A DNA stretch of 64,000 nucleotides, taken from positions 182,239 to 246,238 of the forward strand of contig MGDH01000011.1 in assembly GCA_001790855.1 (NCBI GenBank). The letters run 5' to 3'. The notes under the pieces are model-generated. The model saw only the letters and a program-made list of their open reading frames with translations, made no database searches and was not told where the DNA came from. Position 1 is the first letter of the stretch, and every line of letters begins with the position of its first letter. Below, piece after piece: positions 1 to 64,000 of this stretch. The position numbers were made by a program, and so were the translations under genes. The stretch is from Candidatus Schekmanbacteria bacterium RIFCSPLOWO2_02_FULL_38_14. Its GTDB lineage: Bacteria; Schekmanbacteria; GWA2-38-11.

Positions 1-1
1 C

Positions 2-748
2 CTTGATATAGTTTTCAAGGATGTGGTTTTTTCATACAGGGAAGATAGAAATCCTGTTTTAAAAGGCGTTAATTTTGAGTTAAAGACAGGACAGATTACA
101 GCCCTTGTTGGAGAAAGCGGTAGTGGTAAAAGCACTGTCGCCAATTTGATTGCAAGATTTTATGAGCCAGGCGGCGGAAAAATCACTATTGGAGGAAAAC
201 CGCTGTACACAATAGATCCAATAGAAATCCGCAAAAAGATTTCAATGGTATCACAGAGAACTTATCTTTTTCACGGGTCAATTCGTGAAAACCTTCTCAT
301 TGCAAAACCTGATGCAACTGATGATGAGCTCTATGAAACCTGCAGGAAAGCAGGTATACTCGATTTTGTAAATTCACTGCCGCAAAAACTTGATGCCTCT
401 CTTGTTGAACAGGCAAAGAACCTTTCAAGCGGACAGATTCAGCGCATTTCTATTGCCAGAGCATTGCTAAAAAACGCTCCCATACTTATCCTTGATGAGC
501 CAACATCAAATGTTGATGCTGAAAATGAAGATAAAATTCAGGCAACGCTTCACGAAATCGCAAAAATAAAAACCACGCTGGTTATATCTCACAGATTAAG
601 AACAGTCCGTGACGCTGATAAAATAATCACCCTTAAAGAAGGTAAAGTGGCTGAAACCGGAACTCACAAGGATCTTCTGGATAAACAAGGAGTCTATGCA
701 AATCTTATAAGAACTCAGAACAAGTATGAACCAGCAAACATACATTAG
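2..748 (+). CDS. ABC exporter ATP-binding domain, 5' end outside window
   Basis: C-terminal nucleotide-binding domain of a type I ABC exporter half-transporter. The frame is open from base 2 and reads LDIVFKDV before the first GTG at 23, so that GTG is internal and the membrane domain lies before base 1. Walker A (GESGSGKST, encoded near 110), a Q-loop in VSQRTYLF, a signature in the variant form LSSGQ, Walker B ILILDEP and an H-loop ISHR are all present. It ends 49 bases before a second half-transporter on the same strand, so the two probably form a heterodimer of the CydDC/MsbA-like kind. The substrate cannot be read from the sequence. Confidence 0.85.
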   Translation, partial: LDIVFKDVVFSYREDRNPVLKGVNFELKTGQITALVGESGSGKSTVANLIARFYEPGGGKITIGGKPLYTIDPIEIRKKISMVSQRTYLFHGSIRENLLIAKPDATDDELYETCRKAGILDFVNSLPQKLDASLVEQAKNLSSGQIQRISIARALLKNAPILILDEPTSNVDAENEDKIQATLHEIAKIKTTLVISHRLRTVRDADKIITLKEGKVAETGTHKDLLDKQGVYANLIRTQNKYEPANIH

Positions 749-751
749 ATA

Positions 752-793
752 AACTAATGGCTGACAACTTATAACTAATAACTTTTAGGGTTA
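752..793. repeat. 7-base-period degenerate repeat
   Basis: Between the two ABC genes, successive heptamers read AACTAAT, GGCTGAC, AACTTAT, AACTAAT, AACTTTT with constant 7-base spacing. The same words occur at 37704-37787. Confidence 0.6.
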
Positions 794-797
794 ATTT

Positions 798-2537
798 ATG
801 GATTCAAAAAACAAAGATGTTTCAATGTCCCGTTTTCATATTGTTATACGATTGTTCAAGATGGTTAAACGTGTCCGCGGAATAATGCTCTTTGCTATTT
901 TCTTTGGAATTCTAAACCATCTTTCAAACATTGCTTTGCTGACATGGGGTGCATGGCTTGTGTCTTCTTTCATAATACCTGACGCAACGCCTCCAAGCAC
1001 ATTTTCCATTGTTCTTCTTTTTATTTTTGGAGTAACCAAAGGAGTCAGCGCCTATGTGGAACAGCTTGGAAACCACGAGGTTGCGTTCCGATTGCTTGCC
1101 CACTTAAGAACACAATTCTACAAGCAGATAGAACCTCTTGTTCCGGCAAAACTGCTTGATAAACGAAGCGGAGATGTCATTTCAAGAATTGGCGGAGACA
1201 TTGAAATAATAGAAGTGTTTTTTGCCCATACTATCTCTCCTATTGCAATTGCAGCAAGTGTCTCAATTGCAGTTTTAATTTTTCTTGGAATGTGGTGGTG
1301 GGTTCTGCCTGTTGTTATCTTCCCTTTCCAGTTCATATTAGGCGTCGTAGTTCCTCTATCATGGGAGCGTTATGTCAGGACAACCGGGCAGACACTCCGT
1401 GCCACTCTTGGAGAAACCAATGCATATCTCACAGATTCCCTGCAGGGTCTTGAAACCATTCTGCTTTTTAATCAGGGGAAAAAACGCAGAGAGGAAATTA
1501 ATAAAAGAGGAACTTTTTTAAATAGCCTAAAGAGTTCCCATTCATCAAGACAGGGATGGTTGCTTGGGTTTGTCAATGGAATGATTCTTCTTGCAAACAT
1601 TACTATTATAGTTGTCGCTGTCAAAGGGTATTTGGGAAATAACCTTGATTTACAGGGGGTAATTACTGTAACTGCAGCATCAGTGAGCGCCTTTGTACCT
1701 CTGTTTTCTGTTGCTGTTCTTTCACATTACCTGACTGAGTCTTTCGCTGCAGCAGAAAGACTTTTTAAGATGATTGATGAAAAGCCTGCTGTTATTGATT
1801 CACCAACCTGTACCAGAGAATTGCCAAAACGTTTTGACATCAGTTTTAAAAATCTTTCATTCAAATATAATGAAAATGGTGGACCTCTTGTTCTTGATAA
1901 CTTCAACCTCTCAATACCGCAGGGAAAATCCATAGCTTTGATTGGAGAAAGCGGCAGCGGCAAGAGTACAATTCTCCGTTTGATGATGAGATTCTGGGAT
2001 TTTAAGGATGGAGAAATTTTGATTGGTGAAAAGAATATAAAGGATATCTGCCAGGAGTCTATTTATGGCATGATGGCGCTTGTTGCACAGGATTCACATC
2101 TTTTTGATACAACAATTAAGGAAAATATCGCTCTCGGCAAGCCAGACGCTTCAATGGATGAAATCATAGAAAGCGCAAAAAGAGCAAGCATCCATGATTT
2201 TATCATGACCCTTCCAAGCAAATATGAAACTTCAATAGGAGAACTTGGAGATAAACTCTCAGGAGGAGAGCGCCAGCGAATTGTAATAAGCAGGGTTCTT
2301 TTAAAGAATCCACCAATACTTCTCTTTGATGAACCAACTTCTAATCTCGACTCTTTCAATGAAAATGCAATTCAGGAGACATTAAATAATGTCAGCAAGG
2401 ACAAAACTGTTATAATCGTGACTCACAGGCTCTCGCTCCTTGCAAACGTGGATAAGGCGTACCGCCTTGTAGACGGAAAGCTGGTAGAGGTTGGCGTTGG
2501 AAACAATGCAGGGAAAACTGCTACTGCTTCCTGTTAG
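798..2537 (+). CDS. ABC exporter half-transporter, CydC-like
   Basis: Complete 579-residue fused permease and ATPase. Hydrophobic segments fall near residues 28-60, 68-87, 147-188, 257-280 and 287-308. The ATPase domain follows, with Walker A GESGSGKST at 383-391, signature LSGGE near 487, Walker B LLFDEP near 510 and H-loop THRL. The membrane part (LAHLRTQFYKQIEPL, then RSGDVISRI) resembles CydC of the CydDC thiol exporters, but no cydAB genes are in the window, so the cargo is open. It pairs with the ATPase just upstream. Its stop overlaps the stop of the convergent minus-strand gene by four bases. Confidence 0.85.
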   Translation: MDSKNKDVSMSRFHIVIRLFKMVKRVRGIMLFAIFFGILNHLSNIALLTWGAWLVSSFIIPDATPPSTFSIVLLFIFGVTKGVSAYVEQLGNHEVAFRLLAHLRTQFYKQIEPLVPAKLLDKRSGDVISRIGGDIEIIEVFFAHTISPIAIAASVSIAVLIFLGMWWWVLPVVIFPFQFILGVVVPLSWERYVRTTGQTLRATLGETNAYLTDSLQGLETILLFNQGKKRREEINKRGTFLNSLKSSHSSRQGWLLGFVNGMILLANITIIVVAVKGYLGNNLDLQGVITVTAASVSAFVPLFSVAVLSHYLTESFAAAERLFKMIDEKPAVIDSPTCTRELPKRFDISFKNLSFKYNENGGPLVLDNFNLSIPQGKSIALIGESGSGKSTILRLMMRFWDFKDGEILIGEKNIKDICQESIYGMMALVAQDSHLFDTTIKENIALGKPDASMDEIIESAKRASIHDFIMTLPSKYETSIGELGDKLSGGERQRIVISRVLLKNPPILLFDEPTSNLDSFNENAIQETLNNVSKDKTVIIVTHRLSLLANVDKAYRLVDGKLVEVGVGNNAGKTATASC

Positions 2538-3083
2538 TTGCCGGAAAGTCTTTTTCTTAGAGAACTTAAAATTTCATCTTCAAGCTTGCCTGTTGATTTA
2601 CAGGCAACGGTGGATTTTTTGAGTTCAAAAAGAGGCTGTATAACCGGAATTATTCTGTCATAGGTTTTTGTGGTGGTAAATTTGGTATTTACTCTTACAT
2701 TCCATAAGTCTTTTTTATCAGAAGGTATAAAAAAGACATTTAAATAAACCATTTTCCCTGAGTAAACCCAGTCAAATGGTGGAGCTCCGCAGTCGCAATA
2801 CCCATCAGTATCACTATGAGGGAAAAATCCATAATAATAATCCGGATTGATGTTTGATGTGTAGGTCATTAAAACGCTGGCATCATCATTATACTTGCCA
2901 AGCTGTCCAATCTTGAACCCCTTTTCTTTTACTACATCTGAAACAGCTCCAACTATTTCTTCGTATTCTCCATTGAAGGAATCTGTATTTATGACCCTGT
3001 ATTCCTTTGGTGTCTTTGGGAAAAGGCAGCATCCTGAAAAGAAAAATAATGCTATAAAAAAAAAGAAGCGAGGCTTTAAACAT
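2534..3083 (-). CDS. Small lipoprotein, probable one-base frameshift in signal peptide
   Basis: Secreted protein of unknown function, about 180 residues. From the ATG at 3083 the frame reads MFKASLLFF and then enters a run of nine A on the plus strand (3056-3064). Removing one base of that run joins it to IALFFFSGCC, a textbook signal peptide with lipobox FSGC, followed by the long downstream frame. As sequenced, the downstream frame is open only from upstream non-ATG codons, for example TTG near 3093. The mature part is rich in Tyr and Asp with paired Cys (YCDCG) and has no family I recognise. The frameshift may be an assembly error or real slippage. It overlaps the stop of the convergent ABC gene. 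Confidence 0.6.
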
Positions 3084-3173
3084 GTTATCAATAAATTTTC
3101 ATATCTTTTTCCATATCTGATTTCTTCAGTAACCACAGGATTTAGTTTGCGTATAATAAAAAAAATCATCTGC

Positions 3174-3431
3174 CTATACCATACTGACAAGTTTAAGAAG
3201 AAGTAGTATAATAGATAAGTAAATTATTATGTTGCTTGCAATAAAAAACAGTAAAAAATTATTTTCACTTCTAACCCCAATCCATCGCGGAATTTTCCAA
3301 GAAATGATAACAGTCCCTGCTACAAAAGCAACTGATATGGCAAGCGCTGTTAAAAGAGTAATGTAAAAAATTATATATATCAAACAGACAAAACTTACTA
3401 TTCCAAGACCTAATACTTTAATCCATCCCAT
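3174..3431 (-). CDS. Small integral membrane protein, unknown
   Basis: 85-residue protein with an ATG start and two or three hydrophobic helices (about residues 5-30, 27-48 and 58-83) separated by a short basic loop (SWKIPRW). No family is recognised. It lies between amrS and the small lipoprotein on the same strand. The only Shine-Dalgarno-like sequence, GGGAT, is about 10 bases upstream of the ATG. Plausible because of its consistent hydrophobic pattern. Confidence 0.5.
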   Translation of the reverse strand: MGWIKVLGLGIVSFVCLIYIIFYITLLTALAISVAFVAGTVIISWKIPRWIGVRSENNFLLFFIASNIIIYLSIILLLLKLVSMV

Positions 3432-3443
3432 ATGTTTATAAAT

Positions 3444-3506
3444 CCCAAATATTAAAATCCAAATACCAAAATTTTTATTTTAAATTTTGAGTTTTATTAT
3501 TTGAAC
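3444..3506. repeat. 7-base-period repeat with converging arms
   Basis: Heptamers CCCAAAT, ATTAAAA, TCCAAAT, ACCAAAA are followed in the same phase by TTTTTAT, TTTAAAT, TTTGAGT, TTTATTA, TTTGAAC. The second half is roughly the reverse complement of the first, so an imperfect hairpin is possible. It fills the gap between amrS and the membrane protein gene. Confidence 0.65.
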
Positions 3507-3512
3507 TTTTTT

Positions 3513-4535
3513 TTACATACCTACACCATCAACAACTGCTTTGCAACTCGGACAGCACGATTTATTAATAAAATTTTTATCGATAGAAAACCCTGTCCTT
3601 GCAATCAGCACTTCTCCGCACTTATAACAGTAAGTTGCCTCTCCATCATTCCATAAGATATTTCCGGTATAAACATAACGCAAACCTGCCTTTTTCCCAA
3701 TCTCCCTTGCCTTCTTCAGGGTTTCTACAGGGGTTGGAAGAATATTTGTAAGATTATAATCAGGGTGAAAACGGCTTACATGCCAGGGAGTTTCTTTCCC
3801 AAGCCCTGCAATAAACTCTGCTATCTCATTCAACTCATCATCAGAATCATTAAAGGCTGGTATGATGAGAGTTGTCACCTCAACCCAGATATTAAGTTTC
3901 TTCATAAGTCTTAAGGTATCAAGAACCGGCTGAAGCCTTCCTCCCATAACCTTCCTGTAAGTCTCATCTTTAAAACATTTCAAATCAACATTTGCAGCGT
4001 GAAGATACGGGCTTATGGTATTCAATGCCTCTTCTGTCATAAAACCGTTGGTAACAAAATTATTTTTTAGTCCCTCTCTGCAAGCTAACTGCGCAATGTC
4101 ATAGGCATATTCAAAATATATTGTCGGCTCAGTATAGGTATAGGAAATACTCCGACACTTGGATCTAAGAGCAATCTCAACTATCTGCGATGGTAGAATC
4201 TCCCTTCCACCCGTTCCATTCCAGTCTTTTTTAGATGCCTGTGAAATTTCGTGGTTTTGGCAAAAAGTACACTTAAAATTACATCCAATGGTTGCCAGAG
4301 ACAAAGCCTTGGAACCAGGATAAAAATGATAGAGAGGTTTTTTCTCAATAGGGTCAACATTCAGGGCAGTGGTTTTCCCGTAAACAAGACTGTAAAGCAC
4401 TCCTTCAATATTCTCCCTGACACCGCAAATTCCTCTTTTTGATGGAAATATAATGCACCTGTGGGCACACAGGTTGCATTTTACTTTGTCTTCTTGGAGT
4501 TTTTCATAAAGAACTGCTTTTTTCAGGCTCTTCAT
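3513..4535 (-). CDS. amrS: AmmeMemoRadiSam system radical SAM enzyme
   Basis: 340-residue radical SAM protein of the PflA-like AmrS family. An N-terminal Cys set (CNLCAHRC, then CGV) precedes the cluster motif CNFKCTFC with Cys85, Cys89 and Cys92. The following NVDLKCF and VTNGFM segments are typical of the family. A C-terminal zinc-ribbon-like region carries CYKCGE and CCPSC. The family often neighbours amrA and amrB, which are absent here; its physiological substrate is unknown. The ATG start has GAGG three bases upstream and lies inside the 3' end of a Cys-rich small gene (32-base overlap), suggesting coupling. Confidence 0.88.
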   Translation of the reverse strand: MKSLKKAVLYEKLQEDKVKCNLCAHRCIIFPSKRGICGVRENIEGVLYSLVYGKTTALNVDPIEKKPLYHFYPGSKALSLATIGCNFKCTFCQNHEISQASKKDWNGTGGREILPSQIVEIALRSKCRSISYTYTEPTIYFEYAYDIAQLACREGLKNNFVTNGFMTEEALNTISPYLHAANVDLKCFKDETYRKVMGGRLQPVLDTLRLMKKLNIWVEVTTLIIPAFNDSDDELNEIAEFIAGLGKETPWHVSRFHPDYNLTNILPTPVETLKKAREIGKKAGLRYVYTGNILWNDGEATYCYKCGEVLIARTGFSIDKNFINKSCCPSCKAVVDGVGM

Positions 4536-4689
4536 CTGCCTCTGCCTTTTTCTTTTTATTATTCTGAGGTCTGCACATACTGCATCTGCTGGAAGGACAT
4601 TTCAGGCAAAAATCACAGTCAGGACACTTAACACCAACAGACTTATCCTCATTCTTTGGGCAGATAGATTCATCAGTGTCAGTATCCAA
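4504..4689 (-). CDS. Small Cys-rich protein upstream of amrS
   Basis: 61-residue acidic/basic protein with seven cysteines, six of them in a compact cluster (CPDCDFCLKCPSSRCSMCR), possibly a zinc or Fe-S site. The start is TTG, supported by GGAG seven bases upstream; no ATG is available. Its 3' end overlaps the start of amrS by 32 bases in another frame. The tail is Lys/Glu-rich. No family is named with certainty, but the spacing of cysteines and the good ribosome binding site argue that it is real and co-translated with amrS. Confidence 0.5.
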   Translation of the reverse strand: MDTDTDESICPKNEDKSVGVKCPDCDFCLKCPSSRCSMCRPQNNKKKKAEADEEPEKSSSL

Positions 4690-4730
4690 AACTTTTCTCC
4701 AGTCAGCCCAAATTCAAAACATTTTGCTGG

Positions 4731-4750
4731 ATTCCCGCTTATGCGGGAAT
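4731..4750. repeat. Short palindromic dispersed element
   Basis: Perfect 8-base arms ATTCCCGC and GCGGGAAT around TTAT, followed by GACA. Related hairpins (ATTCCTGC/GCAGGAAT and ATTCCGC/GCGGAAT) occur at 37213-37292, so this looks like a solo copy of a REP-like family. The rest of 4690-4945 shows nothing else. Confidence 0.6.
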
Positions 4751-4945
4751 GACAGAATGGTGTTTATGCAAAAGAATAAAACCATAAATCTATTTTCATC
4801 GTTCGTGGATAATAAACCCATCATGATAATTATCTGGATTTTGAAATTTACTAAATTATGATACTATTCCAATATCTTATTTCAAGGATATTTTGTATAT
4901 TATAATTTGAGGCAGATTTTTTAGGTTTTCTTAAAGATAAGTTTT

Positions 4946-5410
4946 TCAGAGCTGGTTTGCAACTTTTTTTAGTTCAGATAGCATCGCTGTTTTAAATCTT
5001 TTAGCCTTGTCGTCCTTGTACTTTACACGGACTCCGCTTACAATTGAGAGATAAGCTGAAGTATCGCCCTTTATATTTATAACATCAATCCTCACGATGT
5101 TCATCATTGGATGGGTATCTGACGGAGCGCTGACCACACCGGCTCTTCCGAAAATATGCAGGCAGGTGTCATTTTCATCATATATTGAAAAAATGACCTT
5201 TTTGCTTTTTATAAGATTCCTATATGCTGAATTATCTTTATGAATTGCGAAAAGCAGGCTTTCTTCGTCTTTGATCATATAGAAAGGTATGGTAGTAAGA
5301 TTTGGAATCCCGCTTGAGTCAACTGTTGCAAGAAAAGCAAGATTATCTTTCGGGTTTATCTTTGCCTGAATTTCTTTGGTTATCTTGGTACCAAGACTGT
5401 TAGATATCAT
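4946..5410 (-). CDS. Pyridoxamine 5'-phosphate oxidase-like flavin-binding protein
   Basis: About 154-residue split-barrel protein. The opening NLAFLATVDSSGIPNLT is the usual beginning of the PNPOx-like fold, where the central strands bind FMN or a related cofactor. Further family-like strands are FYMIKDEESLLFA and VIFSIYDE. The reaction is unknown; members include general stress proteins and F420- or haem-binding proteins. The ATG at 5410 is preferred to a GTG at 5422, although the AAGGAG upstream is closer than usual. It follows meaB by about 20 bases and may be in the same transcript. Confidence 0.7.
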   Translation of the reverse strand: MISNSLGTKITKEIQAKINPKDNLAFLATVDSSGIPNLTTIPFYMIKDEESLLFAIHKDNSAYRNLIKSKKVIFSIYDENDTCLHIFGRAGVVSAPSDTHPMMNIVRIDVINIKGDTSAYLSIVSGVRVKYKDDKAKRFKTAMLSELKKVANQL

Positions 5411-5430
5411 TATCTCCTTCACCCTTTATA

Positions 5431-6363
5431 TTATAGGCTTAAAATCTTCTCCACTGCACTATAGGCATCCATCTCCCTTGCAGCAACTCTTTTTGCATAA
5501 CCTCTTATACCGCCTTTCCTTGAAGCCTTCTCAAAGGCTTTTTCAAGCAACCTTTCTTTCAGTATTTCTGTTATCTCCATCTCGCTTTTATAAATTTCCT
5601 TATCATAAAACAGACTGGAATTACTGTTCAAAAAATCTTTATGACAATGAATTATTCCCACCAGTTCTTTTATGCCTGCACCAGTTGTTGCCACTGTTTT
5701 TACAACCTGTGGTTTCCATCCATTCTTATTGGGGTTTAACTCAAGCATTATGCTTATATCTCTTTCTGTCTTGTCTGCATCATCCCTGTCTGCCTTATTG
5801 ATTACAAATATGTCGCCTATCTCCATTATTCCTGCTTTCATTGCCTGCATATCATCTCCAAACCCCGGAGCAAAGGCGACAAGAGTTGTTTTTGATATTT
5901 TAACGATATCAATTTCATCCTGTCCAACTCCTATTGTTTCAACAATTATGTAATCAAATCCGCAGCTATCCAGAACATTTACTGCATTATTTGTTGCCTT
6001 AGAAAGCCCGCCCATACTTCCTCTTGTAGCCATACTTCTGATAAAAACGCCTTCATCAAGGAAATGGTTCTGCATCCTTATCCTGTCTGCGAGAATTGCA
6101 CCCCCTGAAAACGGGCTTGACGGGTCAATAGCTATGACTCCAACTTTTTTTCCTTCTTTTCTTAAAAACTCTATTATCTTATCTGCAAGAGTTGATTTCC
6201 CTACACCGGGTGAACCTGTTATCCCAATTATATATGCCTTTCCAGTGTGGGGATATAATTCTTTCATAAATGCGACTGCTTCAGGAGAATTATTTTCAAT
6301 CTTTGTTATTATTTTGGCAACCGCTCTTGTACTTCCGTTCAAAGCCTCATGAACAAGACTCAT
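5431..6363 (-). CDS. meaB: Methylmalonyl-CoA mutase-associated GTPase MeaB/ArgK
   Basis: 310-residue G3E-family GTPase that guards cofactor loading of B12-dependent mutases. The P-loop is GSPGVGKST (residues 50-58). [18 protein letters not shown] is the MeaB signature around the switch region, and [10 protein letters not shown] contains the base-recognition NKxD motif. The ATG overlaps the stop of the B12-binding subunit gene by four bases (ATGA), so the two are translationally coupled. The catalytic mutase subunit is about 20 kb away at 27306. Confidence 0.93.
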
Positions 6364-6755
6364 TTCCTGATGCTCTCTCTCACAAATTTAACTATTTCTT
6401 CAGTAGATGTTCCCGGTGTAAATACTCCTTTTACTCCAATATTTTTAAGACCTGGAATATCTTCATCAGGAATTATTCCTCCTCCGAAAACCACAATATC
6501 ATCAATCTTTTTTTCTCTTAACAAATCCATTATTCTTTTGAACTGGTAATTATGGGAGCCTGAGAGGATACTTACTCCGATTGCATCAACATCTTCCTGC
6601 AACGCAGCAGCAACTATCTGCTCCGGTGTCTGGTGAAGCCCTGTATACACTACTTCCATTCCTGCATCCCTGAGAGTTCTGGCAACAATTTTTGCCCCGC
6701 GGTCGTGTCCGTCCAAACCTGGTTTGGCTATTAAAATTTTTATCTTCTTTTCCAA
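6360..6755 (-). CDS. mcmB: Methylmalonyl-CoA mutase, B12-binding subunit
   Basis: 131-residue cobalamin-binding domain. [17 protein letters not shown] contains the DxHxxG motif whose His is the lower cobalt ligand. Later SILSGSHNY (SxL) and FGGGIIP (GG) line the nucleotide tail pocket. It works as a separate small subunit with the catalytic protein at 27306, as in two-subunit mutases. The start is TTG (6755), the only candidate before the conserved first strand; its ribosome binding site is weak. Coupled to meaB by an ATGA overlap. Confidence 0.9.
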
Positions 6756-6791
6756 ATCTATAATTCTTTCAGATATACCACTTTATAAAAA

Positions 6792-7472
6792 TTACGGGCT
6801 TGTTGTTAACAGAATTGTACCATCTTCTTTTATAATCTTGTAAATTTTATTTATCTTCTCGACTTGCTGGCCTTTGTATGAACCCAGTACATTCTTTACA
6901 TAGTTTCTTGTTTCTTTAAAAGGCGGAATACCGGAATAATTCATTACATTGCTTTCACCTGCATTATAAGCAGCAAGAGCAAGTTCAAGGTCATTGTCAA
7001 ACATCCTCATCAGGTAATCCAGATAAGCAACACCACCCTCTATGTTGTCTCTTGGATGGAACGGGTCCTTGACATTAAATCTCTTCGCTGTCTGAGGCAT
7101 AAGCTGCATTAAACCCATTGCCCCTTTGGGAGAAACCGCTGCAGCGTTAAAGTTTGATTCCCTGCTTATAATACTCTGAATCAGTTTTGGGTCCTGTCCA
7201 TACCTTTGAGCAACTTCATCTATTATTGGTTTTAAATTCCCTATGCTTTTCTTAGCTATCTGCGGTCTTTTATTATATGAGAATTTATTAAATATCTGGA
7301 GAAGTTTGTAATTGGAATTTTTTGGCCGGTCCGTATAATGAATAACTCCTTCCTCATCAACATACTTGTATATTTCTGCACTTGTCTCTAAATTAAGAAG
7401 AAGGAATAAACCTGCTGAAAAGATAAGGACTAAAAGACCTTTAGATCTGTAAAGCATGCTTTTAAATAGCAT
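6792..7472 (-). CDS. Lytic transglycosylase (DUF4124 + SLT domain)
   Basis: 226-residue periplasmic murein lytic transglycosylase. An N-terminal hydrophobic segment (about 12-31) acts as signal or anchor. A DUF4124 module follows (EIYKYVDEEGVIHYTDRP). The goose-lysozyme-like SLT domain has catalytic Glu105 in ISRESNFN, then GAMGLMQLMPQTA and ALAAYNAGE. It would cleave the glycan strand to 1,6-anhydro products. The ATG follows a G-rich ribosome binding site. Nothing specific is seen in the 189 bases between it and ppc. Confidence 0.9.
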   Translation of the reverse strand: MLFKSMLYRSKGLLVLIFSAGLFLLLNLETSAEIYKYVDEEGVIHYTDRPKNSNYKLLQIFNKFSYNKRPQIAKKSIGNLKPIIDEVAQRYGQDPKLIQSIISRESNFNAAAVSPKGAMGLMQLMPQTAKRFNVKDPFHPRDNIEGGVAYLDYLMRMFDNDLELALAAYNAGESNVMNYSGIPPFKETRNYVKNVLGSYKGQQVEKINKIYKIIKEDGTILLTTSP

Positions 7473-7661
7473 TTTTTACCCCCCATGTCAATAAAAATAG
7501 CACCAGAACTATATAAGGACTTAGGATATTTAATAGGTTAGTTTAAATATTTCTAACCCTGAACCCCACCAATGACTTAAAACCCTTAAACTCATTAACT
7601 CTTTAACCCATTGATTATTAATAAATTAACGGCTAAAACAAGCAATACTTAAAGGTTTACT

Positions 7662-10481
7662 TTATCCTGTATTCCTCATCCCTGCAGCTATACCGTTGAT
7701 AGTTAACAGTATCATAGCAGTAATTTCTCTTTTATCTTTTACACTGATATTCTCTTTCCTTAACTTTGTTAAAAGGTTTACCTGAATATAACTTAAAGGG
7801 TCAACATAAGGATTTCTTAACTTTATAGAACGCTGCAGGAGCAGAGATTTATCTAAAAAATTCTTTTGGCCTGTAATTTTTAGAACCATCTCTTTTGTCA
7901 ACTCATATTCATTTTCAATTATATGGAATATAGGTTCTCTCATCTTCTTGTCTTTTAAAAGCCCTGCATACCTTATCGCAATCCTCATATCAGCTTTTCC
8001 AAGAGTCATCTCTATATTGTCTATTATTGCTTTAAAAAATTGCCATCTTGAATACATCTCCTTTAAGGTTTTAATATTTTCTCTTTGATTTTTAATATAG
8101 TATCTGTAAAATGCTGTACCAACTCCAAACCATCCAGGCAAAACATGCCTGTTTTGCATCCACGCAAAAACCCACGGTATGGCTCTTAAATCTCCAATCC
8201 TTTTTCCGGGTTTCCTCTTTGCAGGCCTTGAACCTATGTTCAGTTCCCCAATCTCTTTTATAGGTGTTGCAGTATAAAAGTATTCAATAAAATCCTTTTT
8301 ATTTATGAACTCTCTGTAGATTTTATATGATGTTTCTGATAATTCCTCCATAATCTCAGCCCATTCTTTTTGTCTTTTTAGAATCTCTTCAGATTCTTCC
8401 CTGCCCACTGTTGACAGAATAACTGCAGAAGTCACAGCCTCTAAGTTTCTCATTGCTATTTCCGGAAGCGAGTATTTAGATGATACAACTTCACCCTGCT
8501 CTGTTATCTTTATTTTCCCGTTAACAGTACCTTTGGGCTGAGCCAGAATCGCCTGGTTTGTTGGTCCACCGCCTCTTCCGACAGTTCCGCCTCTTCCGTG
8601 AAAAAGTTTCAGAGAAATGCCATTTTTCCGGGCAATCCTTGAAAGCTCAATCTGAGCCTTGTAAAGCTCCCAGTTAGAAGCCAGATAACCTCCGTCCTTG
8701 TTGCTGTCTGAGTATCCCAGCATTATCTCCTGTATCATCCCCCTTGCTTTTAAATGTTTTCTGTAACACTGGTTTTCAAAAAGAACAGACATAATCTCAG
8801 GAGATTTTTTCAAATCACGGATTGATTCAAACAAGGGTACAATATTGAGTTTGCTTATAACTTTTCCGTTTCCATTCCTTGTGTATAGCCCACTTGCTTT
8901 TGTCAGGTACAATACCTCAAGCACATTGCTTGCAGAACAAGTATTGCTGATAATATATGTGTCTATTGCCTTAGAAGATATCTCATCGAGCATTCTTTTA
9001 ATGTTTTTAAATGTGTTAATTATTTTTCTTGTCTGGTGGGAAAGACTGATTGAGTTAAATGGACTATTATCAAATGAGAGCCTTTTTATCTTATCTGTCA
9101 ACACACTGATTTTTTCATCTTCGTCAACTGTTATATAATCACTCTCAAACCAGTTTAAATTCTTTCCTATCTCAGCAATTGCTAAAGTATGCTGTTTTGA
9201 ATGCTCTCTGATATCAAGTTTGGCAAGATGAATGCCAAACAGCTCAACCTGTCTTATAAGTTTTGTCAACTCGCCAAAAGCAATCCTCTCGCCGCAATGT
9301 GAAATTATACTTTCTTTTATTAGATTAAGGTCATTTAAAAGCTCATTTTCGTCTCTGTAATAACATTCAATTCTTTTTCTGTTTTTGTCTGGAGTTCTAT
9401 TCCTGTTATATTCAATAGTGTTTCTTATTTTCTGAAGAATAAAAGCGAGCTTCCTTCTGTAAAGTTCACCACGGTTTCTCCTGATAACCATTTTTACAAA
9501 ATCCGGCATTTCTTTTTCATCAGCCTTTAATGACTTTAGCAGTTTTCTGCTTACGCCTGTAATCCTTGTTGAAATGCCCAGAGATTTAATCAGCAATTCA
9601 ACTGATACCCTGTATTTTTCAAGTATCATCTCTTTCTGCATTCTCAGTGCGGATTCCATAACATTATCATCAACAAGCGGATTTCCGTCCCGGTCACCAC
9701 CAATCCATGAACCAAAGCGAAGGAACGTTGGAATTTTGAAGTCATGCCCGCCAAAATTATTTTTGAATTCATAGTTTATTTCATCATAGAGTCTTGGCAG
9801 TGTATCAAAGAAAATATCATCAAAGTAAAAAAGCCCGTTTCTTATTTCATCAAACACTGTTGGTTTTTCATGCCTTATCTCATCGGTTTGCCATAAGGCT
9901 GTTATTTCCCCGTATATATCATCAATAATCCTGTCTTTTTCAATTTGAGGCAAATATTCTTTTTCCAGCGAACAGAGGAGAATGGACATTCTCTTATGCT
10001 TATTTAAAATTGTCCTCCTCATCGCCTCAGTAGGGTGGGCAGTAATTATGAGTTCCGTTGCTAGTTTTTTAAAAAGACTTTCTATCTTTTTTAATGTTAA
10101 GCCTTCTCTTCTCAGTATAGCGGCAACCTCTGCCACTGAACCGGGCTGCGGTTTCGGTTCATCCATAACAAGGTACGCTCTTCTTCTTCTGATTCTGTGG
10201 TTTTGCTCTGCAATGTTTACAAGCTGGAAATATATTGAGAATGCCTTTATTATTTTATTGCTGGTCTCATTATCCATTTTTTCAATTTTTTTTATAAGTG
10301 CTTTTTCAAGATTTGCAGAAAATTCCGAGCGCAGTTCTTTACAGAGGATTCTTACTGATTCTACTGAATTGAAAACTTCAATTCCTTCCTGTTCCTTCAG
10401 GATGTTGCCGAGCGCATTGCCGAGAAAATACACATCTTTTCTCAGAGGCTCGTCTTTTTGAAATCTGCTGTTTTTTTTCAT
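7662..10481 (-). CDS. ppc: Phosphoenolpyruvate carboxylase
   Basis: 939-residue bacterial-type PEP carboxylase making oxaloacetate from PEP and bicarbonate. The catalytic His149 lies in ITAHPTEAMRR. GSWIGGDRDGNP, GYSDSNKDGGYLASN and the glycine loop FHGRGGTVGRGGGP are all intact, and the C-terminus ends in the canonical RNTG. Length is within the family's normal range. It is the last gene of an apparent operon with enolase, debranching enzyme and an FmdB-type protein, so it draws on the PEP produced by enolase. Confidence 0.97.
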   Translation of the reverse strand: MKKNSRFQKDEPLRKDVYFLGNALGNILKEQEGIEVFNSVESVRILCKELRSEFSANLEKALIKKIEKMDNETSNKIIKAFSIYFQLVNIAEQNHRIRRRRAYLVMDEPKPQPGSVAEVAAILRREGLTLKKIESLFKKLATELIITAHPTEAMRRTILNKHKRMSILLCSLEKEYLPQIEKDRIIDDIYGEITALWQTDEIRHEKPTVFDEIRNGLFYFDDIFFDTLPRLYDEINYEFKNNFGGHDFKIPTFLRFGSWIGGDRDGNPLVDDNVMESALRMQKEMILEKYRVSVELLIKSLGISTRITGVSRKLLKSLKADEKEMPDFVKMVIRRNRGELYRRKLAFILQKIRNTIEYNRNRTPDKNRKRIECYYRDENELLNDLNLIKESIISHCGERIAFGELTKLIRQVELFGIHLAKLDIREHSKQHTLAIAEIGKNLNWFESDYITVDEDEKISVLTDKIKRLSFDNSPFNSISLSHQTRKIINTFKNIKRMLDEISSKAIDTYIISNTCSASNVLEVLYLTKASGLYTRNGNGKVISKLNIVPLFESIRDLKKSPEIMSVLFENQCYRKHLKARGMIQEIMLGYSDSNKDGGYLASNWELYKAQIELSRIARKNGISLKLFHGRGGTVGRGGGPTNQAILAQPKGTVNGKIKITEQGEVVSSKYSLPEIAMRNLEAVTSAVILSTVGREESEEILKRQKEWAEIMEELSETSYKIYREFINKKDFIEYFYTATPIKEIGELNIGSRPAKRKPGKRIGDLRAIPWVFAWMQNRHVLPGWFGVGTAFYRYYIKNQRENIKTLKEMYSRWQFFKAIIDNIEMTLGKADMRIAIRYAGLLKDKKMREPIFHIIENEYELTKEMVLKITGQKNFLDKSLLLQRSIKLRNPYVDPLSYIQVNLLTKLRKENISVKDKREITAMILLTINGIAAGMRNTG

Positions 10482-10523
10482 TTGAAGAAAAACGAAACAA
10501 GAAAAGAATTTAATTTGAAATCT

Positions 10524-10832
10524 TTAATCTTCTTTTTTACCTGTATTCTTCTGTGAATCTGACGCATATGGGCACCCACCCGGAGGAGGACCCTGAAGAC
10601 TTGAAGAACCTGAAGATTTTGGAACAAAATTTACTTTTCCGTATCTCTTTAATTCGTTTACCATATCAGCAGTTGATTCATTCTTTTTTGTTGAAAAATT
10701 TGAAAGGACCCTTTTCATCCTCCTGCTGCCGCAACTGCTGCATTTACGGCTGAAAAATTTAAACTCATCCACCTTTTCAATAAATGTTGTTGTTCTACTG
10801 CATTTCCTGCACTGGTACTCGTAAACCGGCAT
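10524..10832 (-). CDS. FmdB-family zinc ribbon protein
   Basis: 102-residue regulator-like protein. The start is MPVYEYQCRKC at 10832, with GGAG seven bases upstream; an in-frame upstream start would add eight residues of poor quality. Four cysteines in two CxxC pairs (CRKC, CSSC) form the FmdB/putative regulatory zinc ribbon. A low-complexity Ser/Gly/Pro tail ends in basic residues. It overlaps the end of the debranching enzyme gene by 38 bases. A second member of the family is at 37389. Function of the family is largely unknown. Confidence 0.8.
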   Translation of the reverse strand: MPVYEYQCRKCSRTTTFIEKVDEFKFFSRKCSSCGSRRMKRVLSNFSTKKNESTADMVNELKRYGKVNFVPKSSGSSSLQGPPPGGCPYASDSQKNTGKKED

Positions 10833-12837
10833 CTTTTTGCTCCGCAATTTTTTCAATTTCAGATATTTTCTTTCTTATTCTGAGCACTTCAGCTACAGAC
10901 CACGCCTGAGCCATACAGCCCTTTGGTGCATATGGCTCACTGCCATCAAAATATTCAGAAATAAATCCGATTCCGGTATCTTTGATATGCTCAGAAATAG
11001 GTTCTATCATCACTTTTACCCGGTTAACAGCTTCAAGAGAATTCTCCTTAACCTTCAGATACGCATCAATGAAAAACCCGAGCAGCCATGTCCAGTAATG
11101 AATCTGCTGCTGAGAACTGTCAAACCGTAAAAAGTCAGGCTTCTGAATAATCCCGCTATTTGTCACAGTTCTGGGAAAATCTTTTATTCCAAGCGGTGAA
11201 AAGAGTTTTGCATGAACAGCATTAACTATTCTGTTTTCTTTTTCTCTCGGGAGTATTGAAAAAGGCAGTGCAACTGCTATTATCTGGTTCGGTTTCAGAA
11301 AATTATCTGTTTTGTTCTTCCCTATTGAGTCGTACAGATAGCCCTCTTCTTCAAACCAGAATTTATTCAGGAATGACTCCTTTACTTTTTCAGATATTTC
11401 CTGATACTCATCTGCTGGCTTCCCAAGGGATTCTGCAATTTCAGCGGCAATCCTTAAAGAGTTGTACCACAGGGCTTGCACTTCAACTGTTTTGCTAAAT
11501 CTTTGAAACAAAGGAATCTCTTCATTTCTTGCATTAAACCATGTAAGCTTGTACCTGCTTTCTTTTGAGAATATCAGCCCGTCATCATCCATCAATATTC
11601 CAAAATCAAGACCTCTTTTATAGGATGAAATTATTTCTTCAATGGTCTGCCAGAGATATTTATTTATAAAATCTGAATCTCCGGTAGCCTTAAAATAATT
11701 ATAGCAAGCCACAATGAACCACAAAGATGCATCGATGCTGTTGTAATGTGGGGTTTCTCCCCATTCAGGAAAATTGTTTGGTATTAACCCGTCTTTTATG
11801 TTCTTGGCAAAAGTAAGAAGAATCAGTTTTGCGTCAGAAAAGCGGTTTGTAACAAGGCAAAGACCATTAAGGGCTATCATCACATCTCTTCCCCAATCGC
11901 TTAGCCAGTGATAGCCTGCAAGTATTGTTTTCCCATATTTTGGAAATACTTTCCTGCTATCGTTTATAGCCCTGTCAACAACAAAGCAGTCAGATGCTCT
12001 TACAAGGGTTGTCTGAATTTCATCAATTGCACCTGAGTTTTTTACGATTTTTTCAATCCTGGCAGATTCATCTTTTCTTGCCCTTTTCACATCAAAATCT
12101 TTTGGCACCTGCTTATCGCTTATAACAATTGAAATCTCTGCATCCCCTTTAACAGATGTTATGAAATAACCAATATTGTACAAATCCTCTATATAATCCA
12201 ATCCCCTTGCTCTCTCAACTTCATACTCAAAACTCTTGTACCAGTATCCTCCCGGAGTAAAACTTAAATCCTTCCCCTGCACATAAATTGCAGGAGTATC
12301 ATTGTAAGGCTCAATACTCACATTATAATCTTTGACTTCAAGGCCGGTATTAAATCCCTTGTTCTCTTTCATAAGCCAGTGAAAATCCCTGCATGCTATC
12401 AGAGGGGAAATTATGAAGCTGATTTTTCTGCTGGAATTGTATATTTGGTATGTAACAACAGTTGTATTTTCACCATTTATCATAAAAATCTCTTTCTCAA
12501 TAATTATATCTTCTATGGAATAAGTAAATTTCGGGAAAGGATCCTGTTTGAACCCCTGCATAAAAAGATATCCCTGAGGGTGAATTGTCTTGGGGTAACG
12601 GTTTGTGGATAAAAGGTAGGATATTCCCTTGATACCAACAACTTCTTCAAGCTTCGAAAGAAGAACCATCCTTCCGAGAGGAGGCCTTGTTGCTGCAACC
12701 AATAATCCGTGGTAGCGCCTGGTATTGCATCCAATAATAGTTGATGATGAATACCCTCCGATTCCGTTTGTTACAAGCCATTCCTTTCTTGATGCAATCT
12801 TTAAATTCCCTACCACATCCTTACCAAAGGAAATCAT
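10795..12837 (-). CDS. Glycogen debranching enzyme (amylo-alpha-1,6-glucosidase)
   Basis: 680-residue archaeal/bacterial-type debranching enzyme. The N-terminal GDE_N domain begins at EWLVTNGIGGYSSSTI and contains NTRRYHGLLVAA. The C-terminal (alpha/alpha)6 barrel carries LSDWGRDVMIALNGL and HYNSIDASLWF, the conserved acidic catalytic region. It removes alpha-1,6 branches of storage glycan. Start chosen at ATG 12837 (MISFGKD), with GAGG seven bases upstream, rather than the TTG at 12867. It lies 55 bases after enolase and overlaps the next gene. Confidence 0.9.
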   Translation of the reverse strand: MISFGKDVVGNLKIASRKEWLVTNGIGGYSSSTIIGCNTRRYHGLLVAATRPPLGRMVLLSKLEEVVGIKGISYLLSTNRYPKTIHPQGYLFMQGFKQDPFPKFTYSIEDIIIEKEIFMINGENTTVVTYQIYNSSRKISFIISPLIACRDFHWLMKENKGFNTGLEVKDYNVSIEPYNDTPAIYVQGKDLSFTPGGYWYKSFEYEVERARGLDYIEDLYNIGYFITSVKGDAEISIVISDKQVPKDFDVKRARKDESARIEKIVKNSGAIDEIQTTLVRASDCFVVDRAINDSRKVFPKYGKTILAGYHWLSDWGRDVMIALNGLCLVTNRFSDAKLILLTFAKNIKDGLIPNNFPEWGETPHYNSIDASLWFIVACYNYFKATGDSDFINKYLWQTIEEIISSYKRGLDFGILMDDDGLIFSKESRYKLTWFNARNEEIPLFQRFSKTVEVQALWYNSLRIAAEIAESLGKPADEYQEISEKVKESFLNKFWFEEEGYLYDSIGKNKTDNFLKPNQIIAVALPFSILPREKENRIVNAVHAKLFSPLGIKDFPRTVTNSGIIQKPDFLRFDSSQQQIHYWTWLLGFFIDAYLKVKENSLEAVNRVKVMIEPISEHIKDTGIGFISEYFDGSEPYAPKGCMAQAWSVAEVLRIRKKISEIEKIAEQKDAGLRVPVQEMQ

Positions 12838-12892
12838 ATGGCAACCTCTTTTTGTCATTAAGGGCAAAACTCTGAGTGTTTTTATCTTAAAT

Positions 12893-14200
<1,308 letters not shown>

Positions 14201-14252
14201 TTAATTATTACAAATATTTTAAATTTTAATCTCAATAAATCCTTAATTTTTT

Positions 14253-14280
14253 ATTATAGCATTTAAGAATTACGTGTCAA
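14253..14280 (-). promoter_or_regulatory. Sigma70-type promoter of eno
   Basis: On the minus strand TTGACA (14280-14275) and TATAAT (14258-14253) are both perfect consensus, separated by 16 bases. Predicted start of transcription is near 14246, giving a leader of about 65 bases. Confidence 0.8.
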
Positions 14281-14339
14281 ATCACAAATTCTTTAATAAG
14301 AAATTGATTTTTGGATTATTCTTTGCTTAAAGAGTGAAT

Positions 14340-15080
14340 ATGGAAAGCTGGAAAGATAATATTTATTTTATTCTTGTTGAGCCTATCGAACCGGGAAACA
14401 TAGGTGCCTCTGCCCGCGCAATAAAGAATATGGGCTTTAAAAATCTCTGCCTTGTGAACCCTCCTTTTTTAATGACAAAAGAAGCAAAACTCTTTGCATA
14501 TAATGCCCTTGATATTCTGGAATCAGCAAAAATTCATAAATCACTTTCTGATGCAATCAGCGATAAATCAATTATTTTAGGAACAACAAGAAGGCTTGGT
14601 AAAGCCCGCGGGATAATTTTTCCTGTTAACGAAGGAATAAATAAAATATTTGATGTTATAAACAATAACAAGGTTGCAATTCTTTTTGGGAGAGAGAACA
14701 AGGGACTCTTAAATGAAGAAATAGATGAATGTGGGTTTCTGTTAACAATTCCAACCAGTAAAGAACACCGCTCATTAAATCTCTCACAGGCAGTCCTGCT
14801 TGTTGCCTATGAACTCTCAAAGGCAGGAGACACAGACAAGAACGAAGGCTGTACACACGACAAACTCCTTGTTAACCACAAAAAACTTGATTTTCTTCTT
14901 GATAGAATATCACGCACCCTTGACCTTCTTGGATATATTCCAAAAGGTGATGACAATTTAAAAGAGAGGATTATGTGGAATTTAAAACATTTCATCGGAA
15001 GAGCCGGCATTGCCGAGTGGGAACTGAATATGCTTCACGGAATATGTACGCAGATTGAGAAGAAGGTAAAAGGAGAATAA
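14340..15080 (+). CDS. trmJ: tRNA 2'-O-methyltransferase TrmJ, SpoU family
   Basis: About 246-residue SPOUT methyltransferase, predicted to methylate ribose 32 of tRNAs. The N-terminal ILVEPIEPGNIGASARAIK binds RNA and SAM. The trefoil-knot motifs are GTTRRLGKARG, LFGRENKGLLNEE and IPTSKEHRSLNLSQAV. The C-terminal extension is TrmJ-like. Start ATG 14340 is preferred over the GTG six bases earlier. It is divergent from eno and convergent with proS. Confidence 0.88.
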   Translation: MESWKDNIYFILVEPIEPGNIGASARAIKNMGFKNLCLVNPPFLMTKEAKLFAYNALDILESAKIHKSLSDAISDKSIILGTTRRLGKARGIIFPVNEGINKIFDVINNNKVAILFGRENKGLLNEEIDECGFLLTIPTSKEHRSLNLSQAVLLVAYELSKAGDTDKNEGCTHDKLLVNHKKLDFLLDRISRTLDLLGYIPKGDDNLKERIMWNLKHFIGRAGIAEWELNMLHGICTQIEKKVKGE

Positions 15081-15093
15081 TTGACAATCCACT

Positions 15094-16866
15094 TTAAGTA
15101 GAAATTATCTTCAACACCTCCTGAAGAATATTATCCTTGCTTATTTTCCTAACCTCTTTGCTTCTCCTGTCCCTGATTTCCAGTTTTCCTTCTTTTAAAA
15201 CCTTCTCACCTACGGTAACCCTGATAGGAATACCTATGAGGTCAGAATCCTTAAACTTCACACCAGGCCTGTCATCTCTGTCATCAATAAGGACATCCAC
15301 CCCTTTTTCTAAAAACTCATTATAAATCTTCTCAGAAACCTCAACTGTTTCCTTGTGGTTCATATTAAGAGGCAGGATTATAACCTTAAACGGCGCTATC
15401 GGAAGGGGCCAGATGATCCCATCAGTATCGTGGTTCTGCTCAATTGCAGCAGCCATTGTCCTGCTCACTCCTATGCCGTAACAGCCCATTATCATCAAAC
15501 ACTCTTTTCCCTCTGAATCAAGAAATATAGCTTTTAAGCTCTCGCTGTACTTTGTTCCAAGCTTAAAAATATGCCCTACCTCTATCCCTCTGGTAAAAAT
15601 TAATTTTCCATGACACCTCGGACAGGGATCATTCTCTCTTGTATTCCTTAAATCATAAAATGTATCTATATTAAAATCCCTGCCAAGATTTACATTTATA
15701 TAATGCTTATCAGGGGAATTTGCACCGGTAACAAAATTCGCCATCCCTTTTACAGACCTGTCAGCTATAATCCTAATCCCTGAAAGCCCTACAGGACCAG
15801 CAAATCCCTTGGGAGATTTTGTTGCCTTCTTAACCATTTCATCACTTGCAAGATTTATCTCTTTGCAGTTTAATATTTTCTTAAGCTTGAAGTCATTAAC
15901 CTCGCAATCCCCTTTTACAAGAACAGCAACAGGCTTACTATCAGCAACATAGATTAATGTTTTCACCAGATTACTTTTTTCACATTTCAAAAACCCTGCA
16001 ACCTCTTCAACTGACTTAAGTCCCGGTGTCTCCACAATTTTAAGAGTTTCGAGTTTCAAGTTTCGAGTTTCAAGTTTCTCATCCTCAGTACTCTTTACTC
16101 CTGATTCCTCACTTTTGCCTTTTGCCTTTTGCCTTTTGCCTTCTTCTTCACCAACTTCCGCCCTTTCAATATTTGCCGCATAACTGCATTTATCACAGCT
16201 TGCAATTATTTCTTCACCTGTATCTGCAAGTACCATGAACTCGTGTGAAAAAGAACCTCCAATAGTCCCTGTCTCCGCCTCAACAGCCCTGAACCTCAAG
16301 CCACACCTTTCAAAAATTCTTGAATATGCCTCGTGCATCTTCCTGTAAGTTTTTTCAGCCCCCTCATTATCCGCATCAAAGCTGTAGGCATCCTTCATTG
16401 AAAATTCTCTCGCTCGCATAACCCCAAACCTTGGTCTTATCTCATCCCTGAACTTTGTCTGAATCTGGTAGAGATTTAAAGGAAGCTGTCTGTAGGATTT
16501 GACCTCTTTCCTTACAAGGTCTGTAATAACCTCTTCATGTGTAGGACCAAAACAAAAATCCCTGTTGTTCCTGTCCTTTATACGCAGAAGCTCTTTTCCG
16601 TACTGTTCCCACCTTCCGCTTTCCTGCCACAGTTCAGCAGGCTGAATCGCAGGCATTAAAAGCTCTATTGCCCCTGCCCTGTTCATCTCCTCCCTGACGA
16701 TATTCTCTATCTTCTTTATAACTCTGTAACCAAGTGGCAGAAAATTATATATCCCTGATGACAATTTTCTTATCATTCCGGCTCTGAGCATAAGCTTGTG
16801 ACTTACAACCTCTGCTTCTGTCGGTTCTTCTTTTAAAGTAGGTATTAAATATTTACTCCAGCGCAA
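15094..16866 (-). CDS. proS: Prolyl-tRNA synthetase
   Basis: 590-residue class II bacterial-type ProRS. The start is TTG at 16866 ([19 protein letters not shown]), supported by AAGGAG seven bases upstream. Motif 2 ([17 protein letters not shown]) and motif 3 ([13 protein letters not shown]) are intact. The YbaK-like editing insertion domain lies between them, and the anticodon-binding domain is C-terminal. Between the catalytic core and editing domain, a Lys/Glu-rich low-complexity stretch of about 40 residues is encoded by heptamer tandem repeats (16044-16139), unlike normal ProRS. It lies downstream of vapBC on the same strand. Confidence 0.95.
16044..16139. repeat. Heptanucleotide tandem repeats inside proS
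   Basis: Two tandem arrays with unit length 7: GAGTTTC/AAGTTTC five times (16044-16078) and CTTTTGC four times (16112-16139). The frame of proS stays open across both. Slippage by one unit would shift the frame. Confidence 0.9.
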
Positions 16867-16911
16867 TTTATTCTCCTTACAATTACTCCATAGCTTCAAA
16901 GGAAATCCTAA

Positions 16912-17337
16912 TCAACTTGTCTGTTCAACAATCTCAAGCTTAAAGGGAATATAGCTTTGTATTGCTTTAAAATCTTTCCCATTCTTTGTAAACAATATTG
17001 CTCCAATTTTCCATGCGGATATGGCAATAAATACATCATTAGTCAACGAAGCAGATTTCTTCACATCATAACCCATTTTTCTTTTGAGAGTATTCAAGAT
17101 GTTTCCAGCAGTTATATAATCCTGAAGAGGATGGAGAACAATTCTATTACTCTTCTCGCTGATATACCTTAATTTTTCTATAATTTTTCTTTCCTCATCT
17201 CTTTTACATCCAGCAAGAAGCTCTGTGATTATAATTGGAGCAAGATATTTAAAATATCCATCTCTTAAAAATATTTCCTCATGAGTTCCTTTATTGAAAT
17301 AGTCAATATAAATATCCGTATCTACGATAACCTTCAA
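16912..17337 (-). CDS. vapC: VapC-type PIN-domain toxin
   Basis: 141-residue PIN-domain ribonuclease. Acidic active-site residues are Asp6 (VIVDTDIYIDY), Glu39 (ITELLAG), Asp101 (TNDVFIA) and Asp122 (KNGKDF). In this family the toxin cleaves RNA, often initiator tRNA. Its ATG overlaps the stop of the small antitoxin gene upstream by four bases, the usual order antitoxin then toxin. The pair lies just before proS. Confidence 0.85.
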   Translation of the reverse strand: MKVIVDTDIYIDYFNKGTHEEIFLRDGYFKYLAPIIITELLAGCKRDEERKIIEKLRYISEKSNRIVLHPLQDYITAGNILNTLKRKMGYDVKKSASLTNDVFIAISAWKIGAILFTKNGKDFKAIQSYIPFKLEIVEQTS

Positions 17338-17522
17338 CTATATACCTTCTCAATTTTAGTTTTTCCTTTTGATTTTTTAAGAAGCTTGTTTATCTTAGCT
17401 TCCTCAGCTAAATATTTTAGCGCATAAATTATTACCTCTGTATCTGTGTTTTTTCCAACATACTTTTTTGCTTCTTCAATTAAACCCTGCTCAAGAATTA
17501 TATGTTTATGTTTTAAGGGCAT
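17334..17522 (-). CDS. vapB: VapB-like antitoxin
   Basis: 62-residue protein, predicted to neutralise VapC and repress its own promoter. Start chosen at MPLKHKHIIL (17522), with GGAGG eight bases upstream; the upstream ATG at 17537 has no site. The N-terminal strand plus helices (LEQGLIEEAKKYVG) resemble ribbon-helix-helix DNA-binding antitoxins, and the basic C-terminus would contact the toxin. The exact family is uncertain. Confidence 0.75.
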   Translation of the reverse strand: MPLKHKHIILEQGLIEEAKKYVGKNTDTEVIIYALKYLAEEAKINKLLKKSKGKTKIEKVYS

Positions 17523-17540
17523 TTCTACCACCTCCATTTT

Positions 17541-17580
17541 ATGTTCATGTATTATTATATTATGTTCATCAATTTGTCAA
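17541..17580 (-). promoter_or_regulatory. vapBC promoter with candidate operator
   Basis: Minus-strand TTGACA (17580-17575) and TATAAT (17559-17554) are 15 bases apart. Two direct copies of ATGTTCAT (plus strand 17541-17548 and 17562-17569) lie 21 bases apart, two helical turns, and bracket the -10 box. They are good candidates for antitoxin binding sites. Confidence 0.6.
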
Positions 17581-17596
17581 AGAAAAATATTTCAGT

Positions 17597-17704
17597 ATGC
17601 TAAAAAAATCATCAAATTCTGTAAAAGTAAAATTTTTTGATGCACATATCCCTCTTGATGTACTACCATACACAAAAGAAGAATTAGAAGAAATGAAAAA
17701 ATAA
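17597..17704 (+). pseudogene. Possible nucleotidyltransferase C-terminal remnant
   Basis: A 35-codon frame ends PLDVLPYTKEELEEMKK, which resembles the last strand and helix of MNT-type minimal nucleotidyltransferases (usually PIDVIVYTPEEF). The nucleotide-binding GSxARG part is missing because upstream DNA is the vapBC promoter. This suggests deletion debris, perhaps from a former MNT/HEPN toxin-antitoxin pair. Resemblance is short, so uncertain. Confidence 0.35.
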
Positions 17705-17720
17705 GGAGAAATCTCAGGTC

Positions 17721-18047
17721 TTGAAAGAATATGGAGTCCTCTGGCAGGATATTGACTGGCAATTTAGAGGTGAAAAAGGAATTGGAATGAAAATCTCAGG
17801 AGATGACAGCAATCTGGTCAATATAAAAAGTGCTGTAATTTCTCTGCTTAAAAGTTATCTTGATTGTATTGCAAAGAAAAAAGATATGAAATTTACTGAA
17901 GATGATGAGAAAAATATGTTCTCTTTCCGTTTCAGGCTCTCTGAATTTATCCTTGTAAAAGACTCGAGCACAAAAATCTGCTTTGAAAAAGGAGTTCCTC
18001 TTGAAACTCTGTCACCAATGATTTTGCCGCCTGTGGTAAGATTTTGA
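17721..18047 (+). CDS. Hypothetical protein
   Basis: 108-residue frame starting with TTG (GGAG is 12 bases upstream, further than usual). The sequence is acidic-basic mixed with no signal peptide or membrane segment. I do not recognise a family. It follows the nucleotidyltransferase-like fragment and could be a partner or further debris; the next in-frame ATG would shorten it by about 22 residues. No gene is seen in 18048-18180. Confidence 0.35.
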   Translation: MKEYGVLWQDIDWQFRGEKGIGMKISGDDSNLVNIKSAVISLLKSYLDCIAKKKDMKFTEDDEKNMFSFRFRLSEFILVKDSSTKICFEKGVPLETLSPMILPPVVRF

Positions 18048-18180
18048 TTCCATTTCTTCTAACCCTCTTTCCTTGGGGGGAGAATAAATTGCTCATTTCC
18101 TTCTTCTGCCTCAATGGCTGAAAGATCTAAGGTAATTGGTAAATTATTTTTTTGTCCTGTCTGTTACAAAACTCTCAGAT

Positions 18181-19731
18181 CTATCTGATTTCTGTTTCTT
18201 TGTAATAAAATGCCAAGATATCTTTGCAGGAATATCCCTTTTTAGCCATGCTGTATGCACCCCACTGGCTCATGCCAACTCCATGACCGAATCCTCTGCC
18301 AGAAAATTCCACCAGATTTCCCTTTTTCCTGATTTCACACAGCGTACTTTTCATATTATAAGGCCCGATTTTCAGGCGAAATGTATTGCCGTTAAGTTCA
18401 AGTTTGCCTCCTTGATGAGATATTGAAACCTTGACAATCCTTCCATATCTACTCTTTTTTACAGGAACTATTTCAAAAATTTTACTGACTTTTATTCCGT
18501 TGTCATTAAGTAGTTTTTCAAGTTCTATCAATTTTATAGAATATGACCATTTATAATCCGGAAAGTCTATGCTGAACTCATCCTTATTCTCATCTAAATA
18601 TGGCAAATCAATACCCCAGACATTCTCTGAATCCTCAAGAAAGCCACCGCTGTTTGAGTGAAAATAGGCAAGAATTAACTTTCCTTTATATGTAATAACT
18701 TTGCCTTTTGTAAGGTCAACAGCGTTGTTGCTTGTTTTATTCTCTTTGTCAAACCCTCCATAAACCTGTGAAAATTTTGTTGCATCAAGGTCAAATGGTT
18801 TATTCCTGCTCAGCTTTGCTCTGAACAGGGCATAGGTTCTCGATGCTATTGCCTGCGCCTTAAGGGCTTCAATATTCCAGTTCGGACTAACCTCCTTAGG
18901 AAGTACGCCATAAAGGTATTCCTCTATGTTTAGCCTGTTTATTATTAGTAACTCATCATTGTCCTTTAATGCAGTTATCTTCCCTCTCAAATGTTTTCCG
19001 TCTATAGTTATCAAATGGCGATTTTCAGGCTCAATGGTTATCTGCTGAAAAGGAGAATCTTTTGAATCAACAACTATACCGTTCTTTGATACTGATATTT
19101 CTGTTTCTCTTTTTGGTATACAATTATTGATTCCTGAAAAATAAAATATTTTAATTCCTTCCTTTGAACCAATCCTGAAACTTTTACCTCTTTTGAAAAC
19201 AACCCTTATCTCTTCATTTGAATAGTTTTTTCTCCATTCTAAAGACTGTTTCCCCAATGATATTTCCATGATATAATCTTCACACTGCCGAAGAATAAGT
19301 TCTGCTGTTTCTCTTTGTTCTGCATCAGGATAATTCATCAGAAAATATTTCAGCTTATCCTGAGACTTTGTGTAATCACGCATTTCAAAAAAAGCTTTAC
19401 CAAGTTTTAAGTAAATTTCTCCTGAATTATTTTTATCAACAGAAAGGAATAAGGCTTTATTATACTCCTCTATTGCTTTTTCATAATATTCAAAAAAATC
19501 TCCGTAAATATCCCCTTTGATTTTATGGGCAAGGGCAATATCAGGCTTCTTATCTGACGTGTCAATGACCTCTTTTGCGAGTATTGAAGCCCCGATGAAA
19601 TCATTCTTAGCCAAAAGTTCTCTTGCCCTGTCTATCCTGAAGTCTATTTTTGTATTATTATCCGAGAAGGAGTTTAATGAAGGAATTACAAGAAATATTA
19701 TTAATATAATAGATTTTGCTGGCTTTTTCAT
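18181..19731 (-). CDS. SpoIID/LytB-domain protein with N-terminal TPRs
   Basis: 516-residue secreted protein. A signal peptide (about 1-22) is followed by TPR-like repeats (AIEEYNKALFL, KLGKAFFEMRDYTKS). The SpoIID/LytB domain then shows YLYGVLPKEVSPNWNIEALK, AQAIASRTYALF and the C-terminal GRGFGHGVGMSQWGAYSMA. SpoIID proteins bind or cleave denuded glycan strands of peptidoglycan; in Gram-negatives they are not linked to sporulation. It starts nine bases after the phosphodiester glycosidase gene, so the two are co-transcribed. Confidence 0.88.
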   Translation of the reverse strand: MKKPAKSIILIIFLVIPSLNSFSDNNTKIDFRIDRARELLAKNDFIGASILAKEVIDTSDKKPDIALAHKIKGDIYGDFFEYYEKAIEEYNKALFLSVDKNNSGEIYLKLGKAFFEMRDYTKSQDKLKYFLMNYPDAEQRETAELILRQCEDYIMEISLGKQSLEWRKNYSNEEIRVVFKRGKSFRIGSKEGIKIFYFSGINNCIPKRETEISVSKNGIVVDSKDSPFQQITIEPENRHLITIDGKHLRGKITALKDNDELLIINRLNIEEYLYGVLPKEVSPNWNIEALKAQAIASRTYALFRAKLSRNKPFDLDATKFSQVYGGFDKENKTSNNAVDLTKGKVITYKGKLILAYFHSNSGGFLEDSENVWGIDLPYLDENKDEFSIDFPDYKWSYSIKLIELEKLLNDNGIKVSKIFEIVPVKKSRYGRIVKVSISHQGGKLELNGNTFRLKIGPYNMKSTLCEIRKKGNLVEFSGRGFGHGVGMSQWGAYSMAKKGYSCKDILAFYYKETEIR

Positions 19732-19740
19732 TAATAGTCT

Positions 19741-20634
19741 TTATCTTTGGAAAATTCCAATTGCATTTATGATTTTACCTGCCCCTTTTACATAAAGCTC
19801 AATATTTTTATTTCCAAAAAACATCTGCGCTGATGGACCTCCGTCAAGATTCAGAGAGTCATTGCACCCCAATCTTTTCATCACTTCAGCAAGTTCATAG
19901 AGAGACAAGCCGTTAAATCCTGTTTCGCTTGCAAGCATCAGAATCTTTTTTTCTTTTGTCAATCCTATCGCTGTACGAGGGAGTAGTTTAAATTCATTAA
20001 ATACTGAAGGCTTGTCTATCCTTATCTCTCCATCTTTAACCAACACAGGACCCGCCTGAACTGCCTGTAAAATATCAGGAGATTTTTTATAATTTTCCTT
20101 GTAAATGATTTCTGCTGTTCTATCTTTTTTCACCAGAAAAACTCCGTTTATTCCTGCAAGCCACTTTGAGATTTCACGCCCGTCAGCAGTCAGTATCCCG
20201 ACAGGTTTCAGGCTTTTCTTATCTTTTTCATAGTCATAGTATCCCCCTGTCACTGCACCAATAGCACCTGACTTTTTCACAAGGTCTCTTATATCAGCCC
20301 CCATCTTTTCTCCGTAGTCATGGCAGTAAACAAGACGGAGTACGGTATTTTTTGGGTCAATTCGCAAAATCTTAATATTTACTTTCTGGACTCTATCTAT
20401 GAACCCTGTCTCTTTTTCAACATCTTCTTTTCTTAATCCGATTCCGTACCAATCAGGACGATGCAATGCGATTTCCTTAATCTCAACTCCATCAGCAACA
20501 ATTTTCCAATTTTTCTCAGAAAATAGCCCATCATAATTAAGTTCTCTGCTTATCTCTTTTGCAAAGGAACAAGGCAGAGAAAAAATTAAAAAAATAACTG
20601 CTAATAGTTTTATGAATATATTTTTTTGATACAT
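19741..20634 (-). CDS. Phosphodiester glycosidase (NAGPA-like) family protein
   Basis: About 297-residue secreted protein with an N-terminal signal peptide (FIKLLAVIFLIFSLPCSFA). The hallmark NLDGGPSAQ near the C-terminus, plus GAVTGGYYDYE and RTAIGLTKEKKIL, place it with phosphodiester alpha-GlcNAcase-like proteins (DUF2233), which hydrolyse sugar phosphodiesters; the bacterial substrate is unknown. ATG 20634 has AGGGG upstream. Between a secreted zinc-ribbon-like protein and a SpoIID protein, it probably acts on cell-wall or surface glycan. Confidence 0.85.
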   Translation of the reverse strand: MYQKNIFIKLLAVIFLIFSLPCSFAKEISRELNYDGLFSEKNWKIVADGVEIKEIALHRPDWYGIGLRKEDVEKETGFIDRVQKVNIKILRIDPKNTVLRLVYCHDYGEKMGADIRDLVKKSGAIGAVTGGYYDYEKDKKSLKPVGILTADGREISKWLAGINGVFLVKKDRTAEIIYKENYKKSPDILQAVQAGPVLVKDGEIRIDKPSVFNEFKLLPRTAIGLTKEKKILMLASETGFNGLSLYELAEVMKRLGCNDSLNLDGGPSAQMFFGNKNIELYVKGAGKIINAIGIFQR

Positions 20635-20654
20635 TTCGCCCCTGCTGTTCATTT

Positions 20655-20696
20655 TTCGCTATTCACTTACTTCAAATTCAAAAATCCTAACGATAC
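20655..20696. repeat. 7-base-period degenerate repeat
   Basis: Heptamers TTCGCTA, TTCACTT, ACTTCAA, ATTCAAA, AATCCTA, ACGATAC in the short gap before the glycosidase gene. Confidence 0.45.
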
Positions 20697-20700
20697 ACTC

Positions 20701-21333
20701 TCACTCAAGCCTTCCCCCATCAACAGGGCAGAATTCCCAGGATTTTTCATAATAGATGTGTGTATTATTTATTGTGCAGCGTTTGTATTTTTTTATCTCT
20801 TCAGAATTTTTATTATCCCTGCTTTCGATATTAATTTTTTCTTCTTTTGTTTCCTTTATTTCAGGCTTTTTACCTTGTTCTCTTTTATCTGTAGTTATAT
20901 CACCCTTGAAACCTTCAAGTTTTAATCCGTTCTCACTGCCAGACTTAACAAAAGTGATTTTATTTATATCCTTAATTTCAAATATCATTCTTCTGCTCTC
21001 AGAAAATCCAAAAAACTCACCATTTAATTTAAAATCATTCTTCATCCCTTTTATCATCTCACCGTTTTCCATTAATATGCTTATTTCATTGCTGTTAAAA
21101 CCAATCTCTTTCACAACAGAGAAATAAATTTTATCCCAACCCTCATTTCTTCTTTTTAACAAGAAATCATTCTTCTCTGTAAAAAAACCATCACTCCAGT
21201 TCAGCATAACATTTTTAATATAAAATTCTTTACCATCTTCTTTCAACACAGTCGCATCAATAGAATAAGATAAAAAAGGAATTGATAAAAAAGCTGATAC
21301 TGCAAATAGCAAAGCTATAATTTTTTTTAACAT
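20701..21333 (-). CDS. Secreted hypothetical protein with C-terminal Cys pair
   Basis: 210-residue protein with signal peptide (LKKIIALLFAVSAFLSIPF, cleavage near SYS). The central part (about 25-130) is beta-rich and reads like a small barrel repeated around GKEFYIKNV and NGEMIKG. A charged Lys/Glu linker (150-185) leads to a tail with one Cys followed by FCPVDGG, like half of a zinc ribbon. No family recognised. Probably first gene of the operon with phosphodiester glycosidase and SpoIID protein. GGAG lies nine bases upstream of the ATG. Confidence 0.65.
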   Translation of the reverse strand: MLKKIIALLFAVSAFLSIPFLSYSIDATVLKEDGKEFYIKNVMLNWSDGFFTEKNDFLLKRRNEGWDKIYFSVVKEIGFNSNEISILMENGEMIKGMKNDFKLNGEFFGFSESRRMIFEIKDINKITFVKSGSENGLKLEGFKGDITTDKREQGKKPEIKETKEEKINIESRDNKNSEEIKKYKRCTINNTHIYYEKSWEFCPVDGGRLE

Positions 21334-21351
21334 TTGATATTACTCCAGATT

Positions 21352-21393
21352 GAGTTTTAACATTTACTTGAATTTTGAGTTTTGTAATTTGAC
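21352..21393. repeat. 7-base-period degenerate repeat
   Basis: Heptamers GAGTTTT, AACATTT, ACTTGAA, TTTTGAG, TTTTGTA, ATTTGAC fill the gap between the electron-transfer operon and the secreted protein gene. Confidence 0.5.
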
Positions 21394-21410
21394 ATTAATC
21401 TGCCTGCCCT

Positions 21411-22241
21411 TTATGGCTTATATAATAATTCAATCTCGTCATATCTGAAGACAGGTCCATCCGTACAAACATATTTATCATCTATTCTGCAGTGTCCGCA
21501 GAATCCAATGCCGCATTTCATCTGACGCTCAAGAGAAGTTATAATATCTCTTTTGTCAAGCCCGTTTTTGAGCAGGGAGGAGAATACGGAACTAAGCATT
21601 GCGTTGGGACCGCATACAAAAGCAGTTGTACCAAGAGGATTAATTTTAAAATTATCAAGAAGTAATCCAACTACCCCCTTTTTCCCTTTCCAGTTCTCAT
21701 CAGGAAAATCAACAGTTGTTTCAATATTTACATCATTTTTCTCTGACCATAGATTTATGTCATCTTTAAATGGCATGTCCTGCGGAGTCCTTGCTCCAAA
21801 CAGGATATCTATTCTCCCAAATGACTTTCTTTCTAAAATTAAAGCCTCAACCAATGGTTTCAATGCTCCCATTCCCATTCCGCCTGCAACAATAATACTG
21901 TCTCTGTTTTTAAGTGCATTAATATCAAAACCGTTTCCAAAAGGTCCACGGATACCAAGTTTATCTCCGGGCTTCATTGAGAATAACTGCGTGGTTAATT
22001 TTCCGACCTTTGCAACCGTTACCTCAATCTTTCCATCTCTTGCAGGAAATGACGAAAAAGCAAATGCAGCCTCACCATACCCAAAAACAGAAAACATCAT
22101 AAACTGCCCGGGCTTATATGCAAAACAATTCTCATTGGAAACAGAAAACACGAAGGTTCTGATATCTCTTGCCTCTTCTTTGAAAGATTCAATTTTTGCT
22201 ATTATTGGAAGATATTCATTGTTCATCTTTTCATATCCCAT
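21411..22241 (-). CDS. FAD/NAD(P)-binding electron-transfer subunit (HydG-like)
   Basis: About 276-residue ferredoxin-NADP reductase-like protein. The flavin domain is followed by an NAD(P) domain beginning SIIVAGGMGMGALKPLV. A C-terminal 2Fe-2S site is formed by MKCGIGFCGHCR and a later Cys (KYVCTDGP). This matches the gamma subunit of sulfhydrogenases and related sulfite reductase B subunits, which pass electrons to or from NAD(P). Start could be ATG 22241 or 22226. It follows the Fe-S subunit by about 23 bases, in an operon headed by a formate dehydrogenase. Confidence 0.88.
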   Translation of the reverse strand: MGYEKMNNEYLPIIAKIESFKEEARDIRTFVFSVSNENCFAYKPGQFMMFSVFGYGEAAFAFSSFPARDGKIEVTVAKVGKLTTQLFSMKPGDKLGIRGPFGNGFDINALKNRDSIIVAGGMGMGALKPLVEALILERKSFGRIDILFGARTPQDMPFKDDINLWSEKNDVNIETTVDFPDENWKGKKGVVGLLLDNFKINPLGTTAFVCGPNAMLSSVFSSLLKNGLDKRDIITSLERQMKCGIGFCGHCRIDDKYVCTDGPVFRYDEIELLYKP

Positions 22242-22264
22242 AAATCCAGACAATCAATCGCAGG

Positions 22265-23320
22265 CTAAAGACTGCGGCTACATTTTGGTTCTTTGTTTTT
22301 GATTTTCATCAACACCGCTCCTGTTCCTATATCACCTAAGCATACCACATCACACCGACCACACCCGGTGCATCCGGCGCTGCTGTACCGTTCTTCAAAA
22401 TATTTTAGCCTGTGCATAAATCTGTATTTCAATCTTTCGCCAGGTGTAGGAATAGGGTTATATGCGTGAACCATTCTTGAAAACCCTGAAAACAGACATG
22501 AATCCCAGTACCTGTATCTTTTGATTAATTCATTTTCAAAGTCTTCAATTGTATTATAACAGGTACAAACAGGACAAACATAGCAACACCCTCCGCAGTC
22601 CTGACAGCTTAGTGCAATATTCTCCCATGCCTTAGAGCTAACCTTCCCCTTTCTTAGATTCTCTATTGTTTTCGCAAACGGATTGTTTCTTTTTATCTTT
22701 TCTTCTAAAATTTTAACATTCTCTTCTCTTAACTTGAAATCTCTCTTTTCTGTTTCACTAAACAGTAACCTGTTTTTTTTTAATATTTCTTTTCCCGCTT
22801 CAGTCTCTGCCTCTATAAGATATCCGTCTTCCAAGCCTGAAAGCCGTAAATCATAGCCATCACAATAAAGCGTCTCTCCGGGAATGGCTGTGCAGAAACA
22901 CTCGGGAGCACATTCATTACAAAGAAAATTAACAACTACTGTGTTCTGCCTGAGTTTCTGATAGTAGGAGTCTGTTCTTTCTCCAGAAAAAAACCTGTCA
23001 ACTCCATTTATAGCTTTCAAATCACATGTTCTTATCCCAAAAATCAGCTTTTTCCTTGTTTTCCTCTCTTCCTTATCAACTAAAGTTTTTAATTCATTCA
23101 AATCCATCTTGAACATCAGCTCTATCTGCGGGAAAAAAAATCTTTTTGGAGACTCAACAGCATTTATGTAATCAAGGGTGATATCAGAGGAGTTTTTTAT
23201 ATGGTTAAAAAATATATCCCCTCCTGTCTTTACAGGAGCTATCACTTCAAATTCACTGCACAGTGAATCAATGAGTTTAAATAAATTCTCTCTTGATATT
23301 TTTTTTATCTGCAACTTCAT
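22265..23320 (-). CDS. 4Fe-4S electron-transfer subunit (HydB-like)
   Basis: About 351-residue iron-sulfur protein like the beta subunit of soluble sulfhydrogenases. It has CNECAPECFC in the middle, then ferredoxin-like clusters in SCQDCGGCCYVCPVCTC and CTGCGRCDVVC, enough cysteines for two 4Fe-4S clusters plus extra ligands. RTCDLKAINGVDRFF is typical of the family. It would wire the formate dehydrogenase to the flavoprotein. ATG 23320 lies seven bases after the fdhA stop. Confidence 0.85.
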   Translation of the reverse strand: MKLQIKKISRENLFKLIDSLCSEFEVIAPVKTGGDIFFNHIKNSSDITLDYINAVESPKRFFFPQIELMFKMDLNELKTLVDKEERKTRKKLIFGIRTCDLKAINGVDRFFSGERTDSYYQKLRQNTVVVNFLCNECAPECFCTAIPGETLYCDGYDLRLSGLEDGYLIEAETEAGKEILKKNRLLFSETEKRDFKLREENVKILEEKIKRNNPFAKTIENLRKGKVSSKAWENIALSCQDCGGCCYVCPVCTCYNTIEDFENELIKRYRYWDSCLFSGFSRMVHAYNPIPTPGERLKYRFMHRLKYFEERYSSAGCTGCGRCDVVCLGDIGTGAVLMKIKNKEPKCSRSL

Positions 23321-23327
23321 AATGTTT

Positions 23328-25358
23328 CTACATTTTCTCAATCTTTACACTGCAGACCTTAAACTCTGGTATCTTAGCCTCCCTGTCAACTGCAGGGTTT
23401 GTTAAAAGATTTGCAGCTGCCTCAGCAAAATGGAATGGAATAAACACAACCCCTTCAGGAACCCTTTCAGTCACAAGCGCTTTTGTAACAAGCTCTCCCC
23501 TCCTTGATATTATCTTCACATTCTCACTGTTCTTGATTTTTCTCTTTCCCGCATCAAATGGATTTATCTCTACAAATCCTTCAGAAACTTCCCTTTCAAG
23601 CGTTCCAACCTTTCTTGTCATTGTGCCAGTATGCCAGTGATAATAAATCCTTCCTGTTGTAAGCACCATCGGGAATTCCTTATCAGGAACCTCATCAGGC
23701 TCAGTAAACTCAACTGGATTGAAATACCCCTTCCCCCTTGGGAATTCTTTTTCATGCAGATATGATGTTCCTTTAGAATTTTTGTCAGCACAGGGCCATT
23801 GGAGATATTTTTCCTTTTCAAGTCTTTTGTAATTAATGCCACCATAAATAGGCGTAAGTGAAGCTATCTCGTCCATAACTTCTTCAGGACATCTGTAGTC
23901 CATTTTTAGCCCGAATCTTTTGCTTAACTCACTTATTATTTTCCAGTCAGGAAGGCTTTCTCCAAATTCAGGCACAGCTTGCCTTATTCTCTGAACAGCC
24001 CTGTCAGTATTTGTAAAAGTTCCGTCTTTTTCAGCAAAACTTGCAGATGGCAAAACCACATCTGCTATCTCAGCAGTTTCAGTCATAAACAATTCGATAA
24101 CAACAAGGAATTCAAGTTTCTTGAGCGATTCTTTAACGTGATTGATATGAGGGTCTGAAAGTAGTGGATTCTCTCCCATTATAATCAGCCCTTTAATCTT
24201 TCCACTGCCGGCGCCATCAATCATTTCTGTAATGGTCATTCCCGGAGTATCAGGAATCTTTACTCCCCATGCCTTTTCAAATTTTTCTCTTACTTCTTTG
24301 ATATTGACTTTTTGGTACCCAGTAAGAAAATTTGGAAGTGCTCCCATATCACATGCACCCTGCACATTGTTATGTCCCCGTAATGGGTTTACTCCTGTAA
24401 ATTGTTTTCCAATGTGTCCGGTTACCATAGCTAAATTGGCAAGCCCTGTAACATTGTCAGTTCCTGTTATATGCTGGGTAATTCCCATACCGTAAACAAT
24501 CATTCCGGTTTCCGATTTTGCATAAGCCTCTGCTGCCTGGTACAGAAGCCTTTCAGGAATGCCTGTTATCTTTTTAACCTCTGAAGGAGTATATTTTTTT
24601 ACTGCAGAAACCAGCCCCTCATAGTTCTCAGTCCTGCTCTTTATAAAATCTTCGTTAACCCATCCCTCATCAACTATTATCTTTATCATACCGTTTATCC
24701 ATGCAACATCTGTTCCGGGTTTCTGCCCGAGATAAAGATAAGCAAACCTGCTTAAAGGAATCCTTCGCGGGTCAACCACTATCAGCTTTGTTCCTTTTTC
24801 AACTGCCCTCCTTATTTTCGCACCAACCATTGGATGCTGCTCTGTCGGATTCGAACCTGTCAGAAGTATCGCTTTAGCATCCTCTATTTCGTTCTGGCTG
24901 TTTGTCATTGCACCAGACCCAAAAGCCTTTACAAGCCCTGTAACAGTTGATGAGTGGCATAGCCTTGCGCAGTGGTCTATATTGTTGGTGCCTATCGCTC
25001 CCCTTGCAAATTTCATCATCAGATAATTCTCCTCATTGGTAGCTTTTGCTGAAGAAAATATCCCTATGCTTTCAGGACCGTACTTAATTATCAGTTTTTT
25101 AAATCTGCTTACAATTTCATCAAGCGCCGTTTCCCATGAGATTTTTCTGAACTTATCCTCTTTTTTTATGAGCGGGCTTGCAAGCCTTCCATGTCCCCTT
25201 AAAAGCTCAGGGATAGTCCATCCCTTTGCGCACAAAGTGCCTTTGGTTACATAATGGGAGCGCTGCGGCGTAACTCCGATTACATGGTCGCCTTCAACAT
25301 TCAAAAACATGCCACACCCACATCCACAATAAACACATATAGTAGGAACTCTTTTCAT
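23328..25358 (-). CDS. fdhA: Formate dehydrogenase alpha subunit (Mo/W bis-MGD)
   Basis: 676-residue molybdopterin oxidoreductase. The N-terminal 4Fe-4S site is CVYCGCGC with a later Cys43 (GTLCAKGW). The active-site segment DHCARLCHSSTV places Cys134, followed by His135, at the position held by selenocysteine in E. coli FdhF, so this is a Cys form. GSNPTEQHPM, VDPRRIPLSRFA and the C-terminal VLTTGRIYYHWHTGTMTR support the bis-MGD fold. There is no Tat signal, so it is cytoplasmic. With its HydB/HydG-like partners it probably forms an NAD(P)-linked formate dehydrogenase. Confidence 0.9.
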   Translation of the reverse strand: MKRVPTICVYCGCGCGMFLNVEGDHVIGVTPQRSHYVTKGTLCAKGWTIPELLRGHGRLASPLIKKEDKFRKISWETALDEIVSRFKKLIIKYGPESIGIFSSAKATNEENYLMMKFARGAIGTNNIDHCARLCHSSTVTGLVKAFGSGAMTNSQNEIEDAKAILLTGSNPTEQHPMVGAKIRRAVEKGTKLIVVDPRRIPLSRFAYLYLGQKPGTDVAWINGMIKIIVDEGWVNEDFIKSRTENYEGLVSAVKKYTPSEVKKITGIPERLLYQAAEAYAKSETGMIVYGMGITQHITGTDNVTGLANLAMVTGHIGKQFTGVNPLRGHNNVQGACDMGALPNFLTGYQKVNIKEVREKFEKAWGVKIPDTPGMTITEMIDGAGSGKIKGLIIMGENPLLSDPHINHVKESLKKLEFLVVIELFMTETAEIADVVLPSASFAEKDGTFTNTDRAVQRIRQAVPEFGESLPDWKIISELSKRFGLKMDYRCPEEVMDEIASLTPIYGGINYKRLEKEKYLQWPCADKNSKGTSYLHEKEFPRGKGYFNPVEFTEPDEVPDKEFPMVLTTGRIYYHWHTGTMTRKVGTLEREVSEGFVEINPFDAGKRKIKNSENVKIISRRGELVTKALVTERVPEGVVFIPFHFAEAAANLLTNPAVDREAKIPEFKVCSVKIEKM

Positions 25359-25499
25359 AAAAAATCTATTTTTCTTTTTTGATCATACCAAAAATCTCTC
25401 TAACAAAATATTATCCTTTATTATTTTTCTTCAACATCCCAATTGTTTTCTTGTTTTGGTCAATATTTTTTCAATAGACTCTCATTTTTTACAATTCCC

Positions 25500-25527
25500 T
25501 TGACAAAAGTATGTCATGGGGTTTATT
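25500..25527 (+). promoter_or_regulatory. Weak candidate promoter
   Basis: TTGACA (25500-25505) is followed after 16 bases by TTTATT, a poor -10 box, just ahead of the Ala-rich protein gene. Confidence 0.35.
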
Positions 25528-25552
25528 TATATTAGTAAAAGGATAGCATGAT

Positions 25553-26098
25553 ATGCAAAAAATAATTATTACATTATTATTCATTTCCATTCTTATTTTC
25601 CAACCTCTTTTTGCAAGCGCGGATGAATATGACAGAAATGAGGCTTTTGTTTCTTGGAAACTTATGGCATATTCCTTATATCCCTTTGGGTATACATTGG
25701 AAAAACTAATTGTTAAACCGGGACACTGGCTGTTCTCGCTTCCTTTTCTTAAAGATATATCAGGACATGAAGAATTAAGCAAGAGTCTGGTTTCCATGGA
25801 TTCGGAAGACAATTTTGAATCATATGAGAAGCTTAAATCACTTTACCTTGAGACCAAAAGTCAGACTGAAAAACCAGAAAAAGTTGCTCAGAATGCTGAA
25901 AACCTTGCTTCTGCAGAAGAAGCAATTACTGATAATGCCAAAAAATTTGCCGCAAGGGCAAGAACATCAGCTGCAAGGGCTGAGAATTCTGCTTCTCAGT
26001 CAGAAGATGCAGCTATAAAAGCTGAGGAGGCTGCCGGCAAAGCTGAACTATCAGCCCAGAAAGCTGAAGCCGTATTCAATAAACTGTTACAAAAGTAA
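25553..26098 (+). CDS. Secreted protein with Ala-rich coiled-coil tail
   Basis: 181-residue exported protein of unknown function. Signal peptide about 1-23 (ending FASA). A compact region with YPFGYTLEKLIVKPGH and LPFLKDISGHEE looks conserved in style. Residues about 100-178 are a continuous helix built of Ala at heptad positions (ENLASAEEAI, ARTSAARAENSAS, AEEAAGKAELSA), an alanine-zipper coiled coil like those of outer-membrane lipoprotein Lpp. AAGGAT lies eight bases upstream of the ATG. It may tether envelope layers, but this is inference. Confidence 0.7.
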   Translation: MQKIIITLLFISILIFQPLFASADEYDRNEAFVSWKLMAYSLYPFGYTLEKLIVKPGHWLFSLPFLKDISGHEELSKSLVSMDSEDNFESYEKLKSLYLETKSQTEKPEKVAQNAENLASAEEAITDNAKKFAARARTSAARAENSASQSEDAAIKAEEAAGKAELSAQKAEAVFNKLLQK

Positions 26099-26191
26099 CC
26101 AAGCATCACCTCTCTTAATAACAATCCTCTAAACCATACCTGATTACAGTCCGAAAGAATTTTTGTTCTTAAATCGCAAACAAAATTTTCT

Positions 26192-26323
26192 ATGGGCATC
26201 AAAAACACATTTAATGAAAACAAATTCAAACAAGTGACCCTTATTGTTTTTCTTGCCCAAATCTTAACAGCAGGGTGCCTGTTTATAATTTTAAGCGCAA
26301 TGATTCTGACTGTTCTGATTTAA
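26192..26323 (+). CDS. Possible 43-residue membrane peptide
   Basis: A short ATG frame with a charged N-terminus (about 15 residues) and one hydrophobic helix (VTLIVFLAQILTAGC onwards to the end). The ribosome binding site is absent, so it may be chance. The remaining bases between 26099 and 26356 show nothing else. Confidence 0.2.
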   Translation: MGIKNTFNENKFKQVTLIVFLAQILTAGCLFIILSAMILTVLI

Positions 26324-26356
26324 TATCTTCTCAATCTGATATTTGAGAATTTCAAT

Positions 26357-27082
26357 CTATCCAGTCTGAACAGATTCTATCTCCTCCAAAATTTCCCTTG
26401 CTGCTCTGGCTGGATCAGACGCATTTCGTATTGGTCTTCCTACAACAATGAAATCTGAGCCTGAAATAACAGCTTCTGAAGCGGTTGCAGTTCTTTTCTG
26501 GTCATCAGGAGGAAAATTTTTCCCTCTGATTCCCGGAGTAATAACTTTAAAATTTCTGCCACACTCATTCTTTATAATAGAGATTTCCTTTGGAGAGCAG
26601 ACAACACCGCCAAGACCTGAATCTTTTGCAATCTTTGCAAGGACTGTTACCTCATCAAGAACCGGGTTGATGATTCCCAATTCCTTAAGCTCTTCATTGC
26701 TCAAACTTGTAAGTATGGTTACAGCAATAATCAAAGGATATGTTATTTTCTCTTTCTCACATACATTTCCAACATCTTTAACCACCCTCTTCATCATTTC
26801 TCTCCCGCCAAGGGCATGAACATTAAAAATGGAAACACCGAGCCTTGCTGCCTGAATCCCTGCTTTTGCAACTGTAGTCGGTATGTCGTGGAATTTCAAA
26901 TCCAGAAAAACCTTTGCTCCATGACCCAATATCTTTTCAACAACCTTTGGCCCGCATTTGGTGAAAAGCTCTTTCCCGACTTTAAAAATACCAACATAAT
27001 CCTTAAGCCTTAAGACCCATTCCTCGGCCTCTTTAAGACTTTCTACATCCAAGGCAAATATAAGTTTATTTTTGGCGTTCAT
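26357..27082 (-). CDS. pyrF: Orotidine 5'-phosphate decarboxylase
   Basis: 241-residue TIM-barrel enzyme for the last step of UMP synthesis. IFALDVESLKEAEEW opens the barrel; the catalytic Lys63 lies in FLDLKFHDIPTTV with Asp61 and Asp66. Phosphate is gripped by VITPGIRG and the C-terminal IVVGRPIRNASDP. Stand-alone gene with its own promoter, convergent with the Ala-rich protein gene. Confidence 0.95.
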   Translation of the reverse strand: MNAKNKLIFALDVESLKEAEEWVLRLKDYVGIFKVGKELFTKCGPKVVEKILGHGAKVFLDLKFHDIPTTVAKAGIQAARLGVSIFNVHALGGREMMKRVVKDVGNVCEKEKITYPLIIAVTILTSLSNEELKELGIINPVLDEVTVLAKIAKDSGLGGVVCSPKEISIIKNECGRNFKVITPGIRGKNFPPDDQKRTATASEAVISGSDFIVVGRPIRNASDPARAAREILEEIESVQTG

Positions 27083-27132
27083 TTAATGTGTTTATATTTT
27101 ATTTCAATTTTGATATTAAAACTAATTAATTA

Positions 27133-27160
27133 TTTATATTATCCTGATATTTAAAGTCAA
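27133..27160 (-). promoter_or_regulatory. Promoter of pyrF
   Basis: Minus-strand TTGACT (27160-27155) and TATAAA (27138-27133) separated by 16 bases, about 50 bases before the pyrF start. Confidence 0.6.
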
Positions 27161-27217
27161 AGGAATTTGAAAATATTTTATCAGGTAAGTCACTTGACAT
27201 AATTTAAGTTTTAACCC

Positions 27218-27246
27218 TTGACTGAACAGATTTCTTATTATAAAAA
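27218..27246 (+). promoter_or_regulatory. Candidate promoter of mcmA-mce
   Basis: TTGACT at 27218-27223 is followed by TATAAA after 15 bases or TAAAAA after 17 bases, about 60 bases before mcmA. Confidence 0.45.
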
Positions 27247-27305
27247 TATTCCGCTGTTTTTGCAGCAAACACCTAAAATTAAAAAATCATGAAAGATAAT
27301 AAAAA

Positions 27306-28931
27306 ATGAAAGAGAAAAATACCAGAGATAAAGAAAACGAACCTCTTGATGAAGTGATTGAAACTACTTCCCGTATCCCTGTCAAACTGCTTTATACACC
27401 TTCAGACCTGAGCAAGCTTCAATACGAAAAAGACCTCAGCTACCCTGGTCATTACCCATTCACAAGAGGGGTTCAGCCAACAATGTACAGGGAAAGGCTT
27501 TGGACAATGCGTCAGTATGCCGGATTTGGGACAGCAGAAGAATCTAATATCAGGTACAGATATCTTCTGGAACAGGGACAGACAGGCTTGAGTGTTGCTT
27601 TCGACCTTCCAACACAAATGGGCTATGACTCAGACCATCCATATGCAACAGGAGAAATTGGAAAAGTAGGCGTTGCAATAGATTCTCTCGAGGATATGGA
27701 AATTCTTTTTAATAAAATACCGCTTGACAGAGTCAGCACTTCAATGACCATCAATTCTACAGCAATAATACTTCTGACAATGTATATGGCTGTTGCTGAA
27801 AAACAGAAAGTTGAAGTAAAAACCATATCAGGAACAATTCAGAATGACATCCTAAAGGAATATTTTGCCAGAGGGACATATATTTTCCCTCCAAAACCAT
27901 CAATGAGGATTATCACTGATATTTTTGCCTTCTGCAAGGATAACCTTCCAAGGTTTAACACAATAAGCATCAGTGGATATCATATAAGAGAAGCTGGCTC
28001 TTCTGCAGTGCAGGAAATTGCCTTTACCCTTGCCGATGGTATAGCATATGTAGAAGCTGCTTTAAATGCGGGGCTTAAGGTTGATGATTTTACCAAGCGT
28101 ATTTCGTTCTTTTTTAATGTGCATAATAATTTTCTTGAGGAAATTGCCAAATTTAGAGCAGCCAGAAGGCTATGGGCAAAGATAATGAAGGAACGATTCG
28201 CGGCACAGAACCCATCCTCATGCATGCTGCGATTTCATACCCAAACAGCAGGATGCACCCTGACCGCCCAGCAACCTGACACAAATATTGTAAGGGTAAC
28301 ACTTCAGGCTCTTGCCGCAGTACTCGGAGGAACCCAGTCACTCCACACCAACTCAAGAGATGAAGCATTAGCTCTTCCCTCAGAAGAATCTGTGAGAATT
28401 GCTCTGAGAACCCAGCAGATAATAGCTTATGAAAGCGGAGTAACAAACACTGCTGACCCTCTTGGCGGATCATATGCAATTGAAAATCTTACTTCTGAAA
28501 TTGAAAGAAAAGCTCAGGAATATATAGACAGAATAGATAGCATAGGTGGAATGTTAAAAGCCATTGAATCAGGCTTTGTACAGAGAGAAATTCAGGAAAG
28601 CTCTTATCTTTACCAGAAAAAGATTGAAACCAGAGAGCAGATAATTGTTGGATTGAATCAATTTCAGCGAAAGGAAGAACCACCGCAAAACCTTTTAAGA
28701 GTAAACCCTGAGACAGAAAAAAAACAGATGGAAAAACTCCACCGTCTCAAAAGCACAAGAGATTCATCAAATGTAAAATCCAGACTTAAACGGATTGAAG
28801 ACGCTGCAAGAAAAAGTGAAAATTTAGTGCCGGTAATATTTGACGCAGTCAAGGATTATGCTACTTTAGGAGAAATATCAAATGTCCTTAGAGCCGTTTT
28901 CGGAGAGTATAAGGAGCATATTGTTTTCTGA
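27306..28931 (+). CDS. mcmA: Methylmalonyl-CoA mutase, catalytic subunit
   Basis: 541-residue catalytic TIM-barrel subunit without the B12 domain. [19 protein letters not shown] and [14 protein letters not shown] line the CoA channel and active site; [34 protein letters not shown] and [16 protein letters not shown] are family signatures. It converts methylmalonyl-CoA and succinyl-CoA together with the B12 subunit encoded at 6360. Its stop shares one base with the start of the epimerase gene, so the two are coupled. Confidence 0.95.
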
Positions 28932-29335
28932 TGTTAAATAAAATTAATCATATAGGCATAGCTGTTAAAGACCTTGAAAACACAAAGGAGTTTTATAAAA
29001 ATATTCTGAGGCTTAATCCTTCTAATGTTGAATCTGTTCCATCCCAAATGGTAAATCTTGTTTTTTTTCAGATTGGAGATACAAGAATAGAGTTTCTTGT
29101 AGGAACATCTCCTGAAAGCCCGATTTCAAAATTCATTGAAAAAAAAGGAGAAGGAATACATCACATCTGTTTTGAGGTTGACAATCTCAGAGAAACTTTA
29201 TCAACGCTCCGGAGTTCCGGAGTTGAACTGATAGATAAAGAGCCAAGAACCGGAGCTCACGGAAAGTTAATTGCTTTTCTCCATCCCAAAAGCACCAATG
29301 GAATTTTAATAGAGCTGACTGAGAAGAATAAATAG
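28931..29335 (+). CDS. mce: Methylmalonyl-CoA epimerase
   Basis: 134-residue vicinal-oxygen-chelate fold enzyme interconverting R and S methylmalonyl-CoA. The metal-binding residues sit in INHIGIAVKDLE (His), IEFLVGTSPESPI, GEGIHHICFEV (His) and the C-terminal ILIELTEK (Glu). ATG overlaps the mcmA stop (TGATG). Its position completes the propionyl-CoA to succinyl-CoA route. Confidence 0.93.
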   Translation: MLNKINHIGIAVKDLENTKEFYKNILRLNPSNVESVPSQMVNLVFFQIGDTRIEFLVGTSPESPISKFIEKKGEGIHHICFEVDNLRETLSTLRSSGVELIDKEPRTGAHGKLIAFLHPKSTNGILIELTEKNK

Positions 29336-29376
29336 GTAGTTATAAAATTTTAAATACTAAATCCGGGGGCCTTAAC

Positions 29377-29411
29377 AAATTCAAAATTCATATATTAGAA
29401 TTCAGGATTTA
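29377..29411. repeat. 7-base-period degenerate repeat
   Basis: AAATTCA, AAATTCA, TATATTA, GAATTCA, GGATTTA between mce and manC. Confidence 0.5.
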
Positions 29412-29450
29412 TGAAATTAAAAAAAAGTTTTCAGAAAGGGTAAAACGGGG

Positions 29451-30521
29451 ATGTATATTGCAATAATGGCTGGTGGAAAAGGTACAAGATTCTGGCCTCT
29501 CAGCAAAGGGAAGCTTCCAAAACAGCTTTTAAAGCTTACTGGAACAAAAACCATGCTGCAGTTAACTGTAGAAAGAATTCTTCCTGTTTCAAAACCAGAA
29601 AAAATCTTTATTGTTACAAATATCGAATACGGAAAGGAAGTTTCAAAACAACTCCCATACATTCCTAAAGAAAACATACTTAAGGAGCCTGAAGGAAGGA
29701 ATACAGCTGCATGCATTGGACTGGCATCTGTGCATATAAATAGAATTGACCCTTCGGGAAACATGGTGGTTTTGCCATCAGACCATTTCATAACCGAGCC
29801 AGAAGGATTAAGAAAGCTTTTATCTTCAATTGATAAAACCCTTAGAAAGATGGATTGTCTCTTTACCATAGGATTCAAACCAACTTATCCTGAGACAGGT
29901 TACGGGTATATTCAGCTTGGAGATAAAATAGGCAAAACGAATTCTCGCAGGATATTTAAAGTCATAAGATTTACTGAAAAGCCCGACCATAAAACAGCTA
30001 AAATGTTTCTCCGCACAGGGAAATACCTCTGGAACAGCGGAATTTTTGTATGGAAAGTAAAAACGATTTTAAATGAAATCAAAAAACATCTCCCTAATTT
30101 ATTTAACGGGCTCATGGAAATAGAAAAATCCATAGGTAAAACCAGCGAACATAGGGTCATTAAAAAAATTTATAACAGTCTCGGTAATATCTCTATAGAT
30201 TATGGTATAATGGAAAAATCATCAAATATTGCAGTAATTCCATCACAAATTCACTGGAAAGATATTGGTAACTGGAATTCTCTTGAAGAAATTTTAAAAA
30301 AGGATTCAACAAATAATATTTCCGTAGGGAAAAATATATTAATTGATACAAATGATTCTATAGTTTTCAGCACAAATCATATTATAGCTACTCTTGGGGT
30401 CAAAGATTTAATAATAGTGCAGGCAGGAAATGCTGTCTTTGTCTGCCACAGAAAAAGAGACCAAGATGTGAAAAAGATTATTTCTGCTCTTGAAAAAATG
30501 AACCTGAAAGACTACCTCTGA
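29451..30521 (+). CDS. manC: Mannose-1-phosphate guanylyltransferase
   Basis: 356-residue GDP-mannose-forming nucleotidyltransferase. The nucleotide loop MAGGKGTRFWPLS, EGRNTAACIGLA, VLPSDHF and the sugar-phosphate motif FTEKPDHKTAK are intact, as are WNSGIFVWK and IPSQIHWKDIGNW. It lacks the C-terminal isomerase cupin of bifunctional enzymes. GDP-mannose would feed surface polysaccharide. It is followed by a terminator hairpin. Confidence 0.92.
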   Translation: MYIAIMAGGKGTRFWPLSKGKLPKQLLKLTGTKTMLQLTVERILPVSKPEKIFIVTNIEYGKEVSKQLPYIPKENILKEPEGRNTAACIGLASVHINRIDPSGNMVVLPSDHFITEPEGLRKLLSSIDKTLRKMDCLFTIGFKPTYPETGYGYIQLGDKIGKTNSRRIFKVIRFTEKPDHKTAKMFLRTGKYLWNSGIFVWKVKTILNEIKKHLPNLFNGLMEIEKSIGKTSEHRVIKKIYNSLGNISIDYGIMEKSSNIAVIPSQIHWKDIGNWNSLEEILKKDSTNNISVGKNILIDTNDSIVFSTNHIIATLGVKDLIIVQAGNAVFVCHRKRDQDVKKIISALEKMNLKDYL

Positions 30522-30527
30522 AAAGAA

Positions 30528-30559
30528 AATCCCGTTCTTGAAGTTACAAGAACGGGATT
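30528..30559. terminator. Terminator hairpin after manC
   Basis: A perfect 13-base stem (AATCCCGTTCTTG with its complement) around a 6-base loop, 7 bases after the manC stop and followed by a moderately T-rich stretch. A-rich flank on the other side lets it serve the convergent lipoprotein gene too. Confidence 0.8.
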
Positions 30560-30626
30560 AAATCTATCTTTTAACTAAGAAATAAAACAGAAATACGACA
30601 TCTCCTTTCTATTTTACTTCCCGACT

Positions 30627-30699
30627 GGTGCTTCAAGGTGCTGCTGGTGCTTCAGGTGCTGCTGGTGCTTCAGGTGCTGCTGGTGCTTCAGGTTCTGCT
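30627..30699. repeat. 18-base tandem repeat in lipoprotein gene
   Basis: Four copies of an 18-base unit (GGTGCTTCAGGTGCTGCT), three exact or with one change; the copy at 30627-30645 carries one extra A that breaks the reading frame. Confidence 0.9.
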
Positions 30700-30824
30700 G
30701 GTGTCTGCTCAACTGGAACCGCTTCCTCTGTAGCCACTGGTTCCTCTTTTTTCTGGCAGCCGTAGGTCAGAGTGAAAACTACTGGCAACAAAAGTATTAG
30801 AAAAAGAGCTGTAATTTTTTTCAT
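30633..30824 (-). CDS. Small lipoprotein with Ala-Pro-Glu repeat tail, frameshifted end
   Basis: 63-residue lipoprotein as sequenced: signal peptide with lipobox LTYGC near residue 23, then QKKEEP and a low-complexity tail of APAAPE repeats. The extended Pro/Ala tail resembles envelope-spanning or peptidoglycan-reaching lipoproteins. The last repeat unit carries one extra base, which creates an early TGA. Without that base, the frame would run on as EAPVGK and end at a TAA at 30614-30616. Function unknown. Driven by a good promoter at 30942-30969. Confidence 0.7.
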   Translation of the reverse strand: MKKITALFLILLLPVVFTLTYGCQKKEEPVATEEAVPVEQTPAEPEAPAAPEAPAAPEAPAAP

Positions 30825-30941
30825 TATTTATTCACCCCCTTTTTTTTAAATAAAGTTTTTTCTATTTTTGACCATTTCTCTTAATGACTTAAAACTTCGC
30901 AAGTAATTACTTTTCAATATGGTCAACAACAATTTCAAGAT

Positions 30942-30969
30942 ACTATATATTTAAAATTTTCTATGTCAA
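30942..30969 (-). promoter_or_regulatory. Promoter of the repeat-tail lipoprotein
   Basis: Minus-strand TTGACA (30969-30964) and TATAGT (30947-30942), 16 bases apart, about 115 bases before the start codon. The rest of 30825-31114 holds no gene I can support. Confidence 0.65.
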
Positions 30970-31114
30970 TAAAAATTTTGCTATTTCTAAAAATTCCTGT
31001 TATATTCTTATGTCAATACTATGTTATCCGGACCACTATTTATAGCTCTGGATTTCAATTAAAAAGGTTTTAATATTTTAGAGCGATAATATTTATGTGA
31101 TTTATGAGGATTAC

Positions 31115-31363
31115 ATGATGAGAGTTTCTAAAGAATTCGGATTTTGCATATTAGCGTTATTCTTCTTCTCGGCAATCCTTGCTTATTTTGAACTTTTGCT
31201 GATTGATGAAACAAATATTTCCAGAATTCAAGTTTACTTTTATACCTTCTGGAATCCTTTAAAAAATTTTATTTTCGGATATCCGTTGGATGTGGCAATC
31301 CTTATATCAATAACATTAATTGCATTTTTTATATTGAAGTTCTTGGGAATAAGAATTCAATGA
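31115..31363 (+). CDS. Small membrane protein, unknown
   Basis: About 82-residue protein with two transmembrane helices (roughly residues 9-30 and 55-78) and a loop rich in aromatic residues. The ATG at 31115 has GAGG five bases upstream; a GTG at 31097 is less likely. Its stop overlaps the start of the TPR protein gene (ATGA), so the two are translated together. No family recognised. Confidence 0.6.
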   Translation: MMRVSKEFGFCILALFFFSAILAYFELLLIDETNISRIQVYFYTFWNPLKNFIFGYPLDVAILISITLIAFFILKFLGIRIQ

Positions 31364-32772
31364 AGTTTCTAAAAGACAGATATTTACCCTCAAAAAAACA
31401 TTTAATCCTTTACTTTTCTATTCTTCTGCTTCTACTCTCATTCCCGATAAGATTTTTCCTCATAAGCCATATGAAAGAAAAAACTTACAATAAAGAATAT
31501 TCGCTTCGCCTGAAAGCAGTACAAACGCTTATTGACAAACCACAAAAAGGCAAAAATAACTTAAAATCTGCTGATAATAAGAACAAGGACTTGGAGAGAG
31601 TTGCTGAATATGAATATTTTTATCAAAAAGGTGCTGCTTTATACCAAATGGGAAAACTTGAAGATGCTACAAATAGTTTTGAAAAGGCATTAAAAATAAA
31701 AAATGCTCCGGAGGCAAAAAGCATGACAAGCCAAATATACAACCTTCTTGGAATGAAGGAAACAGAAGGAAGAAATTATGATAAAGCAATCGAGTTTTTT
31801 GAGAAATCTTTTAACATTTTAAATAGTTCTCAGCCCCTTTTGGGTATTTCTAATGTCTATATCCTTAAAGGAGACCCTGATAAGGCACTTTACACCTTGG
31901 GAAAAACTTTAGAGCTCTACCCGGGAAGTGCCAAGGTTTATTACAATCTCGGTCAGATTTATTATCAAAAAGGTGATGAAGAAAAAGCCACAATTTGCTG
32001 GAGAAAAGCACTGGAATTAGACCCCGGAGATATAAAAAGCGAAACAGCATTAAGAAAAGTCAGAATAGATATAGGGGTTGATGATAATTTATTGGGAAAA
32101 GGCGTTAATAATTTTCAATTTAATTCAATCGGCACTGGAAATAGCTTTACCAAGGATATTATCCTAACCATGCTTCAGGAATCCTATGAAAAAACAGAAA
32201 AATATTTAAACATTTCTTCGTCTGTTAAGATAAATATTTTTCTCGATTTTAATACAATGTTTAATCTTCAGGACCAGAGCCCAAATAAAAATATAGTTAT
32301 TGATAAGGATAAAATAAAAATCCCTGTATCAGGTTTTAAGAAATCTACTGAGCCAATGAAAAAAGCAATAACTTATTCTTACACAAAATTCATGATATCA
32401 GATTATACAAACGGGAGATGTCCTGCATGGTTTGTAGAAGGTCTGTGTCTTTACGAATCAAGCAGACTCAATACAGTTGATGCTGGCTTGTTACGGAATA
32501 TGACAAGGTCCGGTAAGTTCATTAAACTTGAAGCCCTTTACCTTCCTTTCCAGAATATCGAGAAAAATAATATTCCTCTTGCCTATGCCTTAAGTCTTGC
32601 AGCAGTTGATTTAATTATAAATAAATACGGATTCTCTTCTTTGAAGGAATTAATAGCAAAAGTCAAAGGAGGAGAATCTTTTGAAAATGGAATTATTTCT
32701 GCCTTTAACCTTTATCAGGATGATTTTCAGAAAATTTTTGAAACCTATTTAAAAGAAAAATACAAGGTGTGA
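31360..32772 (+). CDS. Membrane-anchored TPR protein with degenerate peptidase-MA-like domain
   Basis: 470-residue protein. One N-terminal transmembrane helix (about 15-37), then TPR motifs (YYQKGAALYQMGKLEDA, YDKAIEFFEKSFN, AKVYYNLGQIYYQKG). The C-terminal half (about 265-465) is arranged like gluzincin peptidase-MA proteins, ending a helix before PAWFVEGLCLYES. In active members HExxH precedes this; here the site reads TYSYTKF (Tyr339, Ser340, Lys343 at His, Glu, His), so zinc binding is lost although Glu360 remains. Probably a scaffold. Coupled to the small membrane protein upstream. Confidence 0.75.
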   Translation: MKFLKDRYLPSKKHLILYFSILLLLLSFPIRFFLISHMKEKTYNKEYSLRLKAVQTLIDKPQKGKNNLKSADNKNKDLERVAEYEYFYQKGAALYQMGKLEDATNSFEKALKIKNAPEAKSMTSQIYNLLGMKETEGRNYDKAIEFFEKSFNILNSSQPLLGISNVYILKGDPDKALYTLGKTLELYPGSAKVYYNLGQIYYQKGDEEKATICWRKALELDPGDIKSETALRKVRIDIGVDDNLLGKGVNNFQFNSIGTGNSFTKDIILTMLQESYEKTEKYLNISSSVKINIFLDFNTMFNLQDQSPNKNIVIDKDKIKIPVSGFKKSTEPMKKAITYSYTKFMISDYTNGRCPAWFVEGLCLYESSRLNTVDAGLLRNMTRSGKFIKLEALYLPFQNIEKNNIPLAYALSLAAVDLIINKYGFSSLKELIAKVKGGESFENGIISAFNLYQDDFQKIFETYLKEKYKV

Positions 32773-32779
32773 CTCTATA

Positions 32780-33337
32780 TCATGCCCTCTCAAGATACTC
32801 TCCAGTCCTCGTATCAACCTTTATCATAGACCCTTCCCGAACAAATAATGGTACCTTAACAACAAGTCCTGTCTCCAGTGTTGCAGGCTTTGTTGCTCCT
32901 GTAACAGTATCCCCTCTGACTGCTGGCTCTGTGGAAACAACCTTTAGCGTAACAGCAGAAGGGAGGTCAAGGCTCAAAGGGTTTCCCTCAAAAAACAAAA
33001 TCTTAAAATCCACATTTTCCTGCAAGTACCATCTGTTTTCTCCCAGCTGCTCAGCAGTTATTGTAATCTGTTCATAGTTATTTGTATCCATAAAAACAAA
33101 ACCGTTTTCATTAGAATACAGGAATTGCATCACTTTTTCTTCAAAATCCGGCTCTTCAAAATTCTCACCTGCGCTGAAGGTTCTCTCAAGAACTGCTCCT
33201 GTTTTGAGATTTTTCATTTTAGTCCTTACAAAAGCCCTCCTTTGAGCAGTTCTTGCATGCTGAAAATCAACAATTATATAAATTTCTTTTTCAAGCTTCA
33301 GCTTCAGTCCTTTTCTGAAATCTGTAGTTGATAACAT
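32780..33337 (-). CDS. efp: Elongation factor P
   Basis: 185-residue three-domain translation factor that relieves ribosomes stalled at polyproline. The KOW-like N domain (LSTTDFRKGLKLKLE), middle OB domain and C-terminal GDTVTGATKPATLETG with VPLFVREGSMIKVDTRTGEY are typical. The tip loop that enters the peptidyl-transferase centre reads ARTAQRRAF: aligned to the usual KPGKGGAF, the modified Lys is replaced by Gln32. Start ATG 33337 has GGAGG five bases upstream. Confidence 0.93.
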   Translation of the reverse strand: MLSTTDFRKGLKLKLEKEIYIIVDFQHARTAQRRAFVRTKMKNLKTGAVLERTFSAGENFEEPDFEEKVMQFLYSNENGFVFMDTNNYEQITITAEQLGENRWYLQENVDFKILFFEGNPLSLDLPSAVTLKVVSTEPAVRGDTVTGATKPATLETGLVVKVPLFVREGSMIKVDTRTGEYLERA

Positions 33338-33419
33338 CATTTCCTCCAATAAATTTTTATGTCTTTAAACAGAAGTACGGATTATTGCCAAGAGCGTTTA
33401 AATCTATTACTTTTAAAAA

Positions 33420-34796
33420 TCACAAAAACATCTTCCCCGGATTTAAGATATTGTTGGGGTCAATAAGGTTTTTAATTTTTTTCATTGTTTCATATCCAAT
33501 ATCTCCGATCTCCATTTTAAGATACGGCGCCTTTGTTAATCCTATTCCATGCTCTCCTGAAATTGTCCCTCCAATCTCAAGGGTTTCAAAAAAAAGTCTT
33601 TTTACAGCCTCTTCAACACATTCCATTTCTTCCTTATTTCCCCTGTCTGTCATAATATTTACGTGTATATTCCCATCACCAGCATGGCCAAAACATACAA
33701 TCTTCAGTTTGAAATCATCAGCAATCTTCTGAATCCTTTCCAGCATTTCAGGAATTTTATTTCTTGGAACCGTAATATCTTCATTAACTTTTGTCGGAGA
33801 AAGTTTTGCTATTGCAGGAGAAACTGTCCTTCTTGCCTGCCACAGATTTTCCTGTTCTTTCAAATCAACTGCAATTTTTATATAGACTGGATTTAGGGTT
33901 TTGCAGATTTCAGCAATTTTATTTCCCTGAATCTCAACAGACCCCCTGAAACCATCAATTTCAATCAAAAGCAATGCCCCTGCCTCCTCTGGCAAACCCA
34001 AACCCAGATAATCCTCAACACATTTGATTGACAAAGAATCCATAAACTCCAGCGTTGAAGGGATTACTCTAGACTTAATGATATTTGTAACAGCTAATGC
34101 TGCTGCTTCAATTTTTTTAAAAAGAACAAGCAAAGTATTTTTCTCTTCAGGCAACGGGATAAGCCTGAGGGTTGCCTTTGTTATTATGCCAAGAGTTCCC
34201 TCTGAACCAACCATAAGCCTTGTCAGGTCATATCCGACAACGCTTTTTGCAGTCTTCGCACCTGTTGACATTATTTCTCCTGTAGGTAATACTATTTCAA
34301 GACCTAGGACATAATCCCGTGTTACTCCGTATTTGAGTGCCCTTGGTCCACCTGAGCACTCTGCAATATTGCCACCGATTGTTGAAAATTTAAGGCTTGC
34401 AGGGTCAGGAGGATAAAAAAGCCCTTTTGCTTCAACAAACTTCTGGAGTTTTTCAGTAACAACACCAGGTTCAACATCAACAGTCAAATTCTCTTCATCA
34501 AGCTCTAAAATCCTGTCCATTTTCGATGTGGCAAGAACAACTCCACCATTTACTGGCAGACTCCCACCAGAAAAACCTGAGCCAGCGCCACGGGGAAAAA
34601 CAGGAATCTTTTCCCTGTTAGCAATTTTTAATATTCTGGATATCTCTTCTGTGTTTTGAGGGAAAATAATTGCCTCAGGCAGGAATTTCAGGTTTGTTGC
34701 ATCATAGGAATAACAGATTCTGTCTTCCTTCTCTGTCAGCAAATCGTCCTTGCCAACAATTGATTCTATCTCTTTTAAGATTTTTGGTGTAATCAT
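33420..34796 (-). CDS. glcD: FAD-linked oxidase, GlcD family
   Basis: 458-residue flavoprotein dehydrogenase for a 2-hydroxy acid such as glycolate or lactate. The PP-loop FAD-binding domain includes FPRGAGSGFSGGSLP, PPDPASLKFSTIGGNIAE and VVGYDLTRLMVGSEGTLG. The C-terminal FAD-oxidase domain has CFGHAGDGNIHVNIM and ISGEHGIGLTK. No glcE or glcF partner is adjacent, so the electron acceptor and precise substrate are unknown. Confidence 0.88.
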   Translation of the reverse strand: MITPKILKEIESIVGKDDLLTEKEDRICYSYDATNLKFLPEAIIFPQNTEEISRILKIANREKIPVFPRGAGSGFSGGSLPVNGGVVLATSKMDRILELDEENLTVDVEPGVVTEKLQKFVEAKGLFYPPDPASLKFSTIGGNIAECSGGPRALKYGVTRDYVLGLEIVLPTGEIMSTGAKTAKSVVGYDLTRLMVGSEGTLGIITKATLRLIPLPEEKNTLLVLFKKIEAAALAVTNIIKSRVIPSTLEFMDSLSIKCVEDYLGLGLPEEAGALLLIEIDGFRGSVEIQGNKIAEICKTLNPVYIKIAVDLKEQENLWQARRTVSPAIAKLSPTKVNEDITVPRNKIPEMLERIQKIADDFKLKIVCFGHAGDGNIHVNIMTDRGNKEEMECVEEAVKRLFFETLEIGGTISGEHGIGLTKAPYLKMEIGDIGYETMKKIKNLIDPNNILNPGKMFL

Positions 34797-34868
34797 AAGT
34801 TAAATAGGGTTCAAGGAATCAAGGGTTTGATTTTCACTTAACTATTAGAATTCTTGGACCACTTTTCT

Positions 34869-37100
34869 TTATAGTTTTTCCAATTTTGCATTTTTGAGTA
34901 AAAGTTTTTTAACTCCGGCATTTATAAAACTAACTATTATTTTCTGATTTTCTCCTTCACCCTTGGTTTCGATAACAGTTCCTTTCCCAAAAAAAGGATG
35001 TATGACTTTTGAACCTTTAAAAAAGAAACCTCCAGATTCTTCTGAAGATATCGGGTCAGGAGACCTGCCACTACCCAGGGTAGCATCGGGTCTCCTGACC
35101 CGATATATATCTTCACACTCATCTTTGCCTTGTAGGGGCATATCTGTTTCATACGGTTCAATATCCTCAGGCCATCCGCGGTCCACCTCAACAAATTCAT
35201 CAGATATCTCCCTGATGAACCGTGATGGCATATTCATCCTTTCAGTTCCATATATCTTTCTTCTGTAGGTATTGGTTAGAAAAAGTCTCTCTTTTGCCCT
35301 GGTCATCCCAACATAACATAGCCTTCTTTCTTCTTCTATCTCAAGGCTCTCATTTGAGGAAAGGAAATGAGGGAAAAGCCCCTCTTCCATCCCGCTCATA
35401 AAAATAACCTGAAATTCCAAACCTTTTGCATTATGGAGAGTCATCAATGTTACTCTCTCAAGGGTTCCATCATATTTATCAACAGTTGTTATAAGTGATA
35501 TCTGCTCAAGTAAGGTTTTAAGGCTCGTGTCTTCTGAGCTTCTTTCAAATTCCTCTATGGCTGAAATGAATTCCCTCAAATTTTCTATCCTGCCCTCTTT
35601 CTCTTCCTTATTTTTTCCTATTACCTCTTCAGCATATCTTGTCTCTTCCAGGATTTTTTCAGTAAGCTCAGAGACAGATATCCTTTGCTGAAGGTTTATA
35701 GATCCGCAGATGAGCTTTAAAAATTCAGATAATGAGGCTTCTGTTTTCAGAGATAATTTCCCTTCTTTGAGAAAAACTTCTGAAGCCCTATAAATAGAAA
35801 TACCGTCTCTTTCTGCTATTTTTTTTATCTTTAAAAGAGTCGCCTCACCTATTCCCCTGTTTGGAGTGTTTATTATCCTCTCAAAGCTCAAATCGTCATC
35901 AGGATTTGAAAGAACACGCATATATGCCAGTATGTCTTTTATCTCTTTGCGGTCATAGAACCTGACTCCTCCAAAAATGTCATAGGGCATATTCTCACGC
36001 CTTAGCATATCTTCAATTACCCTTGACTGTGCATTTGTACGGTAAAAAATTGCAAAGTCATTCAACTTTCTGTTTTCAAGCAGACATAATTCTTTTATCT
36101 TTCTGCAGATGTACAGTCCTTCCTCGCACTCAGAATTAAGAGTTGCATGATATATTTTTTCCCCTTCAATGTTGTCAGTCCAAAGACTTTTTCCTTTTCT
36201 GGAAAAATTTTTTTCTATTACTGAATTCGCAGCCCTCAGAATGTTTTTTGTAGACCTGTAATTCTGTTCAAGCCTTATAACAAGACAATCAGGAAAATCC
36301 TTCTCAAAATTAAGAATATTGGAAATATCTGCTCCACGCCAGCGGTATATACTCTGGTCATCATCACCAACAACGCAGAGGTTCTTGTGTTTTGAAGAGA
36401 GAAGCCTTATCAGCTGATATTGCGCATGGTTTGTGTCCTGATATTCATCAACCATTATGTGCCGCCATTTTTCAGAATAATAATCTAAAATATCCGGGTT
36501 AGTTTTTAGAAGTTCTACAGTATGCATCAGCAGATCATCAAAATCCATGGCATTATTTTTTTTAAGACTTCTCTGATACGCAGAATAAACCTTCAGAACC
36601 TCTTCAGAAAGATAATCATTAAATATTTGATTTATATCAGAAGGTTTTTTAAGCTGATTTTTGGCAGAACTTATGTAGCCTTGAGCACTATCAGGATTTA
36701 AAACTCTTTCATCAACCTTCAGCTGACTCATTGTTGATTTAATAATATTAAGCTGATCTGAAGAATCATATATTACAAAGTTACTCTCAAATCCCAGCAT
36801 CTTGCAGTGCCTTCTTAAAATCCTGGCACAGGTAGAATGAAAAGTATTAATCCAATGAAACTGTTCTGAAGCTGTCAAGCTTAAAACCCTCTCCTTCATC
36901 TCCTTGGCAGCTTTATTTGTAAAGGTTACAGCCAGAACATTTTCAGGTAAAATTTCATATTTCTTTTTTAGATAAGCGATACGGTGTGTTATTACTCTTG
37001 TCTTCCCGCTTCCAGCCCCCGCAAGAACAAGTATGGATCCGTTGATTTGCTCCACAGCCTCCCGCTGTTTATTATTAAGACTTTTGAGTAGTTCCATCAT
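34869..37100 (-). CDS. pcrA: UvrD/PcrA-type DNA helicase
   Basis: About 743-residue superfamily 1A helicase. Motif I LAGAGSGKTRVITHR, motif Ia TFTNKAAKEMKERV, motif II VDEYQDTNHAQYQL, motif III VVGDDDQSIYRWRGA, motif IV LEQNYRSTKNIL, motif V TLMTLHNAKGLEF and motif VI CYVGMTRAKERL are intact. The PcrA-like C-terminal KVIHPFFGKGTVI Tudor module is present. The linker between core and Tudor carries an in-frame palindromic insertion (35048-35106). Start taken at ATG 37100 or 37097. It acts in repair and replication-conflict resolution. Confidence 0.92.
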   Translation of the reverse strand: MMELLKSLNNKQREAVEQINGSILVLAGAGSGKTRVITHRIAYLKKKYEILPENVLAVTFTNKAAKEMKERVLSLTASEQFHWINTFHSTCARILRRHCKMLGFESNFVIYDSSDQLNIIKSTMSQLKVDERVLNPDSAQGYISSAKNQLKKPSDINQIFNDYLSEEVLKVYSAYQRSLKKNNAMDFDDLLMHTVELLKTNPDILDYYSEKWRHIMVDEYQDTNHAQYQLIRLLSSKHKNLCVVGDDDQSIYRWRGADISNILNFEKDFPDCLVIRLEQNYRSTKNILRAANSVIEKNFSRKGKSLWTDNIEGEKIYHATLNSECEEGLYICRKIKELCLLENRKLNDFAIFYRTNAQSRVIEDMLRRENMPYDIFGGVRFYDRKEIKDILAYMRVLSNPDDDLSFERIINTPNRGIGEATLLKIKKIAERDGISIYRASEVFLKEGKLSLKTEASLSEFLKLICGSINLQQRISVSELTEKILEETRYAEEVIGKNKEEKEGRIENLREFISAIEEFERSSEDTSLKTLLEQISLITTVDKYDGTLERVTLMTLHNAKGLEFQVIFMSGMEEGLFPHFLSSNESLEIEEERRLCYVGMTRAKERLFLTNTYRRKIYGTERMNMPSRFIREISDEFVEVDRGWPEDIEPYETDMPLQGKDECEDIYRVRRPDATLGSGRSPDPISSEESGGFFFKGSKVIHPFFGKGTVIETKGEGENQKIIVSFINAGVKKLLLKNAKLEKL
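35048..35106. repeat. Palindromic element in frame within helicase gene
   Basis: Perfect 18-base inverted arms (35048-35065 and 35089-35106) surround a 23-base centre that itself can fold (CTACC with GGTAG). It lies inside the helicase frame and encodes a linker segment containing RRPDATLGSGRSPDP. Confidence 0.85.
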
Positions 37101-37108
37101 AATTATAA

Positions 37109-37143
37109 TTTCAAATATCAAAGCCAAAATTTCAAATCAAGCT
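37109..37143. repeat. 7-base-period degenerate repeat
   Basis: TTTCAAA, TATCAAA, GCCAAAA, TTTCAAA, TCAAGCT just upstream of the helicase start. Confidence 0.55.
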
Positions 37144-37212
37144 AAAACGAATGAACTACTCCACAGCAGAGCTGTGAGGTATCAGGAAACTTAAAAATAT
37201 ATTTTATCAGTC

Positions 37213-37345
37213 ATTCCGCCTGCCTACTGCAGGCAGGTACTTTATGCGGAATCCAGATTCTTTAATTCCTGAATTCCTGCTTTTGCAGGAATCTTTATGA
37301 GCCTTTGGCTCACAGAGGGACATGAAAATAGTCAGGCGAAACGCC
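37213..37345. repeat. Composite dispersed palindromic element
   Basis: Nested hairpins: ATTCCGC/GCGGAAT enclosing CCTGCCT/AGGCAGG, then ATTCCTGC/GCAGGAAT, then a segment TTTGGCTCACAGAG followed by CATGAAAATA. The last segment recurs with few changes near 63645-63690, so this is a multi-copy element. It fills most of the gap between the helicase and the FmdB-type gene. Confidence 0.75.
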
Positions 37346-37388
37346 TGTCCTGCTGATGGGTTGGTGCTCGTTTATTTGAAATTTGACA

Positions 37389-37694
37389 CTATTTGGATGA
37401 AGAAGAACTAGATGGTTTTGAGCCAGAAGAGGGTTTTGAGTCTGATGGCTTGGTTTTCGAAGCCTCTTTAGGCTCACTAGTCTTTTTTTCAGATTCCACC
37501 CCTTTCTTCCTGGATTCTGAAGGATAATCCGTAACATACCACCCGGAACCTTTTAAAACAAACCCCGAAGGAGATATGAGTTTTGTCACTTTGCCTTTGC
37601 ATTTCTTGCACTTTTTTATAGGCTCATCTGACATTTTCTGAAATGCCTCAAACCTATCTCCGCACGTGGTGCATTCATACTCATATGTTGGCAT
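37389..37694 (-). CDS. FmdB-family zinc ribbon protein (second copy)
   Basis: 101-residue protein starting [16 protein letters not shown], with CTTC and CKKC pairs forming the FmdB zinc ribbon. The Ser/Lys/Pro-rich tail from residue 60 is low complexity ([18 protein letters not shown]). Paralogue of the gene at 10524. Function of the family unknown; often called a putative regulatory protein. Confidence 0.82.
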
Positions 37695-37703
37695 CGCTCT
37701 TCC

Positions 37704-37787
37704 TTAACTTATGACCTATGACTAATAACTGATAACTTATAACCTGTAGCTGAAAGATTATAAGTTATAGGTCATTAGTTATCAGTT
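37704..37787. repeat. 84-base 7-period repeat with converging arms
   Basis: Twelve consecutive heptamers in perfect phase: TTAACTT, ATGACCT, ATGACTA, ATAACTG, ATAACTT, ATAACCT, GTAGCTG, AAAGATT, ATAAGTT, ATAGGTC, ATTAGTT, ATCAGTT. The last four, read on the other strand, use the same words (AACTGAT, AACTAAT, GACCTAT, AACTTAT) as the first part, so the arms can pair. Lies between ilvE and the FmdB-type gene. Confidence 0.85.
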
Positions 37788-37793
37788 GAAATT

Positions 37794-38705
37794 TTATATA
37801 TATGTAAGCCATTTATTAAATTTGCTGTTATTTCCTTTTACAATCTTGAAGAAAATTTCCTGAATCTTTTTTGTAATCTCCCCAACTACTCCCATCCCTA
37901 TAACCCTTTTATCAACTTCTCTTATAGGAGTTACTTCAGCTGCTGTGCCGGTAAAAAAAGCCTCATCAGCAATATACAGCTCATCCCTTGAAAAATAGTC
38001 CTCCTTCAGTTCCATACCTTTGTCCTGTGCAATCTTTATTACTGAATCCCTTGTAATTCCTGCAAGGATTGAAAGTATGGGAGTCGTTTTTATCAATCCA
38101 TTCTTTATAATAAAAATATTCTCCCCTGAGCCCTCTGCTACCTTCCCGTTGACATCAAGCAGCAGAGCTTCATCATAACCATTTTCAATTGCCTCTATTT
38201 TTGCAAGCTGAGAATTTACATAATTCCCGCAGATTTTTGCTTTTGTCATGCTGACATTAATATGGTGTCTCTGGAACGATGATATTTTTACCCTTATTCC
38301 CTTTTCCAGTCCTTCTTTCCCAAGATATGCACCCCACGGAAATACTGAGATTGCAGCCTTTACAGGATGATTCTTTGGATAAATCCCTGCTTCGCCATAA
38401 CCATAATAAAAAATAGGTTTTATATAGCATTCAGTAAGCTTATTAATATTTATTGTATCAACAATAGCCTTGCTTATTTCTTCTTTTGTAAATGGTGCTT
38501 TTATTGAAGCAATCTTTACTGAATCAAAAAGGCGGTCCAAATGCTCCTGATAACGAAAAATTGCAGGACCTTTTTTTGTTTTATAACACCTTATCCCCTC
38601 AAAAACACCCAATCCGTAATTCAGAGTGTGGGTCATAATGTGTACTGTGGCTTTATCCCAGTCAACAAATTTACCGTCCATCCATATTTTCTTTGCTGCT
38701 ATCAT
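37794..38705 (-). CDS. ilvE: Branched-chain amino acid aminotransferase
   Basis: 303-residue fold-type IV PLP enzyme transferring the amino group to or from Leu, Ile and Val. [17 protein letters not shown] opens the family signature; the PLP Lys is in [17 protein letters not shown], followed by [24 protein letters not shown] and [15 protein letters not shown] 38705 follows AAGGAG by nine bases; a TTG one codon earlier is possible. No other ilv genes adjoin it. Nothing clear is seen in the 250 bases to uvrA. Confidence 0.93.
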
Positions 38706-38958
38706 CAATTTAGACTCCTTTATTATTTCTCTTTAAGAAATATTTTATAATTATTTTCAAACAGTCCTTTATAAAGAAGCAAAAAATTTTTGTCCATAAT
38801 ATTTTTTAAATGTTTTTTGAAAAATTAAAAATCAAAACTTTAATTACAAAGATTATTAAGCTAATCAGATAGTTTTTTATCAATCTGAATATTAAATAAA
38901 CCTTACAATTTCAATAAATTCAAGCAATATTTCAAACCCTTTACATTAAACAAATTTA

Positions 38959-41787
38959 TTAACTGTATTTTCTATTCAGTACCATTTTTAATGCCTGGCC
39001 TGTATAGGATTTATCATTTTTAATTATTTCCTCAGGAGTTCCACAAGCAATTACTTCACCACCCGAATCACCGCCTTCAGGACCCAGGTCGATTATATAA
39101 TCAGCTGATTTTACAACATCTAAATTATGTTCTATTATAACAATTGTATTCCCTGCATCAGTTAATTTATTCAAAACATCAAGAAGCTTCTGGATGTCTG
39201 CAAAATGAAGACCTGTGGTTGGCTCATCGAGGATATAAAGAGTTTTTCCTGTGCCAACTTTGGAAAGCTCTTTTGCAAGCTTAACCCTTTGAGCTTCTCC
39301 TCCTGAGAGAGTAGTAGCCGGCTGCCCTAGTTTTATATAACCCAGCCCTACATCATAAAGAGTTTTTAATTTACGCTTTACAACAGGAATATTTTCATAA
39401 ATTTCAAGAGCCTGCTCAACTGTCATGTCAAGGGTCTCGGCTATATTTTTACCTTTGTACCTCACATCAAGGGTTTCCCTGTTATATCTTTTTCCATTAC
39501 ATACTTCACATGTTACATAAATATCGGGGAGAAAATGCATCTCTATCTTTTTCATCCCATCACCTTCGCAGGAATCACATCTTCCTCCCTTTACATTGAA
39601 GCTGAAACGCCCCGGGTTATATCCTCTTATTCTTGATTCCGGAACCTGTGAATAGAGATCTCTAAGAGGGGAAAACAGTCCTGTATAGGTCGCCGGGTTT
39701 GACCTTGGTGTTCTGCCTATTGGAGACTGGTCTATATCAATGACCTTATCAATATATTCAGTTCCCTTTATTCCCTCATACTTGCACGGAGCTTCACGGG
39801 AACCATAAAAAACTTTTGCAAGCGCTTTGTAAAGGGTATCAAGAATCAAAGTACTTTTACCTGAACCTGAAACACCTGTTACACATGAAATAATCCCAAT
39901 TGGAATTTTTATATCAATATTTTTTAAATTATTTCCTCCAGCACCAAATATCTCCAAATATCTGTCATTACCCTTCCGTCTTGTCTCTGGTACAGTAATA
40001 AAAAGCTCTCCTGAAAGATATTTTCCTGTTATTGAATCTCTGTTTTTCACTATTTCTTTAGGAGTTCCTGCCACTACCACTTCTCCACCATTTTTCCCTG
40101 CCCCGGGACCAAGGTCAATAATATAGTCAGCAGAAAGAATTGTTTCAGCATCATGCTCAACAACAAGGACTGTATTCCCAATATCTCTTAACTTTTTCAG
40201 AGTAGCCAGCAGTTTCTTGTTATCTCTGTGATGAAGCCCGATACTTGGCTCATCCAGAATATACAAAACTCCTATAAGCGATGACCCTATCTGTGTGGCA
40301 AGTCTTATTCTCTGACCCTCTCCTCCTGAAAGAGTTCCTCCGCTTCTGTCCAAGGTTATATAATCAAGCCCGACAGCAATTAAAAAATGCAATCTCTCCT
40401 TTATTTCCTTTAAAATCCTTGCTCCTATTTCAAGCTCTCTCTTTTTCAGCTTTAGATTATCAAAATAATATAAAACTTCCTTGATTGAAAGCCTGCTTAT
40501 ATTCATAATATTTTTGTCATTTATTTTTACTGCAAGATACTCTTTTTTCAGTCTGTCCCCTTTGCACTCAGGACATGTCCTTACTGTCATAGACCTTTCA
40601 ATTTCCTCTCTTACATCATCAGATGATGTTTCACGGTATCTATTACTGAGACTGTTAATTACTCCTTCAAACTCCCTTTTGAACTGATAGCGGTTTCTTT
40701 CCGTCTCATAAACAAAATCTATTTCCCTTCCAGCAGAACCATAAAGTATCAGGTTTTTGGTCATCTCAGAAAGATTGGCAAATGGCACATCAAGGTCAAA
40801 ATAAAAATTATCTGAAAGCGTTTTTAAAATCTGCTGATAGTACCTGCTGAATTTCGTTCCCCATGGAGCAATAGCACCTTCCCTTAATGTTTTATTTTTA
40901 TCAGGTATGACCAGTTCAGGGTCTATTGACATGGTAGTACCTAATCCACTGCATGCAGGACAAGCACCATAGGGATTATTAAAAGAAAAGACTCTTGGTG
41001 TCAGCTCAGGGATGCTTATATTGCAATTCGGGCATGCAAATTTTTCTGAGAAAAAAAGGTCCCTTTTTTCTGCAATATTTACTACCACCTCTCCGTTTGA
41101 AAGCTTTGTAGCTATTTCAAGAGAGTCAACAATTCTTTTCAGCGTCTCTTTTTTAACTATAAGCCTGTCAACAATTATCTCAATATCATGCTTCTTTTTC
41201 TTATCAAGTTTTATATCACTATCAAGTTCAACCACCTCACCGTCAACCCGTGCTCTGACAAACCCTTCTTGCATTATCTCCTGCAATATCTTTTTGTATT
41301 CTCCCTTTTTTCCGCGTGCTATCGGAGACATTATCCATATCTTTGTCCCTTCAGGAAGTTCAAGTATTTTGTCACTTATCTGCTGCACACTCTGTGAAGA
41401 TATCTCATTGCCGCATTTATAACAGTAGGTTTTTCCAATCCTTGCAAAAAGCAATCGAAGATAATCATATATCTCTGTTATTGTTCCCACTGTTGAACGT
41501 GGGTTCTTTGAAGTAGTCTTCTGTTCAATGGATATTGCAGGAGAAAGTCCCTCAATTCTATCAACATCAGGTTTTTCCATCAACTCGAGAAACTGCCTTG
41601 CATATGCTGAAAGAGATTCAACATACCTTCTCTGTCCCTCTGCATATATTGTATCAAAGGCTAAGGAAGATTTGCCTGAACCTGAAAGGCCGGTAATCAC
41701 AACCAGTTTATCCCTTGGTATTTCAAGGTTTATATTTTTCAGGTTATGTTCCCTTGCCCCTTCTATGATAATACTCTTAAATGACAT
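38959..41787 (-). CDS. uvrA: Excinuclease ABC subunit A
   Basis: 942-residue damage-recognition ATPase of nucleotide excision repair. Two ABC modules: Walker [15 protein letters not shown] near the N-terminus and [14 protein letters not shown] in the second half, each with a signature LSGGE ([10 protein letters not shown] and [10 protein letters not shown]). Zinc sites are in CYKCG, CPNC with CPACSG, and CDSCEGDG with CEVCNG. Length is normal. It is preceded by a good promoter and is a single-gene unit. Confidence 0.97.
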
Positions 41788-41910
41788 AAACTCTAACTCT
41801 CAACATGTTTCACTAGTTAAAAGCCTAAGAACAATCTCCTTAAAAATGCATAGCACTCGCAATTCCTGCAGCCTGCTGCAGAAAGCCTCAATTATTTTCA
41901 GAATCCATCT

Positions 41911-41938
41911 TTTATAAATAAATAAGTCTTTCTGTCAA
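41911..41938 (-). promoter_or_regulatory. Promoter of uvrA
   Basis: Minus-strand TTGACA (41938-41933) and TATAAA (41916-41911), 16 bases apart, about 125 bases before the start. The remaining intergenic DNA (41788-42114) shows only a small CTGCAG hairpin near 41867 and no gene; no LexA-type operator is evident. Confidence 0.65.
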
Positions 41939-42114
41939 GTTTGTAAAAAATAACTTTTTTTGAAAGGCTTTTTACTTTAGTATCAACTGTTCTTAGGATA
42001 AATTTACTTTTCTGATGGTGGGTGCAAAAAGAAAACTATAGAAGGGTACCTCTTATATCTCATGTATGTGTAATAAACATCAGGTTTAGACAAGATTAAC
42101 ACTAATGCCAAAAT

Positions 42115-42606
42115 TCACAAATTATTTTCTAACTCCATTCCCTCAAGAGAGACAACGGCATAAACAGCCATCCCTTCGCCCCTTCCAAATGAGCCAAGTC
42201 TTTCAGGAGTGGTTGCTTTAATGTTTAATCTTGATTGAGGAATATCCAAAGCATTAGCCAGATTTTCTCTCATTCTTGCACGGTAGTCTGCAAGCCTCGG
42301 TTCCTGAGTGATTATTACAGTATCAATATTGTTAATTATAAATCCTTTCTTTTCTACAATTTCCTTAACCTTTTTTATCAGAATCAGGCTTGAGATATTT
42401 TTATATTTTTCATCATTGTCAGGGAAATGAACACCTATATCCTCCTGTCCTGCTGCTCCAAGCATGGCATCACAAATAGCATGGCTCAGCACATCTGCAT
42501 CAGAATGCCCGCTCAAACCCTTTTCATATGGAATCTCAATTCCGGCTAAAACTAATTTTCTACCTTCTTCAAAAGGATGTACATCATATCCTATTCCAAA
42601 CCTCAT
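42115..42606 (-). CDS. ispF: 2-C-methyl-D-erythritol 2,4-cyclodiphosphate synthase
   Basis: 163-residue enzyme of the non-mevalonate isoprenoid route. Zinc ligands Asp8 and His10 in GIGYDVHPF and His34 in LSGHSDADVLSHA, plus the C-terminal TTPERLGSFGRGEGMA, are conserved. It follows ispD, the preceding cytidylyltransferase, by 57 bases. Confidence 0.96.
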   Translation of the reverse strand: MRFGIGYDVHPFEEGRKLVLAGIEIPYEKGLSGHSDADVLSHAICDAMLGAAGQEDIGVHFPDNDEKYKNISSLILIKKVKEIVEKKGFIINNIDTVIITQEPRLADYRARMRENLANALDIPQSRLNIKATTPERLGSFGRGEGMAVYAVVSLEGMELENNL

Positions 42607-42663
42607 ATTAAAATTTCCTCTAAATAAATGAAAGAAAACTATGATTAAGAAGCAAGCGTACTA

Positions 42664-43359
42664 TTAGACAAATATTTTGTTTTTTATAATTACCTCTGCA
42701 AGAAAGAGGTCATCAGGATTTGTAATTTTTATATTATAACGGCTTCCTGTCAATATTTTAATTTTTCCACCAATAGATTCTACAAGCCCTGATTCGTCTG
42801 TCGCGTAGTATTTTTTATCAGAAGCTCGGTTAAATGCTTTTCTTAATATGCTGTAATTGAATATTTGTGGAGTTTGAGCCCTGTAAAGTTTCTCGCGCTC
42901 AAGGGTTTTTAAAACAATTCCTCTTTCAGAAACTTTCTTTACTGTATCATTAATTGGCAAAGCCTCTATTACACCATCAAATATTTTCAGAAATGGTATT
43001 GCCTCTTTAATAATTTTTGAATAAAAAAAAGGTCTGACTCCGTCATGGACAACTACTACATCTGATATCTCATCAACTTCTTTTAGTCCCTCATATACAG
43101 AATCCTGTCTCTCTTTTCCTCCCTTTATAACTTTAGATAACTTGTTTATTCCATATTTTCTTTTTACCTTTTTTTCTCCCCACTCTACTTTATCCTCAGG
43201 AAGAACTAAAATTATCTCATCTATTATTTTTAATGAGTTTATCCTCTCTAATGTATGAATTAAAACAGGTTTATCGTCAATAGATAAGAATTGTTTTGAT
43301 ACTGATCCTCCCATCCTTTTGCCTTTACCAGCAGCTGGAATAATGGCAGAAACCTTCAT
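42664..43359 (-). CDS. ispD: 2-C-methyl-D-erythritol 4-phosphate cytidylyltransferase
   Basis: 231-residue nucleotidyltransferase that makes CDP-methylerythritol. The CTP loop is IPAAGKGKRMGG; further marks are VVVHDGVRPFF, INDTVKKV and AQTPQIFNYSIL. Its ATG shares a base with the stop of the PIN-TRAM gene (TGATG), indicating coupling. The order PIN-TRAM, ispD, ispF recalls Bacillus yacL-ispD-ispF. Confidence 0.95.
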   Translation of the reverse strand: MKVSAIIPAAGKGKRMGGSVSKQFLSIDDKPVLIHTLERINSLKIIDEIILVLPEDKVEWGEKKVKRKYGINKLSKVIKGGKERQDSVYEGLKEVDEISDVVVVHDGVRPFFYSKIIKEAIPFLKIFDGVIEALPINDTVKKVSERGIVLKTLEREKLYRAQTPQIFNYSILRKAFNRASDKKYYATDESGLVESIGGKIKILTGSRYNIKITNPDDLFLAEVIIKNKIFV

Positions 43360-44405
43360 CAGCGTGAATCCTCTGCACGCATCCTTCCGGATGTTTCCAC
43401 CTCCCCTACAGTTTCTTTCATTTTGGCAAATATCATTCTGCCAGCAGTAGTCTGAAGCACGCTGGTAACTGTGACATTTATGTTCACACCTAAATATTCT
43501 CTCCCATTATCAACAACAACCATTGTCCCATCATCAAGATATGCAATAGCCTGGCCTGTCTCCTTTCCTTCCTTTAACAAATAGACAGTCATAACCTCTC
43601 CCGGCAACACCACGGGTTTCAGGGCATTAGCCAGAAGATTTATATTCAGAACAGAAACGCCTTGCAGTTCTGCTACTTTATTTAAGTTAAAATCGTTTGT
43701 TAAGATTTTTGCCTTCATTTGTTTCGCAAGAACTACCAGTTTAGCATCAACTTCTGCTATTGATGGAAAATCCTGATCTATAACTCTTACTTCTACCTGA
43801 CTTATTTTCTGGAGCTTGTTTAACACATCAAGCCCTCTTCTTCCTCTGTTTCTTTTTAAGGAATCAGAAGAATCAGCAATATGCTGCAGTTCTCTTAGTA
43901 CAAATTGTGGTACAACTAAAACACCTTCCAAAAAATCTGTTTCACAAATATCATAAATCCTTCCATCAATAATTACGCTAGTATCAAGTATTTTATAATT
44001 TTCTCCATCTCCCTTGTTCATAAATGCAGGAAGAAATTTTGAAAAATCGGCATGTTCAGCTTTTTTATAAGCAAGAGTTATTCCCAGATAAATGAAAAAA
44101 CAGTATATCAAAAGATAGATTCTACTCACAGCGCTTCCAAGAGACACGAAAGGGAGAAAAACACTTGTTAATATCCTTGAAGCTATCAGACCTAATATTA
44201 ACCCCACAACACCAGAAACTATTATTTTAGAAGGCATTTTTCTTAGTCTGATTTCAAGGCCAATTATAGTTAATGAAAGCATTAGCCCTAACATAATCCC
44301 GACAAGACTTTTAAATGGTTCTTCAACTGGCAAATCGGTTTGAATTGCAAAAAGAAAACCGAGGTAAGAGGAAATAACAGCAAGTAAAATTCTCAACAAC
44401 AACAT
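43359..44405 (-). CDS. PIN/TRAM-domain membrane protein (YacL-like)
   Basis: 348-residue protein. Four hydrophobic helices in residues 1-110 anchor it. A PIN nuclease domain follows ([18 protein letters not shown] with catalytic Asp, [14 protein letters not shown] with Glu, [12 protein letters not shown] with Asp). A C-terminal TRAM domain (about 275-335) binds RNA. It is presumed to be a membrane-associated ribonuclease; precise role unclear. AAGGAGG lies nine bases before the ATG. Coupled to ispD. Confidence 0.9.
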
Positions 44406-44444
44406 CTGTTTCCACCTCCTTTCTGAAAATTCTTATTAACCCGA

Positions 44445-44948
44445 TTATCTGTTATCACTTTGCATAAGGAATATTTTACTCAGCATTGCTTCAGCTCTTT
44501 CCTCTGCAATTTTTTTTGCATGAGAAATTTCTGAAACAATTAATTTTCGTGTAATATCAAGCAACTTTCTCTCTCCAAAAGAGAGCTCTTTTTCAAGTTT
44601 TGCAAACATTAAATCACGGTATACTTCTGAAGCCTTGCTAATTGAACCTGTTTTGATTTTCTCCTGGTATTCAGTGTGTCTTTTATTCCAGTTTGAATCT
44701 CCAACACCGGGTTCGCTTTTTAATATTTTTAAAACTTTATCTACTTCGTTATTAGAAATTATGTTTCTCAAAGCAACCTTTTTGACATTTTGTACAGGAA
44801 GGAGAATTTTCATTTTATTTTCTAAAATTTCAAGGACATAAAACTTTTGTTTTATATTAGAAATATTTTTTTCCTCAACTGCCTTAATCAAAGCCACTCC
44901 ATGGCCTGGGTAAACAACATAGGAGTTTACCTTGAATTTAAAATTCAT
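44445..44948 (-). CDS. carD: CarD-family transcriptional regulator
   Basis: 167-residue regulator. The N-terminal RNA-polymerase-interacting domain starts FKVNSYVVYPGHGVALI and includes MKILLPVQNVKKV; a helical C-terminal part binds upstream promoter DNA. In the family it stabilises open promoter complexes, often at rRNA genes. First gene of a probable operon with PIN-TRAM, ispD and ispF. Ribosome site GGAGGTG is clear. No promoter is convincing in the 250 bases to lon. Confidence 0.92.
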   Translation of the reverse strand: MNFKFKVNSYVVYPGHGVALIKAVEEKNISNIKQKFYVLEILENKMKILLPVQNVKKVALRNIISNNEVDKVLKILKSEPGVGDSNWNKRHTEYQEKIKTGSISKASEVYRDLMFAKLEKELSFGERKLLDITRKLIVSEISHAKKIAEERAEAMLSKIFLMQSDNR

Positions 44949-45199
44949 ATATTCACCTCCAATACTGCCTTAAATATGTTATTTTCCTTATTTTTTAAAA
45001 CAAAGTCAAGAAAAAATAGATAAAACAAGAAATTAGGCAATTACATAGAATGGATTTTGTAAAATGGTTTATCTTTAAAAAGGATAGTATCCAATGAGGG
45101 TTGATTTAATGAAGTGCTTTAAGTATTGATTGATAACAAGCTAAAACTGATGAAAATTTGATTGGAATGTTTTTCGTGTTTTAGTAAATTTAAGTGTTG

Positions 45200-47635
45200 T
45201 TAATGTTTTATTGCTTCTGATGCGGTTTCTTTGTTTTCAAAGGCAGAACTAAAGTCTTTATCCCCAACAATAGAATCAAGTTCAGCCTGACCTGGAAGTT
45301 CCCTTGTCAGCGCTATTTTTACAACCTCATCCATATTTTCTACAAAAACAAACTCCAGATCCCCTTTTATCTTGTCAGGAATATCCTTCATATCCTTTTC
45401 ATTTTCGATAGGACATACAATTATTTTTATCCCTCCTCGGTGGGCTGCCAGAACTTTTTCCTTTAAACCTCCTATTGGAAGAACTCTCCCACGCAATGTT
45501 ATCTCACCTGTCATAGCTACATCATTTTTAACAGGAATCCGAGTAAGAGCAGAGGCTAAAGCAGTTGCCATTGCAATACCTGCAGATGGACCATCCTTAG
45601 GAATAGCCCCTTCAGGAACGTGTATATGTATGTCAACTTTTGAAAAAAAGTCTTTCTCAAGCCCAAGCATCTTTGACCTTGACCTTAAGTAGCTGAGCGC
45701 TGCCTGTGCTGATTCCTGCATAACATCGCCAAGTTTTCCTGTTAGTGTTAAATTCCCCTTGCCACCCATTATTGTTGCTTCTGTAATAAGCAACTCTCCG
45801 CCAAATTCAGTCCAAGCCAGACCAGTAGTCTGTCCAATAAGAAGTTCAGTTTCTTTTTTCCCAAATCTGTATTTTGGAATTCCAAGGTAATCAGCAACAT
45901 CTTCAGATTTAACAATAACTTTTATTTTTTTCCCTTCTTTGACAACCATTCTTGCTACTTTTCTGCATATCGAAGCTATTTCGCGCTCAAGATTTCTCAC
46001 ACCTGCTTCTTTTGTATATCCCCTTATAATGTATAAAATCGTATTCTCTTCCATTCCAAGATTGCTCGTTGTAATTCCATGAGCCTTGAACTGTTTTGGA
46101 AGAAGGAATTTTATTCCAATGTTCAGTTTTTCCTCTTCAGTATACCCCGGAATTCTGATTATCTCCATGCGGTCTTGTAGTGGTTGAGGAATTGAACAAA
46201 GAACATTCGCAGTTGTTATAAACATTACCTGAGATAAATCAAAATCTACATCAAGATAATGGTCAGCAAATGTAAAGTTCTGTTCAGGATCTAATACTTC
46301 AAGAAGAGCCGCTGAAGGGTCCCCTCTGAAATCCATTGACATTTTATCAACTTCATCAAGAAGAAATACCGGATTTTTCGACTGAGCTCTTTTCATAGAT
46401 TGGATGATTTTTCCCGGAAGCGCTCCAATATAGGTTCTGCGATGTCCTCTTATTTCAGCTTCATCACGTATCCCTCCAAGAGATACCCGCACAAAATTCC
46501 TGCCCATAGCTCTTGCTATAGATTTTGCTAAAGAGGTTTTTCCAACACCAGGAGGGCCAACAAAGCAGAGGATTGGTCCTTTTATTTTTTTGACAAGCCT
46601 TCGTACTGCAAGAAACTCTACAACCCTTTCCTTTATCTTTTCAAGCCCATAATGGTCTTTATTTAATATCTGTTCTGCTCTTTCTAAATTTAACTTATCT
46701 TTTGTCCGTTTGCTCCACGGAAGAGAAACCAGCCAGTCAATATAGTTCCTGACCACAGTTCCCTCTGCAGACATAGGCGGCATCATCTCAAGCTTCTTCA
46801 ATTCTTTCATTGTCTTATCTTCAATATCTTTTGGCATTTTAGCCGCTTTTATTTTTTCTCGTAACTCCTCAATCTCAGATTTTGAATCATCCTGTTGAGC
46901 CAGCTCATTTTTTACAGTTCTCATCTGCTCATTAAGCAAATATTCTCTCTGGCTTTTCCTTGTATGGTTCTTCATCTTTCCCTGAAACTTCTTTTCTGCC
47001 ATCAGGATTTCTATCTCTTTATGCAGCAACTCGTGAAGTTTCTCCATTCTACTTGTAACATTTTTTATTTCCAGCAGTTCCTGTTTGTCAGACACTTTAA
47101 GGGCAAGATGAGATATAATTGTATCTGAAAGCCTGCTTGGGTCATCAATACTTATAACAGAAACAAGAGCATCAGATGATATTTGCTTTCTTAACCTTAC
47201 ATACTCTTCAAAAAGAGAGTTTACCCTGCGTATTAAAGCTTCAAGCTCATAAGAGTAATCAACTTCATCAATAATTTCCTCTGCCTTTACTAAAAGATGA
47301 CTATCATTTGGAATGAATTCATTAATCTTGACTCTGCCTAATCCTTCAATCAAAATTTTAACTGTACCATCTGAAAGTTTTAAAACCTGAAGGATTTCTC
47401 CTTTTGTACCTACTCTGAATATGTCATCTTCCATAGGTTCATTAATATTTGCCTGTTTCTGAGCAGCAAAAATTACAAATTTTTTATCCATCATTGCATT
47501 ATCAAGTGCTGAAACAGACCTCTTCCTTCCAACAAAAAGAGGGATTATCATATGAGGGAAAAAAACTAAATCCCTAAGAGGAATCAGAGGATATATCGAA
47601 TTGTCACTTGGCTTTTTTTCTTTTTTAAAAATCAT
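45200..47635 (-). CDS. lon: ATP-dependent protease Lon
   Basis: 811-residue LonA. N-terminal substrate-binding domain ([21 protein letters not shown]), AAA+ module with Walker [15 protein letters not shown] and Walker [11 protein letters not shown], and the proteolytic domain with catalytic Ser in [16 protein letters not shown] and Lys in [16 protein letters not shown]. Full length. It lies nine bases after clpX, closing a tig-clpP-clpX-lon quality-control operon. Confidence 0.97.
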
Positions 47636-47644
47636 AACATCCCT

Positions 47645-48871
47645 TTAACTTGCCTTTTCATACAGTATTATAGGACTTGCACTGCTAAGTATAACATCCT
47701 CATTTATAACGCATTCTTTTATAGTATTCTGGGATGGAAGGTCATACATTATATCAAGCATAACATTTTCTAAAATTGACCTGAGTCCCCGTGCTCCGCT
47801 CTTTCTTTTCAAAGCCTCCCTTGCAATAGCACGCAAAGAACCATCAGTAAAGTGGAGTTTAACATTCTCAAACTCGAAAAACTTCTGGTATTGCTTCAAA
47901 AGCGCATTCTTTGGTTCTGTAAGAACTCTTATTAACGACTTCTCGTCAAGTTCATCAAGTGTAGCTATAACAGGAAGCCTGCCGATGAACTCCGGGATAA
48001 GCCCGTATTTCAACAAATCTTCAGGCTGAACCAGAGAAAGTATTTCCCCGATTGCTTTTTTCTCGCTTTTTTCTATCTCTCCTCCAAACCCCATGCTTTT
48101 CTTCCCAACCCTGTTTGGAATTATCTTTTCCAATCCAACAAAGGCTCCTCCGCATATAAAGAGAATATCTGTTGTATCAACCTGAACAAACTCCTGATGT
48201 GGATGTTTTCTTCCACCCTGAGGAGGAACACTGGCAACAGTTCCTTCAATAATCTTTAATAATGCTTGCTGCACTCCTTCTCCTGAAACATCTCTTGTTA
48301 TTGAAGGATTTTCTGTTTTCCGGCTTATCTTGTCTATCTCGTCTATATAAACTATTCCCTTCTCAGCTTTCGCAACATCATAATCAGCTGATTGTAAAAG
48401 CTTAAGTATAATATTTTCTACATCTTCACCCACATAACCTGCCTCAGTCAGGGTAGTAGCGTCAACAATTGTAAATGGAACATCCAGAATTCGTGCAAGA
48501 GTCTGAGCAAGCAAAGTTTTGCCAGAACCTGTAGGACCTATTAAAAGAATATTGCTTTTTGTAAGTTCAATCTCATCATTCTTGCTTTTCGAATGAATTC
48601 TCTTGTAATGATTATAAACAGCTACAGAAAGGATTTTCTTTGACTTTTCCTGACCTATAACATAACGATTCAGGATTTCATTTATCTCTTTGGGTTTAAG
48701 TAGTTGAAAGTGCCCTTTTATTTCTTCTTCGCCTAAATCTTTTTCTATAATCTCACTGCAAAGCTCTATGCACTCATCACAGATAAAAGCCGAAGGACCA
48801 GCAATCAGTTTCTTAACCTCGCTCTGGCTTTTGTTACAAAAAGAACAAAAATGACCTCGGGTTGTTACCAT
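47645..48871 (-). CDS. clpX: ATP-dependent Clp protease ATPase subunit ClpX
   Basis: 408-residue unfoldase. The N-terminal zinc-binding domain uses CSFC and CDEC. Walker A is [15 protein letters not shown], Walker [11 protein letters not shown], and sensor regions follow. The IGF-type loop that docks ClpP appears as MGFGGE. It delivers substrates to ClpP encoded 24 bases upstream. Confidence 0.97.
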
Positions 48872-48895
48872 TAATAAACTCCTAAAAAAGAGAAG

Positions 48896-49483
48896 TTATT
48901 TTTTACGATACTCAATTACTTCGTCAATAACACCGTATTCTAAAGCCTCTTTCCCAGTCATAAAAAAGTCTCTATCAGTATCTGTCTGAATTTTCTCGAT
49001 AGATTGTCCTGTATGCTTTACAAGAATGTGGTTAAGCGTATCTCTAATCCTTAAAATCTCCTTTGTCTGAATCTCTATATCGCTTGCCTGTCCCTGAAAT
49101 CCTCCCAAAGGCTGATGAAGCATTATTCTTGAGTGAGGCAATGCAAATCTTTTCCCTTTTATACCTGCGGTAAGAAGTACAGCACCCATGCTTGCTGCCT
49201 GTCCCATGCAAATTGTTGATACGTCTGGTCTGATGTATTGAATCGTATCATATATAGCAAGACCTGCTGTGACTGACCCTCCGGGACTATTAAGGTAGAG
49301 ATGAATATCCTTTTCAGGATCCTCGGCTTCCAGATAAAGCAACTGGGCAATTGCTAAATTTGCAACAGCATCTGTTATAACAATTCCTAAAAAAATAATT
49401 CTGTCCTTCAATAACCTGGAATAAATATCATATGCCCTTTCTCCTCTTCCAGTCTGTTCGATTACCATTGGAATTAAATTCAT
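48896..49483 (-). CDS. clpP: ATP-dependent Clp protease proteolytic subunit
   Basis: 195-residue serine protease. With ATG 49483 as start (GAGG eight bases upstream), the triad is Ser98 ([11 protein letters not shown]), His123 (MLHQPLGG) and Asp172, matching standard positions; a more upstream ATG at 49531 lacks a ribosome site and would add 16 residues. [15 protein letters not shown] binds substrate. Between tig and clpX. Confidence 0.96.
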
Positions 49484-49534
49484 ACTGTCATCCTCTCCAA
49501 TATCTTCGCAGTGCGGAGTTAATTTATCCATAAT

Positions 49535-50809
49535 TTAATTTACTATAGAACAATTTAATAAAAAGTTCAAGACCTTTTCCTCTCTGATTCTACTTCTTAT
49601 AACTTCATACGCTTCATTCTGCTGAAAAGCCTTTTTTAGTGCATTAAAATTTTGATTCGTTGCCTCAGCTCTTTTTCTTATTTCACCATCTATTTCATTG
49701 TCTTCAACCGCGATTTTTTCTTCAACCGCGATTTTTTCAAGGAGCAATGATTCTCTAACCCTCTTTTCAGCCTCTTTTAACAACTCCTGTTCAATCTTTT
49801 CACTCTCCTTACCAAAATTTATATCAGCTGCTTTTCCGCCTGAAAGCCTTGAAGCAAGATTTTTCTTGAGAAACTCAAACTCCCTGCTAACAAGAATAGC
49901 CGGGGGGGTAAACGGATTTTCTTCAAGGATTTTTTCAATTATTTCTTTCTGATGTTCTAACTTGATATAATACTCTTTAGTATTTTTAATATCATCTCTT
50001 ACTTTTTCTTTCAGAGAATTAAGGTCATTATAGTCTCCTAAATCCTTTGCAAACTCATCGTTGAGCTGAGGCAAAATTCTCTCTTTTATCTCCTTGACCA
50101 TAGCTTCAAATACAACTTTTTTGCCTGCTAACGCCTTGTTTGGAGCGTCTTGAGGATAAGCAATCTCTACCTCTCTTTTCTCTCCTGCTTTGGCGCCAAG
50201 AAGCTTATCCTCAAATCCTTCCACCATCTTTTTCTCTCCGAGAATTATCCTGAAATCTTTTCCTTCTCCACCCTCAAAAATCTTCCCGTCGATTTTTCCT
50301 GAAAAATCTAAAACCATTTCATCTCCGTTCTCTGCCCCACGTGATTCCACCGTTTTCAACTCTGCACTATCATGCTGCTTCTGCTTTAAAGCATTATCTA
50401 CATCTTCATCTGTAACATCAGAAGATTTTTTCTGAATTTTTACCCCTTTATAATCTCTTAATACTATGTCAGGAATAACTTCAACAGAAATATCAAGTTT
50501 CAATCCGTTCCCTTCTTCAAGCTCATATTTTTCCAGCAGATAATCGCTTACGGTTTTCATATTATTTGCCACAAAAACTTCTTCACAAGCTTTTGGAACC
50601 AGCTCCTGAAGCAGACTTACTTCAGCATCTCTCTTATAGAGCTGCTTGAGAACTTTTCTTGGCACTTTACCCTTTCTGAAACCTTTTATGTTAACTCTCT
50701 GGTTCATTTCCTGATAAATCCTGGAAAGTTCTTTTGATACTACATCACCGGAAATTGTGATGTTTAATTTTCTTTTACACTCATCAACGCGAGTAATTTC
50801 AACTTGCAT
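49535..50809 (-). CDS. tig: Trigger factor
   Basis: 424-residue ribosome-bound chaperone and prolyl isomerase. The ribosome-docking signature GFRKGKVPRKVLKQ lies near residue 42; the FKBP domain includes EMVLDFSGKIDGKIFEGG; the long C-terminal helical arms complete the fold. The C-terminal domain contains a six-residue tandem duplication (EKIAVE twice) from an 18-base repeat at 49702-49737. AAGGAG precedes the ATG by six bases. First protein gene after two tRNAs. Confidence 0.95.
   Translation of the reverse strand: MQVEITRVDECKRKLNITISGDVVSKELSRIYQEMNQRVNIKGFRKGKVPRKVLKQLYKRDAEVSLLQELVPKACEEVFVANNMKTVSDYLLEKYELEEGNGLKLDISVEVIPDIVLRDYKGVKIQKKSSDVTDEDVDNALKQKQHDSAELKTVESRGAENGDEMVLDFSGKIDGKIFEGGEGKDFRIILGEKKMVEGFEDKLLGAKAGEKREVEIAYPQDAPNKALAGKKVVFEAMVKEIKERILPQLNDEFAKDLGDYNDLNSLKEKVRDDIKNTKEYYIKLEHQKEIIEKILEENPFTPPAILVSREFEFLKKNLASRLSGGKAADINFGKESEKIEQELLKEAEKRVRESLLLEKIAVEEKIAVEDNEIDGEIRKRAEATNQNFNALKKAFQQNEAYEVIRSRIREEKVLNFLLNCSIVN
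49702..49737. repeat. Direct 18-base duplication in tig
   Basis: Two exact adjacent copies of an 18-base unit, in frame, duplicating six residues of a helical arm. Confidence 0.85.
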
Positions 50810-50908
50810 TTATTCTCCTTTTGATTGTATTAATGTTTAAACTTATTTGTATCTTGGGTTTTAGCTTTGTCTGACCTGTTCTAAAACAATTGCAAGACAT
50901 TTTGTATC

Positions 50909-50990
50909 TGCGAAAGGGGGGAGTCGAACCCCCATGGATTGCTCCACTGGATCCTAAGTCCAGCGCGTCTGCCAGTTCCGCCACTTTCGC
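50909..50990 (-). tRNA. tRNA-Leu (anticodon TAG)
   Basis: Class II tRNA. The acceptor stem GCGAAAG pairs fully with CTTTCGC. The anticodon stem CTGGA/TCCAG holds the loop CTTAGGA, so the anticodon is TAG reading CUN codons. The variable arm TGGA-GCAA-TCCA and T arm GGGGGTTCGACTCCCCC are clear. CCA is not encoded; the discriminator base is A. Confidence 0.95.
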
Positions 50991-51003
50991 GTGAATATTT
51001 CAC

Positions 51004-51082
51004 TGATTCCAGAGATTCTGAAAAGATTACAGCGATTACATCCTCCGCTAATCTCTGAAATCTATCTTCAATCTCTGCAATC
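51004..51082. repeat. 7-base-period repeat between tRNAs
   Basis: Words such as GATTCCA, GAGATTC, GATTACA and, in the other half, AATCTCT, GAAATCT, ATCTTCA, ATCTCTG recur at 7-base spacing, the halves being roughly complementary. Located between tRNA-Leu and tRNA-Lys. Confidence 0.5.
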
Positions 51083-51123
51083 AAAAGATTTCTTCCATTT
51101 TAAGACTTCTACAGAAATTTTTA

Positions 51124-51196
51124 TGAGCCGCACTGGAATCGAACCAGTAACCTACAGATTAAGAGTCTGTTGCTCTACCAATTGAGCTAGCGGCCC
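51124..51196 (-). tRNA. tRNA-Lys (anticodon CTT)
   Basis: Standard cloverleaf: acceptor GGGCCGC/GCGGCTC with one G-T pair, D arm GCTCAATTGGTAGAGC, anticodon stem ACAGA/TCTGT with loop CTCTTAA (anticodon CTT), T arm ACTGGTTCGATTCCAGT. CCA is not encoded; the discriminator base is A. Confidence 0.96.
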
Positions 51197-51212
51197 GAAA
51201 ACTCTCATCTCT

Positions 51213-51240
51213 TTTTTAACCGAGAATAATTATTTGTCAA
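51213..51240 (-). promoter_or_regulatory. Promoter of tRNA-Lys (and downstream tRNA-Leu/tig)
   Basis: Minus-strand TTGACA (51240-51235) and TAAAAA (51218-51213) with a 16-base spacer; start predicted about 10 bases before the tRNA. Confidence 0.55.
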
Positions 51241-51275
51241 TAGATTATTAATATAAAACCTAATTTTAAAAATCA

Positions 51276-51303
51276 TTGACACCAAAGTCAAAACTCTTAT
51301 ACT
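51276..51303 (+). promoter_or_regulatory. Promoter of the Prp-like lipoprotein gene
   Basis: TTGACA (51276-51281) and TATACT (51298-51303) with a 16-base spacer, divergent from the tRNA promoter; leader of about 90 bases. Confidence 0.6.
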
Positions 51304-51400
51304 TAGACTATTATAGACTCCTCTGTGCAAAATATATTATTTCTTTGTAATCAGCAAATCAAATTAGTTTAATGCAAATCAGCATTAGGATTATTATTGA

Positions 51401-51907
51401 ATGAACGCCTATAAAAGTAACTGTATAAACAAAGCATTACTGTTTTTCGTCTTATTCCTTATACATACACTCGTATATGGGTGCAGTGAAAGGCAGTATA
51501 TTGTTAAATCTCCAATTGTCAATTCTGAAAAAATTTCTGACATAAAAGAAACTAAAGATATTACAAAAGGGATAAATGTCACAATCTACAAAAATAAAGA
51601 TGGAATCACTTATGGGTTTACTGTTACAGGACACTCAAGATATTCACAGAAAGGCTTAGATATAGTTTGCGCTGGAGTAACAATATTGGTCTATAATGCA
51701 GTCAATTCCCTTGAAAGGTTTACTAATGACCGGGTTGAAAAAGAAATTATTGAGAATGGTTATGCAAAATGTATTCTTCCTGATTTAAAAAACGGAAAAG
51801 GAAGTAAAGAGGCAATTGTTTTACTGAAATCCACTGAAGCAAGCATGAGAGACATTGAATATTCTTACGGTTCACAATATGTAAAAGTAACCGTCATCAA
51901 AGAATAA
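51401..51907 (+). CDS. Lipoprotein with Prp-type cysteine protease domain
   Basis: 168-residue protein. A signal peptide (about 10-27) ends in lipobox LVYGC with Cys28 as lipidated residue, and a linker runs to about residue 57. The rest matches Prp, the protease that trims the N-terminal extension of ribosomal protein L27 in Firmicutes and relatives: GINVTIYKNKDG, catalytic His78 in VTGHSRYSQKG, catalytic Cys90 in LDIVCAGVTILVYNAV, and C-terminal strand QYVKVTVI. The 12-residue His-Cys spacing is exact for the family. Export to the envelope is unexpected for a ribosome-processing enzyme. Confidence 0.75.
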   Translation: MNAYKSNCINKALLFFVLFLIHTLVYGCSERQYIVKSPIVNSEKISDIKETKDITKGINVTIYKNKDGITYGFTVTGHSRYSQKGLDIVCAGVTILVYNAVNSLERFTNDRVEKEIIENGYAKCILPDLKNGKGSKEAIVLLKSTEASMRDIEYSYGSQYVKVTVIKE

Positions 51908-51930
51908 TTTTATTAATAAGGAGTTTTTCT

Positions 51931-52488
51931 ATGTCCTATAAAAAATTCTTTTTATTAATTCTTTCATTTCTGTGCTGTAACATTTTCAGCAACTACATCT
52001 CCTATTCAGAAACAGGACAGGCAAATGGAACAAAAATAAAACTTACAAGCTCTGCCTTTAAAAATGGAAAAATGATACTGGCAAAATATACTTGTGATGA
52101 CAAAGATGTCTCCCCTCCATTGTCATGGACTTCTGTTCCAAATGGCACAAAGAGCATTGCAATTATCTGTGATGACCCTGATGCGCCAATGGGTACATGG
52201 GTGCACTGGGTTCTCTACGATTTACCTGTCAGTATCAAGGAATTACCTGAAAATATTCCTTCTCAGGAAAAACTAAAGAATGGAGCAAAACACGGAATAA
52301 ATGATTTCCGCAAATTTGCTTATGGTGGTCCCTGCCCTCCAGGAGGTACACACAGATACTTATTTAAAATTTATGCTTTGGATAAGGAAACAGGGCTTGA
52401 GCCTGGAGCTACCAAGGAACAATTACTAAAGGCCATGAAAGGGCATATATTGGCAGAAGGACAGCTGATGGGAAAATACAGCAGGTAA
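51931..52488 (+). CDS. YbhB/YbcL-family (PEBP-like) secreted protein
   Basis: 185-residue protein of the phosphatidylethanolamine-binding family. Signal peptide about 1-27. The ligand pocket is formed by YTCDDKDVSPPLSW, CDDPDAPMGTWVHWVLYD and GPCPPGGTHRYLFKIYAL. Bacterial members are called Raf kinase inhibitor-like; physiological ligand unknown. AAGGAG is ideal before the ATG. 23 bases after the Prp-like gene, so probably one transcript. Confidence 0.9.
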   Translation: MSYKKFFLLILSFLCCNIFSNYISYSETGQANGTKIKLTSSAFKNGKMILAKYTCDDKDVSPPLSWTSVPNGTKSIAIICDDPDAPMGTWVHWVLYDLPVSIKELPENIPSQEKLKNGAKHGINDFRKFAYGGPCPPGGTHRYLFKIYALDKETGLEPGATKEQLLKAMKGHILAEGQLMGKYSR

Positions 52489-52507
52489 AACTCAAATGTC
52501 TTTTATT

Positions 52508-52670
52508 AGCTGTAAGCTATAAGCTTTAAGTTATAAGCTATAAAAAGCTAAAAACTTTAATTTTTATGGTTTTTACTTTATTCCCTTTCGCTACTTACTA
52601 CTTTCTACTCCCTGCTTTCTTATGTTACAGCTTATCGCTTATAGCTATTTTGAGCTTTGAACTTTAAATT
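52508..52670. repeat. Two converging 7-base-period arrays
   Basis: Left arm AGCTGTA, AGCTATA, AGCTTTA, AGTTATA, AGCTATA (52508-52542) and right arm AGCTTAT, CGCTTAT, AGCTATT, TTGAGCT, TTGAACT, TTAAATT (52629-52670). They occupy the gap between two convergent genes, where a terminator would be expected. Confidence 0.75.
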
Positions 52671-52675
52671 TTCTT

Positions 52676-53980
52676 TTATACCTTATCCAGTGCATGTTTG
52701 AGGTCTTTTATCAAATCTTCTGGCTCTTCAAGCCCAACTGAAAGACGGATACCTCCAGGATCAATCCCATCTTTTAACTGTTCTTCAAGCGGAACTGTTG
52801 AATGTGTCATTAAGCTCGGGTTTTCAATCAGTGTTTTTACCTGACCAAGACTAACAGCGAGCGTTATAGTATAGGAATTTTTAGCAATATAATCTATAAT
52901 CTTCCTGCTTGATACTCTGACTTTTAAAGGCTCCCCTTTCAAAATAAAATATATCATGTTCCCCGGGGCAAAATTTCCGTCAAAATCAGTCATCTGGCTT
53001 TTCGCAAGCCCAAACTGAGGGAAAGATGAAAGTCCGGGATAATACACTTTTTCAACCTTTGGATGACTCTCAAGAAATCGTGCAATTTCTATAGCGCTTG
53101 ATTCCTGCTTTTTAAGCCTTATTGAAAGTGTAGAAAGTCCATAAACAAGTATTGACCATGCGCTCTTAGGAGAAAGCACGCCACCAAAATCCTTGCGGTA
53201 ATTTAATAAATCTTTTTCATACTTATTTTTTGTAATTACCGCACCTCCCATCTCTGTCCCAAAACCACAAATATTTTTTGTAAGGCTGTGAACCACAATA
53301 TCAGCACCAATCTCAATTGGTCTCTGACAGAAAGGAGTTGCAAAAGTATTATCAACAATGACCCTTATCTTTTTATCTTCTGAAGCCTTTTTGTTATGTT
53401 TCTTAACTATTGTGCATATTTTTAAAATATCAATAAGTTCCATGTTCGGATTTGAAGGTGTTTCAAAATATACAACCCTAGTATCCTTTGTAAGGTTTTT
53501 AGAGAGGTTTTCTGGATTTTTTAAATCGAGAAGTTTCAGCTTTAAGCCCATTTTTGGATACCAGTTTTTAAAAAGCGAATAAGTGCTTCCATAAAGAACT
53601 CTGTGACTGATTATCTCATCTCCTGAAAATGCACATACTCCGACTGCTGCAGCTATTGCAGCCATGCCTGAAGCAAAGGTAACAGCACAATCCCCTCTTT
53701 CAGCAAAGGCAAGATTATCTTCAAGCATGCCACGTGTTGGTTCTCCAAGCCTGTCATAGATATATATTGGCGGATGATGGATTTCTTCTGTTGCATCTGC
53801 TCCAAACTCTTCAAATCCTCTTGCACCCCTTTTTACAGAATCAAGGCGGTAAGCAGATGAAGAAGAAATTGGCGGGACTACATGGTGCTTGTAGTCCCAT
53901 TTTGTTGACTTAAATCTTCCATGTATCAAGAGAGTTTTTATTGAATAAAAACCGCTTTTTACCTTTTGAAACATCACCAT
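52676..53980 (-). CDS. Cys/Met metabolism PLP-dependent enzyme
   Basis: 434-residue fold-type I PLP enzyme of the cystathionine gamma-synthase / methionine gamma-lyase / homoserine sulfhydrylase family. IYIYDRLGEPTRGMLED, TFASGMAAIAAAVG, FETPSNPNMELIDI, VIVDNTFATPFCQRP and PLP Lys in VVHSLTKNICGFG are conserved, as is the C-terminal GGIRLSVGLEEPEDL. The exact reaction cannot be assigned from sequence alone. GGAGG precedes ATG 53980. Confidence 0.9.
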   Translation of the reverse strand: MVMFQKVKSGFYSIKTLLIHGRFKSTKWDYKHHVVPPISSSSAYRLDSVKRGARGFEEFGADATEEIHHPPIYIYDRLGEPTRGMLEDNLAFAERGDCAVTFASGMAAIAAAVGVCAFSGDEIISHRVLYGSTYSLFKNWYPKMGLKLKLLDLKNPENLSKNLTKDTRVVYFETPSNPNMELIDILKICTIVKKHNKKASEDKKIRVIVDNTFATPFCQRPIEIGADIVVHSLTKNICGFGTEMGGAVITKNKYEKDLLNYRKDFGGVLSPKSAWSILVYGLSTLSIRLKKQESSAIEIARFLESHPKVEKVYYPGLSSFPQFGLAKSQMTDFDGNFAPGNMIYFILKGEPLKVRVSSRKIIDYIAKNSYTITLAVSLGQVKTLIENPSLMTHSTVPLEEQLKDGIDPGGIRLSVGLEEPEDLIKDLKHALDKV

Positions 53981-54070
53981 AATTATTTACTCCTCCTTAT
54001 AGACTTAGTTTAGTAAATCTTCAAAAATATTTACCTCTTTAAAAAATGGCATGTTTGGACGGAGTCAACA

Positions 54071-54205
54071 AAACTCAAATGTCAAAATCCAAATATCAAA
54101 TGAATACCAAATTTGTTTAATGCCAAAATGAGAATATTTTCTTAGAAATTTTGATATTTGAACTTTGAATTTCATTTGAATTTTGAGCTTTGGCATTTGA
54201 CATTA
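54071..54205. repeat. Two converging 7-base-period arrays
   Basis: Left arm AAACTCA, AATGTCA, AAATCCA, AATATCA, AATGAAT (54071-54105); right arm TTTGATA, TTTGAAC, TTTGAAT, TTCATTT, GAATTTT, GAGCTTT, GGCATTT, GACATTA (54150-54205). Read on opposite strands both consist of xxTCAAA-type words. Lies between the PLP enzyme and the SplB-like gene and just overlaps the latter's stop. Confidence 0.8.
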
Positions 54206-55285
54206 TCTTTTAAAAACATGATTAAGATTATTAACACCATCTGGTGTAGTTCCAAACACTTTTCTCCAGACATCCTGACTTTCCATGCAGAGGTAAATTG
54301 GAATATTGCTGTTATAATTTCTTATGAGCAAAACCACTTTTCTGTATGCGTTAACTCTCAATGGTTTAAAATACCTGAGTTTCCTGTCAGGACATATTAC
54401 CATTTCACCATTTAAAATATTACTTTGATAAAAGCGTTCACTAATAATTGACTTCATCTGCGGAGAAAAACGCAAACATCCAAGACTTATCCATGGTATT
54501 GATTTTGGATTTATATTTTTAAAAATTTTTTCAATAACTTTAGCATAATCTGCTTCCCATCCATCGTATAGAATTATTGGATCAAAATGGAAAGCTATAT
54601 TGTATCCGTTCTGCTGACACACTACAGCGGCATCTATTCTCTGTTCAAGAGAAGCAGAACATAGCTCTTCAGAATCAATTATTCTTTGAGGGTTCACAGA
54701 CCATGCAACAACTGTTTTCCCTCCATGGTCTAAGCCAACAAGGTTTCTTATCTCATTTGTTTTGGTTTTAAGCTCAAGAACTGCATTTTTTCTCCTTGCA
54801 AAAAATGGTACTATTATTTTTGAAAAACCTGTGAGGTAATCAAAAGCAAGGCTATCAGAAAGTTCTCCTGTCCCTATGCGAAAATATTTCGATTGATTCT
54901 TTTCTATAAGATTTTCTAACTCGCTGAGCATTGCATCTACATTAGAAAATACCTTCAAGAGAGGATTATTGTTAAGATATTCCTGCATTATGCAGTAAGA
55001 ACAGTCAATTGGACAGTTGGTTGCAAAGTTAATAAAATAATAATTACAGCAAACCATTTCTTTTGTTCCAGGACACTTTTTTAAAAAAGATCCCTTATTC
55101 TCTGTTACAAGCAGATTCCTTTTCCCGCTGCCAACAGGATCATCAGATTTTAAAATTTTAGCCAAAACATCCCCTGAAGTATCTATATAAAATATACTGG
55201 AAGTATTTGCTGATGAAGCTATATTTTTGGCTATAACATTATCTTTGGATTTCTTCTCAATATAGATATTTTCTATAATAGACAT
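54203..55285 (-). CDS. SplB-like radical SAM protein
   Basis: 360-residue radical SAM protein resembling spore photoproduct lyase. CCNYYFINFATNCPIDCSYC contains the cluster motif Cys91, Cys95, Cys98; later ELKTKTNEIRNL and FHFDPIILYDGWE are SplB-family features, as is the SLGCLRFSP segment. True SplB repairs spore DNA photoproducts; in non-spore-formers the role is unknown. No sporulation genes are evident here. It lies downstream of tsaD. Confidence 0.8.
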   Translation of the reverse strand: MSIIENIYIEKKSKDNVIAKNIASSANTSSIFYIDTSGDVLAKILKSDDPVGSGKRNLLVTENKGSFLKKCPGTKEMVCCNYYFINFATNCPIDCSYCIMQEYLNNNPLLKVFSNVDAMLSELENLIEKNQSKYFRIGTGELSDSLAFDYLTGFSKIIVPFFARRKNAVLELKTKTNEIRNLVGLDHGGKTVVAWSVNPQRIIDSEELCSASLEQRIDAAVVCQQNGYNIAFHFDPIILYDGWEADYAKVIEKIFKNINPKSIPWISLGCLRFSPQMKSIISERFYQSNILNGEMVICPDRKLRYFKPLRVNAYRKVVLLIRNYNSNIPIYLCMESQDVWRKVFGTTPDGVNNLNHVFKR

Positions 55286-55396
55286 AGTTAGATATATAAA
55301 AAAAATTTATTTTCTCACAATCTGTTCATTTTTCCTACAGTTTCTCTCCAAAAGCGCTTTTAAAAAATCTCCTTTTAATCTTTATGTAATTATTGA

Positions 55397-56431
55397 TTAT
55401 AGTTCAAGCCTTGCTGATGCATTAAGTTCAAACCTGCTTTTTTCACCTTTTAAAATCCTGTGATAACCTGCAAGACCAATCATTGCAGCATTATCAATGC
55501 AAAGCTTAGGGCTAGGATAATAAACTTTCAAACCATCTTCTTCTGCCCTTCTTTTTAATTCTGACCTTAATCCACTGTTACAGGCTACTCCTCCTGATAT
55601 AGAAATTGCAGAACAGTTCATTTTTTCTGCAGCATAAATAGCCTTATCAACAAGAACATCAACAACTGCTCTCTGAAAGCCCGCTGCTATGTCAGAGAGG
55701 TGTTCATCGGAGATTTTCTTAACCTTAGCCTTTCTTGTTGCATCATCATAAAGATTATTTTTTTTCAAATATGTAAGCACTGAAGTTTTAAGGCCGCTGA
55801 AGCTGAAATTGAAAGGGCTATCAGGCATATTAGCTTTTGGAAACTGTATTGCCTTTTTGTTTCCATCTCTTGAAAGCCTGTCTATAACAGGACCTCCCGG
55901 ATAGCCTAAATCAAGCATCTTGGCTACCTTATCAAATGCCTCTCCTGCAGCATCATCAACGCTTCTCCCAAGAAGCTGGTAACTGCCAATCCCTTTTACA
56001 AAATAAATATTGGTATGACCTCCTGAGACTATCAGTGAAACATACGGAAAGTTTATAGAAGGGTTTTCAAAAAGAATGGACAATAAATGTCCTTCTAAAT
56101 GATTGATGCCAACAAATGGAATTCCTCTTACAAGTGATATTGCCTTTGCTACTGAAAGACCGACAAGCAAAGACCCAAGAAGTCCCGGACCATATGTTAC
56201 AGCAATTGCTTCAATATCACTTAAATCTGTTTTTGCCTCTTTTAACGCTTCCTCTGTTGTTGGGATAATATCTTCAAGATGTTGTCTTGATGCAAGCTCA
56301 GGAACAACTCCTCCAAACCTTTTGTGAATATCAACCTGAGATGCAACAATATTCGATTTTATTTTGAGTCCATCTTCAAGGACTGCAACTGAAGTTTCAT
56401 CACAGGAGCTTTCAATACCAAGAAGCAACAT
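55397..56431 (-). CDS. tsaD: tRNA N6-adenosine threonylcarbamoyltransferase
   Basis: 344-residue Kae1/TsaD protein that installs t6A on tRNA together with TsaBCE. N-terminal LGIESSCDETSVAV, iron-binding NHLEGHLLSI, SGGHTNIYFV and C-terminal SISGGVACNSGLR with IDNAAMIGLAG are conserved. ATG 56431 has GAGGGTG six bases upstream, better than a GTG at 56440. The start lies within the 3' end of the GHMP kinase gene (20-base overlap). Confidence 0.96.
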   Translation of the reverse strand: MLLLGIESSCDETSVAVLEDGLKIKSNIVASQVDIHKRFGGVVPELASRQHLEDIIPTTEEALKEAKTDLSDIEAIAVTYGPGLLGSLLVGLSVAKAISLVRGIPFVGINHLEGHLLSILFENPSINFPYVSLIVSGGHTNIYFVKGIGSYQLLGRSVDDAAGEAFDKVAKMLDLGYPGGPVIDRLSRDGNKKAIQFPKANMPDSPFNFSFSGLKTSVLTYLKKNNLYDDATRKAKVKKISDEHLSDIAAGFQRAVVDVLVDKAIYAAEKMNCSAISISGGVACNSGLRSELKRRAEEDGLKVYYPSPKLCIDNAAMIGLAGYHRILKGEKSRFELNASARLEL

Positions 56432-57518
56432 CTGTTTCACCCTCTATGCAAACACCTTTGTCAATATCAACAAGATAACCCTTTCCACCTGCCTTCTCAA
56501 TCGCTTCAACAACCCTGTTTTCTTTGCCGGGAGCAAAAGCCAGAAAACATCCACCCCCTCCTGAGCCATTTATCTTGCATCCCAAAGCCCCGGCTGATTT
56601 TGCAGCATCTATTAATCTTTCTATTTTCTCTGTTGAAATCTGCAGGCCCTCTCTCAATGCTGAATGATGCCTGTCAAGCAATTTTCCAAAAACCTCATCA
56701 TCAACTATCCCTTGTTCTATGAACTTCTTTGCCTCTTGTGTTAAATCCCTTGTCATAAGAGTTGCTTCAAGTTTTAACTTTGGTTCTTCAGGAAGACTTT
56801 TTAAAACTTCCTTGATTTTAAAAAGCTCTGTTTTTTCTAAATTAAAATCCTTAATCACTTCCCTGACCTTTTCTACTGCAAAATTTACATTATTTTTAAT
56901 CCTGCTCAACCCCCCTTTTGTATCTTTCTGAACAAGGCTGTCACCAAGCACAAATCCACTGAGTTTGGTTTTTAGTTGTGATGCAACTGTTTTCTTTTTG
57001 CAGTCAATGTAGAGCAGACCTCCAAGGCTTGAACAGTAATGGTCCTGCATACCACCGGGTTCTTTAAACTCCTTCACCTCAGCCTCATATGCCAGTTCAG
57101 CAAGCCCTTCTCTTGTTACTTTCTGCGGATTGTCTGTTATTGTCAGTAAGAATTTAAGCCATCCGACTACCATTGCAGATGAACTTGACACCCCCTTGCC
57201 AATCGGGATATTGCTTTCTATGACACAATTATACCCCATACTAAACCTGTACCCGTATCTTTTTAAAACCCTAAGACTGCTTCTCAGATAATCCCTCTCT
57301 TTTTGAGGCAAAAAATCGCCTGATAAATTTATTGTCTCTTTTTCACCTATGTCAGGAAGTTCCATCTCAAAATAATTATGATTGTTTCTGAACCCTTCAA
57401 TCCTTATTCTCATATTAATTGCCGCTGATATAACAGGAAGACCAAAATAATCCTGATGTTCTCCCAAAAGGCATATCCTTCCAGGCGCAGAAACCCTTAT
57501 AGTCTTATCCTTTTTCAT
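56412..57518 (-). CDS. GHMP-family sugar kinase, galactokinase-like
   Basis: 368-residue kinase. The galactokinase-type signature RICLLGEHQDYFGLPV, the ATP loop NIPIGKGVSSSSAMV and the C-terminal motif INGSGGGGCFLAFAP are present. It could phosphorylate galactose or another sugar; the neighbours acpS and kdsA suggest a role linked to surface sugar supply, but this is inference. Overlaps tsaD by 20 bases. Confidence 0.85.
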   Translation of the reverse strand: MKKDKTIRVSAPGRICLLGEHQDYFGLPVISAAINMRIRIEGFRNNHNYFEMELPDIGEKETINLSGDFLPQKERDYLRSSLRVLKRYGYRFSMGYNCVIESNIPIGKGVSSSSAMVVGWLKFLLTITDNPQKVTREGLAELAYEAEVKEFKEPGGMQDHYCSSLGGLLYIDCKKKTVASQLKTKLSGFVLGDSLVQKDTKGGLSRIKNNVNFAVEKVREVIKDFNLEKTELFKIKEVLKSLPEEPKLKLEATLMTRDLTQEAKKFIEQGIVDDEVFGKLLDRHHSALREGLQISTEKIERLIDAAKSAGALGCKINGSGGGGCFLAFAPGKENRVVEAIEKAGGKGYLVDIDKGVCIEGETDVASWY

Positions 57519-57538
57519 TTTTCAAACCGGCTAGCCCT

Positions 57539-57916
57539 TTAACTTGTAATAATAACATTGGAAATCGCTATGTCTTTGTTGTGGGAAATGGAAAGAAGTA
57601 TTTTTGAAACTTTTAATCTTTTTGCAAGACGCAGAGTTTTATTGCGGAGGAAAATTTCAGGCTTTCCGCTTATTTCATTTACTATCTCAATGTCCTTCCA
57701 GCTTATTCCTTCTGTCCCCGTTTGGTTTAAGGCTTTATACACTGCCTCTTTTGCCGCAAACCTTGCTGCATAGTGCTGATACCTGTCTTTTTTCTTCTCG
57801 CAATACTCTATTTCTTTTTCAGTGAAAATCTTATTTAAAAATCTTTCCTTTTGTCTCCGGATAGTTTTTTTTATTCTTGATATCTCTATATGGTCAACAC
57901 CAATACCAATAATCAC
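57539..57916 (-). CDS. acpS: Holo-[acyl-carrier-protein] synthase
   Basis: 125-residue phosphopantetheinyl transferase activating acyl carrier protein. Mg ligands Asp8 (GIGVDHIEISRI) and Glu57 (FAAKEAVYKAL) are present, with SISHNKDIAIS at the C-terminus. GTG start at 57916. In the run kdsA-acpS-kinase-tsaD with gaps of 20-30 bases. Confidence 0.95.
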   Translation of the reverse strand: MIIGIGVDHIEISRIKKTIRRQKERFLNKIFTEKEIEYCEKKKDRYQHYAARFAAKEAVYKALNQTGTEGISWKDIEIVNEISGKPEIFLRNKTLRLAKRLKVSKILLSISHNKDIAISNVIITS

Positions 57917-57944
57917 TGTCCCACCACATTATTTTTAACGCTGA

Positions 57945-58778
57945 TTATCTCGCCTCACTCTTAACAAGCCTGTCAATCTTCTTTCCAATAATGAGAATTT
58001 TTTCAAGCTCCTTTAAGTCCACCATATTAGGCCCGTCACACAACGCCTTTTGGGGATTTTCATGGACCTCCATATAGAGAAAATCACACCCCAGAGCAAG
58101 AGCGCTTCTTGTCAGAGGCATTACAAACTCCTTCTCTCCAGAAGAAGCCTTTCCGGCGCCTCCCGGAAGCTGAACACTGTGTGTGGCATCAAAACCAACA
58201 GGATATCCAAACCTACGCATTATCTCTAATCCTCTGAAATCGACTACAAGGTTGTTATAACCAAAAGAGCTTCCCCTTTCAGTTAACAGTATTTTCTGAT
58301 TTCCTGCAGACTCAACCTTTTCAATTATGTTTTTTACATCCCAAGGCGCAAGGAATGGCCCCTTTTTAATATTGATTGCCTTTCTCTTTCTTGCTACTTC
58401 CTGAATCAGGTCTGTCTGTCTGCAAAGAAAAGCAGGAATCTGCATCACATCAAGAACCCCTGAAGATTTCTCTATCTCTGCAATCCTGTGAATATCTGAA
58501 AGAACCGGAATCTTATATTTTTCTTTAATCTCAGAAAGAATATCCAAGCCTCTATCTATCCCCGGTCCTCTGTAGGAATCGACTGATGAGCGGTTTGCCT
58601 TGTCAAAGGATGTTTTGAAAATCATCTGGATATCCAGTTTCTCAGACAATTCTTTTAGCCTCCCTGCAATGTCCAGGCAAATTCTCTTTGTTTCAATCAC
58701 ACAAGGACCCGCAATCAGAACAAAGGGATTATTGTTGCCAATCTCAATATTTCCTATTTTGACTATCCTGTTCTTCAC
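57945..58778 (-). CDS. kdsA: 3-deoxy-8-phosphooctulonate synthase
   Basis: 277-residue TIM-barrel enzyme condensing PEP with arabinose 5-phosphate to give KDO 8-phosphate for LPS. LIAGPCVIETKRICLDIA, FKTSFDKANRSSVDSYRGPG, LSDIHRIAEIE, QIPAFLCRQTDL and FDATHSVQLPGG are diagnostic. GTG start with GGGGGA upstream. It is evidence for a Gram-negative envelope. Confidence 0.96.
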   Translation of the reverse strand: MKNRIVKIGNIEIGNNNPFVLIAGPCVIETKRICLDIAGRLKELSEKLDIQMIFKTSFDKANRSSVDSYRGPGIDRGLDILSEIKEKYKIPVLSDIHRIAEIEKSSGVLDVMQIPAFLCRQTDLIQEVARKRKAINIKKGPFLAPWDVKNIIEKVESAGNQKILLTERGSSFGYNNLVVDFRGLEIMRRFGYPVGFDATHSVQLPGGAGKASSGEKEFVMPLTRSALALGCDFLYMEVHENPQKALCDGPNMVDLKELEKILIIGKKIDRLVKSEAR

Positions 58779-58834
58779 AGAGTTATTCCCCCATTTTAAA
58801 GGTAATTTTATAAATTCTAAATTTTAATATCTAA

Positions 58835-58959
58835 CAGGGTTCTGAAAAAGTTCAATTAATGTCATTACGAGAACCGATTTATCGGCTCGTGGTAATCTCA
58901 TCTGGATTGCTTCGCTTCGCTCGCAATGACAGTCAAAAAAGGACTTCTTCAGCAACCTG
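58835..58959. repeat. MITE-like palindromic element
   Basis: Outer imperfect inverted arms of 19 bases (58835-58853 with 58941-58959, 15 matching) flank an inner element starting GTCATTACGAG and ending CTCGCAATGAC (58861-58930). The inner sequence resembles the widespread GTCATTGCGAG-type repeats seen in many bacterial genomes. Non-coding. Confidence 0.75.
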
Positions 58960-58973
58960 CTAAATCCTAAAAC

Positions 58974-59015
58974 AAATTCAAAACAGTTTAGAGTTCAGAA
59001 TTTCGTATTTAGAAT
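58974..59015. repeat. 7-base-period degenerate repeat
   Basis: AAATTCA, AAACAGT, TTAGAGT, TCAGAAT, TTCGTAT, TTAGAAT between nadC and the MITE-like element. Confidence 0.5.
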
Positions 59016-59035
59016 TTTTTAACCTCTTATAAGAT

Positions 59036-59884
59036 CTACTCTACTCCTTCCACCTTCATGCTTATATCCACAGCGGATGGTGAATGTGTCAATGCCCCGA
59101 TTGAAATCAGGTCAACTCCCATCAGGGCGATTTCCCTGATATTTGAAAGATTAACTCCCCCTGATACCTCAATCACAGCCTTTCCGTCTATCCGCTCAAC
59201 AGCTTTTTTCATCTCATCTACGCCCATATTGTCAAGCATAACTATTTCAGCCCCTGCCTGCAGAGCCTCTTCTACTTCCTTTAAATTCGATGCCTCAACC
59301 TCAACCTTAAGGTAAGGGGGTACAAATTCCCTTATTCTTTCTACTGCCTCTTTTATTCCACCGCTTAATTTTATGTGGTTGTCCTTTATCAGTACTGCAT
59401 CAAACAGACCAAACCTGTGGTTTTTACCTCCGCCAACACTTACAGCATATTTTTCAAGCACTCTCCACCCCGGAGTTGTTTTTCTTGTATCAACAATCTT
59501 GGCTTTTGTGCCTTCTACCTGTGCGGCAAATTTCGAAGCATATGTTGCAATGCCTGACAGCCTCTGGAGAAAATTAAGCACTACTCTTTCGTATGAGAGA
59601 ATTACCTTTGCATTTCCTTCAATAGTTGCAATTATCTCACTCTTTGGAACAGAATCTCCATCTTTAAAAAATGCCTTGAAGTTAAAATTCTGATGAGATT
59701 TTTTAAAAATTCTCGGAACAATATCTATCCCTGCAAGCACCATTGTGTCTTTTGCCAGAAAGATGCCTTTAGCCTGTGTTTCCTCCTCTATTATCCCATC
59801 AGTTGTTAAATCGCCACTCCCTATGTCCTCATTCAGCGCCCAGTCAATCAGCTGGTCAATCTTTTTCCAGTCAAGTCTCACCAT
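59036..59884 (-). CDS. nadC: Nicotinate-nucleotide pyrophosphorylase (carboxylating)
   Basis: 282-residue quinolinate phosphoribosyltransferase of NAD synthesis. ALNEDIGSGDLTTDGI, ERVVLNFLQRLSGIATYAS, DTRKTTPGWRVLEKYAV, GGGKNHRFGLFDAVLIKDNH, and VMLDNMG with EVSGGV are conserved. ATG shares one base with the valS stop (TAATG), so nadC is coupled to valS. Confidence 0.96.
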   Translation of the reverse strand: MVRLDWKKIDQLIDWALNEDIGSGDLTTDGIIEEETQAKGIFLAKDTMVLAGIDIVPRIFKKSHQNFNFKAFFKDGDSVPKSEIIATIEGNAKVILSYERVVLNFLQRLSGIATYASKFAAQVEGTKAKIVDTRKTTPGWRVLEKYAVSVGGGKNHRFGLFDAVLIKDNHIKLSGGIKEAVERIREFVPPYLKVEVEASNLKEVEEALQAGAEIVMLDNMGVDEMKKAVERIDGKAVIEVSGGVNLSNIREIALMGVDLISIGALTHSPSAVDISMKVEGVE

Positions 59885-62547
59885 TACTGTAACTCCTCAA
59901 GAGCCTTAAGATGCCCTTCAATCTTTATCTTTTCTTTAATGAGCTCATTATGTTTTTCCTTGTCCTTTTCCACTACTTCAGCAGGGGCATTTTTAATAAA
60001 ATCTTCATTTTTAAGTTTTCTCTCAAGGACGGAAAAATCTTTTTCAAGCTTATTAATCTTTTTCTCAAGCCTTTTTTTCTCTTCTTCAAAATCAAGTATA
60101 CCTTCAAGAGGAACAAACAATTCCATATTCCTGACAATGCCTGTGGCAGAAGCCTTTGGCTTGGACAAATTTATACCAACATTAATCTCAGATGTCCTGC
60201 ATAATTTCGAGATATACTCTCTTGCTGAATCAATCCTTTCACTATCAGATGAATCAGGTGTCTTTATATATACCTTTATCCGTGTTGAAGGCGGTATATC
60301 CATTTCACTCCTGATATTCCTTATCACTTTTATCAGGCTTTTTAGTTCTTCAACGCGTGCAGTTTCTTCAGGATAAAAATCAACGTCATCTTGCTTCGGA
60401 TAAGAAGAAATCATTATGCTTTCAATGCTCTTTTCAGGCTTTACATATTGCCATATCTCCTCAGTTATAAAAGGCATAAACGGATGAAGAAGCCTTAATA
60501 TCCTTTCAAGCACATCAGTTAAAACTTTCTGGGCTGTTCTTTTTCTTATCTCATTTGTCTCCTGAATCAGATCCGGTTTTGTAAACTCAATATACCAGTC
60601 ACAGTATTCATGCCACAGGAACTGATAAATACTGTTAGCTGCTTCATTAAACCTATAGTTGTCAAAAGCATCTCTTACTTCCTTAATCACTTCATGCAAT
60701 TTACTGTAAATCCATTTGTCAATATCTGAAAGGATGAAATCCTTTTCATCCTGCGGTTTCCTTGAAAAGTCTCCTGTGTTTGAGATTACAAACCTTGATG
60801 CATTCCATAGTTTGTTGGCAAAATTCCTGTAACCCTCAAGCCTCTCCTCTGAAAGCCTGATATCCCTGCCCTGTGAAGCTAAAGCTGCAAGGGTAAACCT
60901 TAATGTATCAGCCCCAAATTTTCCAATTATATCAAGAGGGTCAACGACATTCCCCCTTGACTTGCTCATTTTCTGCCCTTCAACATCCCGTATCAGCGCG
61001 TGAATGTAAACATCTCTGAAAGGCACATCCTTCATGAATTTTAATCCAAGCATTATCATCCTGGCAACCCAGAAAAAAAGAATATCAAAGGATGTAACAA
61101 GACAGGATGTCGGATAGAATGTTTCAAGCTCCTTTGTTCGTTCAGGCCATCCCATTGTAGAAAATGGCCAGAGTCCTGAACTAAACCAGGTATCCAGAAC
61201 ATCGCTTTCCTGAACAAGTTCATCGCTTTCGCATTTTCTGCATTTTAAAGGCGCATCTTTTTCAACCAGAACCTCTCCGCATTTTTTGCAATACCATGCG
61301 GGTATCCTGTGTCCCCACCATATCTGTCTTGATATGCACCAGTCCCTGATATTTTCCATCCACTCAAAATAAGTGTTTTCCCAGCCCTTTGGTATAATTT
61401 TTATTTTACCGCTTCTGACAGCCTCAATTGCAGGCTTTGCCAAATCCTTTGTCTTGACAAACCACTGCTTTGAAAGATATGGCTCCACAACTGTCCTGCA
61501 CCGGTAACAATGCCCAACACCGTGAAGATAATCCTCTGTCTTTACGAGCAACTCCTGTCCCTCTAAATCTTTTAAAATAACTTCTCTTGCTTTAAAGCGC
61601 TCAAGACCATTATATTTACCAGCCAACTCATTAAGAAGACCATTCTCAGCAAGGACATTTACCTGAAGAAGATTATGGCGCAGGCCTATTTCAAAGTCAT
61701 TTGCATCGTGAGCAGGAGTAACTTTAAGCGCCCCTGTGCCAAAATCCATTGAAACATAGTTGTCTTCAATTATTGGAATTTCCCTGTTCATCAAGGGAAG
61801 GATTACTTTTTTCCCTCTGAATTCCCTGTATCTTTCATCTTCAGGATTAATTGCAACTGCCGTGTCACCAAGCATTGTCTCAGGCCTTGTTGTTGCAACA
61901 GTCAAGAATTTTCCTTTTTCTCCAAGAACAGGATAATTAATATGGTAAAGTTTTCCCTTTGTCTCCAAATGCTCAACCTCAAGGTCAGAAAGGGCTGTAC
62001 GGCATCGCGGACACCAGTTGATTATATAGTTTCCGCGGTAAATAAGGCCCTCTTGGTAGAGGCGGATAAAAACCTCCTTAACAGCATCTGAAAGCCCTTT
62101 ATCCATTGTAAATCTTTCTCTCTGCCAGTCACAGGAGCACCCCATTCTTTTAAGCTGTTTTATTATCAATCCTCCTTTTTTCTCCTTCCATCTCCATACC
62201 CGCTTAATAAACTCTTCTCTCCCGATATCATCTCTTTTTATTCCCTCTTTCATCAACTCCTTCTCAACTACGTTCTGAGTTGCAATCCCTGCGTGGTCAG
62301 TGCCCGGAATCCAGGCTACGTTGTATCCATCCATTCTCTTAAACCTTGCAAGAATATCCTGAAGGGTATTGTTAAGGGCATGTCCTATATGCAGGCTTCC
62401 TGTTACATTTGGAGGAGGGATTACAATTGAGTAAGAAGGTTTTTCAGAATTCTTGTCCCCGTGAGAGAAATTCCTCTCAAGCCAGAACTCATACCACTTC
62501 TCCTCAATACCTTTTGGCTCATACCCCTTCTGAAGCTCAATTTCCAT
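59884..62547 (-). CDS. valS: Valyl-tRNA synthetase
   Basis: 887-residue class I synthetase. HIGH motif in [14 protein letters not shown], editing domain with [19 protein letters not shown] in [14 protein letters not shown], anticodon domain, and a C-terminal coiled coil ([19 protein letters not shown]) that grips tRNA. A zinc-like CKKCGE/CRKCES pair lies mid-protein. Full length. The roughly 150-base leader holds two hairpins. Confidence 0.97.
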
Positions 62548-62610
62548 CTTCTAAAAAACTCCTTTTGCCTTTGTTGAAACCCGAGTTAATATATCCCTAA
62601 AATATAATAA

Positions 62611-62684
62611 ACGTGGTTTCTCCCCACGTCTTAATAAAATAACCAAGGCATCTTGCCTCTTGCATAATACAGGCAGGATGCCTT
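62611..62684 (-). promoter_or_regulatory. Hairpin leader upstream of valS, possible attenuator
   Basis: In valS direction, a 14-base stem with one mismatch (62684-62671 with 62658-62645) is followed by a second hairpin ACGTGG/CCACGT (62629-62624 with 62616-62611) and then a run of T with A (TTATTATATTTT). The second resembles an intrinsic terminator. The rest of 62548-62881 shows no gene; no T-box specifier or conserved T-box sequence is seen. Confidence 0.4.
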
Positions 62685-62881
62685 CCCTGTCTTTTGCATA
62701 ATTAAGAATATACTATTATCAAATTGCAACTTATATCCCGCGCAGATTTAAATTACTAACAGAAAGGCATTAGGGTGTCAAGGCTTAGAAAAGACGTTGT
62801 GTTAGCAAAGTAAATGTGATTATATTTGAAAGTAAAGCTTTGAAAAATCTTTTGTTCAATAATAAAGGAGGTTTTTGGAAT

Positions 62882-63550
62882 ATGAAAAGAAAATTTCATT
62901 TATTAAACCTTGCAGCCTTTTCATTTCTTGTTTTCATTTTAACAGGAAACAATCTCTATTCCCAGCATCAGCACGGACACCCTCCCGGCTCTGTTGACGG
63001 TTACATAAACATGCTTGAAACTCCTGACAGGGCTTCCTGGCAAATGCCTGAAAAAGTAGTAAACTATCTTGGGATAAAAGAAGGAGATGTGATTGCTGAT
63101 ATAGGCGCAGGTTCTGGATATTTTACGGTTTTTCTCTCAAAGAAAGCCGGAAACAATGGAAAGGTTCTTGCCTGCGACATAGAAAAGGGAATGATAAATT
63201 ACATTGAAGAAAGAATTAAGAAGGAAAATTTAAAAAATGTTGTCCCTGTTCTGTGCAAGCCTGATGACCCGATGCTTTCTCCTTCCTCTGCAGATTTAGT
63301 CTTTATATGCGACACATACCACCACATAGAAAAGAGGAATGAATACCTGAAGCTTTTAAAAAAATATTCAAAACCTGAAGGAAGGATTGCAATTATAGAT
63401 TACCAGAAAAAAGAAACTCCTCACGGTCCTCCCTTGTCAATGAGGATATCAAAAGAAAATATTGTGAAGGAAATTACTGATGCCGGCTATAAGCTTGAGG
63501 CAGAATTTTTCTTCCTGCCATACCAGTATTTCCTTGTCTTCAGGAAATAA
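62882..63550 (+). CDS. Exported class I SAM-dependent methyltransferase-like protein
   Basis: 222-residue protein. The ATG at 62882 has AGGAGG ten bases upstream and opens a signal peptide (about 1-27, KFHLLNLAAFSFLVFILTG). A His-rich stretch QHQHGHPPG follows, then DRASWQMPEKVV and the SAM-binding motif I VIADIGAGSGYFTVFLS, ACDIEKGMI and DLVFICDTYHHI. Known relatives share this secreted architecture but have no established substrate. Availability of SAM outside the cytoplasm is a puzzle, so it may act on another ligand. Confidence 0.8.
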   Translation: MKRKFHLLNLAAFSFLVFILTGNNLYSQHQHGHPPGSVDGYINMLETPDRASWQMPEKVVNYLGIKEGDVIADIGAGSGYFTVFLSKKAGNNGKVLACDIEKGMINYIEERIKKENLKNVVPVLCKPDDPMLSPSSADLVFICDTYHHIEKRNEYLKLLKKYSKPEGRIAIIDYQKKETPHGPPLSMRISKENIVKEITDAGYKLEAEFFFLPYQYFLVFRK

Positions 63551-63591
63551 TGAACAAATATTTTTATGCCATTTCCGCTAAAATAAATGTT

Positions 63592-63765
63592 CTCTGGATT
63601 CCTGCTGGAATTTACCCTCATGTAAATGGGAGACAGGAATCATCATGAGCTTTTGGCTCACAGAGAGGCATGAAAATAATCATGCGAGACCTGCCGGCAG
63701 GCAGGCGACTGATCTACTGGTGAATTGTTGTAAGTTTAATGGTAGGACAGGCGTCCCGCCTGTCC
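63592..63765. repeat. Composite dispersed repeat, second copy
   Basis: Contains CTCTGGATTCCTGC, then ATGAGC, TTTGGCTCACAGAG and CATGAAAATA in the same order as at 37297-37330, then GCCGGCAGGCAGGCG, and a 9-base hairpin GGACAGGCG/CGCCTGTCC (63745-63765). No gene in the 357 bases 63551-63907. Confidence 0.7.
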
Positions 63766-63821
63766 GAGGGGATTTTGAGTCAATGACAATAATTAATTAG
63801 GATAGCATTTGAAGCAAATTA

Positions 63822-63845
63822 CCCCGTGCTTCCGCACGGGGCTTT
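63822..63845. terminator. Intrinsic terminator hairpin
   Basis: 8-base GC-rich stem CCCCGTGC/GCACGGGG with loop TTCC, followed by CTTTT. Positioned to end transcripts from the methyltransferase region before the next gene. Confidence 0.6.
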
Positions 63846-63907
63846 TGAATATATTTTTGCTAAAGTATAAGAGGAATATAAACCTTTATTTTGAGGATTT
63901 AGTAAAT

Positions 63908-64000
63908 ATGGATAAAACTGTTGTGATAATCGGTGCAGGGGCATCAGGGCTTACATCAGGGATATACCTTTCCCAAAAGGGTTTTAATGTAAAAGTCTTT
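63908..64000 (+). CDS. FAD-dependent oxidoreductase, 3' end outside window
   Basis: The first 31 residues read MDKTVVIIGAGASGLTSG and then IYLSQKGFNVKVF, a Rossmann-type dinucleotide-binding start with GAGASG. This is typical of phytoene desaturase-like or amine-oxidase-like flavoproteins. The gene runs off the end of the window, so the specific function cannot be given. GAGG lies 11 bases upstream. Confidence 0.75.
   Translation, partial: MDKTVVIIGAGASGLTSGIYLSQKGFNVKVF

Follow-up and report, generated by a model that had tools for sequence, protein, structure and literature searches.

A predicted lipoprotein form of the Prp cysteine protease encoded in a Candidatus Schekmanbacteria genome

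Prp is normally an intracellular protease that trims ribosomal protein L27. In the window (the whole stretch of 64,000 nucleotides analysed here) we found a gene that joins a Prp domain, in one open frame, to the signal peptide and lipobox of a bacterial lipoprotein; we call its product lipo-Prp. Our favoured reading, which we hold with moderate confidence, is that lipo-Prp is an exported, membrane-tethered, site-specific cysteine protease that probably acts outside the cytoplasm, on an envelope substrate other than L27 or FlhB. The parts of the gene are as follows.

51401..51907, + strand: lipo-Prp open reading frame, 168 aa (frame and profile match)
51401..51484, + strand: signal peptide with an n-region (K5/K11), a hydrophobic core (12-26), the lipobox LVYG and the acceptor Cys28 (PS51257 rule, hydropathy, AlphaFold2)
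51485..51571, + strand: linker, residues 29-57, mostly of low confidence, a predicted disordered tether of ~29 residues (AlphaFold2, codon use)
51572..51904, + strand: Prp cysteine-protease domain, residues 58-168 (Pfam, alignment, AlphaFold2, structure comparison)
51632-51634, + strand: His78 codon CAC, within the Prp domain
51668-51670, + strand: Cys90 codon TGC, within the Prp domain

The Prp domain was recognized by profile and by structure. Pfam model PF04327 matches residues 58-159 with an E-value of 1.9e-21 (score 76.5 bits, cut-off 27), and the NCBIfam Prp models match below their equivalog cut-offs, as expected of a divergent member of the family. The AlphaFold2 model has a pLDDT >90 over most of residues 58-168. 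Its comparison with solved Prps gave Z-scores of 14.0 to 17.2 (17.2 for 2idl and 15.3 for the substrate-bound 7kld), with the next unrelated match at 6.6, so the fold that the first-pass annotation had named from the letters is borne out by agreement with Prp crystal structures. The catalytic residues had been placed correctly as well: His78 and Cys90 are 12 residues apart, a spacing shared by 48 of 50 distinct Prp frames and by S. aureus Prp (SaPrp; His22/Cys34).

No Prp other than lipo-Prp is encoded in the genome, the assembly of which is 99.43% complete. The first-pass annotation had taken lipo-Prp for a paralogue acting in the envelope on another substrate; the paralogue has to be given up, whereas envelope action on another substrate remains the best reading in view of the Prp fold, the export signal, the catalytic residues and the absence of an internal start. 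Nor is there a second, cytoplasmic Prp next to rpmA: rplU directly adjoins rpmA on contig C21 and no prp separates them, while the lipo-Prp gene stands alone beside a tRNA-Lys gene on contig C11. The L27 protein begins MAHKKSGGS and is of the short, ready-made kind; the cleavable N-terminal extension, which the first-pass annotation had proposed to check for, is absent. No FlhB was found, as judged by the lack of a PF01312 match in this 99.4% complete genome. Sites of the LQ[FL]FA type, at which L27 is cleaved, occur 15 times in the genome, compared with 9 occurrences of a control pattern; the 14 that were read (all but the one in L146) lie in frames of ≤80 codons, none of which is an evident gene. 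Both the known and the proposed Prp targets, L27 and FlhB, are thus missing from the genome, which agrees with export.

In the mechanism that we propose, lipo-Prp would be exported by Sec and lipidated at Cys28, and the flexible linker of ~29 residues would tether the Prp domain to the membrane on the outside of the cytoplasm. There, Cys90 would serve as the nucleophile and His78 as its partner, on a mobile loop (Gly77-Asp87) that is as long as its counterpart in Prps that cut L27. The enzyme may clip an exposed peptide, probably an N-terminal or other flexible tail of a protein that is secreted or belongs to the envelope; this substrate would be neither L27 nor FlhB.

The gene that follows lipo-Prp encodes a PEBP protein with an export-like signal of its own.

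51918..51923, + strand: AAGGAG, ribosome-binding site of the PEBP gene, 7 nt 5′ of its ATG (by eye)
51931..52488, + strand: PEBP (YbhB/YbcL-type) protein, 185 aa, the N-terminus of which is hydrophobic and resembles an export signal (profile match, hydropathy)

This gene starts 23 bp past the lipo-Prp stop, its product contains a full PEBP domain (151.7 bits), and the two genes likely share a transcript. The description of this neighbour as a PEBP-like secreted partner is right about the position and the export-like signal; the partnership is suggested only by gene order, since neither the gene pair nor lipo-Prp was found in the other genomes searched. It is doubtful that the two proteins form a functional envelope pair, in which PEBP would be an inhibitor, a substrate or a lipid-sensing partner. 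The adjacency, the short gap and the strong AAGGAG before the second gene speak for it, and both N-termini are export-like, although the nearest relative's PEBP (58% identical) appears to start at the domain and so seems to have no signal; that relative's gene is located elsewhere, with no Prp beside it. The PEBP family constitutes MEROPS inhibitor family I51, to which the inhibitor of yeast carboxypeptidase Y belongs (PMC5361777), and a protease-inhibitor pair is therefore conceivable from the gene order in one genome; known PEBP inhibitors, however, target serine peptidases. An unlikely elaboration is a Prp recruited to the envelope as a lipoprotein, with a secreted PEBP as its regulator, that would cleave envelope proteins specifically. 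Positions 52490-52680 of the window, which separate the PEBP gene from a convergent gene of Cys/Met metabolism, are AT-rich and contain repeated AGCTATAAGCT-like words.

The residues around the active site bear on whether lipo-Prp would act as a protease. In an alignment of 19 Prps, G77, H78, G85 and C90 of lipo-Prp are invariant and D87 is nearly so; by register these five residues correspond to G21, H22, G29, C34 and D31 of S. aureus Prp, respectively. Mutations of G21, H22, D31, C34 and S38 abolish the activity of S. aureus Prp (PMC9405229). The essential Ser38 is Thr94 in lipo-Prp, and 2 of the 50 other frames compared likewise have Thr at this position; the S38A variant of the S. aureus enzyme is inactive, and a Thr replacement is absent from that report (PMC9405229). 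By alignment, Ser38 to Thr94 appears to be a conservative change, and the other essential residues of the S. aureus enzyme (Gly, His, Asp and Cys) are all kept. As the overall identity of lipo-Prp to other Prps is ~20-35%, the retention of the essential residues argues for selection on catalysis. By sequence, both the predicted export and an intact active site have good support. The mature protein has a basic pI of 8.67. An exported protein that is not a protease, with the fold kept as a peptide-binding or chaperone module of the envelope, seems unlikely to us. It would suit the chaperone role for L27 that has been suggested for Prp (PMC9405229), the Thr in place of Ser38 and the absence of the known substrate motif from long frames, but both catalytic residues together with Gly77, Gly85 and Asp87 are kept in a protein that has otherwise diverged to about one third identity, and other Prps also have Thr at the Ser38 position.

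The N-terminus of lipo-Prp, MNAYKSNCINKALLFFVLFLIHTLVYGC, contains two lysines, then a hydrophobic core (maximum 15-residue Kyte-Doolittle mean of 2.46) and then the lipobox LVYG before C28, which passes the PROSITE PS51257 rule; the n-region, the h-region and the lipobox with its Cys are those of a bacterial lipoprotein. The fusion of signal peptide, lipobox LVYGC and Prp domain claimed in the first-pass annotation is therefore real at the level of the frame. Only lipo-Prp among the 52 genes of the window passes the rule, as does 1 of 62 spurious ATG frames. When starts were simulated with a first-order random model of intergenic composition, 10 of 200,000 gave an open ATG frame of 57 codons with a valid lipobox. 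Codon usage is unlike that of genes over the first 28 codons (log-likelihood ratio -0.166), which is common in signal peptides, and gene-like over codons 29-57 (0.229). AlphaFold2 predicted a helix at residues 6-26 followed by a low-confidence linker, with pLDDT <50 at residues 27-41 and 49-51. This single helix, with positive residues before it, could also be read as an uncleaved anchor that takes the place of the lipid and still leaves the Prp domain outside the cytoplasm, and Tyr at position -2 of the lipobox is allowed but less usual. We regard such anchoring as quite improbable, given that the PS51257 rule is fully obeyed and that the genome encodes signal peptidase II (LspA; PF01252, 140.6 bits).

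The named loci and viral contigs were scanned with a 3-row alignment, the alignment of 19 diverse Prps being too divergent for this purpose. The phylum is sparsely sampled: four of its genomes, including the source, were compared, and Prp is absent from the other three, one of which is only 70% complete. Elsewhere, a sample of 386 genomes contained 30 others with Prp, and a second phylum had it in 29 of its 39 genomes; 67 named loci (mostly of Paenibacillus and Lachnospiraceae) and 5 viral contigs also carry it. A signal peptide is visible in none of ~135 other Prp loci, so the signal-bearing relatives for which the first-pass annotation had suggested a search did not turn up. Of the frames, ~105 were inspected in full, and ~30, mostly from the phylum with 39 genomes, were judged by their length, because frames of ~100-130 aa are too short for signal, linker and domain together. 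The Prp frames of >120 aa in other genomes (G032, G129, G265, G179, G314, G261, G387, G397, G400, G402, G410, G417 and G419) were inspected individually as candidate exported Prps; all are without a signal peptide, and most reflect upstream read-through of an open frame. One Prp frame, L130 (G419) 1001-1393 on the minus strand, has no ATG near the domain start and altered active-site surroundings (GHDNSGPRGENVICAA). No close relative of the whole lipo-Prp protein was found in the genome and viral contigs searched, and the matches from the phage and plasmid collections, at 29-45% identity, were all to ordinary Prps. Identity to the closest sequence is 37%; the nearest rows in a tree of Prps are those of Bacillota, and the tree did not resolve the origin of lipo-Prp. 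In the open-access literature searched, no exported Prp is described. Lipo-Prp is therefore known from one genome, and this singleton status limits the claim.

The surroundings of the gene and the signals at its start are listed below.

50909-50990: tRNA-Leu, which with tRNA-Lys forms a variable site in the phylum
51124..51196, - strand: tRNA-Lys(ctt), divergent neighbour of lipo-Prp
51276..51303, + strand: sigma-70-like promoter TTGACA-16 nt-TATACT, 97 bp 5′ of the lipo-Prp start codon (consensus scan)
51387..51390, + strand: AGGA, possible ribosome-binding site, 10 nt 5′ of the lipo-Prp ATG (by eye)

At the same tRNA region, one relative has an integrase and another a gene for an MsrA/MsrB lipoprotein, and it is this difference in gene content that marks the site as variable. 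The latter gene (L033 of G002, 4784-5863, from a genome of the same order) encodes a fused MsrA/MsrB with the lipobox VGGCSN and is flanked by the same tRNA-Leu and tRNA-Lys, so that here, too, the site holds a gene for an exported protein. In a genome of the same family, a partly masked tyrosine-recombinase-like gene (L032 of G001, 494-1404) adjoins tRNA-Lys at the equivalent position, which suggests an integration hotspot. No phage genes were recognized around the lipo-Prp locus. Further away in the window are a gene for a spore-photoproduct-lyase-like radical SAM protein (54206-55285, minus strand; PF20903, 122 bits) and one for a SpoIID-domain protein with a signal peptide (18184-19731, minus strand), which is adjoined by the gene of an exported phosphodiester glycosidase (NAGPA; 19744-20652).

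The coordinates, frame and stop first assigned to the 168-codon lipo-Prp gene are correct. A TGA in frame stands directly before the ATG, so the frame has no further 5′ extension. The promoter ascribed to the gene corresponds to a promoter-like site with 11 of 12 consensus matches, from a consensus scan that found 11 sites where 6.3 were expected. No ATG, GTG or TTG was found in frame between the start and the Prp domain, and a cytoplasmic form therefore cannot be made by ordinary initiation. A cytoplasmic Prp translated from an internal non-standard start, or a recently acquired gene without function, would account for the observations that every other Prp inspected starts at the domain, that the tRNA site is variable and that phylum mates have no such gene, yet both are very unlikely in the face of the missing start codons, the coding character of codons 29-57, the rarity of random open lipobox frames, the intact catalytic site and the lack of a known cytoplasmic substrate.

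If the envelope reading of lipo-Prp is true, it would show that adding a signal peptide can shift a protease with one dedicated ribosomal substrate into a different compartment, and the Prp family would have a use outside ribosome assembly and outside the cytoplasm. Lipo-Prp also bears on the question of the role of Prps in bacteria without extended L27: since FlhB is absent and export would remove the cytoplasmic candidates, the search for a substrate narrows to the envelope and the question becomes testable.

Compared with the YsxB-type Prps (PF04327, MEROPS C108) of S. aureus, S. mutans (SMU.848) and S. pneumoniae (2idl), lipo-Prp shares the fold, the His-Cys spacing of 12, a Gly-Asp loop of 11 residues and, apart from Ser38, the known essential residues. 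It differs from the YsxB type in that it has a signal peptide, a lipobox and a 29-residue tether, in that its genome has no L27 extension and in that its gene lies outside rplU-rpmA; it differs from SaPrp by Thr for Ser38 and by its basic pI (4.45 is reported for SaPrp). The L27-processing system is characterized by extended L27, the gene order rplU-prp-rpmA and a cytoplasmic location, and lipo-Prp departs from it in all three, the location being a prediction; the proposed FlhB-processing Prp has its counterpart in FlhB, which the lipo-Prp genome lacks. The Prps of Thermotoga maritima (TM1457; 1s12) and of spirochaetes are, like lipo-Prp, kept without extended L27 and have a non-acidic pI; unlike lipo-Prp, none of those reviewed is described as an exported protein. 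The loop of TM1457 is short, unlike that of S. aureus Prp (PMC9405229), whereas the loop of lipo-Prp is as long as that of the S. aureus enzyme. Phage-encoded Prps next to portal genes have the same domain and are, like lipo-Prp, solitary and away from rplU-rpmA, but those read have no signal peptide. The downstream gene shares the full domain of YbhB/YbcL-type PEBP proteins (MEROPS I51) and differs by its own export-like signal; to our knowledge, a partnership of PEBP with Prp has not been described before. Taken against these systems, the view of lipo-Prp as an uncommon variant of a known family, and not a new kind of system, is well-founded.
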